This document shows, in pieces, positions 1 through 64,000 of a stretch of 64,000 nucleotides of DNA. Source of the stretch: Egicoccus sp. AB-alg2 (GTDB lineage: Bacteria > Actinomycetota > Nitriliruptoria > Nitriliruptorales > Nitriliruptoraceae); assembly GCF_041821065.1 (NCBI RefSeq), contig NZ_JBGUAX010000001.1, positions 124,001-188,000 of the forward strand, read 5' to 3'. Under the pieces are notes generated by a model that worked only from the letters and a program-made list of their open reading frames with translations, was not told where the DNA came from and did not search any database. Within the stretch, counting starts at the first letter, position 1. The number at the start of each line of letters is the position of its first letter. Made by a program: the position numbers and the translations under genes.

Positions 1-881
1 ACCGTGTCGGCCGCCCGCGGCTTCTCGCCCACCGACCGCAGGCGCAGTCCCCACCGGGTGCGGAACAGCGCGTGGTGCAGCCAGCCGACGGCGATCAGCA
101 TCGCGAACGTCAGCGGTGTGGCCACGAACAGCAACGGTCCGATGACCGGGATGTCGGACAGGATCGGGATCGCCCACGTCCCGAACCGTGGCGGCCGGTT
201 GAGCCCGGCGGAGCCGGCCAGCACCTGCGAGGTGAGGAACGACGTCAGGCCGGTCGCGAACACGATCAGGACCACGCCGGTGACGATCTGGTCGGCCTTG
301 AAGGTGATCGACAGGCCGGCCAGCATGGCCGCGACGAGCACGCCGGCGGCGATGCCCCCCAGCAGGCCGAACCAAGAGTTGGCCGTGACGCTTCCCACGA
401 CCGCGCCGGTGAAGGCGGCGGCGAGGAACTGGCCCTCGATCGCGATGTTGATCACCCCGGCGCGTTCGCACAGCACGCCCGCGAGGGCGCCGAAGGCGAT
501 CGGCGTGGCCGCGAACAGCGTGGAACGCAGCAGGCCGATCATGGACAGCGACTGCTCGGCCGCCGCCCAGGTCAGGAACGCGAGCACGAACAGCAGCGTC
601 GCCCCGCCCAGCGCGAGGACGGCGCGCTCCCCGAAGCCCTTGACGACCTGGTAGAGCGCGACGGCGACGACGACCACGCCGAGCACGACGACGGTCGGCA
701 GGACCATGACCTGGATCGGCGGGACGCCGCGGGTCGGGTCCATGATGAAGCGAGCCGTGGTGCCGCCCGAGCCGGGCGCGAAGACGCCCAGCATGACCGC
801 CCCGAGCAGGAGCGAGAACAGGCCGAAGCGCTGGTTGCGGCGACGGAGCGCCGACTCGCTGCGAACGGTGACGGCGCTCAC
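1..881 (-). CDS. ABC transporter permease (nucleoside/BmpA-type), partial
   Basis: Second membrane permease of a BmpA-type purine nucleoside importer. The reading frame runs off the left window edge, so the C-terminus is missing. The visible part has several hydrophobic helices and the family stretch around 'CERAGVINIAIEGQ', the hallmark of BPD_transp_2 permeases of the YufQ type. The start is a GTG at 881 that overlaps the stop of the upstream permease as GTGA (878-881), implying translational coupling. It is the last visible gene of the four-gene operon bmpA-ATPase-permease-permease. Substrate is inferred from family only. Confidence 0.9.
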   Translation of the reverse strand, partial: MSAVTVRSESALRRRNQRFGLFSLLLGAVMLGVFAPGSGGTTARFIMDPTRGVPPIQVMVLPTVVVLGVVVVAVALYQVVKGFGERAVLALGGATLLFVLAFLTWAAAEQSLSMIGLLRSTLFAATPIAFGALAGVLCERAGVINIAIEGQFLAAAFTGAVVGSVTANSWFGLLGGIAAGVLVAAMLAGLSITFKADQIVTGVVLIVFATGLTSFLTSQVLAGSAGLNRPPRFGTWAIPILSDIPVIGPLLFVATPLTFAMLIAVGWLHHALFRTRWGLRLRSVGEKPRAADT

Positions 882-2188
882 GAGCCCCACCCCTTGGCGA
901 TCTGGCCGGTGCCGGTGTCTGCGGTCTTGATGCGGTAGATGGCGCGCACGAGACCCGGGGCGGCGATGAACACGATGATCAGGGCCTGGATGACGACCAC
1001 CAGGTCGAGCGACGTGCCGGTCGTGGCCTGCATGGTGCGCCCGCCCGCGCGCAGGGCGCCGAACAGCAGCCCGGCCGCGACCGTGCCGCCGACGCCGCCG
1101 CGGCCGAGCAGGGCCACGGTGATGCCGTCGAAGCCGAGACCGGCGGAGAAGCCCGGCGTGATGCGGTGGTGGATGCCGAGGATCTCGGCCGCGCCGCCCG
1201 TCCCGGCCAGGGCCCCGCCCAGCGCCATCGCCAGGATGACGACCCGGCCGGGGTTCATGCCGGCCGAGGTGGCGGCGTGCGGGTTCTGACCGACGGCGTT
1301 GATCTCGAAGCCGCGGGTCGAGCGCTCCAGGAACCAGAACATCGCGATCGCGACGACGATCGCGAGCACCAGCCCCCAGTTGACGCGCTGACCGTCGATG
1401 AACGGCAGGCGCGGCAGCCGGGCCGGCTCCTCGACCGACCGCGAGATCGGGTCGGTGCGGTCGGGGCGGCGGAACAGCGCCGTCGTGAGCAGGAAGTTGG
1501 TGCCGAGGATGGCGACGTTGTTGAGCATGATGGTCGTGATGACCTCGTGCGCCCCGGTGCGGGCCTTGAGGACCCCCGGCAGCCACCCGTAGAGGAACCC
1601 GCCGACGACCCCGCCGAGCACCGCCAGCGGCAGGTGGATCGGCAGCGGCAGGCCGGTCAGCGCGAACCCGACCAGCGCGGCGGTCAGACCACCGGCGATC
1701 AGCTGGCCCTCCGCACCGATGTTGAACAGCCCGGCGCGCAACGGGATGGCCACGGCCAGGCCGGTCAGGATCAGCGGGGTGGCCGCGACCAGCGTCTCCG
1801 ACACCTGCCCGACCCCGCCCAGCGAGCCTCGCAGCAACGCGCCGTAGGCGCTGCCGACCGCGTCCCAGGCGGCTGCCAGCGTGTCGGTGGGCCGCGCGGC
1901 GAAGTAGCCCATGGCGTCGCGCGTGGCGTCGTCGGAGAGGACGATGACCACCGCGCCGACCACCAGGGCGCTGAAGATCGCCAACAGCGTGGTGATGACG
2001 CTGGTGCCGGTGACGGCCTTCACCAGCCGCTGCGACACCGAGGCGTCCAACGTCGCGGATGCCGCCATCCGCTCGCGTTCCGCCACCGCCTCGAGCTCTG
2101 CCTGCTCGGCCTCGCGCTCGGCCTCGGCGACGGCCGTGTGGTCGGGTTCGCCCGTCGGCGGCCCGGAGCGCTCGTCGTGGTCGCTCAC
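878..2188 (-). CDS. ABC transporter permease (nucleoside/BmpA-type)
   Basis: First inner-membrane permease of the nucleoside-type importer, 436 aa. An acidic, charged N-terminal cytoplasmic segment of about 75 residues precedes the first helix, longer than in typical YufP homologues. The core contains 'LRAGLFNIGAEGQL' and several further transmembrane helices, the BPD_transp_2 signature. The GTG start at 2188 lies 3 bases from the stop of the ATPase gene (2192), and the stop overlaps the next permease start. It is expected to pair with the second permease as a heterodimer energised by the upstream ATPase. Confidence 0.92.
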   Translation of the reverse strand: MSDHDERSGPPTGEPDHTAVAEAEREAEQAELEAVAERERMAASATLDASVSQRLVKAVTGTSVITTLLAIFSALVVGAVVIVLSDDATRDAMGYFAARPTDTLAAAWDAVGSAYGALLRGSLGGVGQVSETLVAATPLILTGLAVAIPLRAGLFNIGAEGQLIAGGLTAALVGFALTGLPLPIHLPLAVLGGVVGGFLYGWLPGVLKARTGAHEVITTIMLNNVAILGTNFLLTTALFRRPDRTDPISRSVEEPARLPRLPFIDGQRVNWGLVLAIVVAIAMFWFLERSTRGFEINAVGQNPHAATSAGMNPGRVVILAMALGGALAGTGGAAEILGIHHRITPGFSAGLGFDGITVALLGRGGVGGTVAAGLLFGALRAGGRTMQATTGTSLDLVVVIQALIIVFIAAPGLVRAIYRIKTADTGTGQIAKGWGS

Positions 2189-2191
2189 CGG

Positions 2192-3718
2192 TCAGGCTCC
2201 CTTCTGCAGGGCTTCGTCGGGCGAGGCACCGGCCATCATCAGGCCGACCGCGTCCTTGGAGATCGGCGTCTCGAACGGACCGAGCAGCCGGCCGCGGAAC
2301 ATGACCGCGACCCGGTCGGCCAGGGCCAGCACCTCGTCGAGTTCGGAGGACACGACCACGACCGCCGCGCCCTCGTCGCGCTTGGTGACCAGCCGGGCGT
2401 GGATGTGCTCGATCGAGCCGACGTCGACACCACGGGTCGGCTGGGCGACGACGAGCAGGTCGATCTCGCGCTGGAACTCGCGGGCGACGACCACCTTCTG
2501 CTGGTTGCCGCCGGACAGCGAGCCGGCCGTGGTGTGGATGGAAGGGGTGCGCACGTCGAAGTCCGCGACCTGCTTGCGGGCGTGTTCCTCGATGACCCCG
2601 AAGTCGAGGGCGCCGCGGCGGGCGAACGGCGCCGCGTCCCACAGGTCGAGGATCAGGTTCTCCGCGATGGAGAAGCCCGACACCAGCCCTTCGCGGTTGC
2701 GGTCCTCGGGCACGTGCCCGACGCCGGCGCGCAGGACCTCCTTGCGCGTCAGGCCGGCGATCGACCGGCCGCCGACGTTGACCTCGCCCTCGAAGTCGGG
2801 TTCCAGGCCGGTGATCGCCCGCACCAGCGGGGTCTGACCGTTGCCCTCGACGCCGGCGATGGCGAGGATCTCGCCGCGGCGGACCTCGAAGCCGACGCGG
2901 TCGACGATCGGCGCGTCGGTGAGGTCGCGCACCACCAGGTCGCGGACCTCCAGCACCGCGTCGCCGGGCCGGGCGGGCGGCCGGTCGACGGTGAGGTCGA
3001 CGGGACGGCCCACCATCAGATCGGCCAACTCCTGCTCGCTGGACGTGCGGGGGTCGGCGGTCCCCACGATCCGCCCCCGGCGCAGGACGCTGACGCGGTC
3101 GACCAGCTGGCGGTGCTCGCGCAGCTTGTGGGAGATGAAGATGGCCGAGCGCCCCTCGCCGACGAACCGGCGGACGGCCTCGAACAGGTCGTCGGCCTCC
3201 TGCGGGGTGAGCACGGCGGTCGGCTCGTCGAGGATCAGCAGCCGCGCGTCGCGGTAGAGCGCCTTCAGGATCTCGACCCGCTGCTGCAGACCGACCGGCA
3301 GGTCCTCGACGACCGCGTCGGGATCGACCGGCAGCCCGGAGGCCTCGGCCAGCTCACGGACGGCGTCGCTGGCGGCCGCGCGGTCCAGTCGGCCCAGACC
3401 GCGCGTCCGTTCGACACCCAGCGTGATGTTCTCCGCGACGGTGAAGACCGGCACCAGCATGAAGTGCTGGTGGACCATGCCGATGCCGGCCGCGATCGCG
3501 TCCCCGGGATCGTCGAAGGCGACCGGCTGCCCGTCGACCACGATCTCGCCCTCGTCGGCCGAGTACAGGCCGTAGAGGATGTTCATCAGGGTGGACTTGC
3601 CGGCGCCGTTCTCGCCGAGCAGGCCGTGGATCTCGCCCGGCTCGACGGTCAGGTCGACGTGGTCGTTGGCGACGACGCCGGGGAAACGCTTGGTGATGCC
3701 ACGCAGCTCGAGGCGCAC
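2192..3718 (-). CDS. ABC transporter ATP-binding protein, two-domain (nucleoside type)
   Basis: Tandem ATPase, 508 aa, energising the BmpA-type importer. The N-terminal domain has Walker A 'GENGAGKST', a degenerate signature ('LPVGLQQRVEIL') and Walker B 'LLILDEPTAVL'. The C-terminal domain has a degenerate Walker A ('EGNGQTPL'), an intact 'LSGGNQQKVVVA' signature and 'VVAQPTRGVD' in place of Walker B. This asymmetry is normal for the RbsA/YufO family. The GTG at 3718 was chosen because AGGGACGAGGGAC lies just upstream and homology begins at once; the frame stays open further upstream but without support. A strong hairpin separates it from bmpA. Confidence 0.93.
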   Translation of the reverse strand: MRLELRGITKRFPGVVANDHVDLTVEPGEIHGLLGENGAGKSTLMNILYGLYSADEGEIVVDGQPVAFDDPGDAIAAGIGMVHQHFMLVPVFTVAENITLGVERTRGLGRLDRAAASDAVRELAEASGLPVDPDAVVEDLPVGLQQRVEILKALYRDARLLILDEPTAVLTPQEADDLFEAVRRFVGEGRSAIFISHKLREHRQLVDRVSVLRRGRIVGTADPRTSSEQELADLMVGRPVDLTVDRPPARPGDAVLEVRDLVVRDLTDAPIVDRVGFEVRRGEILAIAGVEGNGQTPLVRAITGLEPDFEGEVNVGGRSIAGLTRKEVLRAGVGHVPEDRNREGLVSGFSIAENLILDLWDAAPFARRGALDFGVIEEHARKQVADFDVRTPSIHTTAGSLSGGNQQKVVVAREFQREIDLLVVAQPTRGVDVGSIEHIHARLVTKRDEGAAVVVVSSELDEVLALADRVAVMFRGRLLGPFETPISKDAVGLMMAGASPDEALQKGA

Positions 3719-3776
3719 GTCCCTCGTCCCTTTGCTCGACACGTCACGGCGCCAGGGCGCGGGATTCCCTGGCCAG

Positions 3777-3815
3777 AGGACGGGGAGGGTGCCACATCGG
3801 CACCCTCCCCGTCCT
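3777..3815 (-). terminator. Intercistronic hairpin after bmpA
   Basis: A perfect 16-bp inverted repeat (arms 3778-3793 and 3799-3814, extendable by one A-T pair, 5-base loop) lies between bmpA and the ATPase gene. No T-run follows, so it is either a U-less actinobacterial terminator or a 3' mRNA stabiliser. Its place after the binding-protein gene suggests it raises bmpA expression over the membrane components, as in many ABC operons. Confidence 0.7.
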
Positions 3816-3817
3816 TC

Positions 3818-3835
3818 ACGGCTCCTCGGAGCCGT
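3818..3835 (-). terminator. Second hairpin downstream of bmpA
   Basis: Perfect inverted repeat ACGGCTCC-TC-GGAGCCGT, 22 bases after the bmpA stop and directly before the larger hairpin. The two may act in series as a partial terminator or as an RNase-blocking structure. Confidence 0.45.
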
Positions 3836-3857
3836 CGTACGGTGCTGCTGGTCGACC

Positions 3858-4982
3858 TCAGCCCTGCGGCGTGGTCTCCAGCTCGCCGGCGATGATCTGC
3901 TGGCGCAGCTCGTCGAGCTCCTGCTGCAGACCCTCGGGCAGGTCGTCCTCGAAGTCGTGGAACGGGGCCAGCGCGACGCCCTCGTTCTCCAGGGTGCCGA
4001 CGTAGTCACCGCCCTCGAAGGTCCCGTTGACCGCCGCTTCGATGGCGTCGAACACGGCCACGTCCATCTGCTTCATGACGGACGTGAACATGATGTCACC
4101 GAAGTCGGTCGACTCGTAGCCGTCCGTGTCGACCCAGATCAGCGAGCCCTCGCCGCGGTCCTGGATGGCCGCGGCGCTGCCGCCGCCGACGGGGCCGGCG
4201 ACCGGCATGATGATGTCGGCGCCGTTGTCCATCAGGGTCTCGGTGACGCTGCGGCCGAGGTCCAGCGACGTGAAGTCGTTGGTGAACTGGCCGTCCGAGC
4301 CGTCCCAGCCGAGGACCTGGACGTCCTCGCCCTTCTCCTCGTTGTAGTGCTCCACGCCGGCCAGGAACCCGTCCATGAAGATGGTCACGGTCGGGATGTT
4401 CAGGCCGCCGTACGTGCCGACGGTGCCCGTCTCCGTGTACGCGGCGGCGGCATAACCGGCCAGGAACGCGGCCTCGGAGGTGTTGAAGGTCAGGCCGAGC
4501 ACGTTGTCCACGCCCCACTCGTTGGGGTAGTCGACGATCGCGAACAGCTGGTCCTCGTTGGCCTCGGCGGCCTCACCGGTCACCTCGGCGAGCAGGAAGC
4601 CGACCGGGATGATGATGTCGCAGTCCTGCTGGATGAAGGCCTGCATGTTGGGCTGGAAGTCGGTTTCCGACTGCGACTCGAGGTAGTCGACCTGCACCCC
4701 GAGCTCTTCCTCGGCGCGCAGCAGCCCGTTGTAGGCGGTCTCGTTGAACGAGCCGTCGTCCACGCCGCCCTGGTCGGTGATCATGCAGGCGCGGAAGTCG
4801 GTGGCCTCGGCGGGAGCTTCCTCGCCGTCGGTCTCCTCGGTCTCGCCGCCGGTCGCCTCACCGTCGGTCTCGGCGGGCTGGTCGGTGGCCTCCGGGGTCT
4901 CCTCGGGGGCCTCGCCGCACGCCGTGAGCGCGAGCGCCCCGGCCACGGCAGCCGCGAGTGCGCGGCGGGTGGTCTTCCTCAT
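3858..4982 (-). CDS. bmpA: BmpA/Med family substrate-binding lipoprotein
   Basis: Extracytoplasmic binding lipoprotein of the nucleoside importer, 374 aa. A lipoprotein signal peptide (MRKTTRRAL...) ends in the lipobox LTAC, with the lipidated Cys at residue 22. It is followed by a Glu/Thr-rich acidic linker to about residue 65, then a BMP-family periplasmic-binding fold with segments such as 'DDGSFNETAYNG' and 'GFLLAEVTGEAA'. The ATG at 4982 has GGAAGGACAGGA upstream. It is the first gene of the operon with the ATPase and two permeases. Nucleosides are the likely ligand by family; the exact ligand cannot be read from sequence. Confidence 0.92.
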   Translation of the reverse strand: MRKTTRRALAAAVAGALALTACGEAPEETPEATDQPAETDGEATGGETEETDGEEAPAEATDFRACMITDQGGVDDGSFNETAYNGLLRAEEELGVQVDYLESQSETDFQPNMQAFIQQDCDIIIPVGFLLAEVTGEAAEANEDQLFAIVDYPNEWGVDNVLGLTFNTSEAAFLAGYAAAAYTETGTVGTYGGLNIPTVTIFMDGFLAGVEHYNEEKGEDVQVLGWDGSDGQFTNDFTSLDLGRSVTETLMDNGADIIMPVAGPVGGGSAAAIQDRGEGSLIWVDTDGYESTDFGDIMFTSVMKQMDVAVFDAIEAAVNGTFEGGDYVGTLENEGVALAPFHDFEDDLPEGLQQELDELRQQIIAGELETTPQG

Positions 4983-5184
4983 GAAGGGTCCTGTCCTTCC
5001 CAGCCGGTGCGCGCGGTGCGAACCAGCGTCCCTGGGATGTACGCGGGGGGCGTCGCGTCGGCGTGGCCGGCCGGCCCGAGGCCGGGCCCGGCGCACGACG
5101 ACACCGCGACCGCCTACCCGCAGCGTACTACCCGCCTCGTAGGGAGTGCGTCACCTTCGCGTCACCGAGCGGCGACCGCGCCGG

Positions 5185-5688
5185 TCACACGAAGTAGCGG
5201 ATCTGGCCGTCCGAGGCCTGCACCACCGCGTGGACGGCCTCGTGCAGCCGCGCGTGCAGGGCGCGGAACGCCGCGGTCTCCGCGTCCTCGCCCTCGCCGG
5301 CCGGGTCCTCCTGGTGCGCAGGCTGCTCCTCCGGCGTGGTGGTCAGCTCCTCGAGGGCCGCGTCCCAGTCGGCGAGGCGGGCACGACGCTCGAGGTGCAG
5401 CGACGGCGCGTGCAGCAGGGCCCGGTCGAGGTCCTGGACGATGCTGACGACCACGTCGGTGCTGGTGCGTACCCCGGGTTGTGACAGCAGCCGCAGCGCC
5501 TGCAGCTTGCGCATCGCCATGGCGGCGACCATCACCGGCTCCGACAGCTCGGTCACGGCCGCGTCCACGTCCTGCAGCGACAGGCTCACACGGTCGGGGA
5601 CGTCGAACCAGTCGCGCAGCGTGTCGAAGAGCACGGCGGTGACGTCGTGCAGCGCCAGCAGCTCGTCGGGCTTGTCCAGCGGTTCCAT
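5185..5688 (-). CDS. Hypothetical protein, 167 aa
   Basis: Not recognised. A soluble, acidic, largely helical protein with no signal peptide or membrane segment. The first half is hydrophobic-helical (around LFDTLRDWFDVPDRVSLSL); a Glu-rich linker near residues 115-135 (EEQPAHQEDPAGEGED) separates a C-terminal helix ending in QIRYFV. The ATG at 5688 has a strong GGAGGAG 5 bases upstream, so translation is likely real. It sits alone between the bmpA operon and a secreted-protein gene, both on the same strand. Confidence 0.75.
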   Translation of the reverse strand: MEPLDKPDELLALHDVTAVLFDTLRDWFDVPDRVSLSLQDVDAAVTELSEPVMVAAMAMRKLQALRLLSQPGVRTSTDVVVSIVQDLDRALLHAPSLHLERRARLADWDAALEELTTTPEEQPAHQEDPAGEGEDAETAAFRALHARLHEAVHAVVQASDGQIRYFV

Positions 5689-5757
5689 CAGCTCCTCCGG
5701 TCACACGCCACGCGCGCGACCGTGCAGCCTAATCCCACCGGCGGCCGCCGGACCGGC

Positions 5758-6699
5758 TCAGGGCTCCGGATTGCGCGGGCAGTCGACCCGTGCGGAGGCG
5801 TCCGAGAGCTCGGCCATGGCCTCGGCGCTCAGCGGCTGCTCCACCGCGTCGAGGACGTCGCGGTCGACGCACACGACGGTGCTGCTGCGGGCGCGGGCCT
5901 GGGCGCCCGGGGCGGTCGTGACGAAGCGGTCGGTGGTCACCAGCACGGTCGGGCTGGCCTGCGACAGCAGCTTGAGCACCAGCGGGCGGACCTCGGCGTC
6001 GAAGGTCTCGGCCTGCACCGCGCGCAGGTCGAAACGGGCCTGGGCGGCGGGATCGGCCTGGCCGAGTGCGCGCAGCTGGGTGTAGCCGTCCAACAGCCGC
6101 TCGCGGCCACGCAGCACCTGCTCGAGCCCGCGCTCGGCGGCGCCGCGCAACTCGTCACCGCCGGTGGAGACGCCGTCGGCGTCCTTGGTGTCAGACGGGA
6201 ACTCGAGGTCGTGGACCTCCCAGTCCGCCAGGGGTCCCAGCCCGCTCCACACGTCCAGCCAGCCGCGCGCGACCAGCGCCACGGCCTCGGCGGCCGGGCC
6301 GTCGGCCTCGTCGGCCGCGACGAACAGGCGGCGCAGCTCGGGTTCGAGGGTGTCCAGGCGGGCGCGGGTGGTGCCGACGTCGCCCTCCAGCCGGCCCCAG
6401 GTCGACGTCGGGTCGATCTCCACGCCCGTCGGCGGCGGCGCGTCCGGCAGGCTGTCCTCGAGCACGTCGAGCGCCGCCAGCAGCGAGGCAGGATCACGCA
6501 GTGGTGCCTCGGCGCCCGGGTCGGCGGCGTCCGCGCCGTCGTCGGTCGGATCGGTCGCCTCGTCCGACCCGCTGGTCGCCTCCTGGCCGGCGGCCTGGGC
6601 GGCATCGAGTTCGGCGCTGGCGACACCGCCACCGGTCATCACGACCGCGAGCAGCACGCCGACGCCGAGCAGTGCGAGGACTGAGCTGAGGGCCTTCAC
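5758..6699 (-). CDS. Secreted hypothetical protein, 313 aa
   Basis: Not recognised. The N-terminus is a hydrophobic signal or anchor (MKALSSVLALLGVGVLLAVV, then MTGGGVASA) with a plausible signal-peptidase site after ASA. An Asp/Glu/Ala-rich linker (about residues 30-70) leads to a helical domain rich in Glu, Arg and Leu. Two Cys in the last 45 residues (VVCVDRD and VDCPRNPEP) could form a disulfide outside the cell. The GTG start at 6699 is supported by AGGAG 7 bases upstream. It lies beyond the ahcY terminator hairpin, so it is probably a separate transcript. Confidence 0.72.
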   Translation of the reverse strand: MKALSSVLALLGVGVLLAVVMTGGGVASAELDAAQAAGQEATSGSDEATDPTDDGADAADPGAEAPLRDPASLLAALDVLEDSLPDAPPPTGVEIDPTSTWGRLEGDVGTTRARLDTLEPELRRLFVAADEADGPAAEAVALVARGWLDVWSGLGPLADWEVHDLEFPSDTKDADGVSTGGDELRGAAERGLEQVLRGRERLLDGYTQLRALGQADPAAQARFDLRAVQAETFDAEVRPLVLKLLSQASPTVLVTTDRFVTTAPGAQARARSSTVVCVDRDVLDAVEQPLSAEAMAELSDASARVDCPRNPEP

Positions 6700-6720
6700 C
6701 GACGGACTCCTGGGACGACG

Positions 6721-6764
6721 CTGGCCGGACCCCGCAGGCGTTGGCGCACGCGGGGCCCGGCCAG
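6721..6764 (-). terminator. Terminator hairpin downstream of ahcY
   Basis: Arms CTGGCCGG (6721-6728) and CCGGCCAG (6757-6764), plus the inner pair CCCCGC/GCGGGG, form a 14-bp stem with one A-C mismatch and a 14-base loop. It begins about 75 bases past the ahcY stop and precedes the next same-strand gene. Confidence 0.6.
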
Positions 6765-6837
6765 TTCATCGGCAGGGAGGGGGCCGGACCTAAGGGCTTG
6801 GTCGCGGCGCGCCCGGTCGGCCGCTCGGGGCGGCGGC

Positions 6838-8187
6838 TCAGTAGCGGTAGGTGTCGTCCTTGAACGGGCCCTCGACCTCGACGCCGAGGTAGTCGGCCTG
6901 CTCGGAGCTGAGCGTGGTCAGGTGCGCGCCGATCTTCTCCAGGTGCAGGCGCGCCACCTCCTCGTCGAGCCGCTTGGGCAGCACGTAGACCTCGTGCTTG
7001 TAGGTCTCGTGGTTGCGCCACAGTTCGATCTGCGCGAGCACCTGGTTGGTGAACGACGTCGACATCACGAACGAGCTGTGCCCGGTGGCGTTGCCGAGGT
7101 TCACCAGCCGGCCCTCGGACAGCAGGATGACGCTGCGGCCGTTGGGCAGGTGGACGAGATCGACCTGCGGCTTGATGTTGGTCCACTCGTACTCGCGCAG
7201 CGCGGCCGTCTCGATCTCCGTGTCGAAGTGGCCGATGTTGCACAGGATCGCGTGGTCCTTCATCTGCAGGACGTGCTCGCGCGTCACGATGCTCATGTTG
7301 CCGGTGGCGGTGACGACGATGTCGGCCTGCTCGATCACGTCCTCCATCCGCACGACCCGGTAGCCCTCCATGGCGGCCTGCAGGGCGTTGATGGGATCGA
7401 TCTCGGTCACGTAGACGGTCGCGCCGAGCCCGTCGAGCGCCTGCGCGCAGCCCTTGCCGACGTCGCCGTAGCCGGCCACGACCGCGACCTTGCCGGCGAT
7501 CATGACGTCGGTGCCGCGTTTGAGGCCGTCGATCAGCGACTCGCGGCAGCCGTAGAGATTGTCGAACTTCGACTTGGTGACCGAGTCGTTGACGTTCAGG
7601 GCCGGCATCTGCAGCAGCCCCTGCTTCTGCAGCCGGCGCAGGGCCTTGATGCCGGTGGTGGTCTCCTCGGACACCCCGACGATGTCGCCGAGCAGCTCGG
7701 GGCGGTGGTCGTGGACGTAGGCGGTCAGGTCACCGCCGTCGTCGAGCAGCAACGTCGGGCCCGACCCGTCGGGCCACGCCAGGGTCTGCTCGATGCACCA
7801 CCAGTACTCCTCCTCCGTCTCGCCCTTCCAGGCGAAGACCGGGGTGCCGGCAGCGGCGACGGCCGCGGCGGCCTCGTCCTGGGTGGAGAAGATGTTGCAC
7901 GACGCCCAGCGCACGTCGGCACCGAGGGCCTGCAGCGTCTCGATCAGCACGGCGGTCTGCACGGTCATGTGCAGGCAGCCGGCGATGCGGGCGCCAGCCA
8001 GCGGCTGCTCGTCGGCGTAGCGCTCGCGCAGGGCCATCAGACCGGGCATCTCGTACTCGGCCAGGCCGATCTCCTTGCGGCCCCACTCGGCCAGTTCGAG
8101 GTCGCGGACCTCGAAGTCACGGTCCGGGTAGCGACGGTCGATCGCGGCGCTGGTGGGGGCGGACGGGGTGGGTTGTGACTCGGACAC
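6838..8187 (-). CDS. ahcY: S-adenosyl-L-homocysteine hydrolase
   Basis: Cytosolic NAD-dependent enzyme splitting S-adenosylhomocysteine into adenosine and homocysteine, which relieves product inhibition of methyltransferases; 449 aa. Family landmarks: '[20 protein letters not shown]', '[20 protein letters not shown]', the NAD-binding '[16 protein letters not shown]', and a C-terminus ending KDDTYRY with the conserved Lys-Tyr pair. The GTG at 8187 is preceded by AGGAG; the frame is open further upstream but has no homology there. It lies 180 bp downstream of the methyltransferase gene egtD on the same strand, an apt pairing. Confidence 0.96.
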
Positions 8188-8367
8188 GACGGCGAACTCC
8201 TGGAAGGTCGGGCCGCGCGGAAGGGCGGCGAGATGGCGTGGACGCGGCCTGGCGTCGCACGCGCGAACGATCGCGTTGACGCGGGAGGGAGGGCCGGACT
8301 CGACCGCCTCGTCAGTCGCGAGTGTGCCGCACGGAGGTGGCCGCGCGCCACCGCCGGGCACGCCCCG

Positions 8368-9354
8368 TCAGCGCGGGGCGGCCAGGACCAGCGCGAAGTC
8401 GCCGTCGGCGTCGGTGAGCCAGCGCTGCACCTCGAAGCCGGCGGCCGTGAGCTCCGCGCTCAGCCCGTCGCGCCGGAACTTGCTGGACAACTCGGTGCGC
8501 AGGCCCTCACCGGCGGCGAAGGTCCACCGCTGGCCGTCGGCCGGCAGGGCGATGACGGTGTCGCGGCGCGCGACCAGCCACATCTCGATGCGGTCCTGCT
8601 CGGCGTTCCAGCACGGGGCGTGCGCGAAGTCGTCCGGGTCCACCTCGGCGTCCAGCTCGCGGCGCACCACCTCGAGGACGTTGCGGTTGAACGCGGCCGT
8701 GACCCCGGCCGGGTCGTCGTAGGCGGCCAACAGCCGGTCGGTGTCCTTCACCAGGTCGGCGCCCAGCAGCAGGCGGTCGTCGGGGTCGCAGGCGGCCCGC
8801 ATGGCCGCGAGCAGGGTGGGCCGCTGGTCCGGGTCGAGGTTGCCGATCGTCGAGCCGAGGAAGGCCAGCAGCCGCCGGCCCCGGCGCGGCAGCGCGGCCA
8901 GGTCGGCCTCGAAGTCGCCGACGTAGCCGCGCACCTCGAGCCAGGGGTAGTCGGCCTGCAGTGCCTCGGCCGCGCCGTCCACGGCCGTCTCCGACACGTC
9001 CAGCGGCACGTACGTCGGGCCCGGCCGGTGCCGGTGCATCGCCGCCAGCAGCAGGCGGGTCTTGGTCGACGAGCCGCTGCCGAGCTCGACCAGCTCGTCG
9101 GCGTCCGCGGCCGCGGCCAGGGCGTCCGCATGTGCCTGCAGGATGGCCGTCTCCGCACGGGTCGGGTAGTACTCCGGCAGCTGGGTGATCTGCTCGAACA
9201 GCGCGGAACCCCGTCCGTCGTAGAACCACTTCGACGGCAGCTGCGGCGGCGTGTCGGCCAGGCCCCGCACGACGTCGTCCAGCAGCTGCGCGCGGCGGTC
9301 CGCCGGCGGGGACACGCGCTGTACCTGCGGCTGCGAGGCGGCACCCCGGCTCAT
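8368..9354 (-). CDS. egtD: L-histidine N-alpha-methyltransferase EgtD
   Basis: SAM-dependent enzyme trimethylating histidine to hercynine, the first step of ergothioneine synthesis; 328 aa. Visible landmarks: 'PSKWFYDGRGSALFEQIT', 'PEYYPTRAE', the SAM loop 'LVELGSGSSTKTRLLL', 'FLGSTIGNLD' and 'VARRDTVIAL'. The ATG at 9354 overlaps the aat stop as ATGA, so it is translated with aat. No egtA, egtB or egtC is nearby, which is unusual since actinobacteria commonly carry an egtABCDE cluster. The downstream ahcY could remove the three SAH made per hercynine. Confidence 0.94.
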   Translation of the reverse strand: MSRGAASQPQVQRVSPPADRRAQLLDDVVRGLADTPPQLPSKWFYDGRGSALFEQITQLPEYYPTRAETAILQAHADALAAAADADELVELGSGSSTKTRLLLAAMHRHRPGPTYVPLDVSETAVDGAAEALQADYPWLEVRGYVGDFEADLAALPRRGRRLLAFLGSTIGNLDPDQRPTLLAAMRAACDPDDRLLLGADLVKDTDRLLAAYDDPAGVTAAFNRNVLEVVRRELDAEVDPDDFAHAPCWNAEQDRIEMWLVARRDTVIALPADGQRWTFAAGEGLRTELSSKFRRDGLSAELTAAGFEVQRWLTDADGDFALVLAAPR

Positions 9355-10169
9355 GCGACCTCGGGCAGGTCGGCGAGCCGCGACACCGGTAGCTCCGCCG
9401 TCGTGAGGCGTACCTCGTCGTCGCCGACGTCGCGCAGGCAGGTCAGGAACCGGTCACGGGCCACGTCACGGGCTCCGAGAGAGGCCAGGTGCGGGGTGGT
9501 CAGCTGCACGTCCAGCAGCACGCCGCCCGCCGAGCGCAGCCGGTGCACCAGGTCCAGCAGCGCGATCTTGGAGGCGTCGGTGGCGCGGTGGAACATCGAC
9601 TCGCCGGTGAACACCCCGCCGATCTGCACGCCGTAGACGCCGCCAACGAGCCGTCCGGCGTTCCAGACCTCGAGGCTGTGGGCCCAGCCGAGCTCGTGGA
9701 GCCGGCCGTAGGCACGCGCCATCGTCGTGGTGATCCAGGTGCCCGCCTCACCGCGGCCCTGGGCGCAGGCCGCGACGACGGCCGCGAAGGACGCGTCGAC
9801 GGTGGTCGTCCACCCGCAACGGCGCACGCGCCGCAACAGCGAGCGGCTGACGTGGAAGTCGGTCAGGGGCAGCACGCCTCGCGGGTCCGGCGAGAACCAC
9901 GGCAGCGGCACGCCGGGGTGCGGCCACGGGAAGATCCCGCGTCGGTAGGCGTCCACCAGCGTGCCTGGGGCCAGGTCCGCGCCGACCCCGACGACGCCGT
10001 CCTCGTCCGCCTCGCCGGGGTCGGGCAGGACCCATGCCGAGGGCGGCACCGGCTGTGGTGGGCGCGCGAGGCCCGGCTCCGCGGGCGTGGCCGGGCGGCG
10101 TCCGAGCCACCGTCGCTCGGCCGGTCGGTCGCCCGTCTGCGCTCCCGCCACGTCCACCGCCCTGTCCAC
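9351..10169 (-). CDS. aat: Leucyl/phenylalanyl-tRNA--protein transferase
   Basis: Adds Leu or Phe from charged tRNA to N-terminal Arg or Lys of proteins, producing primary N-degrons recognised by ClpS. Family motifs: 'GADLAPGTLVDAYRRGIFPW', 'WFSPDPRGVLPL', 'TWITTTMARAYGRLHELG', 'HSLEVW', 'GGVFTGESMF' and 'ASKIALLDLVHRL'. The start is uncertain: GTGs at 10169, 10157 and 10151 all lack a good ribosome site, and the first ~40 residues are a Pro/Arg-rich extension. The stop overlaps the egtD start. clpS lies 4 kb away in the same window. Confidence 0.94.
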   Translation of the reverse strand: MDRAVDVAGAQTGDRPAERRWLGRRPATPAEPGLARPPQPVPPSAWVLPDPGEADEDGVVGVGADLAPGTLVDAYRRGIFPWPHPGVPLPWFSPDPRGVLPLTDFHVSRSLLRRVRRCGWTTTVDASFAAVVAACAQGRGEAGTWITTTMARAYGRLHELGWAHSLEVWNAGRLVGGVYGVQIGGVFTGESMFHRATDASKIALLDLVHRLRSAGGVLLDVQLTTPHLASLGARDVARDRFLTCLRDVGDDEVRLTTAELPVSRLADLPEVA

Positions 10170-10279
10170 CCCGTCGATCGGACGCTACCAGGGGCCCGTG
10201 ACCGGCGGGGTGGCCGGGTGGGTCGGCGGCGGTGGCTCGGCCGACTACCGTTCGCGCCCCTGCGCGAGAGGACCTCAGG

Positions 10280-11158
10280 TTGCGGCTGCACCTCGTCGAC
10301 GGCACCTACGAGCTGTTCCGTGCCCACTTCTCGAAGCGGCCCGACCGCACCGACCGTGACGGCAACGACGTCAAGGCGACCGTCGGGCTCGTGAACGGCC
10401 TGCTGCAACTGCTCGAGGACGACGAGGAGCAGGTCACGCACGTCGCGGTGGCGTTCGACAACCCGATCGAGAGCTGGCGCAACGAGCGCTTCCCCGCCTA
10501 CAAGGACAGCACCGGCGTCGACCCCGCGCTGCTCGCGCAGTTCGACGCCGCCGAGGAGGCCGTGCGCTCGCTGGGCATGACCGTGTGGTCGATGCGCGAG
10601 TACGAGGCCGACGATGCGTTGGGCACGGCCGCCGTGCGCTTCGCCGACGAGGTCGAGCAGGTGCGCATCCTGACGCCCGACAAGGACCTCGGCCAGGTCG
10701 TCCGCGGGCAGCGCATCGTCCAGGTCGACCGGCTGCGGAGCAAGGTCTACGACGAGGACGGCGTCCGCGACCGGCTCGGGGTGCCCCCCGCCTCCGTCCC
10801 GGACCTGCTCGCCCTGGTCGGCGACACCGCCGACGGCATCCCGGGCCTGAAGGGGTTCGGCAAGGTCGGCGCCGCCGCCGTGCTGACCCGCTACGGGCAC
10901 CTGGAGGACATCCCGACCGTCGGCGCCGCCTGGGAGGTGGACGTGCGCGGCGCGGCCCGGCTGGCCGCGACCCTGGTCGAACAGCGCGAGCAGGCGCTGC
11001 TGTACCGCGAGCTGGCGACCCTCGCGCTGAACCTGCCGCTTCCGGAGTCGCTGGAGCAACTGGCCTGGGCCGGCGCACGCCGCGAGGCGTGGCTGGCCTT
11101 CTGCGAGCGGGTCGGGTCCGAGTCGTTGCGCGAGCGTCCGGCGGCGTGGTCGGCGTGA
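10280..11158 (+). CDS. 5'-3' exonuclease (ExoIX/PolA N-domain family)
   Basis: Flap-endonuclease-like protein of 292 aa, equivalent to the N-terminal nuclease of DNA polymerase I as a free protein. Motifs include 'WRNERFPAYKDST', the acidic 'EYEADDALGT', 'ILTPDKDLGQVV' and a helix-hairpin-helix region 'GDTADGIPGLKGFGKVGAA' that binds DNA. A TTG start at 10280 is chosen because GAGAGGA lies 7 bases upstream and the protein then begins LRLHLVDGTYELF, matching the family; an in-frame GTG at 10232 lacks such support. The stop overlaps murJ as GTGA. Likely role is flap or primer removal in DNA repair. Confidence 0.9.
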   Translation: MRLHLVDGTYELFRAHFSKRPDRTDRDGNDVKATVGLVNGLLQLLEDDEEQVTHVAVAFDNPIESWRNERFPAYKDSTGVDPALLAQFDAAEEAVRSLGMTVWSMREYEADDALGTAAVRFADEVEQVRILTPDKDLGQVVRGQRIVQVDRLRSKVYDEDGVRDRLGVPPASVPDLLALVGDTADGIPGLKGFGKVGAAAVLTRYGHLEDIPTVGAAWEVDVRGAARLAATLVEQREQALLYRELATLALNLPLPESLEQLAWAGARREAWLAFCERVGSESLRERPAAWSA

Positions 11159-12849
11159 CCGAGCCATCCGAGCCCTTCGAGGACGAGGGGCCGCGTCCGC
11201 CCGACGACCTGCGCCGCAGCTCGGCGCTGGTCGGTGCCGGCATCTTCCTGTCGCGCATCGCCGGCCTCGTGCGCGAATCGGCGACCGCCGCCTTCCTCGG
11301 CACGGGCGTCGGCGCGGACGCGCTGCGCGCCGCCCTCAAGATCCCCAACCTGCTGCAGAACCTGCTGGGCGAGGGGGTGCTGTCGGCCTCGTTCATCCCG
11401 GCCTACGCGAAGCTGCTCGACGAGGGCAAGGAACGTGAGGCCGGCCGTCTGGCGGGTGCGGTCGCCGGTCTGCTGATGCTGGTCACGGGCGTGCTGGTCG
11501 TGATCGGCGTCGTCTTCGCCGAGCCGATCACGCGGCTGCTGGCGCCGGGGTGGCCGCCGGACAGCGACCGGTTCGCGCTGACCGTCACGCTGGCGCGGAT
11601 CCTGACCCCAGGCGTCGGGTTCCTGGTGCTGTCGGCGTGGTGCCTTGGTGTCCTGAACTCGCACCGGCGGTTCTTCCTGTCCTACGTGGCGCCGGTCGCC
11701 TGGAACACCGCGATCATCGTGGTGCTCGTCGCCGCCGGTCTGCTGACCACCAATGAGCTGTCGATCGCGCAGGCCTTCGCCTGGGGTGCCCTCGTCGGCT
11801 CCTTGGCGCAGTTCGCGGTGCAGCTGCCCAGCGTGCTGCGCCTGGCCCGGCCCCTGCGCCTGTCGATCTCGTTCGCGATCCCCGGCGTGCCCGCGGTCGT
11901 GCGGCGCTTCGGTCAGGTGGTCGCCGGCCGTGGCGGCGTGCAGTTGGCCGCCTACGTCGACGTGGTGGTCGCCTCCCTGCTGGCGGCGGGCGCGATGTCC
12001 GCGCTCGGCTACGCGCAGATCCTCTACCTGCTGCCGATCAGCCTGTTCGGGATGGCGATCGCGGCGGCGGAGCTGCCGGCGCTGTCGACCCTCGACCACG
12101 GCGACCGGGACCGCGTCGTGGCGCGCATCGACACGGCACTGGGCCGGGTCGCGTTCTTCGTCGTGCCCAGCGCCATCGCGTTCGTCGTGGCCGGCGACGT
12201 GGTCGTGGCCACGATCTTCCAGCGGGGCAACTTCACCGCCGACGCCTCCGCCCAGGTCGGCTTCGTCCTGGCCGTCTACAGCCTCGGGATGCTGGCCAGC
12301 ACGAGCTCGCGGCTGCTGCAGTCGTCGCTCTACGGGATCGGCGACACCCGCAGCCCGGCCATCTACGCCGTGCTGCGGGTCGTGCTCAGCCTGGTCGTCG
12401 GCATCAGCATCATGTTCCCGCTCGACGCGGTGCAGCTGACGACACAGGGCTTCGCCGTCGTCGGGGACGTGGCCTGGCAGATCGCACCCGAGAGCCTGCG
12501 CGCGAGCGACGTCAACCAGTACCGGCTGGGTGCCGCCGGCCTGGCCCTCGGCGCCTCGGTCGGTGCGTGGTTCGAGCTGGCCCTGCTGCGCACCCGCGTC
12601 CGGATCGTGTTCGGCCGCACGCGCCTGGGTGGGCCGAATGCGGCACGGATCGCGATCGGCGCGGCCTGTGCCGCCGGGGCCGCGTTGGGCGTCCGGTCCT
12701 GGCTCGCGGCCCTGGACCAGCACCCGACCGTCGAGGGAGCGCTCGGGCTGCTGCTCATCGGCCTGGCCTACCTGTTGCCGACCCGCCTGCTCAAGGTGCC
12801 CGAGGCCTGCGAGCTGACCGGGCGCCTGGAACGGCTCGTGCGACGCTGA
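11155..12849 (+). CDS. murJ: Lipid II flippase MurJ
   Basis: Polytopic MviN/MurJ-family protein, 564 aa, with about 14 predicted hydrophobic helices, moving undecaprenyl-linked peptidoglycan precursor to the outer membrane face. The N-terminal region has the family stretch 'GIFLSRIAGLVRESATAAF' followed by 'RAALKIPNLLQNLLGEG' and 'LSASFIPAYAKLL'. There is no C-terminal pseudokinase domain, unlike the mycobacterial protein. The GTG at 11155 overlaps the exonuclease stop (GTGA); an in-frame GTG at 11146 is an alternative. Coupling with a 5'-3' exonuclease is not a usual arrangement. Confidence 0.95.
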   Translation: MTEPSEPFEDEGPRPPDDLRRSSALVGAGIFLSRIAGLVRESATAAFLGTGVGADALRAALKIPNLLQNLLGEGVLSASFIPAYAKLLDEGKEREAGRLAGAVAGLLMLVTGVLVVIGVVFAEPITRLLAPGWPPDSDRFALTVTLARILTPGVGFLVLSAWCLGVLNSHRRFFLSYVAPVAWNTAIIVVLVAAGLLTTNELSIAQAFAWGALVGSLAQFAVQLPSVLRLARPLRLSISFAIPGVPAVVRRFGQVVAGRGGVQLAAYVDVVVASLLAAGAMSALGYAQILYLLPISLFGMAIAAAELPALSTLDHGDRDRVVARIDTALGRVAFFVVPSAIAFVVAGDVVVATIFQRGNFTADASAQVGFVLAVYSLGMLASTSSRLLQSSLYGIGDTRSPAIYAVLRVVLSLVVGISIMFPLDAVQLTTQGFAVVGDVAWQIAPESLRASDVNQYRLGAAGLALGASVGAWFELALLRTRVRIVFGRTRLGGPNAARIAIGAACAAGAALGVRSWLAALDQHPTVEGALGLLLIGLAYLLPTRLLKVPEACELTGRLERLVRR

Positions 12850-12922
12850 CCCGCCGCTAGGGTCGTCGCCGCGACGGCGGGGACGCGCGCCCGAGGACGG
12901 GCCGGGCCGGAAAGGATCGGAC

Positions 12923-13315
12923 GTGCTCACCGTCTGGGACCTGTACCTCGACGCCCGTGACGCGGTCGTGCTGTTCGAGGCGGTCGTGACGCTGGAGCGC
13001 CACCGATGGGTCCGCGAGCCGCTGCCGCTGGAGGACGCTCAGGCGCTGCGCGACCGGCTGCAGGTCATCACCCGCATCGCCGGCGAGGACGCCGTGTACT
13101 GGGAGCGCGAGGCCGAGGACCGGCGCGAGGCCGCCGAGGTGGACGGCGGCCGCTGGGGCAGCGCGCAGGTGGCGGCGACCATGAGCGAGACGGCGCAGGC
13201 CCTGTCGGCCGGCTCTCGGGAGGTGCTGGTGGCCTGCCGGGCCGCCCTGCAGGACCTGTCCACGCGACTGGACGAACACGCCGCCCGTGGTCAGGGGCCC
13301 GGTTCGTCGCCGTAG
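12923..13315 (+). CDS. Hypothetical helical protein, 130 aa
   Basis: Not recognised. Soluble, highly charged, mostly alpha-helical sequence with an early 'DARDAVVLFEAVVTLERHRW' segment and a central Glu/Arg-rich helix ('YWEREAEDRREAAEVDGG'). No cysteines but one, and no membrane segment. The GTG start at 12923 follows GGAAAGGA at good spacing. It follows murJ by 73 bases on the same strand and its last 25 bases overlap the 3' end of the convergent DUF2017 gene. Confidence 0.68.
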   Translation: MLTVWDLYLDARDAVVLFEAVVTLERHRWVREPLPLEDAQALRDRLQVITRIAGEDAVYWEREAEDRREAAEVDGGRWGSAQVAATMSETAQALSAGSREVLVACRAALQDLSTRLDEHAARGQGPGSSP

Positions 13316-13815
13316 TGGGCCACCGCCGACGGGTCCAGGATCGCCAGCAACTGTTCCTGCAGCCAGGCGAGGTGGTCCATGACGGCCAGGCGGTAGGCGA
13401 CCGGGTCGTCGGGGTCGACGTCGTCGCGGTCGAGGTCCTCGATCCCGATGCGGGCCCCGATGGCCAGTCGCAGGTCGTTGAGGACGCCGAGGACGAGCGT
13501 GGCCTCCTCGGGCTGCAGACGCACGCGCAGCTGACCGCGGTGCTCGACACCACGGTCGAGCAGGGCCGTCAGCTCCTCGAGGCCGGTGAGGCGGCTGGCG
13601 AGCAGGTCGTCGTGCAGCAGCCCGCGCAGCTCCCGGTCGGCCTCCCGGTCCCCGGACACGGCCGTCGGGAACAGCCGCTGCACGACCGGGTCGTCGGGAT
13701 CGCCGCCGAGCAGCGCCTCGCGCAGCGCGTCACGCATGGAGCGCAGCAGGTCGACCTCGACCGCTTCGAGCTGCATGCGGATGGCGTCGCCCTGACGACG
13801 GAAGGCGCGGGTCAC
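13291..13815 (-). CDS. DUF2017 family protein
   Basis: Actinobacterial DUF2017 protein, 174 aa, function unknown, regularly found directly after clpS. It opens with 'MTRAFRRQGDAIRMQLEAVE', has 'DPVVQRLFPTA' and a C-terminal helical part with 'NDLRLAIGARIGIEDLD'. Assignment rests on these segments and on position. The GTG at 13815 overlaps the clpS stop as GTGA, suggesting fixed co-production and perhaps a role as a ClpS partner (inference). Confidence 0.82.
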   Translation of the reverse strand: MTRAFRRQGDAIRMQLEAVEVDLLRSMRDALREALLGGDPDDPVVQRLFPTAVSGDREADRELRGLLHDDLLASRLTGLEELTALLDRGVEHRGQLRVRLQPEEATLVLGVLNDLRLAIGARIGIEDLDRDDVDPDDPVAYRLAVMDHLAWLQEQLLAILDPSAVAHYGDEPGP

Positions 13816-14159
13816 GACGCGCGCTGGATGGTCGCCTGCAGGCCGTAGCCGTGCAGTTGCTGCACGTACAGCTCGGCCTGCTCACGCGGCTCGGAGGCGA
13901 CCAGTGCCTTGCCCTGGTGATGGACCTCGAGCATCAGCTTGCGGGCCACCGCCTCGGAGTAGCCGAAGACGCGGCGGAACACGAAGACGACGTAGGACAT
14001 CAGGTTGACCGGATCGTCCCAGACGATGACGTCCCAGGGCCGGTCGCGGTGCGTGACGTCCTCGACCTGCTCCTCACGTTCCTTGACCGGCGTCGCTGCC
14101 GGGCCGGCGAGCCGCACCCTCCACCTCCCGGAATCCTCGGCACGTTCCAGCCGGGTCAC
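13812..14159 (-). CDS. clpS: ATP-dependent Clp protease adaptor ClpS
   Basis: Adaptor that delivers proteins with N-degron residues (Leu, Phe, Tyr, Trp) to ClpC/ClpA-ClpP. The core shows 'WDVIVWDDPVNLMSYVV', 'FRRVFGYSEAVARKLMLEVH' and 'GKALVASEPREQAELYVQQL', the standard ClpS fold with Asp ligands for the N-terminal amine. The start is uncertain: GTG at 14159 (115 aa) is chosen, with a weak GGGG upstream; GTG at 14225 would add an Arg/Gly-rich tail of 22 residues. It is followed by DUF2017 with a 4-base overlap and preceded by a cold-shock gene on the same strand. Aat, which makes its substrates, is encoded nearby. Confidence 0.93.
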   Translation of the reverse strand: MTRLERAEDSGRWRVRLAGPAATPVKEREEQVEDVTHRDRPWDVIVWDDPVNLMSYVVFVFRRVFGYSEAVARKLMLEVHHQGKALVASEPREQAELYVQQLHGYGLQATIQRAS

Positions 14160-14243
14160 CGTACCCCGGGGACGGCGACGGCCGCCGCCGGATCTGCCGG
14201 CGACGGCCGCACTGCTCGTACGCACGAGGCGCGACGACGGTGC

Positions 14244-14552
14244 TCAGCGACGGCGACGGCGGGCCATGCGGCGCTGACGCTCGCGCTCCTCGAGCTCCTC
14301 CCACGACGGCGGCGGCGCCATCGTGCGGCCGACGGGGTTGTCGGCGGGCGCCTGCTTGGTGACGGTCACGCCGGTGGCCGCCCGGCGACCGCCCTCGGAC
14401 TCGCCGATCTCGAACTCGACCTCGTCGCCGGAGCGCAGTGCCGCGCCGCCGTTGACCTGATCGCCGGCGACGTAGAACTCGTCGCCGTCGCTGGTGGTGA
14501 CGAAGCCGAAGTTGCGGTCGGCGTTGAAGACCTTGACGCGTCCGGTGGGCAT
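14244..14552 (-). CDS. Cold-shock domain protein with basic C-terminal tail
   Basis: Small single-strand nucleic-acid-binding protein, 102 aa. Residues 1-65 form a cold-shock domain: 'GRVKVFNADRNFGFVTT' (RNP1-like NFGFV) and 'DEFYVAGDQVNGG' replacing the usual VFVH motif, with 'LRSGDEVEFEIGES' after. The tail (residues 66-102) contains 'PSWEELEERERQ' and ends RRMARRRRR, a basic extension absent from classical CspA and likely to aid RNA binding. ATG at 14552. About 85 bases separate its stop from clpS, so they may share a transcript. Confidence 0.88.
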   Translation of the reverse strand: MPTGRVKVFNADRNFGFVTTSDGDEFYVAGDQVNGGAALRSGDEVEFEIGESEGGRRAATGVTVTKQAPADNPVGRTMAPPPSWEELEERERQRRMARRRRR

Positions 14553-14687
14553 GGGCTTTGGCTACCTCGGTGGGAAGTGAAGTCGAACGAGGGTTCGGCG
14601 GGGGTCTGTCGACGGGGTCGCTGTCGACGTTGGTCACGCAGGACCGCACCGCGAACCGGCGGCGCATCCGGGCACCGCGAGTGGTGG

Positions 14688-14693
14688 AGCGTA
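14688..14693 (-). promoter_or_regulatory. Possible -10 element of the cold-shock gene
   Basis: Reads TACGCT on the minus strand. It would give a leader of about 130 bases before the cold-shock gene, in keeping with the long untranslated leaders of such genes. No good -35 is visible at 17 bases, so support is the hexamer and position only. Confidence 0.3.
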
Positions 14694-14748
14694 GCGGCTC
14701 GACCCGACACACGCCCAGCGGCGGCCGCGGCCACGGTGCGGGGAGGGA

Positions 14749-15039
14749 TCAGCCGTGCGCGGCGGCCCAGGCCCGGGCGGCGTCCTCGACCTCCTCGTAG
14801 GCGCCGACGCCGAGGGCCTCCATCGGGGTGCGGCCCTCGAGGCGCTTCTGCGGGTGGCCGAACCAGCGCGCCGCGGCCGGCTCGTCGACCCAGCCCTGCA
14901 GCACCCGCAGGACGTCCAGCGCGACCTCGACCGGGTGACGTTCGCGGTCGGGCTCGGCCTCGTGCAACCGGTCCACGGCCTCGTCACCCACGATGGCGCG
15001 CAGTTCGAGTTCGTCGTCGAGCGGGTCGTCGCGATACAC
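14749..15039 (-). CDS. MbcA/ParS/Xre antitoxin-like toxin-binding domain protein
   Basis: Small protein, 96 aa, whose C-terminal half resembles the DUF2384 toxin-binding domain of MbcA/Xre antitoxins: 'ALDVLRVLQGWVDEP', 'ARWFGHPQKRLEGRTPMEAL' and a helix ending AARAWAAAHG. The N-terminus (VYRDDPLDDELELRAIVGDE) is acidic and carries no recognisable helix-turn-helix. No RES-domain toxin is adjacent; neighbours are a coiled-coil protein ending 2 bases upstream and the cold-shock gene. GTG at 15039 is chosen for GGAAGGGG 6 bases upstream. It could be a solitary, repurposed domain. Confidence 0.7.
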   Translation of the reverse strand: MYRDDPLDDELELRAIVGDEAVDRLHEAEPDRERHPVEVALDVLRVLQGWVDEPAAARWFGHPQKRLEGRTPMEALGVGAYEEVEDAARAWAAAHG

Positions 15040-15041
15040 GC

Positions 15042-15380
15042 TCAGCCCCTTCCGCGGCCCTGGCGCAGCTGCTCGTGCTGCTGCTCGCACTCCGCCACGA
15101 ACTCCTCGGCCGCGGCCAAGCGGTCGGGCAGTCGCTCCTGCTCGTCCACGATCACGCCGATGCGGGCGCGCACCGCGTCGAGCAGCGGCTGATCGGTGTG
15201 GCGCAACCACCGGCGCAAGCGCGCGTCGACCGGGTCGGCCAGCGCCTCGCCCTCGCTGATGAAGCGGCGCAACCGCCGGACCTCGTCGCGCAGGTACTCC
15301 TCGTAGCGGCGCAGGGAATCGAGGTCCTCACGGGCGCGCAGGAGGGTGAAGTAGGCGGCCTCGACCTCGTTGCGTGGCAC
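15042..15380 (-). CDS. Hypothetical coiled-coil protein, 112 aa
   Basis: Not recognised. Almost entirely alpha-helical and Arg/Glu/Leu-rich, with heptad-like spacing (AREDLDSLRRYEEYLRDEV, then RRLRRFISEGEAL) that suggests a coiled coil; a second helical stretch is followed by a Gln/Glu-rich tail (ECEQQHEQLRQGRGRG). No cysteine-based motif or membrane segment. GTG start at 15380, one base from the stop of the upstream SRPBCC gene, and stop 3 bases before the antitoxin-like gene start, so the three are likely co-translated. Confidence 0.7.
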   Translation of the reverse strand: MPRNEVEAAYFTLLRAREDLDSLRRYEEYLRDEVRRLRRFISEGEALADPVDARLRRWLRHTDQPLLDAVRARIGVIVDEQERLPDRLAAAEEFVAECEQQHEQLRQGRGRG

Positions 15381-15381
15381 G

Positions 15382-15816
15382 TCAGTCCTGTGCCTCGGCG
15401 CGCTGCTTGAGCCCGCGCAGCCCCTGGTCGAGGATCGTCTTGGCCGCGCGCTTCTTCAGGAAGCCCGGCAAGGGCAGGTCGACGTCGGCCTCCAGGCGGT
15501 AGCGCACGTGGGTGCCGCCGTCGGTCTCCGCCAGGTCGTAGGCGCCGTCGAGCTGCGAGATGGTCTCGCCCTCGACCAGCGTCCAGCGGATGTCGTAGTC
15601 GTCGTACGTGTAGCGAAGGACGTAGGCGATCTCTGCCACGCGCGCGTCGACCCGGAAGCGGGCGGTCTCCGGATAGCCGTCACCGTCGGTGGTGAGGACC
15701 TCCGTCTCCAGCACGCCGTCCGCCCACTGCGGGTAGGTGGCGAGGTCCGTGATCGTGTTCCACACCGTGTCGATCGGTGCGGCGACGACCACCTCGTCGC
15801 TGACGCGCTCACCCAT
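15382..15816 (-). CDS. SRPBCC (polyketide cyclase/START-like) family protein
   Basis: Small hydrophobic-ligand-binding fold, 144 aa. Landmarks are the strand 'DEVVVAAPIDTVWNTITDL', 'YPQWADGV' and a C-terminal helix 'PLPGFLKKRAAKTILDQGL', as in actinobacterial SRPBCC proteins of the cyclase/dehydrase subfamily. The ATG at 15816 is used. Ligand unknown; proteins of this type bind lipids or polyketides. It heads a run of closely spaced small genes (coiled coil, antitoxin-like domain). Confidence 0.85.
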   Translation of the reverse strand: MGERVSDEVVVAAPIDTVWNTITDLATYPQWADGVLETEVLTTDGDGYPETARFRVDARVAEIAYVLRYTYDDYDIRWTLVEGETISQLDGAYDLAETDGGTHVRYRLEADVDLPLPGFLKKRAAKTILDQGLRGLKQRAEAQD

Positions 15817-15876
15817 GCCGCTTCGCCTTCCGCTCGCCGGGACCGCCCGCGGGTGCGGGCGAGTGAACCGGCCAAT

Positions 15877-17001
15877 CTAGCCGTGGACGGCCGGTCGGTC
15901 GCCGGGGGCGAACTCGTCCGGGGCGCCGGGGTCCGCCGGTTCCGGACCCGGCTCCTCCCCCGCCGACTCCGTCTCCGCGAGCTCCGCGGTGATCCGGGCG
16001 ACGCCGGCCTCCAGCTCGCGCAGCGCCCGGACGTCACGCACGACCTGGCGGCGCAGGCGGCGCAGCTCGTCCACGGCCGGGCCCAGCAGCTGGTCCGGTT
16101 CGTTGCCTTCCCAGGCCGGGCACAGTGCCTTGAAGTCGCACCAGTCGCACAGCCGGTTGGGGGTCGGCTCGTAGCGTTCCTCGCGCACGGCACGGGCGGT
16201 GGCCAGCACGCGCTCGCGTGCCGCGTCCAGGTCCAGGTCCTCCAGCGGCACGGTCACGGTCACGCCCGCGACGACGAAGTCGAGGGACACCGTGGCCGGC
16301 AGCACGCCGAACAGGTGTCGGCACGCCAGCGCGTAGATGGCCAGCTGCAGCGAGTCGGCCACGCGCTCGCGGTTCTTCACCTTGCGGTTGGTCTTGTAGT
16401 CCACGACGTGGAAGCGGCCGTCGTCGTCGACGTCGACGCGGTCGATGGAGCCGACCACGGTGGCCTCGAACCCGATCGGCAACTCGAACCACGCCTCGGT
16501 CGCGGCCGGCAGCCGGTACACGGGGGCGGCGCGACGGTGGAAGCGGCGCAGCACGTCCTGCGCGTGGCGGTAGTAGGCCAGCTGCTCGCCGCGGTCGAGG
16601 TGCGAGAACCCGGTGCTGTCCCACCGCTCGTAGAGGAAGCCGAGCAGCTCGTCCTCGGTCGGGCAGGTCGGCAGCTTGCGGTCGTAGAAGTCCTCCAGCG
16701 CGGCGTGGATGGAGGTGCCGAACGACAGGTGCGGGCCGGGTTTGCCGGGCAGCTTGTCGACGTAGGCGTACCGGAAGCGTCGGGGGCAGTTCGCGTACGC
16801 GTCGACGCGGCTGAACGACAGCCGCACCCGACCCTCGTGGTCGATCAGCGGCGGCGAGTCCGGCTCCAGTTCCCCGAACGTGCCCGGCGGGGCGCCGTCC
16901 ACGTCGAGCAGGCGCAGTGCACCCCCCGGCCCCTCGGGCACGGGCGGCTCCGCCCCGGGCTGGGGATCGGTCACGGACTCGTCCACGGTCGTCTCAGGCA
17001 T
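15877..17001 (-). CDS. RecB-family PD-(D/E)XK nuclease with Fe-S cluster motif
   Basis: Predicted stand-alone exonuclease, 374 aa, of the RecB/Cas4-like PDDEXK_1 family. After an acidic Pro-rich N-terminus (about 60 residues) come 'LSFSRVDAYANCPRRFRYAYV', 'SFGTSIHAALEDFYD', 'VVGSIDRVDVDDDG' and the catalytic 'VVDYKTNRK'. One Cys (NCPRR) near the start and 'CDWCDFKALC' near the end give the C...C-x2-C-x5-C pattern of 4Fe-4S nucleases. A C-terminal Glu/Pro/Asp-rich tail follows. ATG at 17001; no helicase gene is adjacent. Role is probably DNA end processing. Confidence 0.88.
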   Translation of the reverse strand: MPETTVDESVTDPQPGAEPPVPEGPGGALRLLDVDGAPPGTFGELEPDSPPLIDHEGRVRLSFSRVDAYANCPRRFRYAYVDKLPGKPGPHLSFGTSIHAALEDFYDRKLPTCPTEDELLGFLYERWDSTGFSHLDRGEQLAYYRHAQDVLRRFHRRAAPVYRLPAATEAWFELPIGFEATVVGSIDRVDVDDDGRFHVVDYKTNRKVKNRERVADSLQLAIYALACRHLFGVLPATVSLDFVVAGVTVTVPLEDLDLDAARERVLATARAVREERYEPTPNRLCDWCDFKALCPAWEGNEPDQLLGPAVDELRRLRRQVVRDVRALRELEAGVARITAELAETESAGEEPGPEPADPGAPDEFAPGDRPAVHG

Positions 17002-17116
17002 CGTGACCGAGGGTAACCCTCCCCCGCGACACCCCCACGGATTTGCCCACACCGCGGGGCGCGACCGCGTGTCGCGTGGGCCCGCGGCGCGGAAACGGCG
17101 GCGCCTCGCGGCCGGA

Positions 17117-17890
17117 TCAGCGGTGGGCGGCGAGCACGGTCAGCATCTCGTCGTGCAGGTGCCCGTTGGTGCTGAGCGCGCTGCCGCCGGCGGCCGTACG
17201 GGCGCCGAGCAGCGAGGTGAAGCGGCCGCCGGCGGCCTCGACCACCGCCTTGACGGCGACCAGGTCCCAGAGGTTGACCTCGGCCTCGATGGCGACGTCG
17301 GTGCTTCCCGAGGCGACCAGGCAGTGCTGCCAGAAGTCCCCGTAGCCGCGCTGGCGGGCGGTCCGTGAGGCGAGGTCGTCGACGAGGTCGCCGTAGCCCC
17401 GCTCGCGGAAGTAGGCCAGTCCCCCGAACGCGATCTCCGCGTCGGCGAGGTGCTGCACGTCGCTGACCTCGATGCGCGCCCCGTCGTGGGTGGCACCCTC
17501 CCCCACGACGCCTGCCCATCGCGAGCCCAGCGCCGGCGCGGTCACGACGCCCAGCACGTCGTCCTCGTCGACGCGCAGCCCGATCAGCGTGGCGAAGATC
17601 GGGTTGCCCTTGACGAAGTTGGTGGTGCCGTCGATCGGGTCCAGCACCCAGGTGGGTGCACCCTCCGGACCGTCGAGGCCGTCCTCCTCACCGAGGACGG
17701 CGTGGTCGGGGAACCGCGACCGGATCGCGGCCCGCAGGCGGCGTTCCACGTCCACGTCCACCTCGGTGACCCAGGTGCCGTCGGTCTTGGTCCGCGCGGC
17801 CTGGCGGCCGCCGAACGCGGAGCGGGTGCGGGCGTCGGCGAGGTCGGCCAGTTCCTGGGCGAAGGCGAGCTCGTCGGCGTACCGACTCAC
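17117..17890 (-). CDS. Inositol monophosphatase family protein (HisN-type histidinol phosphatase likely)
   Basis: Metal-dependent phosphatase, 257 aa. Metal-site motifs: 'VLGEEDG' (Glu), 'WVLDPIDGTTNFVKG' (Asp-Asp) and 'VNLWDLVAVKAVVEAAGG' (Asp). The family includes inositol-1-phosphatases and the actinobacterial histidinol-phosphatase HisN; the sequence alone does not separate them, though length and the FVKGNPIF segment favour HisN. The GTG at 17890 overlaps the stop of the upstream gene as GTGA, so it is co-translated with the 155-aa unknown. Confidence 0.86.
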   Translation of the reverse strand: MSRYADELAFAQELADLADARTRSAFGGRQAARTKTDGTWVTEVDVDVERRLRAAIRSRFPDHAVLGEEDGLDGPEGAPTWVLDPIDGTTNFVKGNPIFATLIGLRVDEDDVLGVVTAPALGSRWAGVVGEGATHDGARIEVSDVQHLADAEIAFGGLAYFRERGYGDLVDDLASRTARQRGYGDFWQHCLVASGSTDVAIEAEVNLWDLVAVKAVVEAAGGRFTSLLGARTAAGGSALSTNGHLHDEMLTVLAAHR

Positions 17891-18354
17891 CAGTCGAAGG
17901 ACATGTCGTCGAAGCGCAGGATGATGTCGTTGGGCTGCACGGTGAGGGTGACCTCTTCGCGCGGCACCCACAGCGGGATGCACGGGCCCTGGCCGGCGTG
18001 GCCCATCAGGCAGATCTGCAGCTGCCCCTCGGCGTCGAGGCCGATGATCTGGCGGGCGTAGCTCAGCAGCTCGTGGAACTCCGCCCCGCCGGCGCGGCGC
18101 TTCTGGAACGCCGTCGCCCAGCGCGACTCCGAGCGTCCGTAGTTGGCGATGACCTGCCCGGGCGACAGCTTGGTGATGCCGTTGAGCGAGCGCACGACCT
18201 TGAGCGGCTTGTCCGCCTTGGGGGCCTTGCCCACACGGACGGCAGCATCGGGCGACGCCAGCCGGCCCGGCAGGTCCTCGAGCTCGAAGTTGCCGGCCGC
18301 CTGGGCGGCCTTCTGCCGCTCGACGGGAACCTGGACCTCGATCTTGGTGGCCAC
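17887..18354 (-). CDS. Hypothetical protein, 155 aa
   Basis: Not recognised. Begins VATKIEVQVPVERQKAAQAA, has a basic middle with 'LNGITKLSPGQVIANYGRSE', then 'FHELLSYARQIIGLDAEGQ' and a beta-rich end ('IPLWVPREEVTLTVQPND', then IILRFDDMSFDW). Two Cys (ICLMGHAGQGPCIP) lie in the C-terminal third. No signal peptide. GTG at 18354 has GAGAGG upstream. Translationally coupled to the downstream inositol-phosphatase gene (4-base overlap), and lies about 150 bases beyond tRNA-Glu on the same strand. Confidence 0.72.
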   Translation of the reverse strand: MATKIEVQVPVERQKAAQAAGNFELEDLPGRLASPDAAVRVGKAPKADKPLKVVRSLNGITKLSPGQVIANYGRSESRWATAFQKRRAGGAEFHELLSYARQIIGLDAEGQLQICLMGHAGQGPCIPLWVPREEVTLTVQPNDIILRFDDMSFDW

Positions 18355-18461
18355 TTGACTTGCCTCTCGACCTACGCACGCGACGGGTGACCGCCCAGCG
18401 TAGCTGCCGCCCCGCCGGGGCGGCGTGGACACCAGGGTCCCGGGACGGACGGGACGCGCGA

Positions 18462-18486
18462 GGGCCGGCGACGATGGCGCCGGCCC
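18462..18486 (-). terminator. Inverted repeat after tRNA-Glu
   Basis: Perfect 9-bp arms GGGCCGGCG and CGCCGGCCC with a 7-base loop, 18 bases past the tRNA 3' end. Probably terminates or stabilises the tRNA transcript; no T-run. Confidence 0.5.
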
Positions 18487-18504
18487 CCGCGTCGCGCACG
18501 CTGC

Positions 18505-18580
18505 TGGTAGCCCCGACGGGATTCGAACCCGCGTCACCACCTTGAAAGGGTGGGATCCTAGGCCGCTGGACGACGGGGCC
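18505..18580 (-). tRNA. tRNA-Glu (UUC anticodon)
   Basis: Seventy-six bases on the minus strand fold as a cloverleaf. The acceptor pairs GGCCCCG with CGGGGCT (first pair G-U). The anticodon stem CCACC/GGTGG encloses loop CTTTCAA, giving anticodon UUC (Glu). The T loop GTTCGAATC is intact, and the 3' CCA is encoded. It sits 20 bases downstream of the ppm1 stop, so it may be cut from that transcript or use a promoter inside ppm1. Confidence 0.97.
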
Positions 18581-18600
18581 GCGGGTGCGCGGGCGGGAGG

Positions 18601-19449
18601 CTATCGCGTCGCCGGCGGTGGCGGCGACGCCGCCCGCCCGGTCCGGGCGACCGACGCCGGGTGCGTGCCGGCACGAGGCCGGGCACGCCCGAGACCGGTC
18701 GCGCCCCAAGCCGGCACGCGCCAGGCCGCCTCGACCACGACGCGGCGCGAGAGCTTGCTGGCACCCGCGCGCCGCTCGACGAAGGTGATGGGCACCTCGG
18801 CGAGCACGAACCCCGCCCGCCACGCCCGCAGCGCGGTCTCCACCTGGAACGCGTAGCCGTCGGAGGTGAGCGCGTCGACGGCGATGGTGCGCAGCACCGC
18901 CGCCCGGAAGGCGCGGAACCCGCTGGTGGCGTCGGACACCGGCAGGCGCGTCAGCCCGCGCACGTAGCGGTTGCCCCACGTGGACAGGGCAATGCGCCCG
19001 GCCGTCCACTGCCGCACGTCACCGCCGGGCACGTAGCGCGAGCCGATGACGAGGTCCGCTTCGTGCAGCGCCGCCAGCAGGGCGGGTAGCTCGGCGGGGT
19101 CGTGGGACAGGTCGGCGTCCATCTCCACGAGCACGTCGTAGCCCCGGGCCAGGCCCCAGCGCAGCCCGGCCCGGTAGGCCGGCCCGAGCCCCGCCTTGTG
19201 GGAGCGGTGCAGCACGTGGACACCGGAGTCGGCGGCGGCCAGCCGGGCGACGAGCCGGCCGGTGCCGTCTGGGCTGGCGTCGTCGACGACCAGCACCTCG
19301 GGTGGCCCCAGAGCCGTGTCGGCAGCGTCGCCCGGGTCCGGGCCCACCGCGGCGGCGCCCCCGTCACCGGGCAGGCGGCGCAGCGCCGTCACGAGTTCCT
19401 CGATGGTGCCGCGTTCCTCATAGGTGGGGACGACCACGAGCGTCCTCAC
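18601..19449 (-). CDS. ppm1: Polyprenol-phosphate mannosyltransferase (Ppm1-type GT2)
   Basis: Membrane-associated GT2 glycosyltransferase, 282 aa, expected to make polyprenyl-phosphomannose from GDP-mannose. Motifs: 'LVVVPTYEERGTIEELV', 'VLVVDDASPDGTG', 'VLVEMDADLSHDP' (DXD-type metal site), 'GSRYVPGGDV' and 'VPITFVERRAGASKLS'. An insert of about 25 residues rich in Gly/Asp (near residues 25-50) is not typical. The GTG at 19449 overlaps the lnt stop as GTGA. In mycobacteria the Lnt and Ppm domains are joined in one protein; here they are separate but coupled. The C-terminus lacks membrane helices and ends in a Pro/Arg-rich tail. Confidence 0.93.
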   Translation of the reverse strand: MRTLVVVPTYEERGTIEELVTALRRLPGDGGAAAVGPDPGDAADTALGPPEVLVVDDASPDGTGRLVARLAAADSGVHVLHRSHKAGLGPAYRAGLRWGLARGYDVLVEMDADLSHDPAELPALLAALHEADLVIGSRYVPGGDVRQWTAGRIALSTWGNRYVRGLTRLPVSDATSGFRAFRAAVLRTIAVDALTSDGYAFQVETALRAWRAGFVLAEVPITFVERRAGASKLSRRVVVEAAWRVPAWGATGLGRARPRAGTHPASVARTGRAASPPPPATR

Positions 19450-21047
19450 ACGGCGGCCTCCTGGCGTGCCTGCTCCCGCGCCGGAGCGGGCCGGCGCCGC
19501 TGCCACAGCGCGAGTCCGAGCAGTCCGAGGATCCCCGCGCGCGTCAGCCACCCGACCACGTCGCCGATGCGCAGGTAGGGGGTCAGCCCCTCGACCAGCG
19601 GCACCTCGCGGCGGATGGTCGCCTGGCCGAACAGGTCGGTGACCTGCTCGACGCCGCCACCCGGGTCGACGAACGCCGAGGCGCCAGACAGCGCGCCGTG
19701 CACCACCCACCGGCCGGTCTCCACCGCGCGCAGGCGGCTCTGCGCCAGGTGCTGGTAGGGCTCGGCGCTCTCGCCGAAGGAGGCGTCGGTGGTCGCCGCG
19801 ACGATGAGCTGGGCGGGCTCGGCGCCGGCCAGGACGTTGGTCCGGTTGACCCCCGCGAACAGCGTCTCGAAGCAGATCAGCACGGCCACGGGGACGTCGC
19901 CGACCTCGACCAGGTGCGGTTCGGGGTGGGGCAGGATGTCGCGGGGGATCTGCTGCAGCGGCGGGAACCAGTCGAGGTAGGTCCGCATCGGGATGTACTC
20001 GCCGAACGGCACCACCCGTCGCTTGTCGTAGCGACCCGCCACCTCGGCGTCCTGGTCGAGCAGCAACTGGGTGCGGTAGAAGCCGGTCGCGGGGTCGGGG
20101 CCGTCGAGGTTCATGCCGGCCAGCAGGTACTGCGAGGTGCGGGCCGACTCCTCCAGCAGCGGCAGGAAGGCCGCACCCCGGTCGGTGTAGGGGTCGGTGT
20201 CGACGCTGGCCTCCGGCCACACGGTCAGCTCCGGCGGAGGCCCGTCCTGCGTGGCGGCGACGGTCAGGTCACGCATCTGGGTCGTGATCCGGTACGACGG
20301 CTCGGCGACGTCCTCCTCCCAGTGGCGGATGTCGTTGCCCTGCACGACCAGGACGTCGAGTCGCCCCGTCTCCGCCGGGGGCTCGATCGTGGCCAGGACC
20401 GACACCAGCAGCGCGCCGACGAGCACGAGCACGGGCGTGCGCGCACCCGCGACGGCGTGCTCGACCGGGCCCGACTCGCGGGCCCGCAGCCCCTGCACGG
20501 TGTCGCGGGCGACGACGTAGGCGGCCGCCCCGATCAGCACGACCAGGAACGTGATGCCACGTCCCCCGACCAGCCGGGCCACGGGCAGCAGCCAGGAGCC
20601 GTCGACGTGGGCGTAGGCGATCGCGCCCCACTCGAAGCCGTTGAGCGGCCAGATGGCGCGCCACGCATCGACGCCGGTCCACCCGACCGCCGTGGCCAGC
20701 GGCAGCCAGGGGCTGCGCAGCACCGGCCGCAGCGCCACCGCCAGCACACCGAAGAACAGCGCCTGGACGGTGGCCAGAAGGGCCCAGCCGAAGTAGCCGG
20801 CCGGCAGCACCAGCCAGGACAGCATCGGCCCGAACGTGGCCAGGCCGGTCAGCAGGCCCAGCCGGAACGGGCGGGCCCGTCCGCCCGTGCGCTCGGCCAG
20901 CCGCAGGTCGAACGCCAGTGCCGCCAGCAGCAGTGCGGGCGCGGCGAAGCTGGCCCACCACCACTCCAGGGGTGGGTGTGCGACCAGCACGGCCAGCCCC
21001 GCCGCTGCAGCCAGCGTCGGGGCGGTCGCCGCGTCGCGCGGCGTCAG
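19446..21047 (-). CDS. lnt: Apolipoprotein N-acyltransferase
   Basis: Integral membrane enzyme adding the third acyl chain to lipoproteins. An N-terminal half of several hydrophobic helices is followed by an extracytoplasmic nitrilase domain with catalytic Glu ('TVWPEASVD'), Lys ('GRYDKRRVVPFGEYIP') and Cys ('AVLICFETLF'). The start is unusual: no ATG, GTG or TTG opens before the first helix within the intergenic space. A CTG at 21047 overlaps the upstream stop as CTGA, like other junctions here, and is chosen (533 aa). GTG at 20990 would cut the first helix; GTG at 21113 would overlap DUF4193 by 70 bases. bmpA and the M15 lipoprotein are plausible substrates. Confidence 0.9.
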   Translation of the reverse strand: MTPRDAATAPTLAAAAGLAVLVAHPPLEWWWASFAAPALLLAALAFDLRLAERTGGRARPFRLGLLTGLATFGPMLSWLVLPAGYFGWALLATVQALFFGVLAVALRPVLRSPWLPLATAVGWTGVDAWRAIWPLNGFEWGAIAYAHVDGSWLLPVARLVGGRGITFLVVLIGAAAYVVARDTVQGLRARESGPVEHAVAGARTPVLVLVGALLVSVLATIEPPAETGRLDVLVVQGNDIRHWEEDVAEPSYRITTQMRDLTVAATQDGPPPELTVWPEASVDTDPYTDRGAAFLPLLEESARTSQYLLAGMNLDGPDPATGFYRTQLLLDQDAEVAGRYDKRRVVPFGEYIPMRTYLDWFPPLQQIPRDILPHPEPHLVEVGDVPVAVLICFETLFAGVNRTNVLAGAEPAQLIVAATTDASFGESAEPYQHLAQSRLRAVETGRWVVHGALSGASAFVDPGGGVEQVTDLFGQATIRREVPLVEGLTPYLRIGDVVGWLTRAGILGLLGLALWQRRRPAPAREQARQEAAV

Positions 21048-21517
21048 GCGCAGTCTCGGCAGAGCATGCGCTCCGGATCGGCGAGTTGGGTGTCCAACTT
21101 GGCCATGTAACACGACCGACAGACGAACTCGCTCTCGCGCACGCCGTCGATGTCGTCGTCCTCGTCGTCCTCGTCGTCCCCCGCCACCGCAGCGACGATC
21201 TCGTCCTCGTCGTCGTCGAACGCGACGGTCGCGGGCAGCGAGGGCGATTCGTCCTCGTCCTCGTCGTCCGAGGGCGTCGGAACGGTCAGCTCGTCCTCGC
21301 CTTCGGCGAGCGCCTCGTCGTCCTCGAGTCCGTCGTCGTCGTTCTCGAGGTCGTCGTCCTCCGCGAAGGCGTCCTCGTCGAGATCCTCGTCCTGGTCCCC
21401 GACCTCGTCCTCGAAGTCGTCGTCGACCTCGGTGGTGTCGACGTCGTCGACCTCGGTCGCGTCGACGTCCTCGACGAGGTCGGCGTCGTCGCGAGCGGTG
21501 CCCTTCCGAGCTGCCAC
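21044..21517 (-). CDS. DUF4193 protein with expanded acidic region
   Basis: Actinobacterial DUF4193 family, 157 aa, function unknown. The C-terminal 45 residues hold the family zinc-ribbon-like motif: 'SEFVCRSCYMAKLDTQLAD' and 'MLCRDCA', giving two C-x2-C pairs. The preceding ~100 residues are almost only Asp and Glu with a few Val/Thr (for example VEDVDATEVDDVDTTEVDDD), much longer than usual family members of about 100 aa. GTG at 21517 has AGGAG 8 bases upstream. First gene of the set with lnt and ppm1. Its low-complexity DNA (GTC/GAC repeats) could be length-variable between strains. Confidence 0.85.
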   Translation of the reverse strand: MAARKGTARDDADLVEDVDATEVDDVDTTEVDDDFEDEVGDQDEDLDEDAFAEDDDLENDDDGLEDDEALAEGEDELTVPTPSDDEDEDESPSLPATVAFDDDEDEIVAAVAGDDEDDEDDDIDGVRESEFVCRSCYMAKLDTQLADPERMLCRDCA

Positions 21518-21968
21518 GGGCGTGCTCCTGCTCCGGTCCACCCCGTCCCGGAGGGCGGACGGGCGCGCTTCGTACCAGAGCGTCCAGGCGCATGCAAGAC
21601 GACGCGGACGGCGTCCCAGGTGCTCCGGGGGGCCCCGGCCGGTCTCCGGCCCGGGACCCCCCGTGAGATCTGGCGGGCCACCCCGCCGTTGGGGCCGCGC
21701 CAGGACCGGTACGGCTGATCGAGGCGCGTTGTCTACTGAGCGTGTGGCCGCCGCGGCAAGCCGGTGTCCCGAGGAGGTTTCCTGGACCGGGAGCGCCCCA
21801 AACGTGTCGCCTGAAGAACGTTGCCCCGGGTCGGCCGCCCCCTCCCCAGGAGGCACGGATCACCGCCGCGCGCGAAAACAACCAGCGCGGCCGCCGCGCG
21901 TCAAGCAGTTGCCGGTCGGTGGTCGGGCGGTTTGCGCATGCCGCGCGATACGTCCCACCGCGCGCAGG
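21518..21968. other. 450-bp intergenic region upstream of DUF4193
   Basis: No gene is supported here on either strand. It lies past the stop of the same-strand amidohydrolase gene and carries imperfect GC-rich inverted repeats near 21628-21662 that may end that transcript. A weak promoter for the DUF4193 operon is proposed at its edge (21569-21597). Open frames in it lack start signals and family resemblance. Confidence 0.5.
21569..21597 (-). promoter_or_regulatory. Possible promoter of the DUF4193-lnt-ppm1 operon
   Basis: On the minus strand TTGCAT, a 17-base spacer, then TACGAA. The predicted transcript start is about 45 bases before the GTG at 21517. The -35 matches well; the -10 lacks the final T. 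Confidence 0.35.
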
Positions 21969-23564
21969 TCAGCGGCCGTGGGCCGACGGCAGCGGCGCCT
22001 GCCCGTGCGCCACGCGGCCGTGGACCACCGCCAGGACGCACCGCGCGCCACGCGGGTCGTCGGCGGCGTACGGATCGCCCTCGAAGGCGGCGAGGTCGGC
22101 GCGCATGCCGGCGCGCACCACCCCGACCCAGCGTTCCTGGCGTGCGGCGTAGCGCCCCCCGAGGGTCGACATGGACACCGCCTCGAGCCGGGTCACCGCG
22201 TGCTCGGGCCGGTGGCGGTGCTCGGCGGCCCACACGGTCCCCCACGGGTCCATGGGCGTGACGTTGGTGTCCGATCCGAATGCCAGCCCGACGCCACGGT
22301 CGGCCAGCGCCCGGTACGGGTTGGACCAGCTGGCCCGCCGCGCCCCCAGCCGGCTGCGGTACATCCCGTCGGGGCCGCCCCAGCGATGCTCGAACATCGG
22401 CTGGGCGGAGACCACCAGACCGAGCTCGGCGAGGTCGTCGAGGAGCGGCGGCGGCAGGACCTCGCCGTGCTCGACGCGGTGGCGCAGCCGGCGGATCGCG
22501 TCGCCGTCGGCGTGCTCCAGCCGTGCGGCGACGGCGCGCCAGCAGCGCACGACCTGGCTGATCGCGGCGTCCCCGATCGCGTGCACCCCGGTCTGCAGCC
22601 CGGCGCGGGTCGCCTCCTCCAACCAGTCGGTGAGTGTGTCGTCGTCCAGTTCGAGGTGCCCGGAGGTGCTCGGCCGGTCGCTGTAGGGCTCGCACAGCGC
22701 CGCCGTGTGGGAACCGAGCGAGCCGTCGAGGAACAGGTCCCCGCCGACCGTGCGCAGGTCACGCGCGATCGGGATCTCGACCTCCAGCCCGCCCCAGTAG
22801 GGCAGCACCTCGATCGGCCACTCCCCCGTCACCCAGGCGTCGAAGTCCTCGAGCCCCATGAGGTCGGGACCGCCCATCTCGTGCACGGAGCCGATCCCGA
22901 GCGACGCCGCGTGCGCGACCGCCGCGTGGCGGGCCTCGTCCAGCTCGTGGGCCGACATCGCGCCGATGCTCCAGCGACGCACGATGTGGTTGGCCTCGCG
23001 CCGCAGCAGCCCGCTGACCTGGCCGGCGCCGTTGCGCTCGATCCCCTCGGCGCGGGCCAGCGGCGCGGACGCGAGCGTGTTGCGGTCGACCAGCGCCGCG
23101 TGCCCGTCGACCCGCGAGAGGTAGACCGCGGAGCCGCCGGCCGCCGCGGCCAGCGCGTCGGGCCCGGGCAGGTCGTCCGGGTAGGCGTGCGGGTCGAAGC
23201 CGTGCCCCCACAGCACACGGCCGGTGTGCTGGCTGGCATAGCTCGAGACGGCGTGCAGCAACTCCTCGCCGGAACGGGCGGAGGTGAGGTCGAGTCCGGT
23301 CAGGCCGAGCCCGGTCGGGGTCAGGTGGACGTGGGCGTCCACGAACGCCGGACCGAGCACGCAGCCGTCCAGGTCGAGCCGGTGCTCGTGCGGTGGCGCC
23401 TGGTCCGGGTCGTCCCCGACCCAGACGACCCGGCTGCCGCGCACCAGCACGGCACGGGCGGCCTGGCGTGCGTGGCCGAGCGTCACGACCCGGTCGGCGA
23501 CGATCAGGGTTCCACGCGGTGCGGGCCGCAACGGGTCCGCGCCGCCGGCAGGAGTGGCATTCAC
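21969..23564 (-). CDS. Amidohydrolase family protein (YtcJ-like)
   Basis: Metal-dependent hydrolase, 531 aa. The metal site is seen in 'AFVDAHVHLTPTG' (H-x-H), 'GVHAIGDAAI' and 'HRVEHGEVLPP' (His ligands), and 'LAFGSDTNVTPMDP' (Asp). The architecture, an N-terminal beta-sandwich plus TIM barrel and the 'DGSLGSHTAAL' segment, fits the YtcJ/NfdA amidohydrolase_3 family; substrate cannot be named. ATG at 23564. A well-placed promoter lies just upstream and it is probably transcribed alone, as the next genes end at 23666 upstream. Confidence 0.88.
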   Translation of the reverse strand: MNATPAGGADPLRPAPRGTLIVADRVVTLGHARQAARAVLVRGSRVVWVGDDPDQAPPHEHRLDLDGCVLGPAFVDAHVHLTPTGLGLTGLDLTSARSGEELLHAVSSYASQHTGRVLWGHGFDPHAYPDDLPGPDALAAAAGGSAVYLSRVDGHAALVDRNTLASAPLARAEGIERNGAGQVSGLLRREANHIVRRWSIGAMSAHELDEARHAAVAHAASLGIGSVHEMGGPDLMGLEDFDAWVTGEWPIEVLPYWGGLEVEIPIARDLRTVGGDLFLDGSLGSHTAALCEPYSDRPSTSGHLELDDDTLTDWLEEATRAGLQTGVHAIGDAAISQVVRCWRAVAARLEHADGDAIRRLRHRVEHGEVLPPPLLDDLAELGLVVSAQPMFEHRWGGPDGMYRSRLGARRASWSNPYRALADRGVGLAFGSDTNVTPMDPWGTVWAAEHRHRPEHAVTRLEAVSMSTLGGRYAARQERWVGVVRAGMRADLAAFEGDPYAADDPRGARCVLAVVHGRVAHGQAPLPSAHGR

Positions 23565-23616
23565 GTGGCCTCAGCGACCTCTCTCGTCGCGTACACGACG
23601 CGCCGCGGCTACCGCG

Positions 23617-23645
23617 ATAGTAGGGAGCCGTCGGGGTGCTGTCGC
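23617..23645 (-). promoter_or_regulatory. Promoter of the amidohydrolase gene
   Basis: Minus strand GCGACA, a 17-base spacer, then TACTAT. Four of six consensus bases match in each box with ideal spacing. Transcription would start near 23610, about 46 bases before the ATG. Confidence 0.6.
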
Positions 23646-23665
23646 GTCGCCGCCGCGGGGTGGCG

Positions 23666-24055
23666 TCACAGCGAACGACTCGCGCCGCCGACCAGCACGA
23701 GCAGCAGCCCTGCGGTGACGAACAGGCCCAACGCCCACAACGGCCGCCGCAGCGAGACGGGACGACGCCGTGCCTCGTCGACGAGGCTGAACACGGCGAG
23801 GTGGATGGCCGCGAGCACGCAGCCGACGACGAGGCCGAGCAGCACCGCCACGAGGCCGGAACCGCCCGGCGCGCCGAGCAGCCCCAGCGCCGCGGCGCCC
23901 AGCACGCCCAGGACGCCGCCGACGACCACCAGCCGCCGGCCGGCGCGCAGACGGCCGCGGTCGTGCGCGCCCGGGTCCGGCGGCTCGCCCGGCCGCGCCG
24001 CGTCCGGCGGAGGCTCCTGGGGCGACCCCGGCGTCGGCGCGTCAGGCACGGGCAC
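23666..24055 (-). CDS. Small membrane protein, 129 aa
   Basis: Not recognised. A Pro/Asp-rich cytoplasmic N-terminus of about 40 residues is followed by three hydrophobic helices (LVVVGGVLGVLGAAALGLLG; LVAVLLGLVVGCVLAAIHLA; LWALGLFVTAGLLLVLVGG) and a basic loop DEARRRPVSLRR between the last two. GTG at 24055 overlaps the 3' end of the acyl-CoA dehydrogenase by 14 bases, so it is likely co-translated with it. Confidence 0.72.
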   Translation of the reverse strand: MPVPDAPTPGSPQEPPPDAARPGEPPDPGAHDRGRLRAGRRLVVVGGVLGVLGAAALGLLGAPGGSGLVAVLLGLVVGCVLAAIHLAVFSLVDEARRRPVSLRRPLWALGLFVTAGLLLVLVGGASRSL

Positions 24056-25235
24056 CCGTCAACTGACGGCCGATCACCATGCGCTGGATCTGGTTGGTGC
24101 CCTCCACGATCTGCAGCACCTTCGCCTCGCGCATGTAGCGCTCGACCGGGAAGTCCGTGGTGTAGCCGTAGCCGCCGAACACCTGCACCGCGTCGGTGGT
24201 GGTCTGCATGGTGGCGTCCGTCGCGAACAGCTTGGCCATGGCCGCGACCTTGGTGGTGTCGTAGCCGTGGTCACGGCGGTCGGCGGCGGACTGGTAGAGG
24301 GTGCGGGACGCCTCCGTACGGGTGGCCATGTCGGCCAGCAGGAAGCTCACCCCCTGGAACGACGCGATCGGCTGGCCGAACTGCTCCCGCTCGCGCGCGT
24401 AGGCCAGCGCCGCGTCGAGCGCGGCCTGGGCCAGCCCGGTGGCGCAGGCGGCGATGCCCAGGCGGCCGCCGTCGAGCGAGGCCATGGCGATCCGGAAGCC
24501 GGTGCCCTCCTGGTCGCCGACGAGCCGGTCGGCCGGGACGGGAGCGTTCTCGAAGACCAGCTGGGCCGTCGGCGAGGCCCACATGCCCATCTTCTGTTCC
24601 GGTGGGGCGACGGTCAGCCCGGGCTGGTCGGCGTCCACCACGAACGCGGAGATGCCCCGCGCGCCAGCGTCGCCGGTACGCGCCATCACGAGGTAGCGGT
24701 CGGCGACGCCGCCGTGGGTCACCCAGGCCTTGACGCCGTCGAGGCGATAGACCTCGCCGTCGCGCTTGGCGATGGTGGTCATGCCGGCCGCGTCGGAGCC
24801 GGAGCCCGGCTCGGACAGCGAGTAGGCGCCCAGGGCGCGCCCGGCCACCAGGTCCGGCACGAAGCGGTCACGCTGCTCGGGCGTGGCGTGCGTGTCGATG
24901 CCCCACGTGGACAGCGTGTGCACGGACAGGCCCAGCCCCAGCGCCAGCAACCCGCGCGAGAGTTCCTCCACGACCATGAGGTAGGTGGCGAAGGGCAGCG
25001 CGGAGCCGCCGACGTCCTCGCCGAACGGCAGGCCGGTCAGGTCCATGCGCGCGAGCTGGTCGAACAGGGGTCGCGGGAAGGTGTGCTCACGCTCCCAGCG
25101 GTCGGCCTGTGGGGCGACCTCCTCGCGGGTGAAGCCTTCGACGAGTTCGAGCAGCGAGCGCTGCTCCTCGGGCAGACGGTGGATCACGACGCGTTCGTCC
25201 TCGGGCAGGGGCGGTGACGGGTCAGGCCCGGTCAC
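24042..25235 (-). CDS. Acyl-CoA dehydrogenase
   Basis: FAD enzyme oxidising an acyl-CoA to the trans-2-enoyl-CoA, 397 aa, the usual length. Family signatures: 'GAYSLSEPGSGSDAAGM', 'GVKAWVTHGGVADRYL', 'GFRIAMASLDGGRLGIAACA' and 'QVFGGYGYTTDFPVERYMREAK', with the catalytic Glu expected in the segment 'VEGTNQIQRMVIGR'. The GTG at 25235 overlaps the GNAT gene stop by 14 bases. Chain-length specificity is not evident. Confidence 0.94.
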   Translation of the reverse strand: MTGPDPSPPLPEDERVVIHRLPEEQRSLLELVEGFTREEVAPQADRWEREHTFPRPLFDQLARMDLTGLPFGEDVGGSALPFATYLMVVEELSRGLLALGLGLSVHTLSTWGIDTHATPEQRDRFVPDLVAGRALGAYSLSEPGSGSDAAGMTTIAKRDGEVYRLDGVKAWVTHGGVADRYLVMARTGDAGARGISAFVVDADQPGLTVAPPEQKMGMWASPTAQLVFENAPVPADRLVGDQEGTGFRIAMASLDGGRLGIAACATGLAQAALDAALAYAREREQFGQPIASFQGVSFLLADMATRTEASRTLYQSAADRRDHGYDTTKVAAMAKLFATDATMQTTTDAVQVFGGYGYTTDFPVERYMREAKVLQIVEGTNQIQRMVIGRQLTGARA

Positions 25236-25659
25236 GCGCGCGGTCGGGGGTCAGGGACATCAGCACGCGGCGGGGCACGTAGCCGAGCGCCTCGAGGAAG
25301 CGCTGGCCGCCTTCGTTGTCGGCAGCCACGGAGATCTCCACCACCGGCACGCGGGTCTGCGACGCCCATTCCTGGATGCTGAGCAGCAACGCCTCACCGA
25401 CCCGACGACGGCGGGCGTCGGCGCGGGTGAAGATCGGCCCGATGGTGCAACCGGTCGGGCGCAGCGTGCCGGCCGCGTAGCCCAGCGAGCGCCCGTCCTG
25501 CGGGTCGACCGCGAGCCAGAAGATCCCGCCCTGCGGCAGCGGCGGGTTGCCCGGCGCGCCGTAGAGCGACTCCTGTTCGGCGCGGTACTCGGTCGCGAGC
25601 GGCCGGATCTCCTCGATCCGGGCCCGCCGGACCTCGACCCCGGAAGGTCCCTGTGCCAT
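25222..25659 (-). CDS. GNAT family N-acetyltransferase
   Basis: Acetyl-CoA-dependent acetyltransferase fold, 145 aa. The acetyl-CoA loop is 'RADARRRRVGEALLLSIQ', followed by 'VPVVEISVAADNEGGQRF' and 'FLEALGYVPRRVLMSL', the usual last strands. ATG at 25659 with GGAGAGGA upstream. Overlaps the acyl-CoA dehydrogenase start by 14 bases. The substrate is unknown; pairing with an acyl-CoA dehydrogenase suggests no clear pathway. Confidence 0.88.
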   Translation of the reverse strand: MAQGPSGVEVRRARIEEIRPLATEYRAEQESLYGAPGNPPLPQGGIFWLAVDPQDGRSLGYAAGTLRPTGCTIGPIFTRADARRRRVGEALLLSIQEWASQTRVPVVEISVAADNEGGQRFLEALGYVPRRVLMSLTPDRARDRA

Positions 25660-25702
25660 CTGCCGTCCTCTCCCCGACCGGCGACCGCCGCGGCGGCCGG
25701 TG

Positions 25703-26797
25703 TCAGCAGACCACGATCTCCCGCGGCCGGTGGTTGACCCGTTCCACGCCGTCGTCGGTGACGACGACGATGTCCTCGATGCGTGCCCCGTAGCGGTCGG
25801 GCACGTAGATCCCGGGTTCGACCGAGAACGCCATTCCGGCGGTCAGCGGCTCCTCGTTGCCGCCGACGATCCACGGCTCCTCGTGTTCCTCGACGCCGAT
25901 GCCGTGTCCGGTGCGATGGATGAAGCGCTCGCCGTAGCCGGCGTCGCGGATGACCGCCCGGGCGGCCTCGTCGATCGAGGCGGCGCTGACGCCGGGACGC
26001 ACGGCCTGCACGGCCGCCTCCTGGGCCTCTTCGAGCACCGTGTGCAGCTCGGCGTAGCCGTCGGGTACGTGGCCGACGACGTAGTCGCGGGTCATGTCGG
26101 AGCAGTAGCCGTTGCGGGTGCCGCCGATGTCGACGACCACGGCGTCACCGGGGGCGAGTGCGCGCTCACCGGTCTCGTGGTGCGGCGAGGCGCCGTTGGG
26201 GCCGGAGGCGACGATGACGAAGTTGACCTCGTCGTGGTCCTCGAGGATCAGCTCGGCGAGGTCGCGGCCGACCTCGGCCTCGGTCCGGCCGGGGCGCAGC
26301 AGGGTCGGCACCGCGGCGTGGACGGCGTCGATCGCGGCGCCCACCTCCCGCAGCGCCTGGATCTCCTCCGGCGACTTGCGCAGCCGCAGCTCGCGCATGA
26401 CCCGGGACCCGGCCACCCAGTCCGCGGCGGGCAGCGCCGCCTGCAACTGCAGGGTGAACGAGGTCCACAGCCGGTCCTGCAACGCCAGCCGGCCGTCCTG
26501 GGCGCCGGCCTCGTGCAGCAGGTCGCGCACGAGCGCCATCGGGTCGTCCGTCTCGTCCCAGGCCCGCAGCGGTGCGATGCGGTCCGCGCCGCTCTCCTGG
26601 GCCCGGGCGGCCTCCAACGTGGGCACGACCAGCGCCGGCTCGCCTGCGGCCGGTACGACCAGCAGCGTGAGCCGCTCGAGCGGCAGCGCGTGGTAGCCGA
26701 CGAGGTAGCGCAGGTCGGCGCTCGGGCCGATCAGCAGCGCGTCGACACCCGCCTCGCGCATCGCGGTCCGAGCGCGCTCCAGCCGTTGCGTGGTCAC
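25703..26797 (-). CDS. M24 family Xaa-Pro aminopeptidase
   Basis: Dinuclear-metal aminopeptidase, 364 aa, cleaving N-terminal residues before proline. The creatinase-type N-domain is followed by the pita-bread domain with all metal ligands: Asp in 'VVVDIGGT', Asp in 'CSDMTRDYV', His in 'HRTGHGIGVEEHE', Glu in 'SVEPGIYVP' and Glu in 'ARIEDIVVV'. GTG at 26797 has GGAGGA at 5 bases. The first residues VTTQRLERARTAMREAGVDA match family starts. Confidence 0.93.
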   Translation of the reverse strand: MTTQRLERARTAMREAGVDALLIGPSADLRYLVGYHALPLERLTLLVVPAAGEPALVVPTLEAARAQESGADRIAPLRAWDETDDPMALVRDLLHEAGAQDGRLALQDRLWTSFTLQLQAALPAADWVAGSRVMRELRLRKSPEEIQALREVGAAIDAVHAAVPTLLRPGRTEAEVGRDLAELILEDHDEVNFVIVASGPNGASPHHETGERALAPGDAVVVDIGGTRNGYCSDMTRDYVVGHVPDGYAELHTVLEEAQEAAVQAVRPGVSAASIDEAARAVIRDAGYGERFIHRTGHGIGVEEHEEPWIVGGNEEPLTAGMAFSVEPGIYVPDRYGARIEDIVVVTDDGVERVNHRPREIVVC

Positions 26798-26865
26798 CGT
26801 TCCTCCTCGGTCGGGGGCCGAGTCTAGGAGCCGAGCCGTCCGGTACGCCGCGCCGTGCGCGCCGG

Positions 26866-27795
26866 TCACAGTTTGAGCCGCAGCACCCGGTGGAGGAGGT
26901 CGAAGCTGGCCGGCGTGTGGCCGAGCAGTTCCCCGTCGGCCTCGACCAGCAGCGGGCGTGCGGCGTCGACCGCGACCCGGGAGGACTGCCACTCGCGGAC
27001 GTCGTCGCGCGACAGGTGGGTGCCGCGCCGCAACTGCGGCAGGCCACGAACGACGTCGATCGGGCTGGCACCCCACGCCTGGACGTTGAACCGCTCGTCG
27101 TAGGGCAGCGCGCGGGGCGCGACGTGCATCCCACCGCCGAAGAACTGGCCGTTGGCGACCACCACGTTGCACAGCGGCTCGGTGCGGGTGCCCTGGTCGA
27201 CGGTGACGGTGGTGTCCACGTGCCGGAAGCGGGCGACGGCGCCCATGACGGCCGCGGCGTAGCGGGCCGTGCCGAGCCGGCGCGGCAGCTTCGCCGCGAG
27301 GGCGACCACCACGCCGCCGTAACCGGCCTCGGCGACGTTGGCGAACAGCACGCTGCGCGGCGCACCGTCCAGCCCGGTGAGCCGGACGCGCCCGAGGTCG
27401 ATGGGCAGGGTCTGCTCGCCGAGCAGGTGGTCGGCGACCACCTCGGGGGCCCGGTCGAGCCCGAACGTGCGGGCGAAGTCGCACCCGGTGCCGCCCGCGA
27501 CCACCCCCAGGACCGGGTCGTCGCCGCGCACCCGCCCGGTCTCCGCGTCGACCAGCCCGTTGACGACTTCCTGCACGGTGCCGTCGCCGCCGACGGCGAC
27601 CACGAACCGGCGCCCTTCCTCCTCGACGGCGCGACGCGCGAGGTCCGTCGCGTCCAGGCGGCGTCCGGTGACCGCCACGTCGTGCTCGAGACCCCGGGCC
27701 GTCAGCGCCGCCGTCAGCCGCGGCAGAGCGGCGTCACGTCCCGCCCCGGCGCTGGGATTGGCGATGAGCAGCGGTCGGCCGAGGGGGGAGGACAC
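26866..27795 (-). CDS. Diacylglycerol/lipid kinase family protein
   Basis: Soluble or membrane-peripheral lipid kinase, 309 aa, of the DagK/YegS family. The catalytic domain has 'LLIANPSAGAGRD', 'FVVAVGGDGTVQEVVNGL' and 'LGVVAGGTGCDFARTFGL' (nucleotide-binding GGDGT and GGTG); the C-terminal domain has 'ANGQFFGGGMHVAPRA'. GTG at 27795 is chosen since the family begins at 'RPLLIANPSAG'. Phosphorylation of diacylglycerol or a related lipid is expected. Spaced about 75 bases from helY, same strand. Confidence 0.9.
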   Translation of the reverse strand: MSSPLGRPLLIANPSAGAGRDAALPRLTAALTARGLEHDVAVTGRRLDATDLARRAVEEEGRRFVVAVGGDGTVQEVVNGLVDAETGRVRGDDPVLGVVAGGTGCDFARTFGLDRAPEVVADHLLGEQTLPIDLGRVRLTGLDGAPRSVLFANVAEAGYGGVVVALAAKLPRRLGTARYAAAVMGAVARFRHVDTTVTVDQGTRTEPLCNVVVANGQFFGGGMHVAPRALPYDERFNVQAWGASPIDVVRGLPQLRRGTHLSRDDVREWQSSRVAVDAARPLLVEADGELLGHTPASFDLLHRVLRLKL

Positions 27796-27870
27796 GGATG
27801 GAGGGCTCCGGACGGGGGCCGGGAGCGTAATCGCCCCGCGGGGGCGTCGGCGCACCTCCGCGGCCGGCGC

Positions 27871-27916
27871 GGCTCACGCCTCGACGATTCGCGGGCTCAC
27901 GCCTCGACGATCCCGC
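27871..27916 (-). repeat. 23-bp tandem duplication at the helY stop
   Basis: GGCTCACGCCTCGACGAT plus 5 bases occurs twice in direct tandem (27871-27893 and 27894-27916) with only two or three differences in the last bases. The second copy holds the helY stop; the first lies just outside it. It looks like a slipped-strand duplication that left an untranslated copy of the gene end. Confidence 0.75.
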
Positions 27917-30662
27917 GCCGCAGCGCGTCGACGGCCTCGGCGGCGGTGCCGGCCAGCGGCTCACCGCCGACGCTTCGCAGCTGGCCGACGAGGTCGGCGA
28001 CCTGCTTGACGTTGCGCACGAAGTCGCCACCGGTGAGGTCGAGCGTGCCGAGCGCGTCGTCGAGGTCGTCGCCCGACGCCCACCGGTACGCGGGGGCGAC
28101 GAACCCGGCGTCGAGGTCCCGCAGCGGCCGCACGCCGGCGTCCCGCTCGTGGCGGCGCAGCTCCTCGGCCAGGTCCAGGAGCTCCTCGACGGCGTCGTAG
28201 AGGGCCAACGTCGGCAGCTCGGGCCGCTCGGTCGGCTCGCCGCCGCGCGGCTCGTAGAGGAACAGCGCCGCGATGCCCGCCAGTTCGGCTGGGTCGAGCT
28301 CGTCGAGGATGCCGCGACGCACCGCCTCGGCGACCAGGAGGTCGACCTCGCTGTAGATCCCGGCCAGCCGCAGCCCCTCCTCGGTGGGCCGGATGTCGTC
28401 CCCGTCCTGGTCGAGGTAGTCCAGCCGCACGAGCACGCGCAGGATCCGGTGCAGCTGGCGGACCAGCGACCCGGTGGCGCGCTCGATGGAGCGGCGCAGC
28501 CCGCCCGCCTGCTCCTCGAGGTCGTCGGCGCGGTACTGCCAGCGCTCGTGCTCGGCGCGGTCGGGGCACTGGTGGCACGGATGCGCCCGCACCTGCTCGC
28601 GGAGCTCGCGGACCTCCGCCGACGGCCCGGTGTCGGCCGGTTCGGGCCTGGCCGGCGGTCGCCCCCCCGACGCGCCGTCGTCGATCGCGGGCGGGTCCAG
28701 CGCCCGCAGCGCGACCGCGACGTCGCGCCGGTAGTCCTTCTGGCGTGGGTTGCCGCTCTTGGGCAGCCGGATGCGCTCGACGGGGACGGGCGGACCGTCC
28801 AGCTCGCGCGGGCCGACCTTGCTGAGCGCCCGGTCGTCGGCGACGACCTGGGCCAGTGGCGTGCCCTTCTTGGTGACCTGCACGCCGACCACCGCGGCCA
28901 ACCCGCGGCGGCCCGTCCACGGCAGGTGCAGCACGTCCCCGGGTTGCAGGGCCGCGATGCCGGCCTGGACCTGGTCCTCGGCGTCGCGGCGGCGCGCCTT
29001 GGCCTCGCTCTTCTCCAGCCGGCTGAGCCGCCGCCGCAGGTGCCAGTACCCGCGCCAGTCCCCCAGCTCGCACTGCAGGTGGCGGGCGTACCCGGTGAGC
29101 GCCTCCTCGAGCTCCGAGAGCTTCTCCGAGGTGCGCACGACCGACTCGTCGGCCTCGAACTGGGCGAACGAGGCGCCGAGCAGGGCCTCGGCCTGGGCGA
29201 GGTCGTGCCGGCGCAGCAGGTTGACGGCCATGTTGTAGGACGGGGCGAACGAGCTGCGCAGCGGGTAGGTGCGGGTGCCGACGAGCCCGGCGACGGTCGG
29301 GAAGTCCAGGTCGCGCTGGTAGAGCACCACGGCGTGGCCGACGTGGTCGATGCCGCGCCGCCCGGCGCGCCCGGTCAGCTGGGTGTACTCGCCCGGCGTC
29401 AGCAGCACGTGCGACTCACCGTTCCACTTCTCCAGCCGTTCGATGACGACCGTCCGGGCGGGCATGTTGATGCCCAGCGCCAGCGTCTCGGTGGCGACCA
29501 CGACCTTCAGCAGGCCGCGCTGGAAGAGCACCTCGACCGCTTCCTTGAAGGCGGGCACCATGCCGGCGTGGTGGGCGGCGATCCCGTCGAGCAGGGCGCC
29601 GCGCCAGCGGTCGAAGCCCAGCACGCGCAGGTCGGCGTCGGGCAGGTCGCCCAGCATCGTGTCGACGGTCGCGGCGATCTCGGCCCGCTCGTGGCGATCG
29701 GTGAGCCGCACGCCCGCCTGGATCAGCTGGGCGACGGCGTCCTCGCAGCCCTGCCGCGAGAAGACGAACACGATCGCCGGCAGCCACCCGCGGTGGGCGA
29801 GCTCCTCGATCACGTGGGGGCGCGACGGCCAGCGCAGCCGGACGTCGGGCGCCATGCGGCGGCCCTTGTTGGTGACCCGGTTGCGGGTGCGGGCCCGGCG
29901 CTCGAGCATGATCACGTCGGGGTTCGGGACCCCACCCAGCGCCTGTGCCGCCCGTTCCCGGTGCTCGCGGGTGGCGCCGCCCTTGCGGCCGGCCCGGAAC
30001 GTGTCGTAGATCCTGTCGTTGACGAAGTAGTGGTGGCGCAGCGGGACGGGACGCGCCTCCTCGATCACCACCTCGCAGTGGTCACGGACCTCGTCGAGCC
30101 AGCGCCCGAACTCCTCGGCGTTGCTGACGGTGGCCGACAGCGCCGCGAGCTGCACGGAGGCCGGGAGCTGGACGATGACCTCCTCCCACACCGCGCCGCG
30201 GGAGCGGTCGGCGAGGTAGTGGACCTCGTCGAGCACCACGTGGCGCAGGTGCCGCAACGTCGGCGAGGTCTCGTAGATCATGTTGCGCAGCACCTCGGTG
30301 GTCATGACGACCACCGGCGCCTCGCCGTTGACGGACCGGTCACCCGTCAGCAGCCCGACGCGGTCCTCGCCGTAGCGGTCGACGAGGTCGCGGTACTTCT
30401 GGTTCGACAGCGCCTTGATCGGGGTGGTGTAGAAGCACTTGCCGCCGTGGTGCAGCGCCTCGTGGCAGGCGAACTCGCCCACCACCGTCTTGCCGGCGCC
30501 CGTGGGCGCGGCGACCAGGACGGAGCGGCCGGCCAGCAGGGCCTCGATCGCACGGACCTGGAACGGATCCGGCGCGAACCCCAGCTCGGCCACGAACGAG
30601 GCCACGACCGGGTCGTCGAGCACCGGCGGACGGGGTTCCTCGTGTGCGACGGCGTCAGACAC
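27897..30662 (-). CDS. helY: DEAD/DEAH-box helicase HelY (Ski2/Mtr4-like)
   Basis: Large RNA/DNA helicase of 921 aa, close in length to mycobacterial HelY. Motifs: Q/phosphate loop 'VAAPTGAGKTVVGEFACHEA', Ia 'YTTPIKALSNQKY', DEVH box 'VVLDEVHYLADRSRG', III 'LSATVSNAEEF', and VI 'QLTGRAGRRGID'. The C-terminus has the DSHCT/arch-type region with 'CHQCPDRAEHERW' and a helical bundle. GTG at 30662. It is the last gene of the conserved block proteasome-pafBC-tat-helY of actinobacteria. Confidence 0.94.
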   Translation of the reverse strand: MSDAVAHEEPRPPVLDDPVVASFVAELGFAPDPFQVRAIEALLAGRSVLVAAPTGAGKTVVGEFACHEALHHGGKCFYTTPIKALSNQKYRDLVDRYGEDRVGLLTGDRSVNGEAPVVVMTTEVLRNMIYETSPTLRHLRHVVLDEVHYLADRSRGAVWEEVIVQLPASVQLAALSATVSNAEEFGRWLDEVRDHCEVVIEEARPVPLRHHYFVNDRIYDTFRAGRKGGATREHRERAAQALGGVPNPDVIMLERRARTRNRVTNKGRRMAPDVRLRWPSRPHVIEELAHRGWLPAIVFVFSRQGCEDAVAQLIQAGVRLTDRHERAEIAATVDTMLGDLPDADLRVLGFDRWRGALLDGIAAHHAGMVPAFKEAVEVLFQRGLLKVVVATETLALGINMPARTVVIERLEKWNGESHVLLTPGEYTQLTGRAGRRGIDHVGHAVVLYQRDLDFPTVAGLVGTRTYPLRSSFAPSYNMAVNLLRRHDLAQAEALLGASFAQFEADESVVRTSEKLSELEEALTGYARHLQCELGDWRGYWHLRRRLSRLEKSEAKARRRDAEDQVQAGIAALQPGDVLHLPWTGRRGLAAVVGVQVTKKGTPLAQVVADDRALSKVGPRELDGPPVPVERIRLPKSGNPRQKDYRRDVAVALRALDPPAIDDGASGGRPPARPEPADTGPSAEVRELREQVRAHPCHQCPDRAEHERWQYRADDLEEQAGGLRRSIERATGSLVRQLHRILRVLVRLDYLDQDGDDIRPTEEGLRLAGIYSEVDLLVAEAVRRGILDELDPAELAGIAALFLYEPRGGEPTERPELPTLALYDAVEELLDLAEELRRHERDAGVRPLRDLDAGFVAPAYRWASGDDLDDALGTLDLTGGDFVRNVKQVADLVGQLRSVGGEPLAGTAAEAVDALRRGIVEA

Positions 30663-30775
30663 CTACGACCTCACCTCGTCGACGGCTGCGACGGCCCGTG
30701 TGGGGCGCGTGGGCACGAGGCTAAAGGCTTCCGTGCCCACCGGAGCGTCAACCGGCACGGTCCGCCGGCCGTGCG

Positions 30776-31447
30776 TCACTCGCCGCCGAGCTCCGGGAAG
30801 TCCGGCAGTTCGGGCAGCGGCGACACGTCGCCGCGACCGCCGTCGAGGTCCATGATCCCGGCCCGGGCGGACTGCACGATCTGCTCGCCGCGCACCCGCA
30901 GCCGCGCCACCTCGGTCAGCAGCCCGGCCCGGCGGTCGGGGTCGTCGATCTCCGCCGCACGGGTCAGCACCACCACGGCGTCACGGGACAGCGTGATGCC
31001 GTTGACGAACTGCCGCTGCACCGGGCGCCCCTCGGGGGCGACGTCGATGGCGGCGACACGGGCCAGCACGTTGTCGTAGGCGGCCAGCCAGCTGTCGGAC
31101 GACGCGGCGACGAGCGACGGGTCCTCGTCGCGCTGGAGCGCCACGAGCGCCTCGCTGACCGAGGGGCGGTCGCCGGCGCCGGAGGTCCAGATGCCGTCGG
31201 CGTCGAACACCAGCGGCAGGGCCTGCTGCTCGAGTTGGATGCGGATGTCCTCGCCGCTGTCGGGCGCCGTCTCGCGTCCGAGCAGGAACCCGGCGATGAG
31301 CGCCAGGGCGGTGATGGCCAGGGCACGGCCGAGGCGGGCACGGCGGGCGCGGTAGATCGCACGACGCAGCCGCATCGCCGTCGAGTTGTCCATCTCACCC
31401 GTGTCGACGCGGCCCGGCCGCTGCTGTTCCAGCTCCGGTGGCGTCAT
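30776..31447 (-). CDS. Single-pass membrane protein, 223 aa
   Basis: Not recognised. An N-terminal cytoplasmic basic segment (LRRAIYRARRARLGR) precedes one helix 'ALAITALALIAGFLLGRE' (about residues 42-60), then an extracytoplasmic domain of about 160 residues rich in Asp/Glu and Leu, with 'LVFDADGIWTSGAGDRPSV' and 'LARVAAIDVAPEGRPVQRQF'. The tail is Asp/Pro/Leu-rich. The ATG at 31447 overlaps the tatC stop as ATGA, so it is tightly co-translated with the Tat translocase; a helper role is conceivable but unproven. Confidence 0.78.
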   Translation of the reverse strand: MTPPELEQQRPGRVDTGEMDNSTAMRLRRAIYRARRARLGRALAITALALIAGFLLGRETAPDSGEDIRIQLEQQALPLVFDADGIWTSGAGDRPSVSEALVALQRDEDPSLVAASSDSWLAAYDNVLARVAAIDVAPEGRPVQRQFVNGITLSRDAVVVLTRAAEIDDPDRRAGLLTEVARLRVRGEQIVQSARAGIMDLDGGRGDVSPLPELPDFPELGGE

Positions 31448-32226
31448 GCGGCCTCCCGCCGGCGTCGGGCACGCTCGATGAGCCGGGCCGCGAGGATGGA
31501 GAACTCGTAGAACAGCAGCATCGGACCGGCCATCAGCAGCAGCGTGACCGCGTCGGTGGTCGGCGTGATGAAGGCGGCGGCGATCAGGATCAGGACCGCC
31601 GCGTAGGGCCGCCAGGCCCGCAGCAGGTGCGACTTGACGACCCCGACCAGTGACAGGAACACCAGCACCAGCGGCAGTTCGAACACCAGCCCGAACGCGA
31701 CCGACGTCGTCAGGAAGAACGACAGGTACTCGTTGGCCGACAGCAGCGTCTCCACGTCGGGGCCGGCGATGCCGAGCAGGATCCGCAGCCCCTGGGGGAT
31801 CACCAGGTAGGCGAAGCCGATGCCCAGCGCGAACATCACCTGACTGAGGACCACGAAGGGCAGCGCGTAGCGGCGCTCGGTGCGGGTCAGCCCGGGCGTG
31901 ATGAAACGCCACAGCTGGTAGAAGATGACCGGCCCGCCGATGAACAGGCCGATCACGACGGCCGTCTTCATACGCACCGAGAACGGTTCCAGCGGCCGCA
32001 GCGCGATCAGGTTGCAGCTGTCCTCGGGTCGCAGGACCGCCAGTGCCTGGCAATACGGGTCGACGAGGACCTGCAACACCCACGGGAAGACCATGTAGCC
32101 GACGACGGTGCCGACGGCCAGGGCGAGCAGTGCGCGAAACAGCCGGGTCCGGAGTTCGGCGAGATGCTCGAACAGCGTCATCTCGCCGGGGGTGTCCCCC
32201 TCGGCGACCTCAGGACTCCGTGTCAC
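31444..32226 (-). CDS. tatC: Twin-arginine translocase subunit TatC
   Basis: Six-helix receptor of the Tat system, 260 aa, binding twin-arginine signal peptides. Landmarks: '[19 protein letters not shown]', '[20 protein letters not shown]', '[18 protein letters not shown]' and '[20 protein letters not shown]', with the conserved Glu in HLAELR. The start overlaps the tatA 3' end by 17 bases. No tatB is present; a two-component TatAC arrangement is common in Gram-positives, though actinobacteria often keep tatB elsewhere. Confidence 0.96.
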
Positions 32227-32425
32227 GACGTGGCGCGGGCGGCGTGCTCTCGTCCTTGGCCCGCTGCTCCGCCTCGGTCTCCGCGTCCGCCTCCGCGCTG
32301 GCCTTGCGGAACTCCTTCATGCTCTTCCCGATGGAGCCGGCCAGGTCGGGCAGCTTCTTGGCCCCGAACAGCAGCAGCACGATGAAGAGGATGACGAGCA
32401 GTTCCCACCCGCCGGGCATGGTCAT
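32210..32425 (-). CDS. tatA: Sec-independent protein translocase protein TatA
   Basis: Pore-forming Tat subunit, 71 aa. A single N-terminal helix '[20 protein letters not shown]' carries the FG hinge, followed by an amphipathic helix '[20 protein letters not shown]' and an acidic tail ending RRDTES. ATG at 32425 has AGGAA upstream; the second Met at residue 3 is an alternative. Its stop lies 17 bases inside tatC, so the pair is one operon with the 223-aa membrane protein gene. Confidence 0.95.
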
Positions 32426-32484
32426 AAGGGTTCCTGCTGGTCGCTGACGCTCCGCCGGACCTCGCACGATCCGGTCGGGTCAGT

Positions 32485-32724
32485 CTAGCCGTTGTGACCG
32501 TCGCCGGTTCGGGACCATGCCTCGCCGACCCGCTCGAGCTCGGCCGAGGTCACCTCGGCGTCGGCCTGCAGCTGCGCCAGCGCCGGCGCGATGCGCCGTT
32601 CGAGGTCGCGGACCTCGCCGGCCATGCGGGCCAGGCGCCGGACCAGGACGAGGACCAGGACGACCAGCGCGGCGAGCGTGCCGAGCAGCACGGCCACGAT
32701 GACGGCCACGACAGGCAGGGGCAT
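32485..32724 (-). CDS. Small membrane coiled-coil protein, 79 aa
   Basis: Not recognised. An N-terminal membrane helix 'PVVAVIVAVLLGTLAALVVL' is followed by a Leu/Glu/Arg helix 'RLARMAGEVRDLERRIAPAL' that could form a coiled coil, and a short polar tail ending GDGHNG. ATG at 32724 has AGGACC upstream; the frame is open further but without support. Lies between the zinc-ribbon gene and tatA, as a small membrane gene often does in actinobacterial tat loci. Confidence 0.72.
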   Translation of the reverse strand: MPLPVVAVIVAVLLGTLAALVVLVLVLVRRLARMAGEVRDLERRIAPALAQLQADAEVTSAELERVGEAWSRTGDGHNG

Positions 32725-32802
32725 GGCGGGTCCTGGCGACGAACGACGCGGGGCGCCTCCCAACCGGGAGGCGCCCCGAGTGTAGGCCCGTGGGCCTGGG
32801 CG

Positions 32803-33165
32803 TCAGTTCGCCAGCAGCTGCTCGAACCAGTCGTCGCCCTCGAGCAGGTGATGGAAGTCCAGCAGGTCGTCGACGGTCAGCCGCGGCCCCGGCGCGACCC
32901 CCTCGGGGTGCGGAGGCAGCAGCCGCTCGAGCGCCTCGTCCAGTCCCTCGGCCTCCTCGATCGGCACCCCGCCCGTGCTCAGCAGCTGCGCGATGCGCTC
33001 GTCGGCCGGCTTGGTCACCACCTCGGAGCAGTCGGGACACAGGAAGCGGTAGGTACTGCCCTCGCCGACGAGTCCGTCGTCGGCACGCGTGATCCGCAGC
33101 GTCACGTCGGGCGGCTGCAGATCCACCTCACCACAGGCGGGGCAGTTGGCGCGGATACGGGTCAC
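32803..33165 (-). CDS. Zinc-ribbon protein, 120 aa
   Basis: Function unknown. An N-terminal zinc ribbon: 'ANCPACGEVDLQPPDV' (C-x2-C) followed after about 30 residues by 'FLCPDCSEVVTKPAD' (C-x2-C), then a helical acidic C-terminus ending WFEQLLAN. GTG at 33165 was chosen because an excellent AAGGAGG lies 6 bases upstream. The position between pafC and tatA suggests it belongs to the conserved block, but no job is evident. Confidence 0.78.
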   Translation of the reverse strand: MTRIRANCPACGEVDLQPPDVTLRITRADDGLVGEGSTYRFLCPDCSEVVTKPADERIAQLLSTGGVPIEEAEGLDEALERLLPPHPEGVAPGPRLTVDDLLDFHHLLEGDDWFEQLLAN

Positions 33166-33260
33166 GTGCGGCCTCCTTCGGCGGGGCGCAGGTGACCCGA
33201 CCATCGGCACGGACGCAATCCGATTCAGCCGATCAACCGGCAAATCCCCCGAAGTGACCG

Positions 33261-33276
33261 TGGGACACTAGTCCCA
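33261..33276 (-). terminator. Short hairpin over the pafC stop
   Basis: TGGGAC-ACTA-GTCCCA, six perfect pairs with a 4-base loop, which includes the pafC stop codon. Short for a terminator and without a T-run; listed as a possible processing or attenuation signal. Confidence 0.3.
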
Positions 33277-34197
33277 GGTGTACTGCCCCAGCGCCTCGGC
33301 GGCCAGGGTGGCGACCTGTTCGCGCAGCTCGTCGGGCGCGCGCACGTGCGCCTCGCCTGCCGCCGTGAGCACCACCCGCGCGAGCCAGGCCGGCGCGTCG
33401 GTGCGCAGCCGGACCAGCGCCCCGCCGTCGGACAGCTCCTCGACGGCGTCGGGCACGACCGCGTCCAGCACCCACCGGCCGGCCCGCGACAGCTCGAGCT
33501 CGACCGCCAGGTCGTCGGGTCCCGGCGCGTAGACGGGTGGCGGCAGTTGCTCGGGCGCGGGCGCCGCACGGGGCTGGTCGGTCACCTCGAGGTCGGCGAC
33601 GCGGTCGAGGCGGAACGTGCGGGCGTCGTCGACGTCCACGTCGTGCCCGCGCAGGTACCACAGCCCGTCGACGACCTGCAGCGCCCACGGATCGACGGTG
33701 CGCCACTGCGGCGCCTGGTCGGCCCGCCCCTGGTACTGCACCCGGACCCGGCGCTGCCCGGAGATCGCCTGACGGAGGGCGGGCACCAGCGCGTGCGTGC
33801 CGGGCTCGACGACGTCGGCGACCGCCTCCGGGATGCCGAGCGCGGCCCGGACCTTGCCGACGGCGCTGCGCAGCGCCGGCAGCTCGTCGCCCAGCGCCTC
33901 GCCGACCGCGTCGAGGGTCAGCACCAGTCGCAGCGCCTCGCGCGGCGTCGGGCGCAGCGGGCGCTTGAGTTCGTCGGCCATCCGCACGACGACCCGGTCG
34001 CCGACGATCTGCACCTCGAACAGGTCGCCGCCGCCCAGGCCGGGCAGCCCGCAGAAGTCGAGGTGACCCAGGTCCCGACGGATCGTCGCCTCCGACACGC
34101 CGAACGCGTGCGCCGCCTCGGCCAGCGACGCGCCGGGGCGCTCGAGCAACCACGGCACCAGCGTCAGCATCCGCGCCACGTCCCCCGCCGCGCTCAT
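33268..34197 (-). CDS. pafC: WYL-domain transcriptional regulator PafC
   Basis: Partner of PafB in the actinobacterial DNA-damage response activator, 309 aa. An N-terminal winged helix-turn-helix ('LAEAAHAFGVSEATIRRDL') is followed by a WYL domain, where the family core is 'WALQVVDGLWYLRGHDVDV', with Arg-rich ligand-binding residues ('RTFRLDRV'). The ATG at 34197 overlaps the pafB stop as ATGA. Known of the family: PafBC binds upstream of repair genes and responds to single-stranded DNA. Confidence 0.92.
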   Translation of the reverse strand: MSAAGDVARMLTLVPWLLERPGASLAEAAHAFGVSEATIRRDLGHLDFCGLPGLGGGDLFEVQIVGDRVVVRMADELKRPLRPTPREALRLVLTLDAVGEALGDELPALRSAVGKVRAALGIPEAVADVVEPGTHALVPALRQAISGQRRVRVQYQGRADQAPQWRTVDPWALQVVDGLWYLRGHDVDVDDARTFRLDRVADLEVTDQPRAAPAPEQLPPPVYAPGPDDLAVELELSRAGRWVLDAVVPDAVEELSDGGALVRLRTDAPAWLARVVLTAAGEAHVRAPDELREQVATLAAEALGQYTWD

Positions 34198-35159
34198 GTT
34201 CTCTCCCGTCCGCCACCGGACTCCTCCCGCCCGCCGCTGGCGGCCAGGCGGCGCAGGCCGTCGACGACCTGCGTGCGCAGCTCCGGGGGCTCGAGCACCT
34301 CGACGTCCGGACCGAGGCCCAGCAGCCACGAGCGGTCGCGGACCGGGTCGCGGTCGGGCAGCCGCAACACGGGGTGCCCCTCGTGCGTGCGGCCGGTGTC
34401 GACCCCGCCGCGCAGCTCCACCGTCCAGCGCGCGTCGGGGCGCACCGCCACCTCGATGTCGACGCGCTGCCCCTCCGGCCCGGACACGGCCGCCGCCGGG
34501 TCGAAGTCGGCCGGGACCGTGTAGCCGCCCGCCACGCCCGCCTCGCGCGCCGGGCCGACGAACCGGTCGAGCCGGAACGCCCGCACGGCGTCGCGGGCGT
34601 GGTCACGGCCGACGAGGTACCAGGCGCCGCGACGCTGCGCGATCGCGTACGGATCGACGGTGCGTTCGGCGGTGGCGCCGTCGGCGGTGCGGTAGGGGAA
34701 CCGCAGCGGGGTGCGGCGGACCACGGCGTCGGCGACGGCGTCGACCGGGTCGGGTGCCAGCGTGACCCGGGTCGTGGGCGAGGTCGCCAGCTCGGCCGGG
34801 TCGGGTGCGCGAGCGGCCAGCTTGGCCAGGGCGAGCTGGGCGCCCTCGGTGCCGGTCAGCTGCACGGCCAGCGACAGGGCCGCGACCTCCTCGGCGGTCA
34901 GGTCGACGTCGGCGAGCTCGTACTGGGCGCGGTCGACGACGTAGCCGACCTCGTCGCCGAAGAACACGTCACGGGTCTCCACGGGGACACCCAGGCGGCG
35001 CAGCTCGTCCTTGTCGCGCTCGAACATGCGCCGCGACGACTCCGGATCACCCTGCGTGTAGTAGCCGGTCTTCTGCCGGATCTCGTTCAGGGTCATCGGA
35101 CGGCGGGTCTCCAGCAACGCCACCGTCAGGTTGACCAGCCGTTCGACCTTCGCGGTCAC
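34194..35159 (-). CDS. pafB: WYL-domain transcriptional regulator PafB
   Basis: First half of the PafBC activator pair, 321 aa. The helix-turn-helix region shows 'LLETRRPMTLNEIRQKTGYY' and 'RRMFERDKDELRRLGVPV'; the WYL core is 'DPYAIAQRRGAWYLVGRDHA' with 'VRAFRLDRF'. GTG at 35159 was chosen because GAGGGG lies upstream, and the first residues VTAKVERLVNLTVAL match PafB; GTG at 35177 lacks a site. It follows pafA by 73 bases and is coupled to pafC. Confidence 0.92.
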   Translation of the reverse strand: MTAKVERLVNLTVALLETRRPMTLNEIRQKTGYYTQGDPESSRRMFERDKDELRRLGVPVETRDVFFGDEVGYVVDRAQYELADVDLTAEEVAALSLAVQLTGTEGAQLALAKLAARAPDPAELATSPTTRVTLAPDPVDAVADAVVRRTPLRFPYRTADGATAERTVDPYAIAQRRGAWYLVGRDHARDAVRAFRLDRFVGPAREAGVAGGYTVPADFDPAAAVSGPEGQRVDIEVAVRPDARWTVELRGGVDTGRTHEGHPVLRLPDRDPVRDRSWLLGLGPDVEVLEPPELRTQVVDGLRRLAASGGREESGGGRERT

Positions 35160-35232
35160 GGATCTGCCCCTCGCCACGCCCGACGCACCGAACCGGGCAC
35201 GCCGGGCGTCAGCCTAGTGGCCACCCAGCCGC

Positions 35233-36591
35233 TCACATGGCAGCGATGAGCTTGTCGACGCGCTCGTCCTCGTAGCGGAACGGGTCCTTGCAGAGCACCG
35301 TGCGCTGGGCCTGGTCGTTCAGCTTCAGGTGCACCCAGTCGACGGTGTAGTCGCGGCGCTTGGCCTTGGCATGGGTGATGAACCGCCCCCGCAGCGCGGC
35401 GCGCGTGGTCGCGGGCGGATGCACCATGGCGTGCTCGATCTCCGCGTCGTCGAGCAGCCGCTGCGCACGGCCCTGCCGGGCCAGCAGGTAGTACAGGCCC
35501 CGGTCCCGCACGACGTCGTGGTAGGCCAGGTCGAGCAGCTGGACGCGTGCGTGCGCCAGCGGCAGCTCGTGCTTGGCGCGGTAGGACTCGATCAGGCGGT
35601 ACTTCGCCACCCAGTCGAGCTGGCGGCCCAACGCCATCGGGTCGTGGACGAGGTGCTCGAGCACGTGGCGCCACTCGGTGACCACCCGCTTGGCCTCGTC
35701 GTCGGCGTCGTGTGACGCCTCGACGAACCGCTCCACCCGCTCGAGGTAGGCCTGCTGGATCTCCAGTGCCGACATCTCGCGGCCGTTGGCCAGCCGGATG
35801 CGTCGCGTGCCGGTCAGGTCGTGGCTGATCTCGCGGATGGCCCGGATCGGGTTGTCCAGGGTCAGGTCACGGATGACCGCCTGTTCCTCGAGCATCCGCA
35901 GCACCAGGTCGCACGTGGCCACCTTCAGCCACGTCGTGTACTCCGACATGTTCGAGTCGCCCACGATGACGTGCAGCCGCCGGTAGCGCTCGGCGTCGGC
36001 GTGCGGCTCGTCGCGGGTGTTGATGATCGGCCGCGAGCGTGTGGTCGCCGACGACACGCCCTCCCAGATGTGCTCGGCCCGCTGCGAGAGGCTGAAGACC
36101 GCGCCCCGCGGCGTCTGCAGCACCTTGCCGGCGCCGGCGAACACCTGCCGGGTCACCAGGAACGGGATGAGCGCCTCGGCCAGGCGCTGGAACTCCCCCA
36201 CCCGGGCGACGAGGTAGTTCTCGTGGCAGCCGTAGGAGTTGCCGGCCGAGTCGGTGTTGTTCTTGAACAGCGAGATGGTCCCGGAGATGCCCTCTTCGTG
36301 CAGCCGCTGCTCGGCGGCCAGCACGAGGTCCTCGACGATGCGCTCGCCGGCCTTGTCGTGGATCACGGCCTGCCGCGGCGAGTCGCACTCGGGCGTCGCG
36401 TACTCCGGGTGGGAGCCGACGTCGAGGTACAGCCGCGCGCCGTTCTCCAGGAAGACGTTGGAGGAGCGGCCCCACGACACGACCCGGCGGAAGAGGTAGC
36501 GGGCGACCTCGTCGGGGCTCAGCCGCCGCTGGCCCTGGAACGTGCACGTGACGCCGTACTCGTTCTCGATGCCGAAGATCCGTCGGCGCAC
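35233..36591 (-). CDS. pafA: Pup--protein ligase PafA
   Basis: Cytosolic ligase joining Pup's C-terminal Glu to lysines of target proteins using ATP; 452 aa. Motifs: N-terminal '[13 protein letters not shown]' (nucleotide Glu), '[17 protein letters not shown]' with the catalytic Asp, '[20 protein letters not shown]', '[19 protein letters not shown]' and a C-terminal domain ending [11 protein letters not shown] at 36591 fits the homology start; the frame continues upstream without support. Directly follows prcA in the order pup-prcB-prcA-pafA. Confidence 0.96.
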
Positions 36592-36688
36592 CCACGTCCC
36601 TCTCGCGTCTGGTGACCCGATGGTGCCCCATCGCCGGGCCCACCGCGCGAAACCGGGCCCGTTCCGCGCGTTGGCGGCGGCGCGGGAC

Positions 36689-37381
36689 TCACGACTCCAC
36701 GGCCTGCCGCAGCGCGTCGTCACGCAGCCGGAAGAAGCGCCGGCGCGGGCGCGTGCTGTCCAGCCCGGCCACCTCGAGGTCGCCTGCCTCGATCGGCCGG
36801 CCGGCCGCCCGCGTGAGTGCCTCGACGCAGGCGCGGACCGCGGCGTCGCGGTCCAGCCCCTCGCGCCAGGTCTGTTCGAGTGACTGCACGATCGGTTCGG
36901 TCTCGCCGCCGATGACCACGAAGCGGTGTTCGTCGACGATCGAGCCGTCGTAGAGGATGTGGTACAGCTCGAGCCCGCCGCCGTGGTCGGCGTGGCCGAC
37001 CTCGGCGATCAGCAGTTCCACCTCGTAGGGCTTGGCCTCGCCCCCCATGAAGATGGCACCCAGCGCCTGCGAGTAGGCGTTGGCCAGCGCCTTGGCGGTG
37101 ACGTCCTCGCGGGCGTACTGGTAGCCCTTCACGTCGGCCAGCCGGATACCCGCGACCCGCATCGACTCGAACTCGTTGTAACGGCCGACGGCCGCGAACC
37201 CGATGCGGTCGTAGATCTCCGAGGTCTTGTGCAGCGACCGCGACGGGTTCTCGCTGACGAACACCACGCCGTCGGCGTACTCGGCGGCGACCAGGGCACG
37301 GCCCCGCGCGATGCCCTTCCGGGCGTACTCGGCCCGGTCCTTCATGAACTGTTCGGGTGCGACGTAGAACGGGGTTGCCAC
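36689..37381 (-). CDS. prcA: Proteasome subunit alpha PrcA
   Basis: Non-catalytic outer ring of the 20S core, 230 aa. Family landmarks: '[19 protein letters not shown]', '[19 protein letters not shown]', '[18 protein letters not shown]' and '[19 protein letters not shown]'. The N-terminus, which forms the gate for the ARC ATPase, is intact. GTG at 37381, 27 bases after the prcB stop. The C-terminus lacks a long acidic tail. Confidence 0.96.
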
Positions 37382-37408
37382 GGCGGCGGCCTTCCTGCGG
37401 CGGGTGGG

Positions 37409-38245
37409 TCAGGCGGAGGGCTGGCGGTTGCGTCGACGCTCGACCGTCGCCTCCACGTGGGCGGCGACCTGCTCGTCGTCGAGCTCCCGGTACCCGGCGC
37501 CGTCGATCTCCGCCACGATCGGGTAGATGCGTCGGATCAGGTCCGGACCACCGGTCGCGCTGTCCTCCTCGGCCGCGTCGAACAGCGCCTCGACGGCGAT
37601 CCCGGCCGCGGTGTCCAGGTCGGCCTCGGGCTCGACGAGCCGCTTCAGGGTCGCGCGCGCGGCGAGCGACCCGGAACCGGTGGCCGCGTAGGTCGTGGCC
37701 CGGTAGCGCCCGCCGACGGGGTCGTACTCGAAGATGCGCCCGGCGCCGCTGCGCGGGTCGAAGCCGGCGAACAGCGGCACGACGACCAGACCCTGCATCG
37801 CCAGTGGCAGGTGGGCGCGGACGAGTCCGGCCAGCTTGTTGGACTTGCCCTCCAGCGACAGCGGCTCGCCCTCGACCTTCTCGTAGTGCTCCAGCTCCGT
37901 CGCGAAGATGCGGGCCAGCTCCATCGCCGGGCCGGCCGCGCCGCTGATGCCCACCGCCGACCAGTCGTCGGCCGGGAAGATCTTGCGCATGTCGCCACGG
38001 GAGATGAGGTTGCCGGCCGTGGCACGCCGGTCACCGGCGATGACGACCCCGTGGGCGGACAGCACCGCGAGCACCGTGGTGCCCTCGACCAGCCGCTCGC
38101 GCAGCGACTCGTGCATCGGCGCGCCGCTCAGGACCGGCGGGACCGCGTCGGGCGCCTGGCGGCGCAACGTCTCGAAGAACGAGCTGCCTCGGGCGTCGAA
38201 CGGCGAGGGCAGTCCCGCGAGCAACTCGTCGGCTCGGAAGGTCAA
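37409..38245 (-). CDS. prcB: Proteasome subunit beta PrcB
   Basis: Catalytic inner ring of the 20S core, 278 aa, an N-terminal-nucleophile threonine hydrolase. A 55-residue propeptide precedes the processing site 'VEG|TTVLAVLSAHGVVIAGDR', leaving Thr56 as the nucleophile; the Asp/Lys pair is expected in 'GDRRATAG' and 'MRKIFPAD'. TTG at 38245 has GGAGAGGA 7 bases upstream. Its usual upstream partner pup is displaced by an antisense kinase gene, so it must have its own promoter (a TACGCT lies 28 bases ahead). Confidence 0.95.
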   Translation of the reverse strand: MTFRADELLAGLPSPFDARGSSFFETLRRQAPDAVPPVLSGAPMHESLRERLVEGTTVLAVLSAHGVVIAGDRRATAGNLISRGDMRKIFPADDWSAVGISGAAGPAMELARIFATELEHYEKVEGEPLSLEGKSNKLAGLVRAHLPLAMQGLVVVPLFAGFDPRSGAGRIFEYDPVGGRYRATTYAATGSGSLAARATLKRLVEPEADLDTAAGIAVEALFDAAEEDSATGGPDLIRRIYPIVAEIDGAGYRELDDEQVAAHVEATVERRRNRQPSA

Positions 38246-38273
38246 CGGTGGATCCTCTCCTGGACCTGGCGCA

Positions 38274-38279
38274 GCGTAG
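38274..38279 (-). promoter_or_regulatory. Possible -10 of the prcB operon
   Basis: TACGCT on the minus strand, giving a transcript start about 22 bases before the prcB TTG. A promoter is needed here because the pup operon cannot read through the opposing kinase gene. Confidence 0.35.
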
Positions 38280-38368
38280 GCCCCGCCACCCCGAAACGCC
38301 TCGGACCTGCGTCGGTCGCCGATCACCCGGCCTCGCCCGGGTCATACCGCTCACGAGGTGGCGGGCTC

Positions 38369-38374
38369 TATGCT
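38369..38374 (+). promoter_or_regulatory. Possible -10 of the histidine kinase gene
   Basis: TATGCT on the plus strand, 61 bases before the kinase GTG. A -35 box is not clear. It lies back to back with the presumed prcB promoter. Confidence 0.35.
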
Positions 38375-38435
38375 CCGCCGGAGGTGCCGGTCGACTGACC
38401 GAACGGTGCACGACGGCGAGGCCGGGGGCTGACAG

Positions 38436-40037
38436 GTGGGTCCGCAGCGCGACGGGACGGCCGGGTTCGGCCCGCTCGGGCTCGACCGTCCGCGCGAGAC
38501 CCTGCGGCAGGGCCTGCTGCTGGGCACGGCCGGTGCGGCGGCGCTCGCCTCGGTCGCGTTCTTCGCGGCCGCACCGGCTCTGCCCGGACTGGCGGAGGCC
38601 GTGCCCGCCATCTTCACCTTCGCCGTGGTGGCCGCGGTCGGCTCGGCCTGGCTGCTGCGCGTCCACGACGAGATGGACCCGGACCCGGCGCTTCGCTGGG
38701 CGGCGGCCGGCTACGCCGTCAGCGGCATGGCGATGCTGTTGGCCGTGATCTCGTTTCCCACCATCTCCCCCACCGGCGGGCCGCTGCGGTCGGGGCCGTC
38801 CCAGGCGGCGGCGCTGTACCTGACCTGGCACGGGGTCGTGGCCATCATGACGCTGCTGGGCACCTTCCGGACGGCGCCCCGCCGGGCGCTGCGGCGGGGC
38901 GCCGTCGTCGTCGCGCTCGCGCTGGTCGTGCTGGCGGCCGCGGACCTCTCGCTGCCCAGCCTCGTGCACCCGGACGGCGACTACACCGCGGCGTTCCGCG
39001 GCTTCCTCACCCTCACGGCCGCGCTGTCGGCCGTCGCCACGTGGCGCTGGGTCATCGTCGCGGGCCGGGCGCCGACCTGGCCACGCGCGTGGGTTGCGGT
39101 CAGCCTGCTGCTGCTCACCTGGGACCTGGTGCTCTACGGGTTCGCCGAGCGGCGCCTGTCCGTTGCCTGGTGGGCGAGCCTGTCCAGCCGCATCGCCGGC
39201 TTCGTGGTCCTCGCCCTCGGACTGCTCGTCGGCGTGCGGACCGTGTTCCGGTCGCTGAACGGCTACGCGGAGCGGCTCACCCGGCTGGCCGCCGAGCGTG
39301 ACGCCGCGGCGCGTGACCTGGCCACCGCCAACCAGGAACTGCAGGCCTTCGCCCACGTCGTCGCACACGACCTGCGCTCGCCCCTGACCGGCGCCAGCGG
39401 CTACGTCGACCTCGCCCGCGCCGCCCCCGAGGAGCTGTCAGTTGACGTCGTCGACCTGCTCGAGCGCGCCAGCGTCCAGCACCGTCGCATGAGCCGGCTG
39501 ATCACGGACCTGCTCGAGTACGCCGAGGTGTCCCACGGCGACGTGCAGCGGGCACCGGTCGACCTGGCCGCCCTCGGCCACGAGGTCGTCCGTGAGCGCA
39601 GCGCCGAGTCGACCGTGACCGTCGACGGCCTGCCGAACGTGACCGGCGACCCGATGCGGCTGCGGCAGCTGCTCGACAACCTCATCGGCAACGCGCTCAA
39701 GTACGTCCCGCCGGGCGTCGACCCGCACGTGCGGGTCTGGGCGGAGACGACCGACGGTCAGGTGACCGTGCACGTCGACGACAACGGCATCGGGATCGAC
39801 CCCGCCCGGGCCGAGGAGATCTTCCAGCCGTTCGTGCGGACCAACGACGCGCGGGCCGGCTATCCGGGCACCGGGATCGGTCTGGCGATCTGCCAGCGGG
39901 TGGTCGAGCAGCACGACGGCTCGATCCGGGCCGTGCCGCGGCCCAGCGGCGGCACGCGCTTCACCTTCACGCTGCCCGCGGGCGAGGGGCCGGCCCTCCG
40001 CACGCCACCGGTGCGCGCCCCGCAGGACGCCGGCTGA
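38436..40037 (+). CDS. Membrane sensor histidine kinase (orphan)
   Basis: HWE/HisKA-type kinase of 533 aa with about seven or eight hydrophobic helices in residues 20-275 that form a membrane sensor module. A short linker helix is followed by the dimerisation domain with phospho-acceptor His311 ('VVAHDLRSPLTGASGYVD'), then HATPase_c with N-box 'QLLDNLIGNALKYVPPG', G1 'VDDNGIGIDP', F box and 'GTGIGLAICQRVVEQHDG'. GTG at 38436. No response regulator lies nearby. It is the only plus-strand gene of the locus, between pup and prcB. Confidence 0.93.
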   Translation: MGPQRDGTAGFGPLGLDRPRETLRQGLLLGTAGAAALASVAFFAAAPALPGLAEAVPAIFTFAVVAAVGSAWLLRVHDEMDPDPALRWAAAGYAVSGMAMLLAVISFPTISPTGGPLRSGPSQAAALYLTWHGVVAIMTLLGTFRTAPRRALRRGAVVVALALVVLAAADLSLPSLVHPDGDYTAAFRGFLTLTAALSAVATWRWVIVAGRAPTWPRAWVAVSLLLLTWDLVLYGFAERRLSVAWWASLSSRIAGFVVLALGLLVGVRTVFRSLNGYAERLTRLAAERDAAARDLATANQELQAFAHVVAHDLRSPLTGASGYVDLARAAPEELSVDVVDLLERASVQHRRMSRLITDLLEYAEVSHGDVQRAPVDLAALGHEVVRERSAESTVTVDGLPNVTGDPMRLRQLLDNLIGNALKYVPPGVDPHVRVWAETTDGQVTVHVDDNGIGIDPARAEEIFQPFVRTNDARAGYPGTGIGLAICQRVVEQHDGSIRAVPRPSGGTRFTFTLPAGEGPALRTPPVRAPQDAG

Positions 40038-40101
40038 GGAACGGGAAGGACGCTCGGCCAGGGAGCCGGTCGCAACGTGTCCTGGGACCAACCCGTCGGG
40101 C

Positions 40102-40302
40102 CTACTGGCCGCCCTTCTGGACGTAGCCGCGGACGAACTCCTCGGCGTTCTCCTCCAGGACGTCGTCGATCTCGTCGAGGAGCTCGTCGACGTCGTCGAG
40201 GAGGTCCTTCGTGGCCTCGTCGGTCTCGGTCGCGGTGGCCTCGACCTCCTCGACCTCCTCCTGGGTGCTGCCGCCCTTGCGGACCTGCCCACCGTCGCTC
40301 AT
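40102..40302 (-). CDS. pup: Prokaryotic ubiquitin-like protein Pup
   Basis: Disordered protein tag, 66 aa, joined to lysines and read by ARC. The N-terminus is polar ('SDGGQVRKGGSTQEEVEEVE'), the middle very acidic, and the C-terminal half has the helix-forming 'LLDDVDELLDEIDDVLEE' that binds the ARC coiled coil. It ends EEFVRGYVQKGGQ: the terminal GGQ must be deamidated by Dop to GGE before ligation. ATG at 40302. Dop ends 50 bases upstream, so the two share a transcript; prcB is separated by the kinase gene. Confidence 0.96.
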   Translation of the reverse strand: MSDGGQVRKGGSTQEEVEEVEATATETDEATKDLLDDVDELLDEIDDVLEENAEEFVRGYVQKGGQ

Positions 40303-40351
40303 GACCGTCCTCCCGTGAGCGCGAACCGGCAGCGTACCGCCGCCCGCCTGC

Positions 40352-41839
40352 TCAGTTCGTCAGTGCCTCGAGCAGTTCGGCCGCGTCCGCCACCTGGTCG
40401 AGCAGGTCCCCGACGTGCTCGCGGGTCCCGCGACCGGGCTCCATCATCGGCACGCGCTGCAGTGCCTCGCGGCCCACGTCGAAGATCAGCGAGTCCCACC
40501 CGGCCGCGACGACCTGATCCGGGAACCGGCGCAGGCACTCGCCCCGGAACCAGGCCCGCGTGTCGGCTGGCGGCGTGGACGTCGCGGCGCGGACCTCGGC
40601 CTCGGACACCAGCCGCTCGACGCGGCCACGGGCGGCCAGGCGCTGGTACAGGCCCTTGTCCCGGCGCACGTCGTGGTACTGCAGGTCGACCATCTTGAGC
40701 CGGTCGTGGTCCCAGTCCAACCCGTGCCGGGTCCGGAACTGCTCGAGCAGTTCCAGCTTGGTGGCCCAGTCGACCTGGCCCGACAGCTTGCGCGGGTCCT
40801 GCTCGGCGGTGGTGAGCAGTGCCTCCCACCGGTCCAGGACGTCCTGCGCGGACGGGTCGGCGCGCCCCTGTTCCTTGACGTAGCGCGCCGCCGCCTCGAA
40901 GTAGTGCCACTGGATCTCCAGCGGGGTCACGCGCCGGCCGTCGTCGGTCGGCAGGGTGATCCGGCCGGTCAGGTCGTGGCTGATCGCGTGGAAGGCCTGC
41001 ACCGGTCGGTGGATCGTCGGCGGATCGGGGAGCGCGTCGTCCTCGATGAGGTCGAGGACCAGCAGCATCGTGCCGACCTTCAGGAAGGTCGCGACCTCGC
41101 ACAGGTTGGCGTCACCGTTGATCACGTGCAGCCGGCGGTAGCGCTCCGGGTCGGCGTGGGGCTCGTCGCGCGTGTTCATCAGCGGGCGCTTGAGGGTGGT
41201 CTCCAGCCCGACCTCGACCTCGAAGAAGTCGGCGCGCTGCGACAGCTGGAACGGCACGTCCTCGCCGCGGAACTCGGTGCCGAGCCGTCCGGAGCCGACG
41301 TACAGCAGCCGGCTGAGGAAGAACGGCTGCAATTGGCGGGTCAGCCGCCCGAACGGGACCTCGCGTGGCACGAGGTAGTTCTCGTGGGTGCCGTAGGCGG
41401 CGCCCTTGCCGTCGGTGTTGTTCTTGTGGACCAGGACCCGGTGCCCCTCGGGCAGGGTCAGCGCGGCCAGCCGGGCGGCGTCCTCGAGGATCCGCTCCCC
41501 CGCCTTGTCCCACACCACCAGGTCGCGGGCGTTGGAGCACTCCGGTGTCGCGTACTCGGGGTGGGCGTGGTCGACGTAGAAGCGCGCCCCGTTGGTCAGG
41601 ACCGTGTTGGCCAGCCCGAGTTCGTCGTCCGTGACCGGCTCGTGCGGATCGGGGACCTCGTAGCCACGCGCGTCGCGCATGGGGTGCTCGTCGGTGTGGT
41701 CCCAGCGGACCTCGCGGTCGCCGGCACCGCGGTAGGCGCCGACCACCAGCGACGAGGCCAACACGGGGTTGACCTCGCGTGGACCGTCGACCGCGATGCC
41801 GTACTCGGTCTCCACGCCGACGAATTTCGGGGTCGCCAC
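40352..41839 (-). CDS. dop: Pup deamidase/depupylase Dop
   Basis: ATP-dependent enzyme converting Pup GGQ to GGE and removing Pup from substrates, 495 aa. Motifs: 'FVGVETEYGIAVDGP', '[19 protein letters not shown]' with the nucleophilic Asp in 'YVDHAHPEY', 'HKNNTDGKGAAYGTHENYLV' and '[20 protein letters not shown]', and the C-terminal domain. The longer Dop-specific loop region after DHAH and the extra ~40 residues distinguish it from PafA. GTG at 41839. Lies between arc and pup. Confidence 0.96.
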   Translation of the reverse strand: MATPKFVGVETEYGIAVDGPREVNPVLASSLVVGAYRGAGDREVRWDHTDEHPMRDARGYEVPDPHEPVTDDELGLANTVLTNGARFYVDHAHPEYATPECSNARDLVVWDKAGERILEDAARLAALTLPEGHRVLVHKNNTDGKGAAYGTHENYLVPREVPFGRLTRQLQPFFLSRLLYVGSGRLGTEFRGEDVPFQLSQRADFFEVEVGLETTLKRPLMNTRDEPHADPERYRRLHVINGDANLCEVATFLKVGTMLLVLDLIEDDALPDPPTIHRPVQAFHAISHDLTGRITLPTDDGRRVTPLEIQWHYFEAAARYVKEQGRADPSAQDVLDRWEALLTTAEQDPRKLSGQVDWATKLELLEQFRTRHGLDWDHDRLKMVDLQYHDVRRDKGLYQRLAARGRVERLVSEAEVRAATSTPPADTRAWFRGECLRRFPDQVVAAGWDSLIFDVGREALQRVPMMEPGRGTREHVGDLLDQVADAAELLEALTN

Positions 41840-41892
41840 GGGCTCGCCATGCCTCTCGTCGTCGTATCCGGGGCGCTGCAGGCCGCTGCGAC

Positions 41893-43704
41893 CTAGAGGT
41901 ACTGCCCGGGGTTGAGGTTCTCGATCGCCCGGCCGGGAGCGGCGTCGCCGCCGCTGATGAGCGTGCGCACGTACACGATGCGCTCGCCCTTCTTGCCCGA
42001 GATCCGCGCCCAGTCGTCCGGGTTGGTGGTGTTGGGCAGGTCCTCGTTCTCGCGGAACTCGTCGCGGATCGCGCGCAACAGGTCGTCGGTCGACAACCCC
42101 TTGGGCCCGCTGTCGAGGACCCGCTTGATCGCGTACTTCTTCGCCCGTGCGACCACGTTCTCGATCATCGCCCCCGAGTTGAAGTCCTTGAAGTACAGGA
42201 TCTCCTTCTCGCCGTTGGCGTAGGTGACCTCGAGGAACTCGTTGTCGCGGTCGGCGGCGTACATCTTGTCGACGGTGCGCGCGATCATCGCCTGGATGGC
42301 CCGCTCGCCGTCGCCGTGGGTGGCCAGCTCCTCGGGGTGCAGCGGCAGCCGCGGGTGCAGGTAGATCCCGAAGATCTCGCGGGCGGCGTCGGCGTCGGGC
42401 CGGTCGACCTTGATCTTCACGTCGAGGCGGCCGGGCCGCAGGATCGCGGGGTCGATCATGTCCTCGCGGTTGGACGCGCCGATGACCACGACGTCCTTGA
42501 GGCTCTCCACCCCGTCGATCTCCGCCAGCAGCTGGGGGACGATGGTGGTCTCCACGTCCGAGGACACCCCCGAACCGCGTGTGCGGAACAGCGACTCCAT
42601 CTCGTCGAAGAACACGATGACCGGGAAGCCCTCGGCCGACTTCTCCCGCGCGCGCTGGAAGATCAGCCGGATCTGCCGCTCGGTCTCGCCGACGTACTTG
42701 TTGAGCAGCTCGGGGCCCTTGACGTTGAGGAAGTAGCTCCGGACGTCGTCGCGGCCGGTCTTCTCCGCCACCCGCTGGGCCAGCGAGTTGGCGACCGCCT
42801 TGGCGATCATCGTCTTGCCGCAGCCGGGCGGGCCGTACAGCAGGATGCCCTTGGGCGCCCGCAACTCGTGCTCGACGAACAGCTCGGCGTGCAGGTAGGG
42901 CAGCTCGACGGCGTCGCGGATGGCCTCGACCTGCTCCTTGAGGCCGCCGATCTGCTCGTAGGAGATGTCGGGGACCTGCTCGAGGACGAGCTGCTCGACC
43001 TCGGCCTTGGGGACGCGCTCGACCGCGGTGTTGGAGCGGGTGTCGACCAGCAGCGAGTCGCCGGCCTTCAGCGGCAGCTCCTGCAGCGGCTCGGCCAGGT
43101 GGATGACCCGCTCGTCGTCGGTGTGGCCGAGCACGACCGCGCGCCCGTCGCCGAGCAGCTCGGCGATGATCATCAGCTCGCCGCGGTTCTCGAACTCGCC
43201 GACGGCGACGACGTTCATGGACTCGTTGAGCAGGACCTCCTGGCCCGCTCGCAGCGCGTCCACCTCGATCTCCGGGCCGACGCCGACCTCGAGCTTGCGG
43301 CCCGACACCATGACGGTGACCGTGCCGGTCTCCGCGTCGGCGCCCAGGAAGGTCGCGTAGGACTGCGGCGGGGCGGCCAGCCGCTCGACCTCCTCGCGCA
43401 TCTGGGCGAGCTGGTCGCGCGCGGCGCGCAGGGTCTCCGTCAGCTTGTCGTTCTGGGCCAGCGCGGCCTGCAGCTTGCCCTTGGTCTCCAGTAGGCGTTC
43501 CTCGAGCACGCGGATCCGCGCGGGCGCCGACTCCAGCCGACGCCGCAGCAGGTCGACCTCCTCGCGGAGGAACTTCAGCTCCGCGGCCAGCTCGTCCGGG
43601 TCCTGGTGCTCACCCGGGCGGACGGGGTGCGGTTCGCGGGCACGGCCCGGGCCGCGGGGGTCGTCGGAGGGGCCGTGCAGGGGGCGGTCCGGACGCTGGT
43701 TCAC
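41893..43704 (-). CDS. arc: Proteasome-activating AAA ATPase ARC/Mpa
   Basis: Hexameric unfoldase that recognises Pup and threads targets into the 20S core, 603 aa. N-terminal coiled coil (about residues 35-95: '[20 protein letters not shown]'), two OB-fold domains, then AAA with Walker A '[20 protein letters not shown]', Walker B '[16 protein letters not shown]' and sensor/Arg-finger residues downstream. It ends NPGQYL, the GQYL tail that docks into PrcA. GTG at 43704 has TAGGAGG 6 bases upstream. First gene of the arc-dop-pup transcript. Confidence 0.96.
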
Positions 43705-43882
43705 GTGGCCTCCTACCGCTTCGGGGAACCCTCTGGGCGAGGCCCCGGGCGGGTGCACCGAGGCGCTCCCACCCCGACGGCCTCTGAGCCGGCGAGTGTA
43801 GGGCACATCATGACGGCTTCGGCCCGGGCCCTCCCGGAACCGTCAGCAAATGGTGTGGTCCACGGGCGCAGCCCGCTCGGGG

Positions 43883-44857
43883 TCAATCCGCGTCGGTGTC
43901 GGCCCCGTCGTCGGCCGGCCCGGCGCCGGCCGGCCCGTCCTCGGCGGCAGCGTCCGACCACACCAGGCCCGGTCCGAGATCGGCCTTGCGTCGCGGCGGC
44001 GGGGGGCCACCTTCCGCCCGCGCCGGAACGCGGCGCGCCGTGGTCAGGAACGCGGTGTGGGCGACCATGCGGTGCGCCGGGCGCACCGCCAGCCCGTCGA
44101 CGTCCCAGGGGCGCACCAGCGTCTCCGTGGTCCGCACGTCGGTGAAGCGGCCGTCGGCCCACAGCGCCTCGGTGAACCGCATCACCTGCGGCACGGTCGG
44201 GGTGTAGGCGAGCACGATCGCCCCGGTCGGGAGCGCCTCGGCGGCGCCGGGCACCAGCAGCCACGGCTCGAGCAGGTCCAGCACCAGCCGGTGCGGACGC
44301 ACGCCGAGGTCGGCGAGACCGTCGACGAGGTCGGCGTCCACCAGCGCCCAGTTGTCCGGGACGCCACCGAGGAAGCGCGCGACGTTGCGGCGGGCATGGA
44401 CCGCGTGGTCCTCGCGGCGCTCGAACGAGACGACCCGCCCCTCGCTGCCGACCGCGGCCAGCAGTGCCAGCGTGAGCGCGCCGGAGCCGGCGCCGGCCTC
44501 CACGACCGTGCAACCGGGCCGGATGTCGGCGGCAGCGACGATCGCGGCCTGGTCCTTGGGGTAGACCACCTGCGCCCCGCGCTTCATCTTGAGCACGTAG
44601 TCCTCGCGCGTCGGGCGCAGGGCCACCACCTCCATGTTGCGGTTGGTGCGCACGGCGGTGCCCTCGGCACGGCCGATGAGCTGATCGTGGGCGACCAGGC
44701 CGGCGTGGCTGTGCCACTCGGCACCGGCCGCGAGCTCGACGAGGTAGCGCCGCCCGCGGCGGTCGATCAGCACCACCAGTTCGCCGGCGGCCAGCACGGT
44801 GTCGGTGCCGGGCAGCACGGGAGCGGCGGACAGGGAGGTGGTGTCGGTGTCGGTCAT
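43883..44857 (-). CDS. trmI: tRNA (adenine-58-N1)-methyltransferase TrmI
   Basis: SAM enzyme making m1A58 in the tRNA T loop, 324 aa. SAM site 'CTVVEAGAGSGALTLALLAA' and 'VVSFERREDHAVHARRN'; target-base motif region 'LDLLEPW'; N-terminal SH3-like domain with 'LVVLIDRRGRRYLVEL'. A Pro/Ala/Asp-rich tail follows residue 270. ATG at 44857, 8 bases past the ttuA stop. TrmI and TtuA act on neighbouring T-loop bases in Thermus, so the operon is meaningful. Confidence 0.93.
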   Translation of the reverse strand: MTDTDTTSLSAAPVLPGTDTVLAAGELVVLIDRRGRRYLVELAAGAEWHSHAGLVAHDQLIGRAEGTAVRTNRNMEVVALRPTREDYVLKMKRGAQVVYPKDQAAIVAAADIRPGCTVVEAGAGSGALTLALLAAVGSEGRVVSFERREDHAVHARRNVARFLGGVPDNWALVDADLVDGLADLGVRPHRLVLDLLEPWLLVPGAAEALPTGAIVLAYTPTVPQVMRFTEALWADGRFTDVRTTETLVRPWDVDGLAVRPAHRMVAHTAFLTTARRVPARAEGGPPPPRRKADLGPGLVWSDAAAEDGPAGAGPADDGADTDAD

Positions 44858-44864
44858 GCGGGCG

Positions 44865-46109
44865 TCATCCGGAGCTCTGGTCGGTGCCGGCGGCGGCTGC
44901 CGCGGCGGCGGTCGGGGCCGTACCGGCGGCAGGCGCGCGGGCGGCGGTCGGAGCGGCGCCGGCGCCGGCCAGCACGGGCAGCGCGGTCAGGATCCGCTCG
45001 CGCTGGCGGCAGAAGGCGCAGGTCTCGCCGCTGGTCGGCATTCCACACCGGTCACAGGCGCCGATCGGCGTGCCGTCGTCGCGCGCCTCCTCGGCGAAGC
45101 GGTCGTGGCGGTCGAGGAAGCCGAACAGGAACTGGGCCTTGGCGCCCGGCGCGGTGCGCTCCAGGGCGTTGAGCATCTCCTTGTGCTCCTGGCCGGTGTT
45201 GCCGTCGACCAGCGGGCACTCCTCGACGACGTAGTCGATGCCGCGCACGACGCAGTAGGCGGCCATCTCGCGCTCGGAGAGGCGGTACAGCGGCTTGCAC
45301 TTGCGGACCTGGTTCGTGCCGCTGGCGGGCAGCACCGGGCGCTGGCGGGCCAGGAAGTCGTCGTGCCAGCGCAGCAGGTTGCCCAGCAGGGTCGCGGCCT
45401 CGTCGTCGAGGTTGTGGCCGGTCACCACCGCGTCGTAGCCGTGGTCGACCGCGACCTTGTTGAAGACGTAGCGCTTGCTCAGGCCGCAGACACCGCAGGC
45501 CGATCGGGTGGTCGACGAGGCGCCCGACGGCGTCGTGTACCCGTAGGCCTCGCCCAGGTCCACGACGTGCAGGCGCGCGCCCCGGGCGGCGGCGAAGTCC
45601 TCGCAGATCCGCTGGCTGCGCCGGGAGTAGCCGCCGATGCCCAGGCCGATGTACAGCCCGTCGACCCGGTAGCCGAGCTCCAGGAGGATGTCCCACAGCG
45701 CGAGCGAGTCCTTGCCGCCGGACACCGCGACCAGCAACCGGTCGGCGTAGGAGAACATCCGCTCGCGGGCGCGGCTGGCCTGCGGATGGTCGATCGCCTT
45801 GCGGACCTGGTTCTGGACGTGGTCGACGAAGTGGGCCGGGCACCAGGCGGCACGGTGGCGCGGTTCCTCGATGACCGCGGCGCCGCGGCACACCGCACAG
45901 CGTGGCCCGCCGGCACCGCCCGAGATCACGGGACGGATCTCCACCTCGGCGTCGGCGTGGAGCTCGTGGTCGGCCGTGACCAGCCCGGCGTCGTGGATGA
46001 CGAGCACCGTGGTCGGGTTGAGATCGAGGCGGTCGAGCAGCTCACCGACGGTGAGCGGCCCCTCGACCTGCTCGACGCGGTCGGGATTGCGCAGGCTGAC
46101 GCGCACCAC
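44865..46109 (-). CDS. ttuA: Fused ubiquitin-fold (TtuB/ThiS-like) - tRNA thiolase TtuA
   Basis: Residues 1-65 look like a MoaD/ThiS/TtuB sulfur carrier: 'EGPLTVGELLDRLDLNPTTV', then 'VEIRPVISGG' ending in a Gly-Gly (64-65; another GG at 67-68). The rest is TtuA-type: zinc site C71-x2-C74-x15-C90-x2-H93, PP-loop SGGKDS (130-135), Fe-S cysteines 'ACGVCGLSKRY' (205, 208) and 'VRKCKPLYRL', and a C-terminal zinc site 'CDRCGMP...CAFC'. It should thiolate T54/U54 of tRNA. GTG at 46109 has AGGAGG upstream. An Ala/Thr-rich tail follows. The fusion is one open frame. Confidence 0.88.
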   Translation of the reverse strand: MVRVSLRNPDRVEQVEGPLTVGELLDRLDLNPTTVLVIHDAGLVTADHELHADAEVEIRPVISGGAGGPRCAVCRGAAVIEEPRHRAAWCPAHFVDHVQNQVRKAIDHPQASRARERMFSYADRLLVAVSGGKDSLALWDILLELGYRVDGLYIGLGIGGYSRRSQRICEDFAAARGARLHVVDLGEAYGYTTPSGASSTTRSACGVCGLSKRYVFNKVAVDHGYDAVVTGHNLDDEAATLLGNLLRWHDDFLARQRPVLPASGTNQVRKCKPLYRLSEREMAAYCVVRGIDYVVEECPLVDGNTGQEHKEMLNALERTAPGAKAQFLFGFLDRHDRFAEEARDDGTPIGACDRCGMPTSGETCAFCRQRERILTALPVLAGAGAAPTAARAPAAGTAPTAAAAAAAGTDQSSG

Positions 46110-46193
46110 GGATGGGACCTCCTGTCCTGCTGGTCGACACCGGAGCAGATGGCTCGGGCGTCTGCACGGTCCGGTGGCGGACCGCGGCCGGCC

Positions 46194-46199
46194 AGCGTA
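46194..46199 (-). promoter_or_regulatory. Possible -10 upstream of ttuA-trmI
   Basis: TACGCT on the minus strand in the 124-base gap before ttuA. A -35-like TTGCCC lies only 13 bases ahead, too close, so the call is weak. Confidence 0.25.
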
Positions 46200-46233
46200 G
46201 CGACCGGCGGCCGGGCAACCGGGCGGGGCGGCC

Positions 46234-48789
46234 TCAGCCGTCGCCGGTCGCCGCGGCGTCGGCCGGGACGTCGGTGGCCGGCTGCGTGTCGGCCGGGACG
46301 TCGGTCGCCTCGTCGGGCAGCGGGGTCCCGCGCGGGCCGGTGTCCAGGCCGTCCTCCTCGGCCTCGGTCACGTGCACGACCGGGCCCTCCGGTTCCTCGC
46401 CGATGCCCGGGGCCTCGGCGTCCTCGGCCTCGGCGTCGCCCGGCGAGTCGATGGTGAGGGTGCGGCCCGGCTGCAGTTCGTAGTCCTTGCCGCGGACCTC
46501 GATCGTCAGCGGGTCGCCCTCGCTGAGCGTGAAGTCCATGCCCTCGTGGGTGAGCTCGACCTCGATGCGGCGGTCGTGGAAGCGCAACGGGAACGCGAGC
46601 CGGCTCCACGGTGCCGGCAGCCGCGGGTCGAAGCGCAGGTGACCGTCGTGGTCGCGCAACCCGCCGAAGCCGTACACCAGCGCCATCCACACGCCCCCGG
46701 TCGAGGCGATGTGCACGCCGTCCACGACGTTGCCGGCGACATCGGCCAGGTCCATCAGCAGGGCGTACTGGAAGTACTCGAGCGCCTTCTCCTCGTAGCC
46801 GATCTCCGCGGCCAGGATCGATTGGACGCAGGCGGACAGCGACGAATCACCGGTGGTGAGCGGGTCGTAGTAGTCGAAGTTGCGCCGCTTCTGCTCCGGC
46901 GAGAACTGGTCGGCGAGCAGCACCATCGCCAGCACCACGTCCGCCTGCTTGATCACCTGGTGGCGGTAGATCACCAGCGGGTGGTAGTGCAACAGCAGCG
47001 GGTAGCGGTCGATCGGCGTGCCCGCGAAGTCCCAGCGCTCCTTCTCCAGGAAGTTGGCGTCCTGGGGGTGGATGCCGCGGTCCTCGTCATAGGGCACGAA
47101 CATGGCGTCGGCCGCACGCTGCCAGGCGAGCACCTCCTCGTCCTGCAGGCCGGTCTCGTGGACGAGGTGGCGGTAGGCGGCCGGGGCCTCCTCGCGCATC
47201 CACAGCACCACCTCGGCGGCGTAGCGCAGGTTCTGGCGCGCCATCAGGTTGGTGAACGCGTTGTCGTTCACCACGGTGGTGTACTCGTCGGGCCCGGTCA
47301 CCCCGTGCAGGTGGAACGCGTCGTCCTCGGGACTGAAGAATCCGAGGCCGGTCCACAGCCGGGCCGTCTCCACGAGGATCTCCGCGCCGACCTCGCAGAG
47401 CAGCTCCTTGTCGTCGCGCACGTCGACGTAGCGCTTGATCGCATGCGCGATGTCGGCGTCGATGTGGTACTGGGCGGTGCCGGCCTGGTAGTAGGCCGAC
47501 GCCTCCTCGCCGTTGACCGTCCGCCAGGGGAAGAGCGCGCCCGGTTCCGACAGCTCCGCGGCGCGTTCGCGGGCCAGCGGCAGCATCGTGTGCCGGAACC
47601 GCAGCAGGTTGCGGGTGATGCGCGGCTCGGTGTAGGTCAGGAACGGCGTGACGTAGATCTCCGTGTCCCAGAAGTAGTGGCCCTCGTAGGCCTGCCCGGT
47701 CAGCCCCTTGGCCGGGATCCCGGACGTCTCCGCACGCGCGGAGGCCTGGCACAGCTGGAAGATGTTCCAGCGGATGGCCTGCTGGACGCGCCGCGGACCT
47801 TCCACCTGCACGTCGGCGCGGTGCCAGAAGTCGTCGAGGTAGCGCCGCTGCGCCTGCGCGAGCACGTCGAACCCGCTGCGCACGGCCCGGTCCAGCGTCC
47901 GCCGCGAGCGGTCCACCAGCTCGCGCGGCGGCACCGACCGCGAGCTGTGGTAGGTGAAGAACTTGACCACGCGGAACGGCACGCCGGCCTTCGCGTCGAT
48001 CGTGAACACGACCTTGGACAGGTCCTCGGACCACGTCGCCGCGGCGTCCCACGGGTTGTCGGTCTCCACCACGTGGTCGACGCCGACGCCGAGGGTCATC
48101 CGCGAGTTGGTGGTCCGGTAGCCGGTGACCAGCCGCAGGTTCTCGGCGTGGTGGTCACGGGCGTTCAGGACCCGGTGGCGGAACGCCTTGGCGCGCCGCG
48201 GGTCGCCGCCGTTGGTACGGGGTTCGTCGACCGCCTCGGCGTCCTGCCGGTTCAGCAGCTGCGAGGAGATGACCACCGGCGCATCCGTGTCGACCTCGAC
48301 CTCGTAGCAGATGGCGCCGAGGTGGCGCTGGTCGAGCGACACCAGCCGGGTCGAGCGCAGACGGACCTGCTTGCCCGCCGGGGTGGACCAGTGCAGGTCG
48401 CGGCGCAGCACGCCGTCGCGGAAGTCGAGTTCGCGGTGGTACTCGGGCAGCCGGGCCGTGGGCAGGTACAGCGGTTCGTCGTCGACGTAGAGCTTGAGCA
48501 GCGACGCGTCGGGCGCGTTGATGATGGTCTGGCCGGTACGCGCGAAGCCGTAGGCCTCCTCGGCGTGCTCGATGTTCCACGTCTCGTGGAAGCCGTTGAC
48601 GAAGGTGCCCGTCTCTATCCCCGGGCGGCCCTCCTCGAAGGTGCCGCGGATCCCGAGGTAGCCGTTGGACAGGGCGAAGACGGTCTCCGCGTTGCCCATC
48701 CAACGCCGGGAGAAGCCGATCTCGGCAAGCCGCCACTCGTCCGCCGGGAACAGGTGCTCCGGCGGCAGGCGCAGTTCGCGGGGGATCAA
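46234..48789 (-). CDS. Glycoside hydrolase family 65 phosphorylase
   Basis: Inverting disaccharide phosphorylase or hydrolase of GH65 (maltose/trehalose/kojibiose type), 851 aa. N-terminal beta-sandwich, then an (alpha/alpha)6 barrel with 'GHYFWDTEIYVTPFL', the catalytic acid Glu in 'TGPDEYTTVV' and 'LLLHYHPLVIYRHQVIKQAD'. The last ~90 residues are an acidic, Pro/Ala/Thr-rich tail (ending TQPATDVPADAAATGDG) not usual for GH65. TTG at 48789 with GGAG about 13 bases ahead is preferred; another TTG at 48828 is possible. No beta-phosphoglucomutase neighbour. Confidence 0.9.
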   Translation of the reverse strand: MIPRELRLPPEHLFPADEWRLAEIGFSRRWMGNAETVFALSNGYLGIRGTFEEGRPGIETGTFVNGFHETWNIEHAEEAYGFARTGQTIINAPDASLLKLYVDDEPLYLPTARLPEYHRELDFRDGVLRRDLHWSTPAGKQVRLRSTRLVSLDQRHLGAICYEVEVDTDAPVVISSQLLNRQDAEAVDEPRTNGGDPRRAKAFRHRVLNARDHHAENLRLVTGYRTTNSRMTLGVGVDHVVETDNPWDAAATWSEDLSKVVFTIDAKAGVPFRVVKFFTYHSSRSVPPRELVDRSRRTLDRAVRSGFDVLAQAQRRYLDDFWHRADVQVEGPRRVQQAIRWNIFQLCQASARAETSGIPAKGLTGQAYEGHYFWDTEIYVTPFLTYTEPRITRNLLRFRHTMLPLARERAAELSEPGALFPWRTVNGEEASAYYQAGTAQYHIDADIAHAIKRYVDVRDDKELLCEVGAEILVETARLWTGLGFFSPEDDAFHLHGVTGPDEYTTVVNDNAFTNLMARQNLRYAAEVVLWMREEAPAAYRHLVHETGLQDEEVLAWQRAADAMFVPYDEDRGIHPQDANFLEKERWDFAGTPIDRYPLLLHYHPLVIYRHQVIKQADVVLAMVLLADQFSPEQKRRNFDYYDPLTTGDSSLSACVQSILAAEIGYEEKALEYFQYALLMDLADVAGNVVDGVHIASTGGVWMALVYGFGGLRDHDGHLRFDPRLPAPWSRLAFPLRFHDRRIEVELTHEGMDFTLSEGDPLTIEVRGKDYELQPGRTLTIDSPGDAEAEDAEAPGIGEEPEGPVVHVTEAEEDGLDTGPRGTPLPDEATDVPADTQPATDVPADAAATGDG

Positions 48790-48944
48790 AGGAACTCGGA
48801 CTCCGGGAAAAGGGGTGCTGGGAAGCAAGGGGTGCCAGGGACCGCGACGCTACTCCCCTGCACGTCCCCGTGGTGACACGTACGGGCGCCGTGCGCCGGC
48901 GTTCGTCGAGTGCGCGCGCGGGCATGGTGAGCGGCCACCCGACG

Positions 48945-49529
48945 TCACCTGCCCGTCAGGGTGTCACGGACCAGCGTGCGGAGCCGATCGATGCCGACGC
49001 CCTTCTCGGCACTGACCCATACCACCTCGGCCGGTGCCACCTCGCAGCCGCTGGCCAGGTCGCGCCTGCGGCGCTCACGCTTGGACGAGCGCACCTTGTC
49101 GTGCTTGGTCGCCACGATCCGGAACGCGACCTCGTTGGCCCGCAACCAGGCGAGCATCTCCTTGTCCAGGCCGGTGGGGCCGACCTCGCCGTCGACGAGG
49201 AGCAGCGTGAGCGCGAGCGGCTCGCGTTCGACGAGGTAGCGCTGCATCCGGCGCTGCCACGCCGTGCGTTCGGTGGCCGAGACCTTGGCGTAGCCGTAGC
49301 CCGGCAGGTCCACGATCGTGCCGCCGTCGGTCTCGAAGAGGTTCAGCAGCCGGGTCTTGCCGGGCTTGCCGGACACCTTGGCGAGGTCCTTGCGATGGGC
49401 CAGCGCGTTCAGCAGCGACGACTTGCCGACGTTGGACCGGCCGACGACGGCGATCTCGGCCGGGCTCGCGGGCAGCTCGGCCACACCGGGTGCGGACATG
49501 ACGAAGCGCAGGGGCAGCGGCGTGTTCAT
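48945..49529 (-). CDS. engB: Ribosome biogenesis GTPase EngB/YsxC
   Basis: Small essential-type GTPase, 194 aa, for late large-subunit assembly. G1 'VVGRSNVGKSSLLNALA', G2 Thr in 'GKPGKTRLLNLF', G3 'IVDLPGYGYAK', G4 'IVATKHDKVRSS' and G5 'VSAEKGVGIDRL'. ATG at 49529 is used; a second Met (MSAPGV) is possible as neither has a clear ribosome site. Stop at 48945 leaves about 155 bases to the GH65 gene. Confidence 0.94.
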   Translation of the reverse strand: MNTPLPLRFVMSAPGVAELPASPAEIAVVGRSNVGKSSLLNALAHRKDLAKVSGKPGKTRLLNLFETDGGTIVDLPGYGYAKVSATERTAWQRRMQRYLVEREPLALTLLLVDGEVGPTGLDKEMLAWLRANEVAFRIVATKHDKVRSSKRERRRRDLASGCEVAPAEVVWVSAEKGVGIDRLRTLVRDTLTGR

Positions 49530-49549
49530 GGCGCGCAGTGTTGCAGGCG

Positions 49550-49870
49550 TCAGGCGTCGCGCTCGGCTTGCGCCTTCAGGGCCGCCAGACGACGGTCCCA
49601 CCGGTCACCGACGTCCTCGATCCACGCGGTGGCCAGTCGCAGCGGCTCGCCCTGCAGGCGGTAGCGCGATTCACGACCGTGGCGCTGGGCCGTCACCACC
49701 TCGGCGTCCTCGAGCACACGCAGATGCTTGGTGACGGCCTGCCGGGTGATCGGTAGCTCGTCGGCGAGCTCCGTGGCCGTCAGCATGCGGCCCTCCGCCA
49801 GGCGGGTCACGATCGTGCGGCGGGTGTCGTCGGCGAGGGCGCCGAGGACGCGGCCGACCGATGCCGTCAT
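49550..49870 (-). CDS. ArsR-family transcriptional regulator
   Basis: Winged helix-turn-helix repressor, 106 aa. 'VLGALADDTRRTIVTRLAEG', the recognition region 'DELPITRQAVTKHLRVLEDA' and the wing 'VTAQRHGRESRYRLQGEPL', as in the ArsR subgroup paired with SRPBCC proteins, lacking metal-binding cysteines. ATG at 49870 overlaps the SRPBCC stop as ATGA. Twin palindromes in the divergent region upstream are its likely operators. Confidence 0.9.
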   Translation of the reverse strand: MTASVGRVLGALADDTRRTIVTRLAEGRMLTATELADELPITRQAVTKHLRVLEDAEVVTAQRHGRESRYRLQGEPLRLATAWIEDVGDRWDRRLAALKAQAERDA

Positions 49871-50277
49871 GCCGCCCGCGCGAGGATCTGGTGCACCGGA
49901 GCGCCGTCCTCGCCGCGCAGCTCGTGGGCCTCGACCAGGCGCAGCCGCGCCTCCGGTGTGGCCGGTGGGCGCCCAGGACGGCCGTCCGTGTCCTCGAGGG
50001 CGGGCGCGTCGTCGAGGGCGGGGGCGTCGTCGACGGTGGGCGGCGCCTGGACCTCCTCGGTGACGGTGACGCGGCTGCCCCCGTCCTCGGGCGTCACGGC
50101 GATGTGCACCCGCCACCGGTCGTCGCCCTCGTCCCGGACGTAGCGAAGGCCGTCGGGGGTGGGGGTCACGTCGACGTCCTCGCCGAGCCAGGCACGGCGA
50201 CGCTCCGGATCGACGAGGTTGCGACGGACCACGTCCGGCGTGGCCTCGATGCGGATGTCGCGGGTGATCGCTCTCAT
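49867..50277 (-). CDS. SRPBCC/AHSA1-type domain protein
   Basis: START-like ligand-binding fold, 136 aa: 'ITRDIRIEATPDVVRRNLVD', 'RRAWLGEDVDVTPTPDGL' and 'GSRVTVTEEVQAPPTVDD'. The middle holds an odd Ala/Asp/Pro repeat (DDAPALDDAPALED). ATG at 50277 follows GGGAGGG. First gene of the pair with ArsR; such pairs usually respond to a hydrophobic stress or ligand. It is divergent from the ClpP-like gene with operators between them. Confidence 0.85.
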   Translation of the reverse strand: MRAITRDIRIEATPDVVRRNLVDPERRRAWLGEDVDVTPTPDGLRYVRDEGDDRWRVHIAVTPEDGGSRVTVTEEVQAPPTVDDAPALDDAPALEDTDGRPGRPPATPEARLRLVEAHELRGEDGAPVHQILARAA

Positions 50278-50318
50278 CGTCGTCGCCCTCCCGGCGCCTC
50301 GGCCCGGCCATCGGATCG

Positions 50319-50336
50319 CGCAACCGATCGGTTGCG
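50319..50336. promoter_or_regulatory. Operator O1 (palindrome)
   Basis: Perfect 18-base palindrome CGCAACCGATCGGTTGCG. Core GCAACC-N4-GGTTGC is shared with O2 43 bases away (about four helical turns). It covers the -35 of the clpP-like promoter. Most likely bound by the ArsR-family protein encoded alongside. Confidence 0.7.
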
Positions 50337-50360
50337 AATCCTGCATGCTGCCCGTAGCTT
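50332..50360 (+). promoter_or_regulatory. Promoter of the ClpP-like gene
   Basis: TTGCGA at 50332-50337, a 17-base spacer, then TAGCTT at 50355-50360. The -35 overlaps operator O1 and O2 begins 3 bases past the -10, which fits repression by ArsR. Start would be near 50367, about 50 bases before the ATG. Confidence 0.55.
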
Positions 50361-50362
50361 AC

Positions 50363-50378
50363 GCAACCGGAGGGTTGC
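50363..50378. promoter_or_regulatory. Operator O2 (palindrome)
   Basis: GCAACC-GGAG-GGTTGC, same half-sites and spacing as O1. It sits over the predicted transcript start of the clpP-like gene and upstream of the opposing SRPBCC-arsR operon. Confidence 0.7.
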
Positions 50379-50415
50379 ACGCCGCGCCTCCGCCGCCCGG
50401 AAGGAGTCCGCCGCC

Positions 50416-51075
50416 ATGTCCAGCACCGACGTGCCGCCCCGTGCGCCCGAGCCGGGCGCACCCGAACCGGACGCACCCGAACCGCCGCGACCGCCCGCCG
50501 TCACCGACCCGATCGGTGCGATGGCCCGGCTCTCGCCCTACGAGCGCCTCTTCGAGCAGCGGGTGGTGTTCCTGCGCGGCGCCCTCGAGGAGACCACGGC
50601 CGACGACCTGGTCGCCCAGCTGCTCGCCCTCGACCACGACAGCGACCAGCCGATCACGCTGCTCATCGACTCGCCGGGCGGCAACACCTTCGGGATGTTC
50701 GCGCTGCACGACGTCATGGCCTCGCTGCGCTCGCCCGTCCACACGCGTTGTGTCGGCCTCGCGGCGTCCGCGGGCGCCTTCCTGCTCGCGACCGGCACCG
50801 GCATCCGCTCGGCCACGGCCAACGCGAGCATCATGTTCCACCAGCCCTGGGGCGGCACCGGCCGGCGCACCGCGATCGACATCGCCAAGCAGGCGGCCCA
50901 GTTCGCCGACACCCGCCGCCGGATGCAGGCCATCCTGGCCGAGCGCACGGGGCAGGACTACGAACGCATCCGCCGCGACCTCGATCGCGATCACTGGCTG
51001 ACGGCCGACGAGGCCCTGGCCTACGGCGCGATCGACGAGGTGATCGGTACGGCGCCCCGCGTGCCGGCCACCTAG
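50416..51075 (+). CDS. ClpP-family serine protease paralogue
   Basis: ClpP-like peptidase, 219 aa, with intact triad: Ser in 'CVGLAASAGAFLLATG', His in 'ASIMFHQPWGGTG' and Asp in 'DLDRDHWLTADEALAYGAID'. The N-terminus (about 35 residues) is Pro/Glu/Ala-rich (PEPGAPEPDAPEPPRPP) and lacks the usual propeptide. ATG at 50416 with GGAAGGAG 9 bases upstream. Not linked to clpX or another clpP, so a paralogue of the housekeeping pair. It diverges from arsR/SRPBCC and shares their operator region. Confidence 0.92.
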   Translation: MSSTDVPPRAPEPGAPEPDAPEPPRPPAVTDPIGAMARLSPYERLFEQRVVFLRGALEETTADDLVAQLLALDHDSDQPITLLIDSPGGNTFGMFALHDVMASLRSPVHTRCVGLAASAGAFLLATGTGIRSATANASIMFHQPWGGTGRRTAIDIAKQAAQFADTRRRMQAILAERTGQDYERIRRDLDRDHWLTADEALAYGAIDEVIGTAPRVPAT

Positions 51076-51138
51076 CCACGGTGGTGCGGGCATCGTCGCA
51101 CCCGCGACGAACCCCTCGAACTTTCGCGACGCCAGGTC

Positions 51139-51167
51139 TTCCCCTTCGCCGCACCGTGGCGTAAGCT
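51139..51167 (+). promoter_or_regulatory. Possible promoter of the candidate sRNA
   Basis: TTCCCC, a 17-base spacer, then TAAGCT at 51162-51167. The expected start (about 51174) falls exactly at the 5' arm of the first hairpin, which favours a real promoter despite the weak -35. Confidence 0.4.
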
Positions 51168-51173
51168 GCTGTT

Positions 51174-51321
51174 CAGTCGGTCGTCCGTGTCCCCCCGTCG
51201 CGGACGACCGACTCATGTCCGGGGAGTCTGACGAACCGTTCGCACCGTGGCGGCGGCCGCCCATGTCCGGTGGAGATGGACCACCGGACGGTGGCATGGT
51301 CGGTCATGCGACCTTAAGGTC
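51174..51321 (+). ncRNA. Candidate structured small RNA (6C-like hairpin)
   Basis: Hairpin 1 is a perfect 13-bp stem (51175-51187 with 51201-51213) whose 13-base loop carries CCCCCC (51191-51196), as in actinobacterial 6C RNAs. Hairpin 2 (51266-51273 with 51281-51288, extended by CCATG/CATGG at 51261-51265 and 51295-51299) follows. The segment 51205-51216 can instead pair with 51295-51305, giving an alternative fold. The second 6C loop is absent, so this is a 6C-like candidate only. The 3' end is a guess. Confidence 0.4.
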
Positions 51322-51349
51322 TGCTGAGCGCGCGGAAACGCGGGGGGAT

Positions 51350-51381
51350 GCCGAAGCTCCGTCCTCGGACGGGGCTTCGGC
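51350..51381 (-). terminator. Terminator hairpin of msrA
   Basis: Arms GCCGAAGC (51350-51357) and GCTTCGGC (51374-51381), continuing inward through seven further pairs (one a wobble) with a tiny loop. It begins 14 bases past the msrA stop and could also end the facing candidate sRNA. Confidence 0.65.
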
Positions 51382-51394
51382 GCGTCTGCGGGCG

Positions 51395-52036
51395 TCAGTC
51401 GCCGTACGCGACCTGACAGAAGCCGTGGTTGCAGTAGCCACCCGGGTTCTTGGCCAGGTACTGCTGGTGCTCCGGCTCGGCGTGGTACCAGTCTCCCAGG
51501 GGCGCGATCTCGGTCGTGATCTCGCCGTAGCCGTTCTCCGCCAACTTCGCGGCGTAGCGCGCACGTGAGGCCTCGGCCACCTTCCGTTGCTCGTCGGAGG
51601 TGACGTAGATCGCCGAGCGGTACTGCGTCCCGACGTCGTTGCCCTGCCGCATCCCCTGGGTTGGATCGTGGTTCTCCCAGAACGGGCCGAGCAGACCGTC
51701 GAAGTCGATCACGGTCGGGTCGTACACCACGACCACGACCTCCGCGTGCCCGGTCCGGCCGGAGCAGACCTCACGGTAGGTCGGGTGCGGCGTGTGACCG
51801 CCGGCATAGGCGGCCGCGGTGGTGTAGACGCCGGGCAACTGCCAGAAGATCCGCTCGGCGCCCCAGAAGCAGCCCATCCCGAAGACCGCTACCTCGTGCC
51901 CCTCGGGCCAGGGCGGCGTGATGGCCCGCCCGTGCACGTGATGGGCGTCGGGGATCGGGAACGGAGAGGTGTCACGCCCGGGCAGGGCGTCTTCGGGACG
52001 GACCATCTCGATCTTGGTGCGGTCGCCGAACCACAT
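51395..52036 (-). CDS. msrA: Peptide-methionine (S)-S-oxide reductase MsrA
   Basis: Repairs methionine-S-sulfoxide in proteins, 213 aa. Catalytic '[15 protein letters not shown]' with Cys in GCFWG, '[20 protein letters not shown]', '[12 protein letters not shown]', '[13 protein letters not shown]' and a C-terminal 'GGYCNHGFC' holding the resolving cysteines. ATG at 52036 with AAGGA upstream; the frame continues upstream without support. The N-terminal 40 residues contain a short extension with 'ALPGRD' typical of the actinobacterial type. Confidence 0.96.
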
Positions 52037-52147
52037 GACAGCAGGTCCTTCGTCGAAGGCCTCGTCGACGCGAGGCGGGGTGGGCGTCAACGCATGGGTA
52101 CCGCGTCCGTGTTCCCACCGCACGTCGTCGGCCGGCGGCCGGCGGCC

Positions 52148-53833
52148 TCAGCCCTCGTGACGGTCACGGCGCACCGTGGCCCGCCGGCCCTTCACGGTCG
52201 TGTCGCGCAACGCGGCGACGACCTGGTCCACCTGTCCGGCGGGTACCTCGACGAGCGAGAAGTTCTGGGTGATCTGGATCGCGCCGATGTCCCGGCCGCG
52301 CACGCCGGCCTCGTTCGCGATCGCACCGACCAGGTCCTTGGGGCGGATGCCCGCGCCGCGACCGAGCCCGATGAAGACGCGTGCCGTGTCGCCGCCGGCC
52401 TGGCCGCGGGGCGGGCGACGGCCACCGGTCCGACCGGCCCGGCCGCCGCGGTCACGGTCGTCAGGGGCCAGCGACATCTGCGGCAGCTCCTCTTCCTCCT
52501 CGACGTCCCCGCCGATGGCGTCGTGGGCGAGCTTGACCGCCGCCAGGGCGACCTCGACGAGGTCGAACTCGTCGGACAGCGTGTCCACCACCACCCGGAA
52601 CTGCTCGAGGTCGTCGCCCAACAGTTCCTCGCGCAGCGCGGCGCGGGTCAGCTCGAAGCGACGGGCCCGCAGGTCGGCGACGGTCGGGATCCGCGCCACC
52701 TCCATCTTCTGGCCGGTGTGACGCTCGATCGCCTTGAGCAGCCGATGCTGGCGCGGCTCGACCAGCGTGATGGCCACGCCCTCGCGCCCGGCGCGCCCGA
52801 CCCGGCCGATGCGGTGGGTGTAGGCCTCCGGGGCGGAGGGCACGTCGTAGTTGACGACGTGGGTGAGGTGCTCGATGTCCAGGCCGCGGGCGGCCACGTC
52901 CGTGGCGACGAGCAGGTCGGCGGTCTCGTTGCGCAGCCGGTCCATGACGCGGTCGCGCTGCTCCTGGCTCATGCCGCCGTGCAACGCCTCGGCGCGGTAG
53001 CCGCGCCCGTTCATGGTCTCGGTGAGCTCGTCGACCTCGTTGCGGGTGCCGCAGAAGACGATGGTGGAGCCGGGTGCCTCGACGTCGAGGATGCGCCCGA
53101 GGGCGGCCGGCTTGTGCGGCCGTGCGACGACGTAGGCGGTCTGGCGGATGCGCGGACCCTCGGCGCTGCCGGGGACCGCGGCCTCGCGGCCGATGCTGAT
53201 CCGCACCGGGTCGGTCAGGTGCGCGCGGGCCAGCTTCTCGATGTGTCGGGGCATCGTGGCGGAGAACAGCACCGTCTGGCGGGTGGCCGGTGCCTCCTCC
53301 AGGATCGCCTCCAGGTCCTCCTGGAAGCCCATGTCGAGCATCTCGTCGGCCTCGTCGAGCACGACCACCTCGACGTCGTCCAGGACGAGGGTGCCGCGCC
53401 CGAGGTGGTCGAGCGCCCGGCCCGGCGTGGCGACCACCACGTCGACGCCCCGCCCGAGTTCCTTGAGCTGGCGCCCGATCGGCTGGCCGCCGTAGATGGG
53501 CAGCACGCGCGCGCCCAGGGTCCGGCCGTAGCGGTGGATCGCCTGCGAGACCTGCATCGCCAGCTCGCGGGTCGGCACCAGGACCAGCGCCGACGGCTGC
53601 CGGCCGCGGTCCCCGGGCGCGAGCCGCTGCAGCAACGGCAGCGCGAAGGCCGCCGTCTTGCCGGTCCCGGTCGCGGCCTGGCCCAGCACGTCCCGGCCCT
53701 CGACCAGGTGCGGGATGGCCTCGCACTGGATCGGCGTCGGCTCCTCGTAGCCGAGGCTGGCCAGCTCGGCCAGCAGCTCCTGGCGCAGGGGCAGCTCGTC
53801 GAAGCTCGGCGTCGTCGTCTCGTCGACGGACAT
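52148..53833 (-). CDS. DEAD-box RNA helicase (DeaD/CsdA type)
   Basis: ATP-dependent RNA helicase, 561 aa. Q-motif 'SLGYEEPTPIQCEAIPHLVE', I 'AATGTGKTAAFALPLL', II 'VVLDEADEMLDMGF', III 'LFSATMP', VI 'THRIGRVGRAGREG'. After residue 380 comes an acidic/Arg-Gly linker (GGRAGRTGGRRPPRGQ) and a C-terminal DbpA-type RNA-binding domain 'RVFIGLGRGAGIRPKDLVGA', as in DeaD. ATG at 53833. Probably acts in ribosome assembly or mRNA decay. Confidence 0.93.
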   Translation of the reverse strand: MSVDETTTPSFDELPLRQELLAELASLGYEEPTPIQCEAIPHLVEGRDVLGQAATGTGKTAAFALPLLQRLAPGDRGRQPSALVLVPTRELAMQVSQAIHRYGRTLGARVLPIYGGQPIGRQLKELGRGVDVVVATPGRALDHLGRGTLVLDDVEVVVLDEADEMLDMGFQEDLEAILEEAPATRQTVLFSATMPRHIEKLARAHLTDPVRISIGREAAVPGSAEGPRIRQTAYVVARPHKPAALGRILDVEAPGSTIVFCGTRNEVDELTETMNGRGYRAEALHGGMSQEQRDRVMDRLRNETADLLVATDVAARGLDIEHLTHVVNYDVPSAPEAYTHRIGRVGRAGREGVAITLVEPRQHRLLKAIERHTGQKMEVARIPTVADLRARRFELTRAALREELLGDDLEQFRVVVDTLSDEFDLVEVALAAVKLAHDAIGGDVEEEEELPQMSLAPDDRDRGGRAGRTGGRRPPRGQAGGDTARVFIGLGRGAGIRPKDLVGAIANEAGVRGRDIGAIQITQNFSLVEVPAGQVDQVVAALRDTTVKGRRATVRRDRHEG

Positions 53834-53867
53834 GGACTTCAGGCCTTCGTGTGTCGTCGGACGGGCG

Positions 53868-53897
53868 ACGGGGGCCCCGACGTGCCGGGACCCCCGT
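53868..53897 (-). terminator. Terminator hairpin downstream of acnA
   Basis: ACGGGGG (53868-53874) pairs with CCCCCGT (53891-53897), then CCCG with CGGG inside one mismatch, with loop ACGTGC. Seventeen bases past the aconitase stop and 34 bases upstream of the helicase gene start. Confidence 0.55.
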
Positions 53898-53913
53898 GGA
53901 TGGTGACGTGCGG

Positions 53914-56727
<2,814 letters not shown>

Positions 56728-57065
56728 ATGGGCTCCTCGTGGTTGGTCGCTCCGAGGCGGGAGCGCGGTCTGGGGTGGCGGGCGAGCCGCACGCCGGGTC
56801 CGGGCTGCAGCGTGCTCGCGGAAGGGGCACCGGCCCCCGCCGAAACGCCGTCGCGCCGGGGAGGCGGGCCCTGGCGCGACCATACCCGAGTGCGTCAGCC
56901 GCCCGGTCGTACGGACGGGTGCGCGAGCGGTCCGGCGACCGCCGCGCGCAGCCGCGCCCGTACCGGAAGGTCGAGCCCGGTGCGCGAGCCCCTCCGGGCG
57001 CGTCACCGTGGGGTCGTTCGCTCGTTGGGGCCTGCGACGACGCGCCCTGCCAGCGAGGCATCCCG
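56728..57065. other. 338-bp divergent intergenic region (acnA / M15 gene)
   Basis: Two genes start outward from here. The acnA-facing promoter proposal is TATGGT at 56879-56884. No coding or RNA gene is supported; the frames open across it are GC-driven and carry no start signals. Confidence 0.5.
56879..56884 (-). promoter_or_regulatory. Possible -10 of acnA
   Basis: TATGGT on the minus strand, about 150 bases before the acnA GTG. No convincing -35; long leader. Confidence 0.3.
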
Positions 57066-58439
57066 ATGCTCCGTCCGTTCGCGTACCAGCCGCCGCACCG
57101 GGTCCGGGCGGCGGTCCTCGGTGTGGTCGCGCTCTCGCTGACCACCTGCGCCGCGGACACCGGCCCGCCGGTGACGGGGGCGGCAGCGACGGCTGCCGCG
57201 GCGGCCGGTGCCGTGACCTCGGGTGTCGCGTCGGCGGATGCCGCGGCGTCCTCGCCGGCAGACGCTTCGGTGGCCGCACCCGTACCGGCGGGCACGCCGG
57301 CGTCCATCCCGTCACTCGAGCGGCCGGCCGACGTGCGGGTGGTGCCGGAGGCTGGTCCGGCCGACGTCACGGACGTGCAGCCTCCCGCGCCCGAGACGCC
57401 TCCGGCTCCAGACCTCCCGGCGCAGGTGCCGCTCGTCGAGCCGACCGTCGTCCTCCGGGCGCCGGCGGGCACGGCGCTGGCGGACGACGCGCTGGACGTG
57501 GTCGGCGCCGCCGAGGCCGTGGGCACGGCCGTCACCAGCCTCGACGTCCAGGCGACCGGCCCGACCGGCGAGGAGGACGAACTGCACGCGCTGAGGGTCG
57601 ACGTCGAGGCGTTCCGGCCCTTCACCCCGGACGTGACCGCCCACAGCGTCGGGGTCTGGGAGCGCCTGCTCGACGGCGACGTGGTCGTGCGGCACGACGT
57701 CGCCCAGCGCCTGGAGCTGGAGCTCGGCGGCACGGTCACGCTGCGGACGCCTCACGGCACGGTGCCCGCCCGGGTCGGCGCCCTCGCCGCCAACGGTGCG
57801 CCGCCGCTGGCCGACCTGCTGGTCTCGCCGGAGCTGGGCGAACTGCTCGGCGCCGACGCGGCCGACACGCTGATCGTCGGCGGCGGCGACGAGGACGTGC
57901 AGGCCCTGGCCGACCGGCTCGCGGACCAGCTCGGCGCGGAGGCCGAGCTGGTGCGACCGCCGGCGCCGCGGCAGGCCCCGGTCAAACGCAGCGGCAGCGT
58001 GACGCTGGAACCGTTCGCCTACACCTCGCGCGGCGACGGCACGATCGCCATCGACCCCGACTGGGTGGCGCGCAACATCGTGCCCGTGGAGATCCCCGGC
58101 ATGGGCACCACCCGCTGTCACCGGGTCATGGTCCCGCAGCTGCAGGCGGCGCTGCGCGAGGTGGCCGAGGCGGGCTTGTACGGCCACTTCGATCCGGGCC
58201 AGTTCGCCGGCTGCTTCGTGCCGCGCCACATCCTGTGGAACCCCCAACGCGGGCTGTCGATGCACGCCTGGGGCCTGGCGATCGACTTCAACGCCCGCGA
58301 CAACGCCTACGGGGCCACGCCGCAGATGGACCTGCGGATCGTGGAGATCTTCGAGAAGTGGGGCTTCGCCTGGGGCGGCTGGTGGAGCACCCCCGACGGC
58401 ATGCACTTCGAGCTCGAGCGGATCATCGAGGTCGGCTGA
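57066..58439 (+). CDS. Secreted M15-type peptidase (VanY/D-Ala-D-Ala carboxypeptidase-like)
   Basis: Predicted extracytoplasmic zinc peptidase on peptidoglycan, 457 aa. Signal peptide to '[12 protein letters not shown]', a lipobox-like LTTC with Thr at -1, so lipidation is possible but not sure. A low-complexity Ala/Pro/Val linker (about residues 30-150) leads to a middle domain and a C-terminal M15 domain with zinc ligands '[12 protein letters not shown]' (His, Asp) and '[10 protein letters not shown]' (His). ATG at 57066. Diverges from acnA. The long linker suggests it reaches across the cell wall. Confidence 0.85.
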
Positions 58440-58500
58440 CGATCGGTAGCCCCCGCCCGTCCCGACGGTCCTGGACTGCAGACGGCGGGCCGGTGCCCGG

Positions 58501-58547
58501 ATGGGTGCATCCGGACCTGCGGTCGGTGCGCGCCAGGATGCACGCAT
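58501..58547 (+). terminator. Imperfect inverted repeat after the M15 gene
   Basis: ATGGGTGCATCC (58501-58512) and GGATGCACGCAT (58536-58547) pair at 11 of 12 positions across a 23-base loop. About 60 bases past the stop; possible terminator. Confidence 0.35.
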
Positions 58548-58665
58548 CGAGGCCGCGGGCGCCCGAGGACGGCCGGCCGCACGTCCGTCCGCGGGGGCTG
58601 AGCGGCCACGGGCGCCACTAGGCTGGCGGCACGACCGCTTCCCGCCCGGCACGCTCGGAGTCGTC

Positions 58666-59271
58666 ATGCCGACCCTCGCCCTGGTCCGCCACGGCCAGTC
58701 GCTCTGGAACCTGGAGAACCGCTTCACCGGCTGGGTGGACGTGCCCCTCACCGAGCTCGGCCGGGCCGAGGCGCGCAAGGCCGGCGAGCGCCTGCGCGGC
58801 ACCGCCTTCGACGTGGCCTACACCTCGCGCCTGACGCGGGCGGAGGAGACCCTGACCCTGATCCAGGAGACGGCCGGGCTGCAGCTACCCGTGATCCGGG
58901 ACGAGGCCCTGAACGAGCGCCACTACGGCGACCTGCAGGGCCTGAACAAGGCCGACACGGCCGCGAAGTACGGCGACGAGCAGGTGCACATCTGGCGCCG
59001 CTCGTTCGCGACCCCGCCACCCAACGGCGAGGCACTGAAGGACACCGCCGCCCGCACCCTGCCGTTCTTCGAGCGCGCCATCCTGGGCGACATCCGCCAG
59101 GGCAAGGACGTGCTGGTGGTCGCGCACGGCAACTCCAACCGCGCCATCGTGATGCAGTTGGAGGACGTGCCGGAGGACGAGATCCCGGGCGTGGAGCTGG
59201 CCACCGGCGTGCCGCTGGTCTACGAACTGTCCGAGGACGGCGCCATGCTGGGCAAGACGATCCTCGAGTGA
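58666..59271 (+). CDS. gpmA: 2,3-bisphosphoglycerate-dependent phosphoglycerate mutase
   Basis: Glycolytic histidine-phosphatase-fold enzyme, 201 aa. Catalytic 'LALVRHGQSLWNLENRFTGW' with phosphohistidine, 'DEALNERHYGDLQGLNKADT' with the second acid, and 'VLVVAHGNSNRAIVM' with the second His. Slightly short for the family (about 230-250) since the middle loop is reduced. ATG at 58666 with GGAG 5 bases upstream; the frame continues upstream without support. Confidence 0.92.
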   Translation: MPTLALVRHGQSLWNLENRFTGWVDVPLTELGRAEARKAGERLRGTAFDVAYTSRLTRAEETLTLIQETAGLQLPVIRDEALNERHYGDLQGLNKADTAAKYGDEQVHIWRRSFATPPPNGEALKDTAARTLPFFERAILGDIRQGKDVLVVAHGNSNRAIVMQLEDVPEDEIPGVELATGVPLVYELSEDGAMLGKTILE

Positions 59272-59359
59272 CCCGGCGGGCCATCGGGCCGTCGCCGTGC
59301 AGCGCGCCGGTGGCCGCTCGGTAGCCTCGACCAGAACCCCGGCCAGGAGACCTGCCACC

Positions 59360-60157
59360 GTGCTGGAGCCCGTGCGACCCGGCGAGGGATGGGGCGTCCT
59401 CCACCTCTTCCTCCGCATCGACCACGCCGCCGTGCCGACGTTGCCGCCCGGTGCCGCCAAGGACTTCGCGGGCGTGCTCGAACGATGGGCCGAGCGGACC
59501 CAGCTGCACGTGTTCAGCGCGCTCGGGCACAAGGCCGACGTGATGCTGATGGCGGTCGACGCCGACCTGTCGCTGCTCCGCGCCCTGCAGACCGACGTGC
59601 AGGCGTCGCAGGCCGCGCCGGCTGTGAAGCTGACGTGGTCGTACCTGTCGCTGACCGAGGGCAGCGAGTACACCCAGACCCCCGAGGAGTACCGCGAGTA
59701 CCTCGCCGGCGAGGGCGTCGAGGGTGACGACCTGCAGCGCCGGGTCGACCAGTTCGCCGAGCGGATGGCGAAGTACACCGACGACAAGCTCCACCCGCGC
59801 ATGCCCGCGTGGGAGCTGGCCTGCTTCTACCCGATGTCGCACCGCCGTTGGGGCGAGGACAACTGGTACTCGCTGGACTTCCCCGAACGCCGCCGGCTCA
59901 TGCACGACCACGGCCGGTCCGGGCGCGCCTACACCGGCCGGGTGCTGCAGCTGGTGTCGGGCAGCACGGGGCTGGACGAGTGGGAATGGGGCGTGACCCT
60001 GTTCGCGCACGACCTCGCCGACATCAAGGACATCGTCTACACGATGCGCTACGACGAGGCGTCGGCGCGGTACGCGGAGTTCGGGGACTTCGTCATCGGT
60101 ATCCGCCGCTCCCCCGCCGACCTCGTCGCCGAGGTGGGGCTCGAGCGCACGACGTGA
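59360..60157 (+). CDS. hemQ: Coproheme decarboxylase HemQ
   Basis: Chlorite-dismutase-fold enzyme for the last step of coproporphyrin-dependent heme synthesis in Gram-positives, 265 aa. Landmarks: 'GWGVLHLFLRIDH', 'ACFYPMSHRRWGEDNWYSLD' (YPMS and NWY with the reactive Tyr), 'RRRLMHDHGRSGRAYTGRVL' with the heme-ligand His, and 'WEWGVTLFAHDLADIKDIVY'. GTG at 59360 with AGGAGA upstream. Stop overlaps the next gene as GTGA. Confidence 0.93.
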   Translation: MLEPVRPGEGWGVLHLFLRIDHAAVPTLPPGAAKDFAGVLERWAERTQLHVFSALGHKADVMLMAVDADLSLLRALQTDVQASQAAPAVKLTWSYLSLTEGSEYTQTPEEYREYLAGEGVEGDDLQRRVDQFAERMAKYTDDKLHPRMPAWELACFYPMSHRRWGEDNWYSLDFPERRRLMHDHGRSGRAYTGRVLQLVSGSTGLDEWEWGVTLFAHDLADIKDIVYTMRYDEASARYAEFGDFVIGIRRSPADLVAEVGLERTT

Positions 60158-61590
60158 GCGCCGCCGGCGTGGCCGCCGGGGTCCCGCCCGCCGCGCTCGA
60201 CCCGGCGCCGTTGCTCGCGCGTGGCGTGACGTTGATGCGCGAGCTCGGCCTGGGCGAGGGCGACCGCGTGGGCGTGCTGCTCGGCAACGACTCCCCCACG
60301 TTCGGGATCCTCGCCGCGGCCTGCCTCGAGGGGGTCGTGGCCGTGCCGCTCCCGCCCGACCTGGCAGCCGGCGAGGTCGCGGAGGTCCTGGACGACGCCG
60401 AACCGACCTGCGTGCTGACCTCCCCGGCGTGGGCGGCCGCACTGTCGGGCCGGCACGAGCGCGTCGAGGTGGTCGACGCGGCCCGTTTCGACGCCCTCGC
60501 CGGCACCGATCCGAGTTCGCCGTGGCCGCGCACGCGCCCGATGGCGTACACCTCGGGCACGACCGGCCGGCGCAAGGGTGTCCACGTCGGCGTGCACGAC
60601 CCCGTCTGGGGCCGCGAGGTGATCGAGGACGAGCACGTCGCCTTCGACCGCCGGCACGGTGACGTGCACCTCGTGGTCTCACCGCTGTACCACTCCGGGC
60701 CGTTCCGGTTCGCGCTGGTCACGGCGCTGCTCGGTGGCCGCGTGGCGGTGCTGCCACGCTTCGACGCGCGGGCCTGGTCGGCCGCGATGCGTGCGGTCCG
60801 GCCCACCTCGCTGTTCTGCGTCCCCACGCACCTGCACCGGTTGCTCGCCGATAGCGACGACCCGCGCGAGGACCTCGCGTCCCTGCGGCTGCTGGCGCAC
60901 GCCGGCGCCCCCTGCCCCGTGCCGCTCAAGGAGCGCGTCCTGGACGCGGCGCCCGCCGGGTCCGTGTGGGAGTTCTACGGCTCGACCGAGGGCCAGTTCA
61001 CGACCTGTCCGCCGGACGTGTGGCAGGCCACACCCGGCACGGTCGGCCGCGCCCGCCCCGGACGGCACCTGACGGTCCGCGGCGCCGACGGTGGTCGGCT
61101 GCCCGCCGGGCAGGTCGGCACCGTCTGGGCCGAGGTGCCCGACCACGCGCGCTTCGCCTACTGGCGTGACCCCGCGCGGACCGCGGCGGCCTGGGACGGC
61201 GACGCCTTCACCGTCGGCGACCTCGGCCACCTCGACCCGCACGGCCGGCTGTTCCTCGCCGGGCGGCCCGGCGACCTGGTCATCACCGGGGGCGTCAACG
61301 TGTACCCGGCCGAGGTCGAGCGGCACCTGCTCGGCCTGCCCGGCGTCGCCGAGGCGGCCGTGTTCGGCCTCCCCGACGACGACTGGGGCGAGCGGCTGGT
61401 CGCTGTCGTGGTCCCCTGGCCGGGCGCCGACCTCGACGGCGAGGCGCTGCGCGGCGCGCTCGCCGACCGGCTGTCACGGGCCAAGGCGCCCAAGGACGTC
61501 CTGGTCGTGGACGAGTTGCCCCGCACCGCGACCGGCAAGATCCTGCGCGCCGGCACCGCATTGGCGGACCTGTGGGAGCACCGCACGTGA
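60154..61590 (+). CDS. AMP-dependent acyl-CoA synthetase/ligase
   Basis: Adenylate-forming enzyme, 478 aa. A3 'MAYTSGTTGRRKGV', A5 'WEFYGSTEGQFTTC', A8 'GRLFLAGRPGDLVITGGVNV' and A10 'ELPRTATGKILRA' with the catalytic Lys. The N-terminal domain is short by about 40 residues compared with common acyl-CoA synthetases. Substrate unknown. GTG at 60154 overlaps the hemQ stop, and the stop overlaps the NUDIX gene, so the three are coupled. No heme role is evident. Confidence 0.9.
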   Translation: MSAAGVAAGVPPAALDPAPLLARGVTLMRELGLGEGDRVGVLLGNDSPTFGILAAACLEGVVAVPLPPDLAAGEVAEVLDDAEPTCVLTSPAWAAALSGRHERVEVVDAARFDALAGTDPSSPWPRTRPMAYTSGTTGRRKGVHVGVHDPVWGREVIEDEHVAFDRRHGDVHLVVSPLYHSGPFRFALVTALLGGRVAVLPRFDARAWSAAMRAVRPTSLFCVPTHLHRLLADSDDPREDLASLRLLAHAGAPCPVPLKERVLDAAPAGSVWEFYGSTEGQFTTCPPDVWQATPGTVGRARPGRHLTVRGADGGRLPAGQVGTVWAEVPDHARFAYWRDPARTAAAWDGDAFTVGDLGHLDPHGRLFLAGRPGDLVITGGVNVYPAEVERHLLGLPGVAEAAVFGLPDDDWGERLVAVVVPWPGADLDGEALRGALADRLSRAKAPKDVLVVDELPRTATGKILRAGTALADLWEHRT

Positions 61591-62153
61591 CCGGCCGACC
61601 CCCGGGCGACCACCACCTCGCGGAGTTGCGCCGCCACCTCGCCACGCACCGTCCCCGCGACGTGCGCGAGGAACGGTCGCTGCGCCGGACGCTCGCGCTA
61701 CTGGACTGGCTGGCCGACCCGCTGTCGGAGACGGCCGACTCCACGCACGTCACCGGCTCGGCGATCGTTCTTGACGCTGGTGGCCGGGTACTGCTCCACC
61801 GCCACAAGCGGCTGGGGATCTGGCTGCAGCCGGGCGGGCACGTGGACCCCGGCGAGTCGGTGGCGCAGGCCGCCGTCCGCGAGACCCGCGAGGAGACCGG
61901 CCTGGCGGCGCGGCATCCGGACGGCGGCCCGCTGGTCGCGCACGTCGACGTGCACCAGGGCCCGCGTGGGCACGTCCACCTCGACGTCCGCTACCTGCTG
62001 CACGCCGACGGCGACGCCGTGCTGGAACCCGAACCCGGCGAGTCGCCGCACGTCGGCTGGTTCGACCTCGACGCGGTGCGCCACGTCGGCGACGCGTCGC
62101 TGGTCTCCGCCGCGGAGGCGGCGCTGGGGATCACGATCGGCGCCGTCCGCTGA
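61587..62153 (+). CDS. NUDIX hydrolase
   Basis: Pyrophosphohydrolase of nucleoside-diphosphate-X compounds, 188 aa. Complete NUDIX box 'GGHVDPGESVAQAAVRETRE', continuing ETGL, within a fold that starts after an N-terminal helical region of about 40 residues. GTG at 61587 overlaps the CoA-ligase stop (GTGA); an in-frame GTG at 61572 is another option. Third gene of the hemQ set. Confidence 0.9.
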   Translation: MTGRPPGDHHLAELRRHLATHRPRDVREERSLRRTLALLDWLADPLSETADSTHVTGSAIVLDAGGRVLLHRHKRLGIWLQPGGHVDPGESVAQAAVRETREETGLAARHPDGGPLVAHVDVHQGPRGHVHLDVRYLLHADGDAVLEPEPGESPHVGWFDLDAVRHVGDASLVSAAEAALGITIGAVR

Positions 62154-62160
62154 AGCCGCG

Positions 62161-62516
62161 TCAGGACGGCGGCAGCTCGATCGCCACCGGCGCCGACAGC
62201 CCGGCCGCGTCAGCCGAGCCCGGTTCGTGCGGAAAGCCGCGGACCTCGCGCCGGAAGGCGTGCAGCGTCAGCCGGCCGGCCTTCGCATCCAGGTCGCCGA
62301 GGAGCGGGTCAGCTCGGGCGCCGGGCCGAAGTCACCGGCGTGGATGCCGAAGACCTCCCCGTCCGACGCGAACGCGTAGCCGGCGACGTCGTACTGCCCC
62401 CGCAGCGTCACGACCAGCTCGTCCGCCTCGTGGCGCCAACCACCCTGGTCACCGTCCCACACGGCGGCCGGGTGGGGTCGCGGTCCGCGCCGCCCGTCCT
62501 CCTCGACCGTCAGCAT
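62161..62516 (-). pseudogene. Frameshifted hypothetical gene downstream of nucS
   Basis: Two adjacent frames look like one gene cut by a one-base change. Frame A (ATG 62516) encodes 'MLTVEEDGRRGPRPHPAAVW' and onward to 'IHAGDF' (about 62330). Frame B continues 'ARADPLLGDLDAKAGRLTLH' then 'AFRREVRGFP' to the TGA at 62161. Restoring one base in the C/G-rich stretch near 62325-62332 joins them. It may be a real frameshift or a sequence error. Family not recognised. Confidence 0.5.
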
Positions 62517-62556
62517 CGGCGTGCCGCGGACCTCGACCTCGTTCCGGAAGTGGCGA

Positions 62557-63216
62557 TCAGAACAGGCGGAGGTGGACCTCTTCCTCGCCGCGCAGGCGGG
62601 CGAGGTCGACCTCGACGCACGCGATGCCGCGGGACTCGGCCAGCACGCGCGCCTGCGGCTTGATGACCGTCGCCGCGAACACCCCGCGCACGGGCGTGAG
62701 CAGCGGGTCGCGCTGCATCCGCTCCAGGTAGCGGGTCAGCTGCTCGACCCCGTCGATCTCGCCGATTCGCTTGATCTCAACGGCGACCGCGCCGCCGTCG
62801 GCGTCCCGGCACAGCAGGTCGACCGGTCCGAGGTCGGTGCGGAACTCGCGCTGGACGCAGACCAGGTCCGGCTCGAGGTGGGACGGGTGGGCCGCCAGCA
62901 GTTCCTGCAGCTCGCGCTCGACGCCGTCCAGGGTGAGCCCGCGTTCCATGTCGAGCTCGTAGCTGACGTCCTCGAGGACGTGCTCCAGCTCGATCGTCAG
63001 CCGCTCGCCCTTCGGGTTGGTGACCACCCACCGGCCGGCTTCCTCGCGGAGGGTGTTGGGCGCGTTCATCCAGTTCAGCGGCTTGTAGGCCCCCACGTCG
63101 GCGTGCAGGGCGACGCAGCCGTCCGCCTTGACCATGATGAGCCGGACAGCGCTGGTGAGGGTCGACGACAGCCGACCCTCGTAGGTCGCGGAGCACCGCG
63201 CGACGAGCAGGCGCAT
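62557..63216 (-). CDS. nucS: Endonuclease NucS (EndoMS)
   Basis: Actinobacterial and archaeal mismatch endonuclease, 219 aa, functioning in MutS-free mismatch repair. N-terminal DNA-binding domain starts 'MRLLVARCSATYEGRLSS'; the nuclease domain has 'LGPVDLLCRDADGGAVAVEI' followed by KRIG (PD-(D/E)XK) and 'LTRYLERMQRD'. The C-terminus ends EEEVHLRLF, matching the beta-clamp-binding tail. ATG at 63216. Confidence 0.95.
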   Translation of the reverse strand: MRLLVARCSATYEGRLSSTLTSAVRLIMVKADGCVALHADVGAYKPLNWMNAPNTLREEAGRWVVTNPKGERLTIELEHVLEDVSYELDMERGLTLDGVERELQELLAAHPSHLEPDLVCVQREFRTDLGPVDLLCRDADGGAVAVEIKRIGEIDGVEQLTRYLERMQRDPLLTPVRGVFAATVIKPQARVLAESRGIACVEVDLARLRGEEEVHLRLF

Positions 63217-63300
63217 GGCGCGGGACCGTACCGCCGGCCCGGACGGCCACCAACCCGTCGCGCACGCGGCCGCCCCGGGGGCCCACGACCGCCGGTGGGC

Positions 63301-63306
63301 TACGCT
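63301..63306 (+). promoter_or_regulatory. Possible -10 of ychF
   Basis: TACGCT, about 85 bases before the ychF GTG; no clear -35. Sits between the divergent nucS and ychF starts. Confidence 0.3.
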
Positions 63307-63390
63307 CGTGGACCGGGTCCCGGCCGCGCGGCGCGCGCCGGCCGTGCGGTACCCGCCACTCCCCGTTCCACGTTCCCGGAAGGTCCCGCC

Positions 63391-64000
63391 GTGGCGCTCC
63401 AGGTCGGTCTCGTCGGCCTGCCCAACGTCGGCAAGTCGACCCTGTTCAACGCCGTCTCGCAGGCCGGCGCGGAAGCCGCCAACTTCCCGTTCTGCACCAT
63501 CGACCCCAACGTCGGCGTGGTCGCGGTGCCCGACGCCCGCCTGACGCGGCTCGCCGAGCTGGCCCAGTCCGCCAAGGTGGTGCCGACCGCGATCGAGTTC
63601 GTGGACATCGCCGGGCTGGTCGCCGGCGCGTCCCAGGGCGAGGGGCTCGGCAACCAGTTCCTGGCGCACATCCGCGAGGTCGACGCGATCTGCAACGTGG
63701 TGCGCTGCTTCGAGGACGACGACATCGTCCACGTCAGCGGCTCGGTCGACCCGGCCCGCGACATCGAGGTGATCACGACCGAGCTGGTGCTGGCCGACCT
63801 CGCCACGACGGAGAAGCGGCTGGAGCGCGCGACGCGGGCCGCCCGCAGCGGCGACAAGGACCTCGCGCGCGAACGCGACCAGGTCCTGGCCCTGCGCGAC
63901 CACCTCGCCGAGGGCCACGTGGCGCGCACCTTCGCCGGCGACCTGGAGCCGTCGGTCGCACGCGAGCTGTCGCTGCTGACCGCCAAGCCGGTTCTGTACG
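63391..64000 (+). CDS. ychF: Obg-like GTPase/ATPase YchF, partial
   Basis: OLA1/YchF P-loop ATPase that binds ribosomes; only 203 residues are present before the window edge. P-loop 'VGLVGLPNVGKSTLFNAVS', 'NFPFCTIDPNVGVV', 'VDIAGLVAGASQGEGLGNQF' and 'HIREVDAICNVVRCF'. GTG at 63391 follows GGAAGG. The C-terminal TGS domain lies beyond the window. Confidence 0.95.
   Translation, partial: MALQVGLVGLPNVGKSTLFNAVSQAGAEAANFPFCTIDPNVGVVAVPDARLTRLAELAQSAKVVPTAIEFVDIAGLVAGASQGEGLGNQFLAHIREVDAICNVVRCFEDDDIVHVSGSVDPARDIEVITTELVLADLATTEKRLERATRAARSGDKDLARERDQVLALRDHLAEGHVARTFAGDLEPSVARELSLLTAKPVLY

Follow-up and report, generated by a model that had tools for sequence, protein, structure and literature searches.

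On the minus strand of the window, the 64,000-nucleotide stretch of DNA from Egicoccus sp. AB-alg2 analyzed here (contig NZ_JBGUAX010000001.1, positions 124,001 to 188,000), positions 46109 to 44865 hold a genuine ttuB-ttuA fusion gene, in which a ubiquitin-fold sulfur carrier is joined in frame to the tRNA thiolase TtuA. The original prediction of such a fusion, made from the DNA letters of the window, was borne out by sequence, fold, and comparative evidence. We consider it likely that the product is cut after its internal Gly-Gly by a JAMM-type peptidase, that an E1 enzyme thiocarboxylates the freed TtuB, and that TtuA thiolates U54 of tRNA beside the m1A58 introduced by TrmI.

The gene starts with GTG, encodes 414 amino acids, and ends in a stop codon at 44867-44865. 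A ribosome-binding site, AGGAGG (46118-46123, minus strand), lies 8 nt 5' of the start codon; no sigma-70 promoter or terminator pattern was found near the gene, and the open frame on the plus strand of 44865-46109 was rejected as spurious. Residues 1-65 (45915-46109) make up the TtuB-type beta-grasp domain, which closes with Gly64-Gly65 (45915-45920), the predicted cleavage site lying after Gly65; no relative, fused or split, departs from Ser63-Gly-Gly. A linker, AGGPR (residues 66-70; 45900-45914), leads into the predicted TtuA tRNA U54 2-thiolase domain (residues 71-372; 44994-45899), and the protein ends in an Ala-rich, low-complexity tail (residues 382-414; 44868-44966) that is unconserved and of low pLDDT. 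Chance or assembly error as the source of the fusion is ruled out by the 46 fused orthologues in other genomes. Release of TtuB by frameshifting was also rejected: the alternative frame stops at a TGA (45926-45928) just before SGG, so that a frameshift product cannot have the GG end.

Identification of the N-terminal domain as TtuB draws on both sequence and fold. Residues 10-65 match the Pfam ThiS family (PF02597) at 23.0 bits, narrowly over the cutoff of 22.5; residues 3-65 match TtuB in the PDB (5ztb_E, E=1e-4; 5gha_E was also matched); and the domain scores 84-86 bits against a profile built solely from free-standing TtuBs. The AlphaFold model of residues 1-68 (pLDDT 89) has TtuB 5ztb_E as its best PDB match in Foldseek (TM 0.84, E 8e-6), followed by MTH1743, with ThiS and MoaD ranking lower. 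These results agree with the earlier reading of residues 1-65 as a TtuB/ThiS-type beta-grasp domain ending in Gly-Gly, for which structure prediction had been proposed as a check; the fold predicted is a beta-grasp, with TtuB nearest. The Gly-Gly is kept in all relatives but is internal in the gene product, and a free C-terminus for thiocarboxylation thus needs cleavage. In the AlphaFold model of the fusion protein both domains are confident, and residues 62-66, which bear SGG, are the sole poorly ordered stretch between them.

Residues 71-372 match TtuA 5gha_A (E=1e-81), and the fold match of this domain is 5ztb_B (Foldseek, E 6e-32). The score against NF049949 is 265 bits, below the strict cutoff of 450 for that model, whereas the match to NcsA, which acts on U34, is far weaker (122 bits). 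The zinc motif C71-x2-C74-x15-C90-x2-H93 aligns with C3/C6/C22/H25 of the Thermus protein with the identical spacing that had been claimed for it, and a PP-loop (SGGKDS, residues 130-135), Fe-S ligands (C205/C208/C298), and a second zinc site (C352/C355/C364/C367) are present. The ligands and the PP-loop are invariant across 14 diverse fused genes, except that position 93 is His or Cys.

The gene for TrmI, the tRNA m1A58 methyltransferase, lies 7 nt downstream of the fusion gene on the same strand (43883-44857). It is a conserved neighbor, found beside 62 of the 71 loci with room for it (9/9 fused, 53/62 split), and because m1A58 speeds TtuA (PMC6418473), the adjacency fits U54 as the target. 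Farther along the minus strand are genes for a proteasome-associated ATPase (ARC/Mpa; 41893-43806) and a Dop/PafA-type enzyme (40352-41839), both conserved neighbors by synteny and named by recognition of the translated open reading frame, and for Pup, named from its sequence (40102-40302; 66 aa, ending GGQ). The span 36689-43806 has the make-up usual for Pup-proteasome clusters of actinobacteria, with ARC, Dop, Pup, PrcB, and PrcA encoded on the strand of ttuBA-trmI; pup and prcB are separated by an oppositely oriented gene (38436-40037) that resembles those for sensor histidine kinases. Both trmI and the Pup locus adjoin the fusion gene, as had been noted, but the Pup locus is not special to the fusion; its proteasome genes are common to split and fused forms, and we draw no functional link from them.

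Related genes were sampled from 61 relatives and from 396 genomes across the phylum, and separately from a set of 80 named loci. In the former we read 46 fused genes, all actinobacterial, and 37 loci of the split form, with a short ttuB gene immediately upstream of ttuA. The named set comprises 10 fused, 69 split, and 1 truncated loci; the fused ones belong to Nitriliruptoria/Nitriliruptoraceae and other Actinomycetota, and split ones occur also in Nitrospirota, Bacillota, Chloroflexota, and Rokubacteria. On a tree of the TtuA portion only (83 rows), fused and split forms switch, in either direction, at least seven times, with at least four switches forced by well-supported branches. Three fused genes retain in frame the ATG of the old ttuA start, and these group with split genes. 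Judged from these gene sequences, switching between the two forms is recurrent and widespread, and the fusion is not unique to Egicoccus sp. AB-alg2; the survey of relatives that had been suggested thus returned both forms, alternating repeatedly. Stop codons flagged in fused relatives were end-of-gene stops, the frame running through the junction, and two loci taken as fused (in G089 and G124) proved on reading to be split, with a carrier ending exactly at GG. One genome bin (G097) holds a fused copy (L074) and a split copy (L101) from separate parts of the tree, and with 5% contamination the bin may be mixed. No description of a TtuB-TtuA fusion turned up in a search of non-subscription papers, and one may exist elsewhere.

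Split carriers, too, commonly extend beyond Gly-Gly. Between 1 and 20 residues, commonly two, follow GG in 31 of the 37 sampled split carriers and in 52 of 69 in the named set, where carriers from other phyla end exactly at GG in 9 of 13 cases. The first residue past GG is Ala or Ser in 45 of 46 fused genes and in 26 of the 31 tailed split carriers. Split ttuB and ttuA often overlap by 4 bases (e.g., L143, L150), an arrangement that forces a short tail on the carrier, and translational coupling of the two genes may have driven the evolution of tails. That most split carriers are tailed suggests that carriers are made as precursors, of which the fusion is the extreme case, and that some maturation peptidase must act on them. 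The genome to which the window belongs has two further carriers with tails, of AAA and of AA, each after AGG. The same genome also encodes a MoaD-MoaE fusion (L001:1483-2382; contig C7), in which a linker of GDHGGA/GDHGGT repeats begins straight after an internal PPVAGG.

The end of the carrier domain appears still to be under selection. SGG closes the domain in all 46 fused genes, and since all four glycine codons (GGC, GGT, GGG, and GGA) are used at both Gly positions, what is kept is the amino acids. The residue after GG is Ala in 41, Ser in 4, and Gln in 1 of these genes, and the linker, 4-11 residues long, is variable in sequence past that first residue. Glu57, Arg59, and SGG are invariant in fused and split sets alike. 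Relative to TtuA, the carrier diverges at an equal rate in fused and split pairs, and relaxed selection on the fused domain was rejected in the absence of any rate increase. The invariance of SGG and the equal rate, both read from aligned genes, argue against the domain being a relic or serving for docking only.

We propose that the product of the fusion gene would be a precursor in which TtuB forms the N-terminal domain of its own client, TtuA. Cutting after Gly65, in the flexible junction between ISGG and the following Ala, would fall to a peptidase, most probably the JAMM enzyme of the genome; the sole E1-rhodanese protein would adenylate the freed TtuB and thiocarboxylate it at Gly65; and the C-terminus of TtuB-COSH would dock on the [4Fe-4S] cluster of TtuA, which would pass the sulfur to U54 of tRNA, with thiolation aided by m1A58 introduced by the neighboring TrmI. 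Synthesis as one chain would provide carrier and enzyme in equal amounts. The fusion may have arisen several times over, through loss of the stop codon and of the frame break that separated two overlapping genes, and it would have been tolerated because the carriers were already precursors with residues past GG. Thermus TtuB binds the unique iron of the TtuA cluster through its free C-terminus (PMC7138817), a contact that an internal glycine cannot make. The analysis establishes the architecture, fold, conservation, and recurrence of the fusion and the presence of E1 and JAMM genes; the cleavage, the enzyme behind it, the thiocarboxylation, U54 as the site modified, and the direction in which the fused and split forms arose are inferred. 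The original prediction had offered three outcomes for the buried Gly-Gly: that the domain is cut free, that a second carrier exists, or that the domain has become a docking part. The first is the best supported, by the invariance of SGG, the lack of a rise in rate, the tailed split orthologues, the JAMM motif, and the precedents discussed below.

The genome has a single JAMM peptidase (L064:1515-2000; Prok-JAB, 70 bits) with the full E/HxHx7Sx2D motif intact (E plus HSHTHTQAYPSATD). In the phylum sample a JAMM protein over the family cutoff is encoded by 29/30 genomes with a fused gene and 28/29 with a tailed carrier, compared with 240/396 overall, figures uncorrected for kinship; JAMM acts on other carriers as well, so this co-occurrence is unspecific, and relatedness confounds it too. 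In Thermus, deletion of the JAMM gene leads to abnormal TtuB conjugates and roughly halves thiouridine (PMC3980101). It is unlikely that the precursor is instead cut by a non-JAMM peptidase or by TtuA itself. Two fused and well-assembled genomes, G004 (98% complete) and G069 (94%), have no JAMM over the cutoff, and the JAMM of the window's genome, used as a query against G004 and eight other genomes in a search run without a positive control, found no match. The carriers of G004 are all tailed and so should need some processing enzyme, be it a JAMM that the assembly lacks or a different peptidase. Against a non-JAMM agent stand the presence of JAMM in 29/30 fused genomes of the phylum sample and its standing as the known enzyme for fusions of this kind (PMC8832034). 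In G004 the tails occur on all four carriers including ThiS, and two of them begin with Cys (QGG-CT and AGG-CGAAR; L210, L215, L222).

A rather unlikely extension makes the fusion a regulated switch: uncut TtuB-TtuA would be stored inactive, and JAMM, possibly tied to the Pup-proteasome system, would set both U54 thiolation and TtuB conjugation. In a stronger form of this idea, TtuA would cut itself where no JAMM is found.

We regard it as quite improbable that the fused domain is no carrier but an attached docking, regulatory, or folding module, with TtuA taking sulfur from sulfide or from another carrier. Thermus TtuA can take sulfur from sulfide in vitro with TtuB left out (PMC11323500), TtuB is reported absent from Thermotoga maritima and Pyrococcus horikoshii (PMC7138817), and the model of two well-folded domains on a flexible joint would suit such a module. 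A domain used only for docking, however, would not need its last Gly-Gly, docking alone would not hold SGG invariant in 46 of 46 genes, and repeated origins should have left decayed tails; nor does the domain evolve faster than free-standing TtuB.

That a separate second carrier feeds TtuA and leaves the fused domain redundant is very improbable. The genome does contain five other ThiS/MoaD-like genes (C2, C3, C7, C8, and C12), and carriers can be promiscuous, those of T. kodakarensis being redundant and BexX borrowing carriers (PMC11323500). Against the free-TtuB profile, however, four of the five score at most 10.8 bits and the C2 gene 25, compared with 86 for the fused domain, and the neighborhood or fusion partner of the C3 and C7 carriers points to thiamine and molybdopterin, respectively. 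Redundancy would moreover let the fused SGG decay, and decay is not seen. The genome search that had been recommended for a separate ttuB and an E1 thus found, with the TtuB profile, no further TtuB-like gene (the five others scoring at most 25 bits) and one E1, a ThiF-rhodanese protein (G000:C1:482890-483597). The C2 carrier (L209, G000:C2:456592-456750) ends exactly at PMAGG, is missed by Pfam ThiS, and adjoins an acetamidase/formamidase-like gene.

Production of free TtuA from internal translation starts, which would make the fused product less important, is extremely improbable: the window has a GTG (Val61) with a purine-rich stretch upstream, and three relatives have an in-frame ATG just 5' of the TtuA zinc site, but 43 of the 46 fused genes lack any start codon in frame from GG to the first zinc cysteine, which rules such a start out in them, the Val61 codon is GTG in 21 of 46, equal to the background frequency, and an internal start would not free TtuB with a Gly65 end.

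The closest precedents for cleavage of a precursor come from molybdopterin synthesis. MoaX, a MoaD-MoaE fusion of Mycobacterium tuberculosis, must be cut at Gly82-Ser83 for activity (PMC4326299), and DRJAMM cuts the MoaD-MoaE fusion of Deinococcus (PMC8832034). In MoaX and the Deinococcus fusion (DR2607), as here, the carrier lies N-terminal to its client and has an internal Gly-Gly, followed in MoaX by Ser; here, however, the client is the Fe-S tRNA thiolase TtuA rather than molybdopterin synthase, there are many switches between fused and split forms, and cleavage, established for MoaX and DR2607, is predicted. By analogy, TtuB-TtuA would be a MoaX-style carrier-client fusion, now in tRNA thiolation, with a JAMM present and SGG followed by a small residue. 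The likeness to the TtuA/TtuB/TtuC system of Thermus thermophilus extends to matches of both domains, the kept catalytic ligands of TtuA, and the presence of E1 and JAMM genes, but TtuB and TtuA are separate proteins there (PMC7138817) and one chain here, and the E1 here has a rhodanese domain, whereas TtuC and TtuD of Thermus are given as two distinct factors (PMC6418473). Fusions of ThiS to ThiG likewise join a carrier to a sulfur-accepting partner (PMC1779556), although in the thiamine pathway and with another client fold.

This gene would place tRNA thiolation among the pathways that make a ubiquitin-like sulfur carrier in one chain with its client. In eukaryotic ubiquitin-ribosomal protein fusions, too, an N-terminal ubiquitin-fold domain is cut off after Gly-Gly, although the partner there is not a client of the freed domain. 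The carriers sampled here form a natural series, from an exact GG end through short and long tails to full fusion, that would show how precursors and a peptidase make fusions tolerable, and that is relevant to the question of why cells make ubiquitin itself solely in fused form. The fusion protein would also be a concrete candidate for a physiological substrate of the poorly understood bacterial JAMM peptidases.
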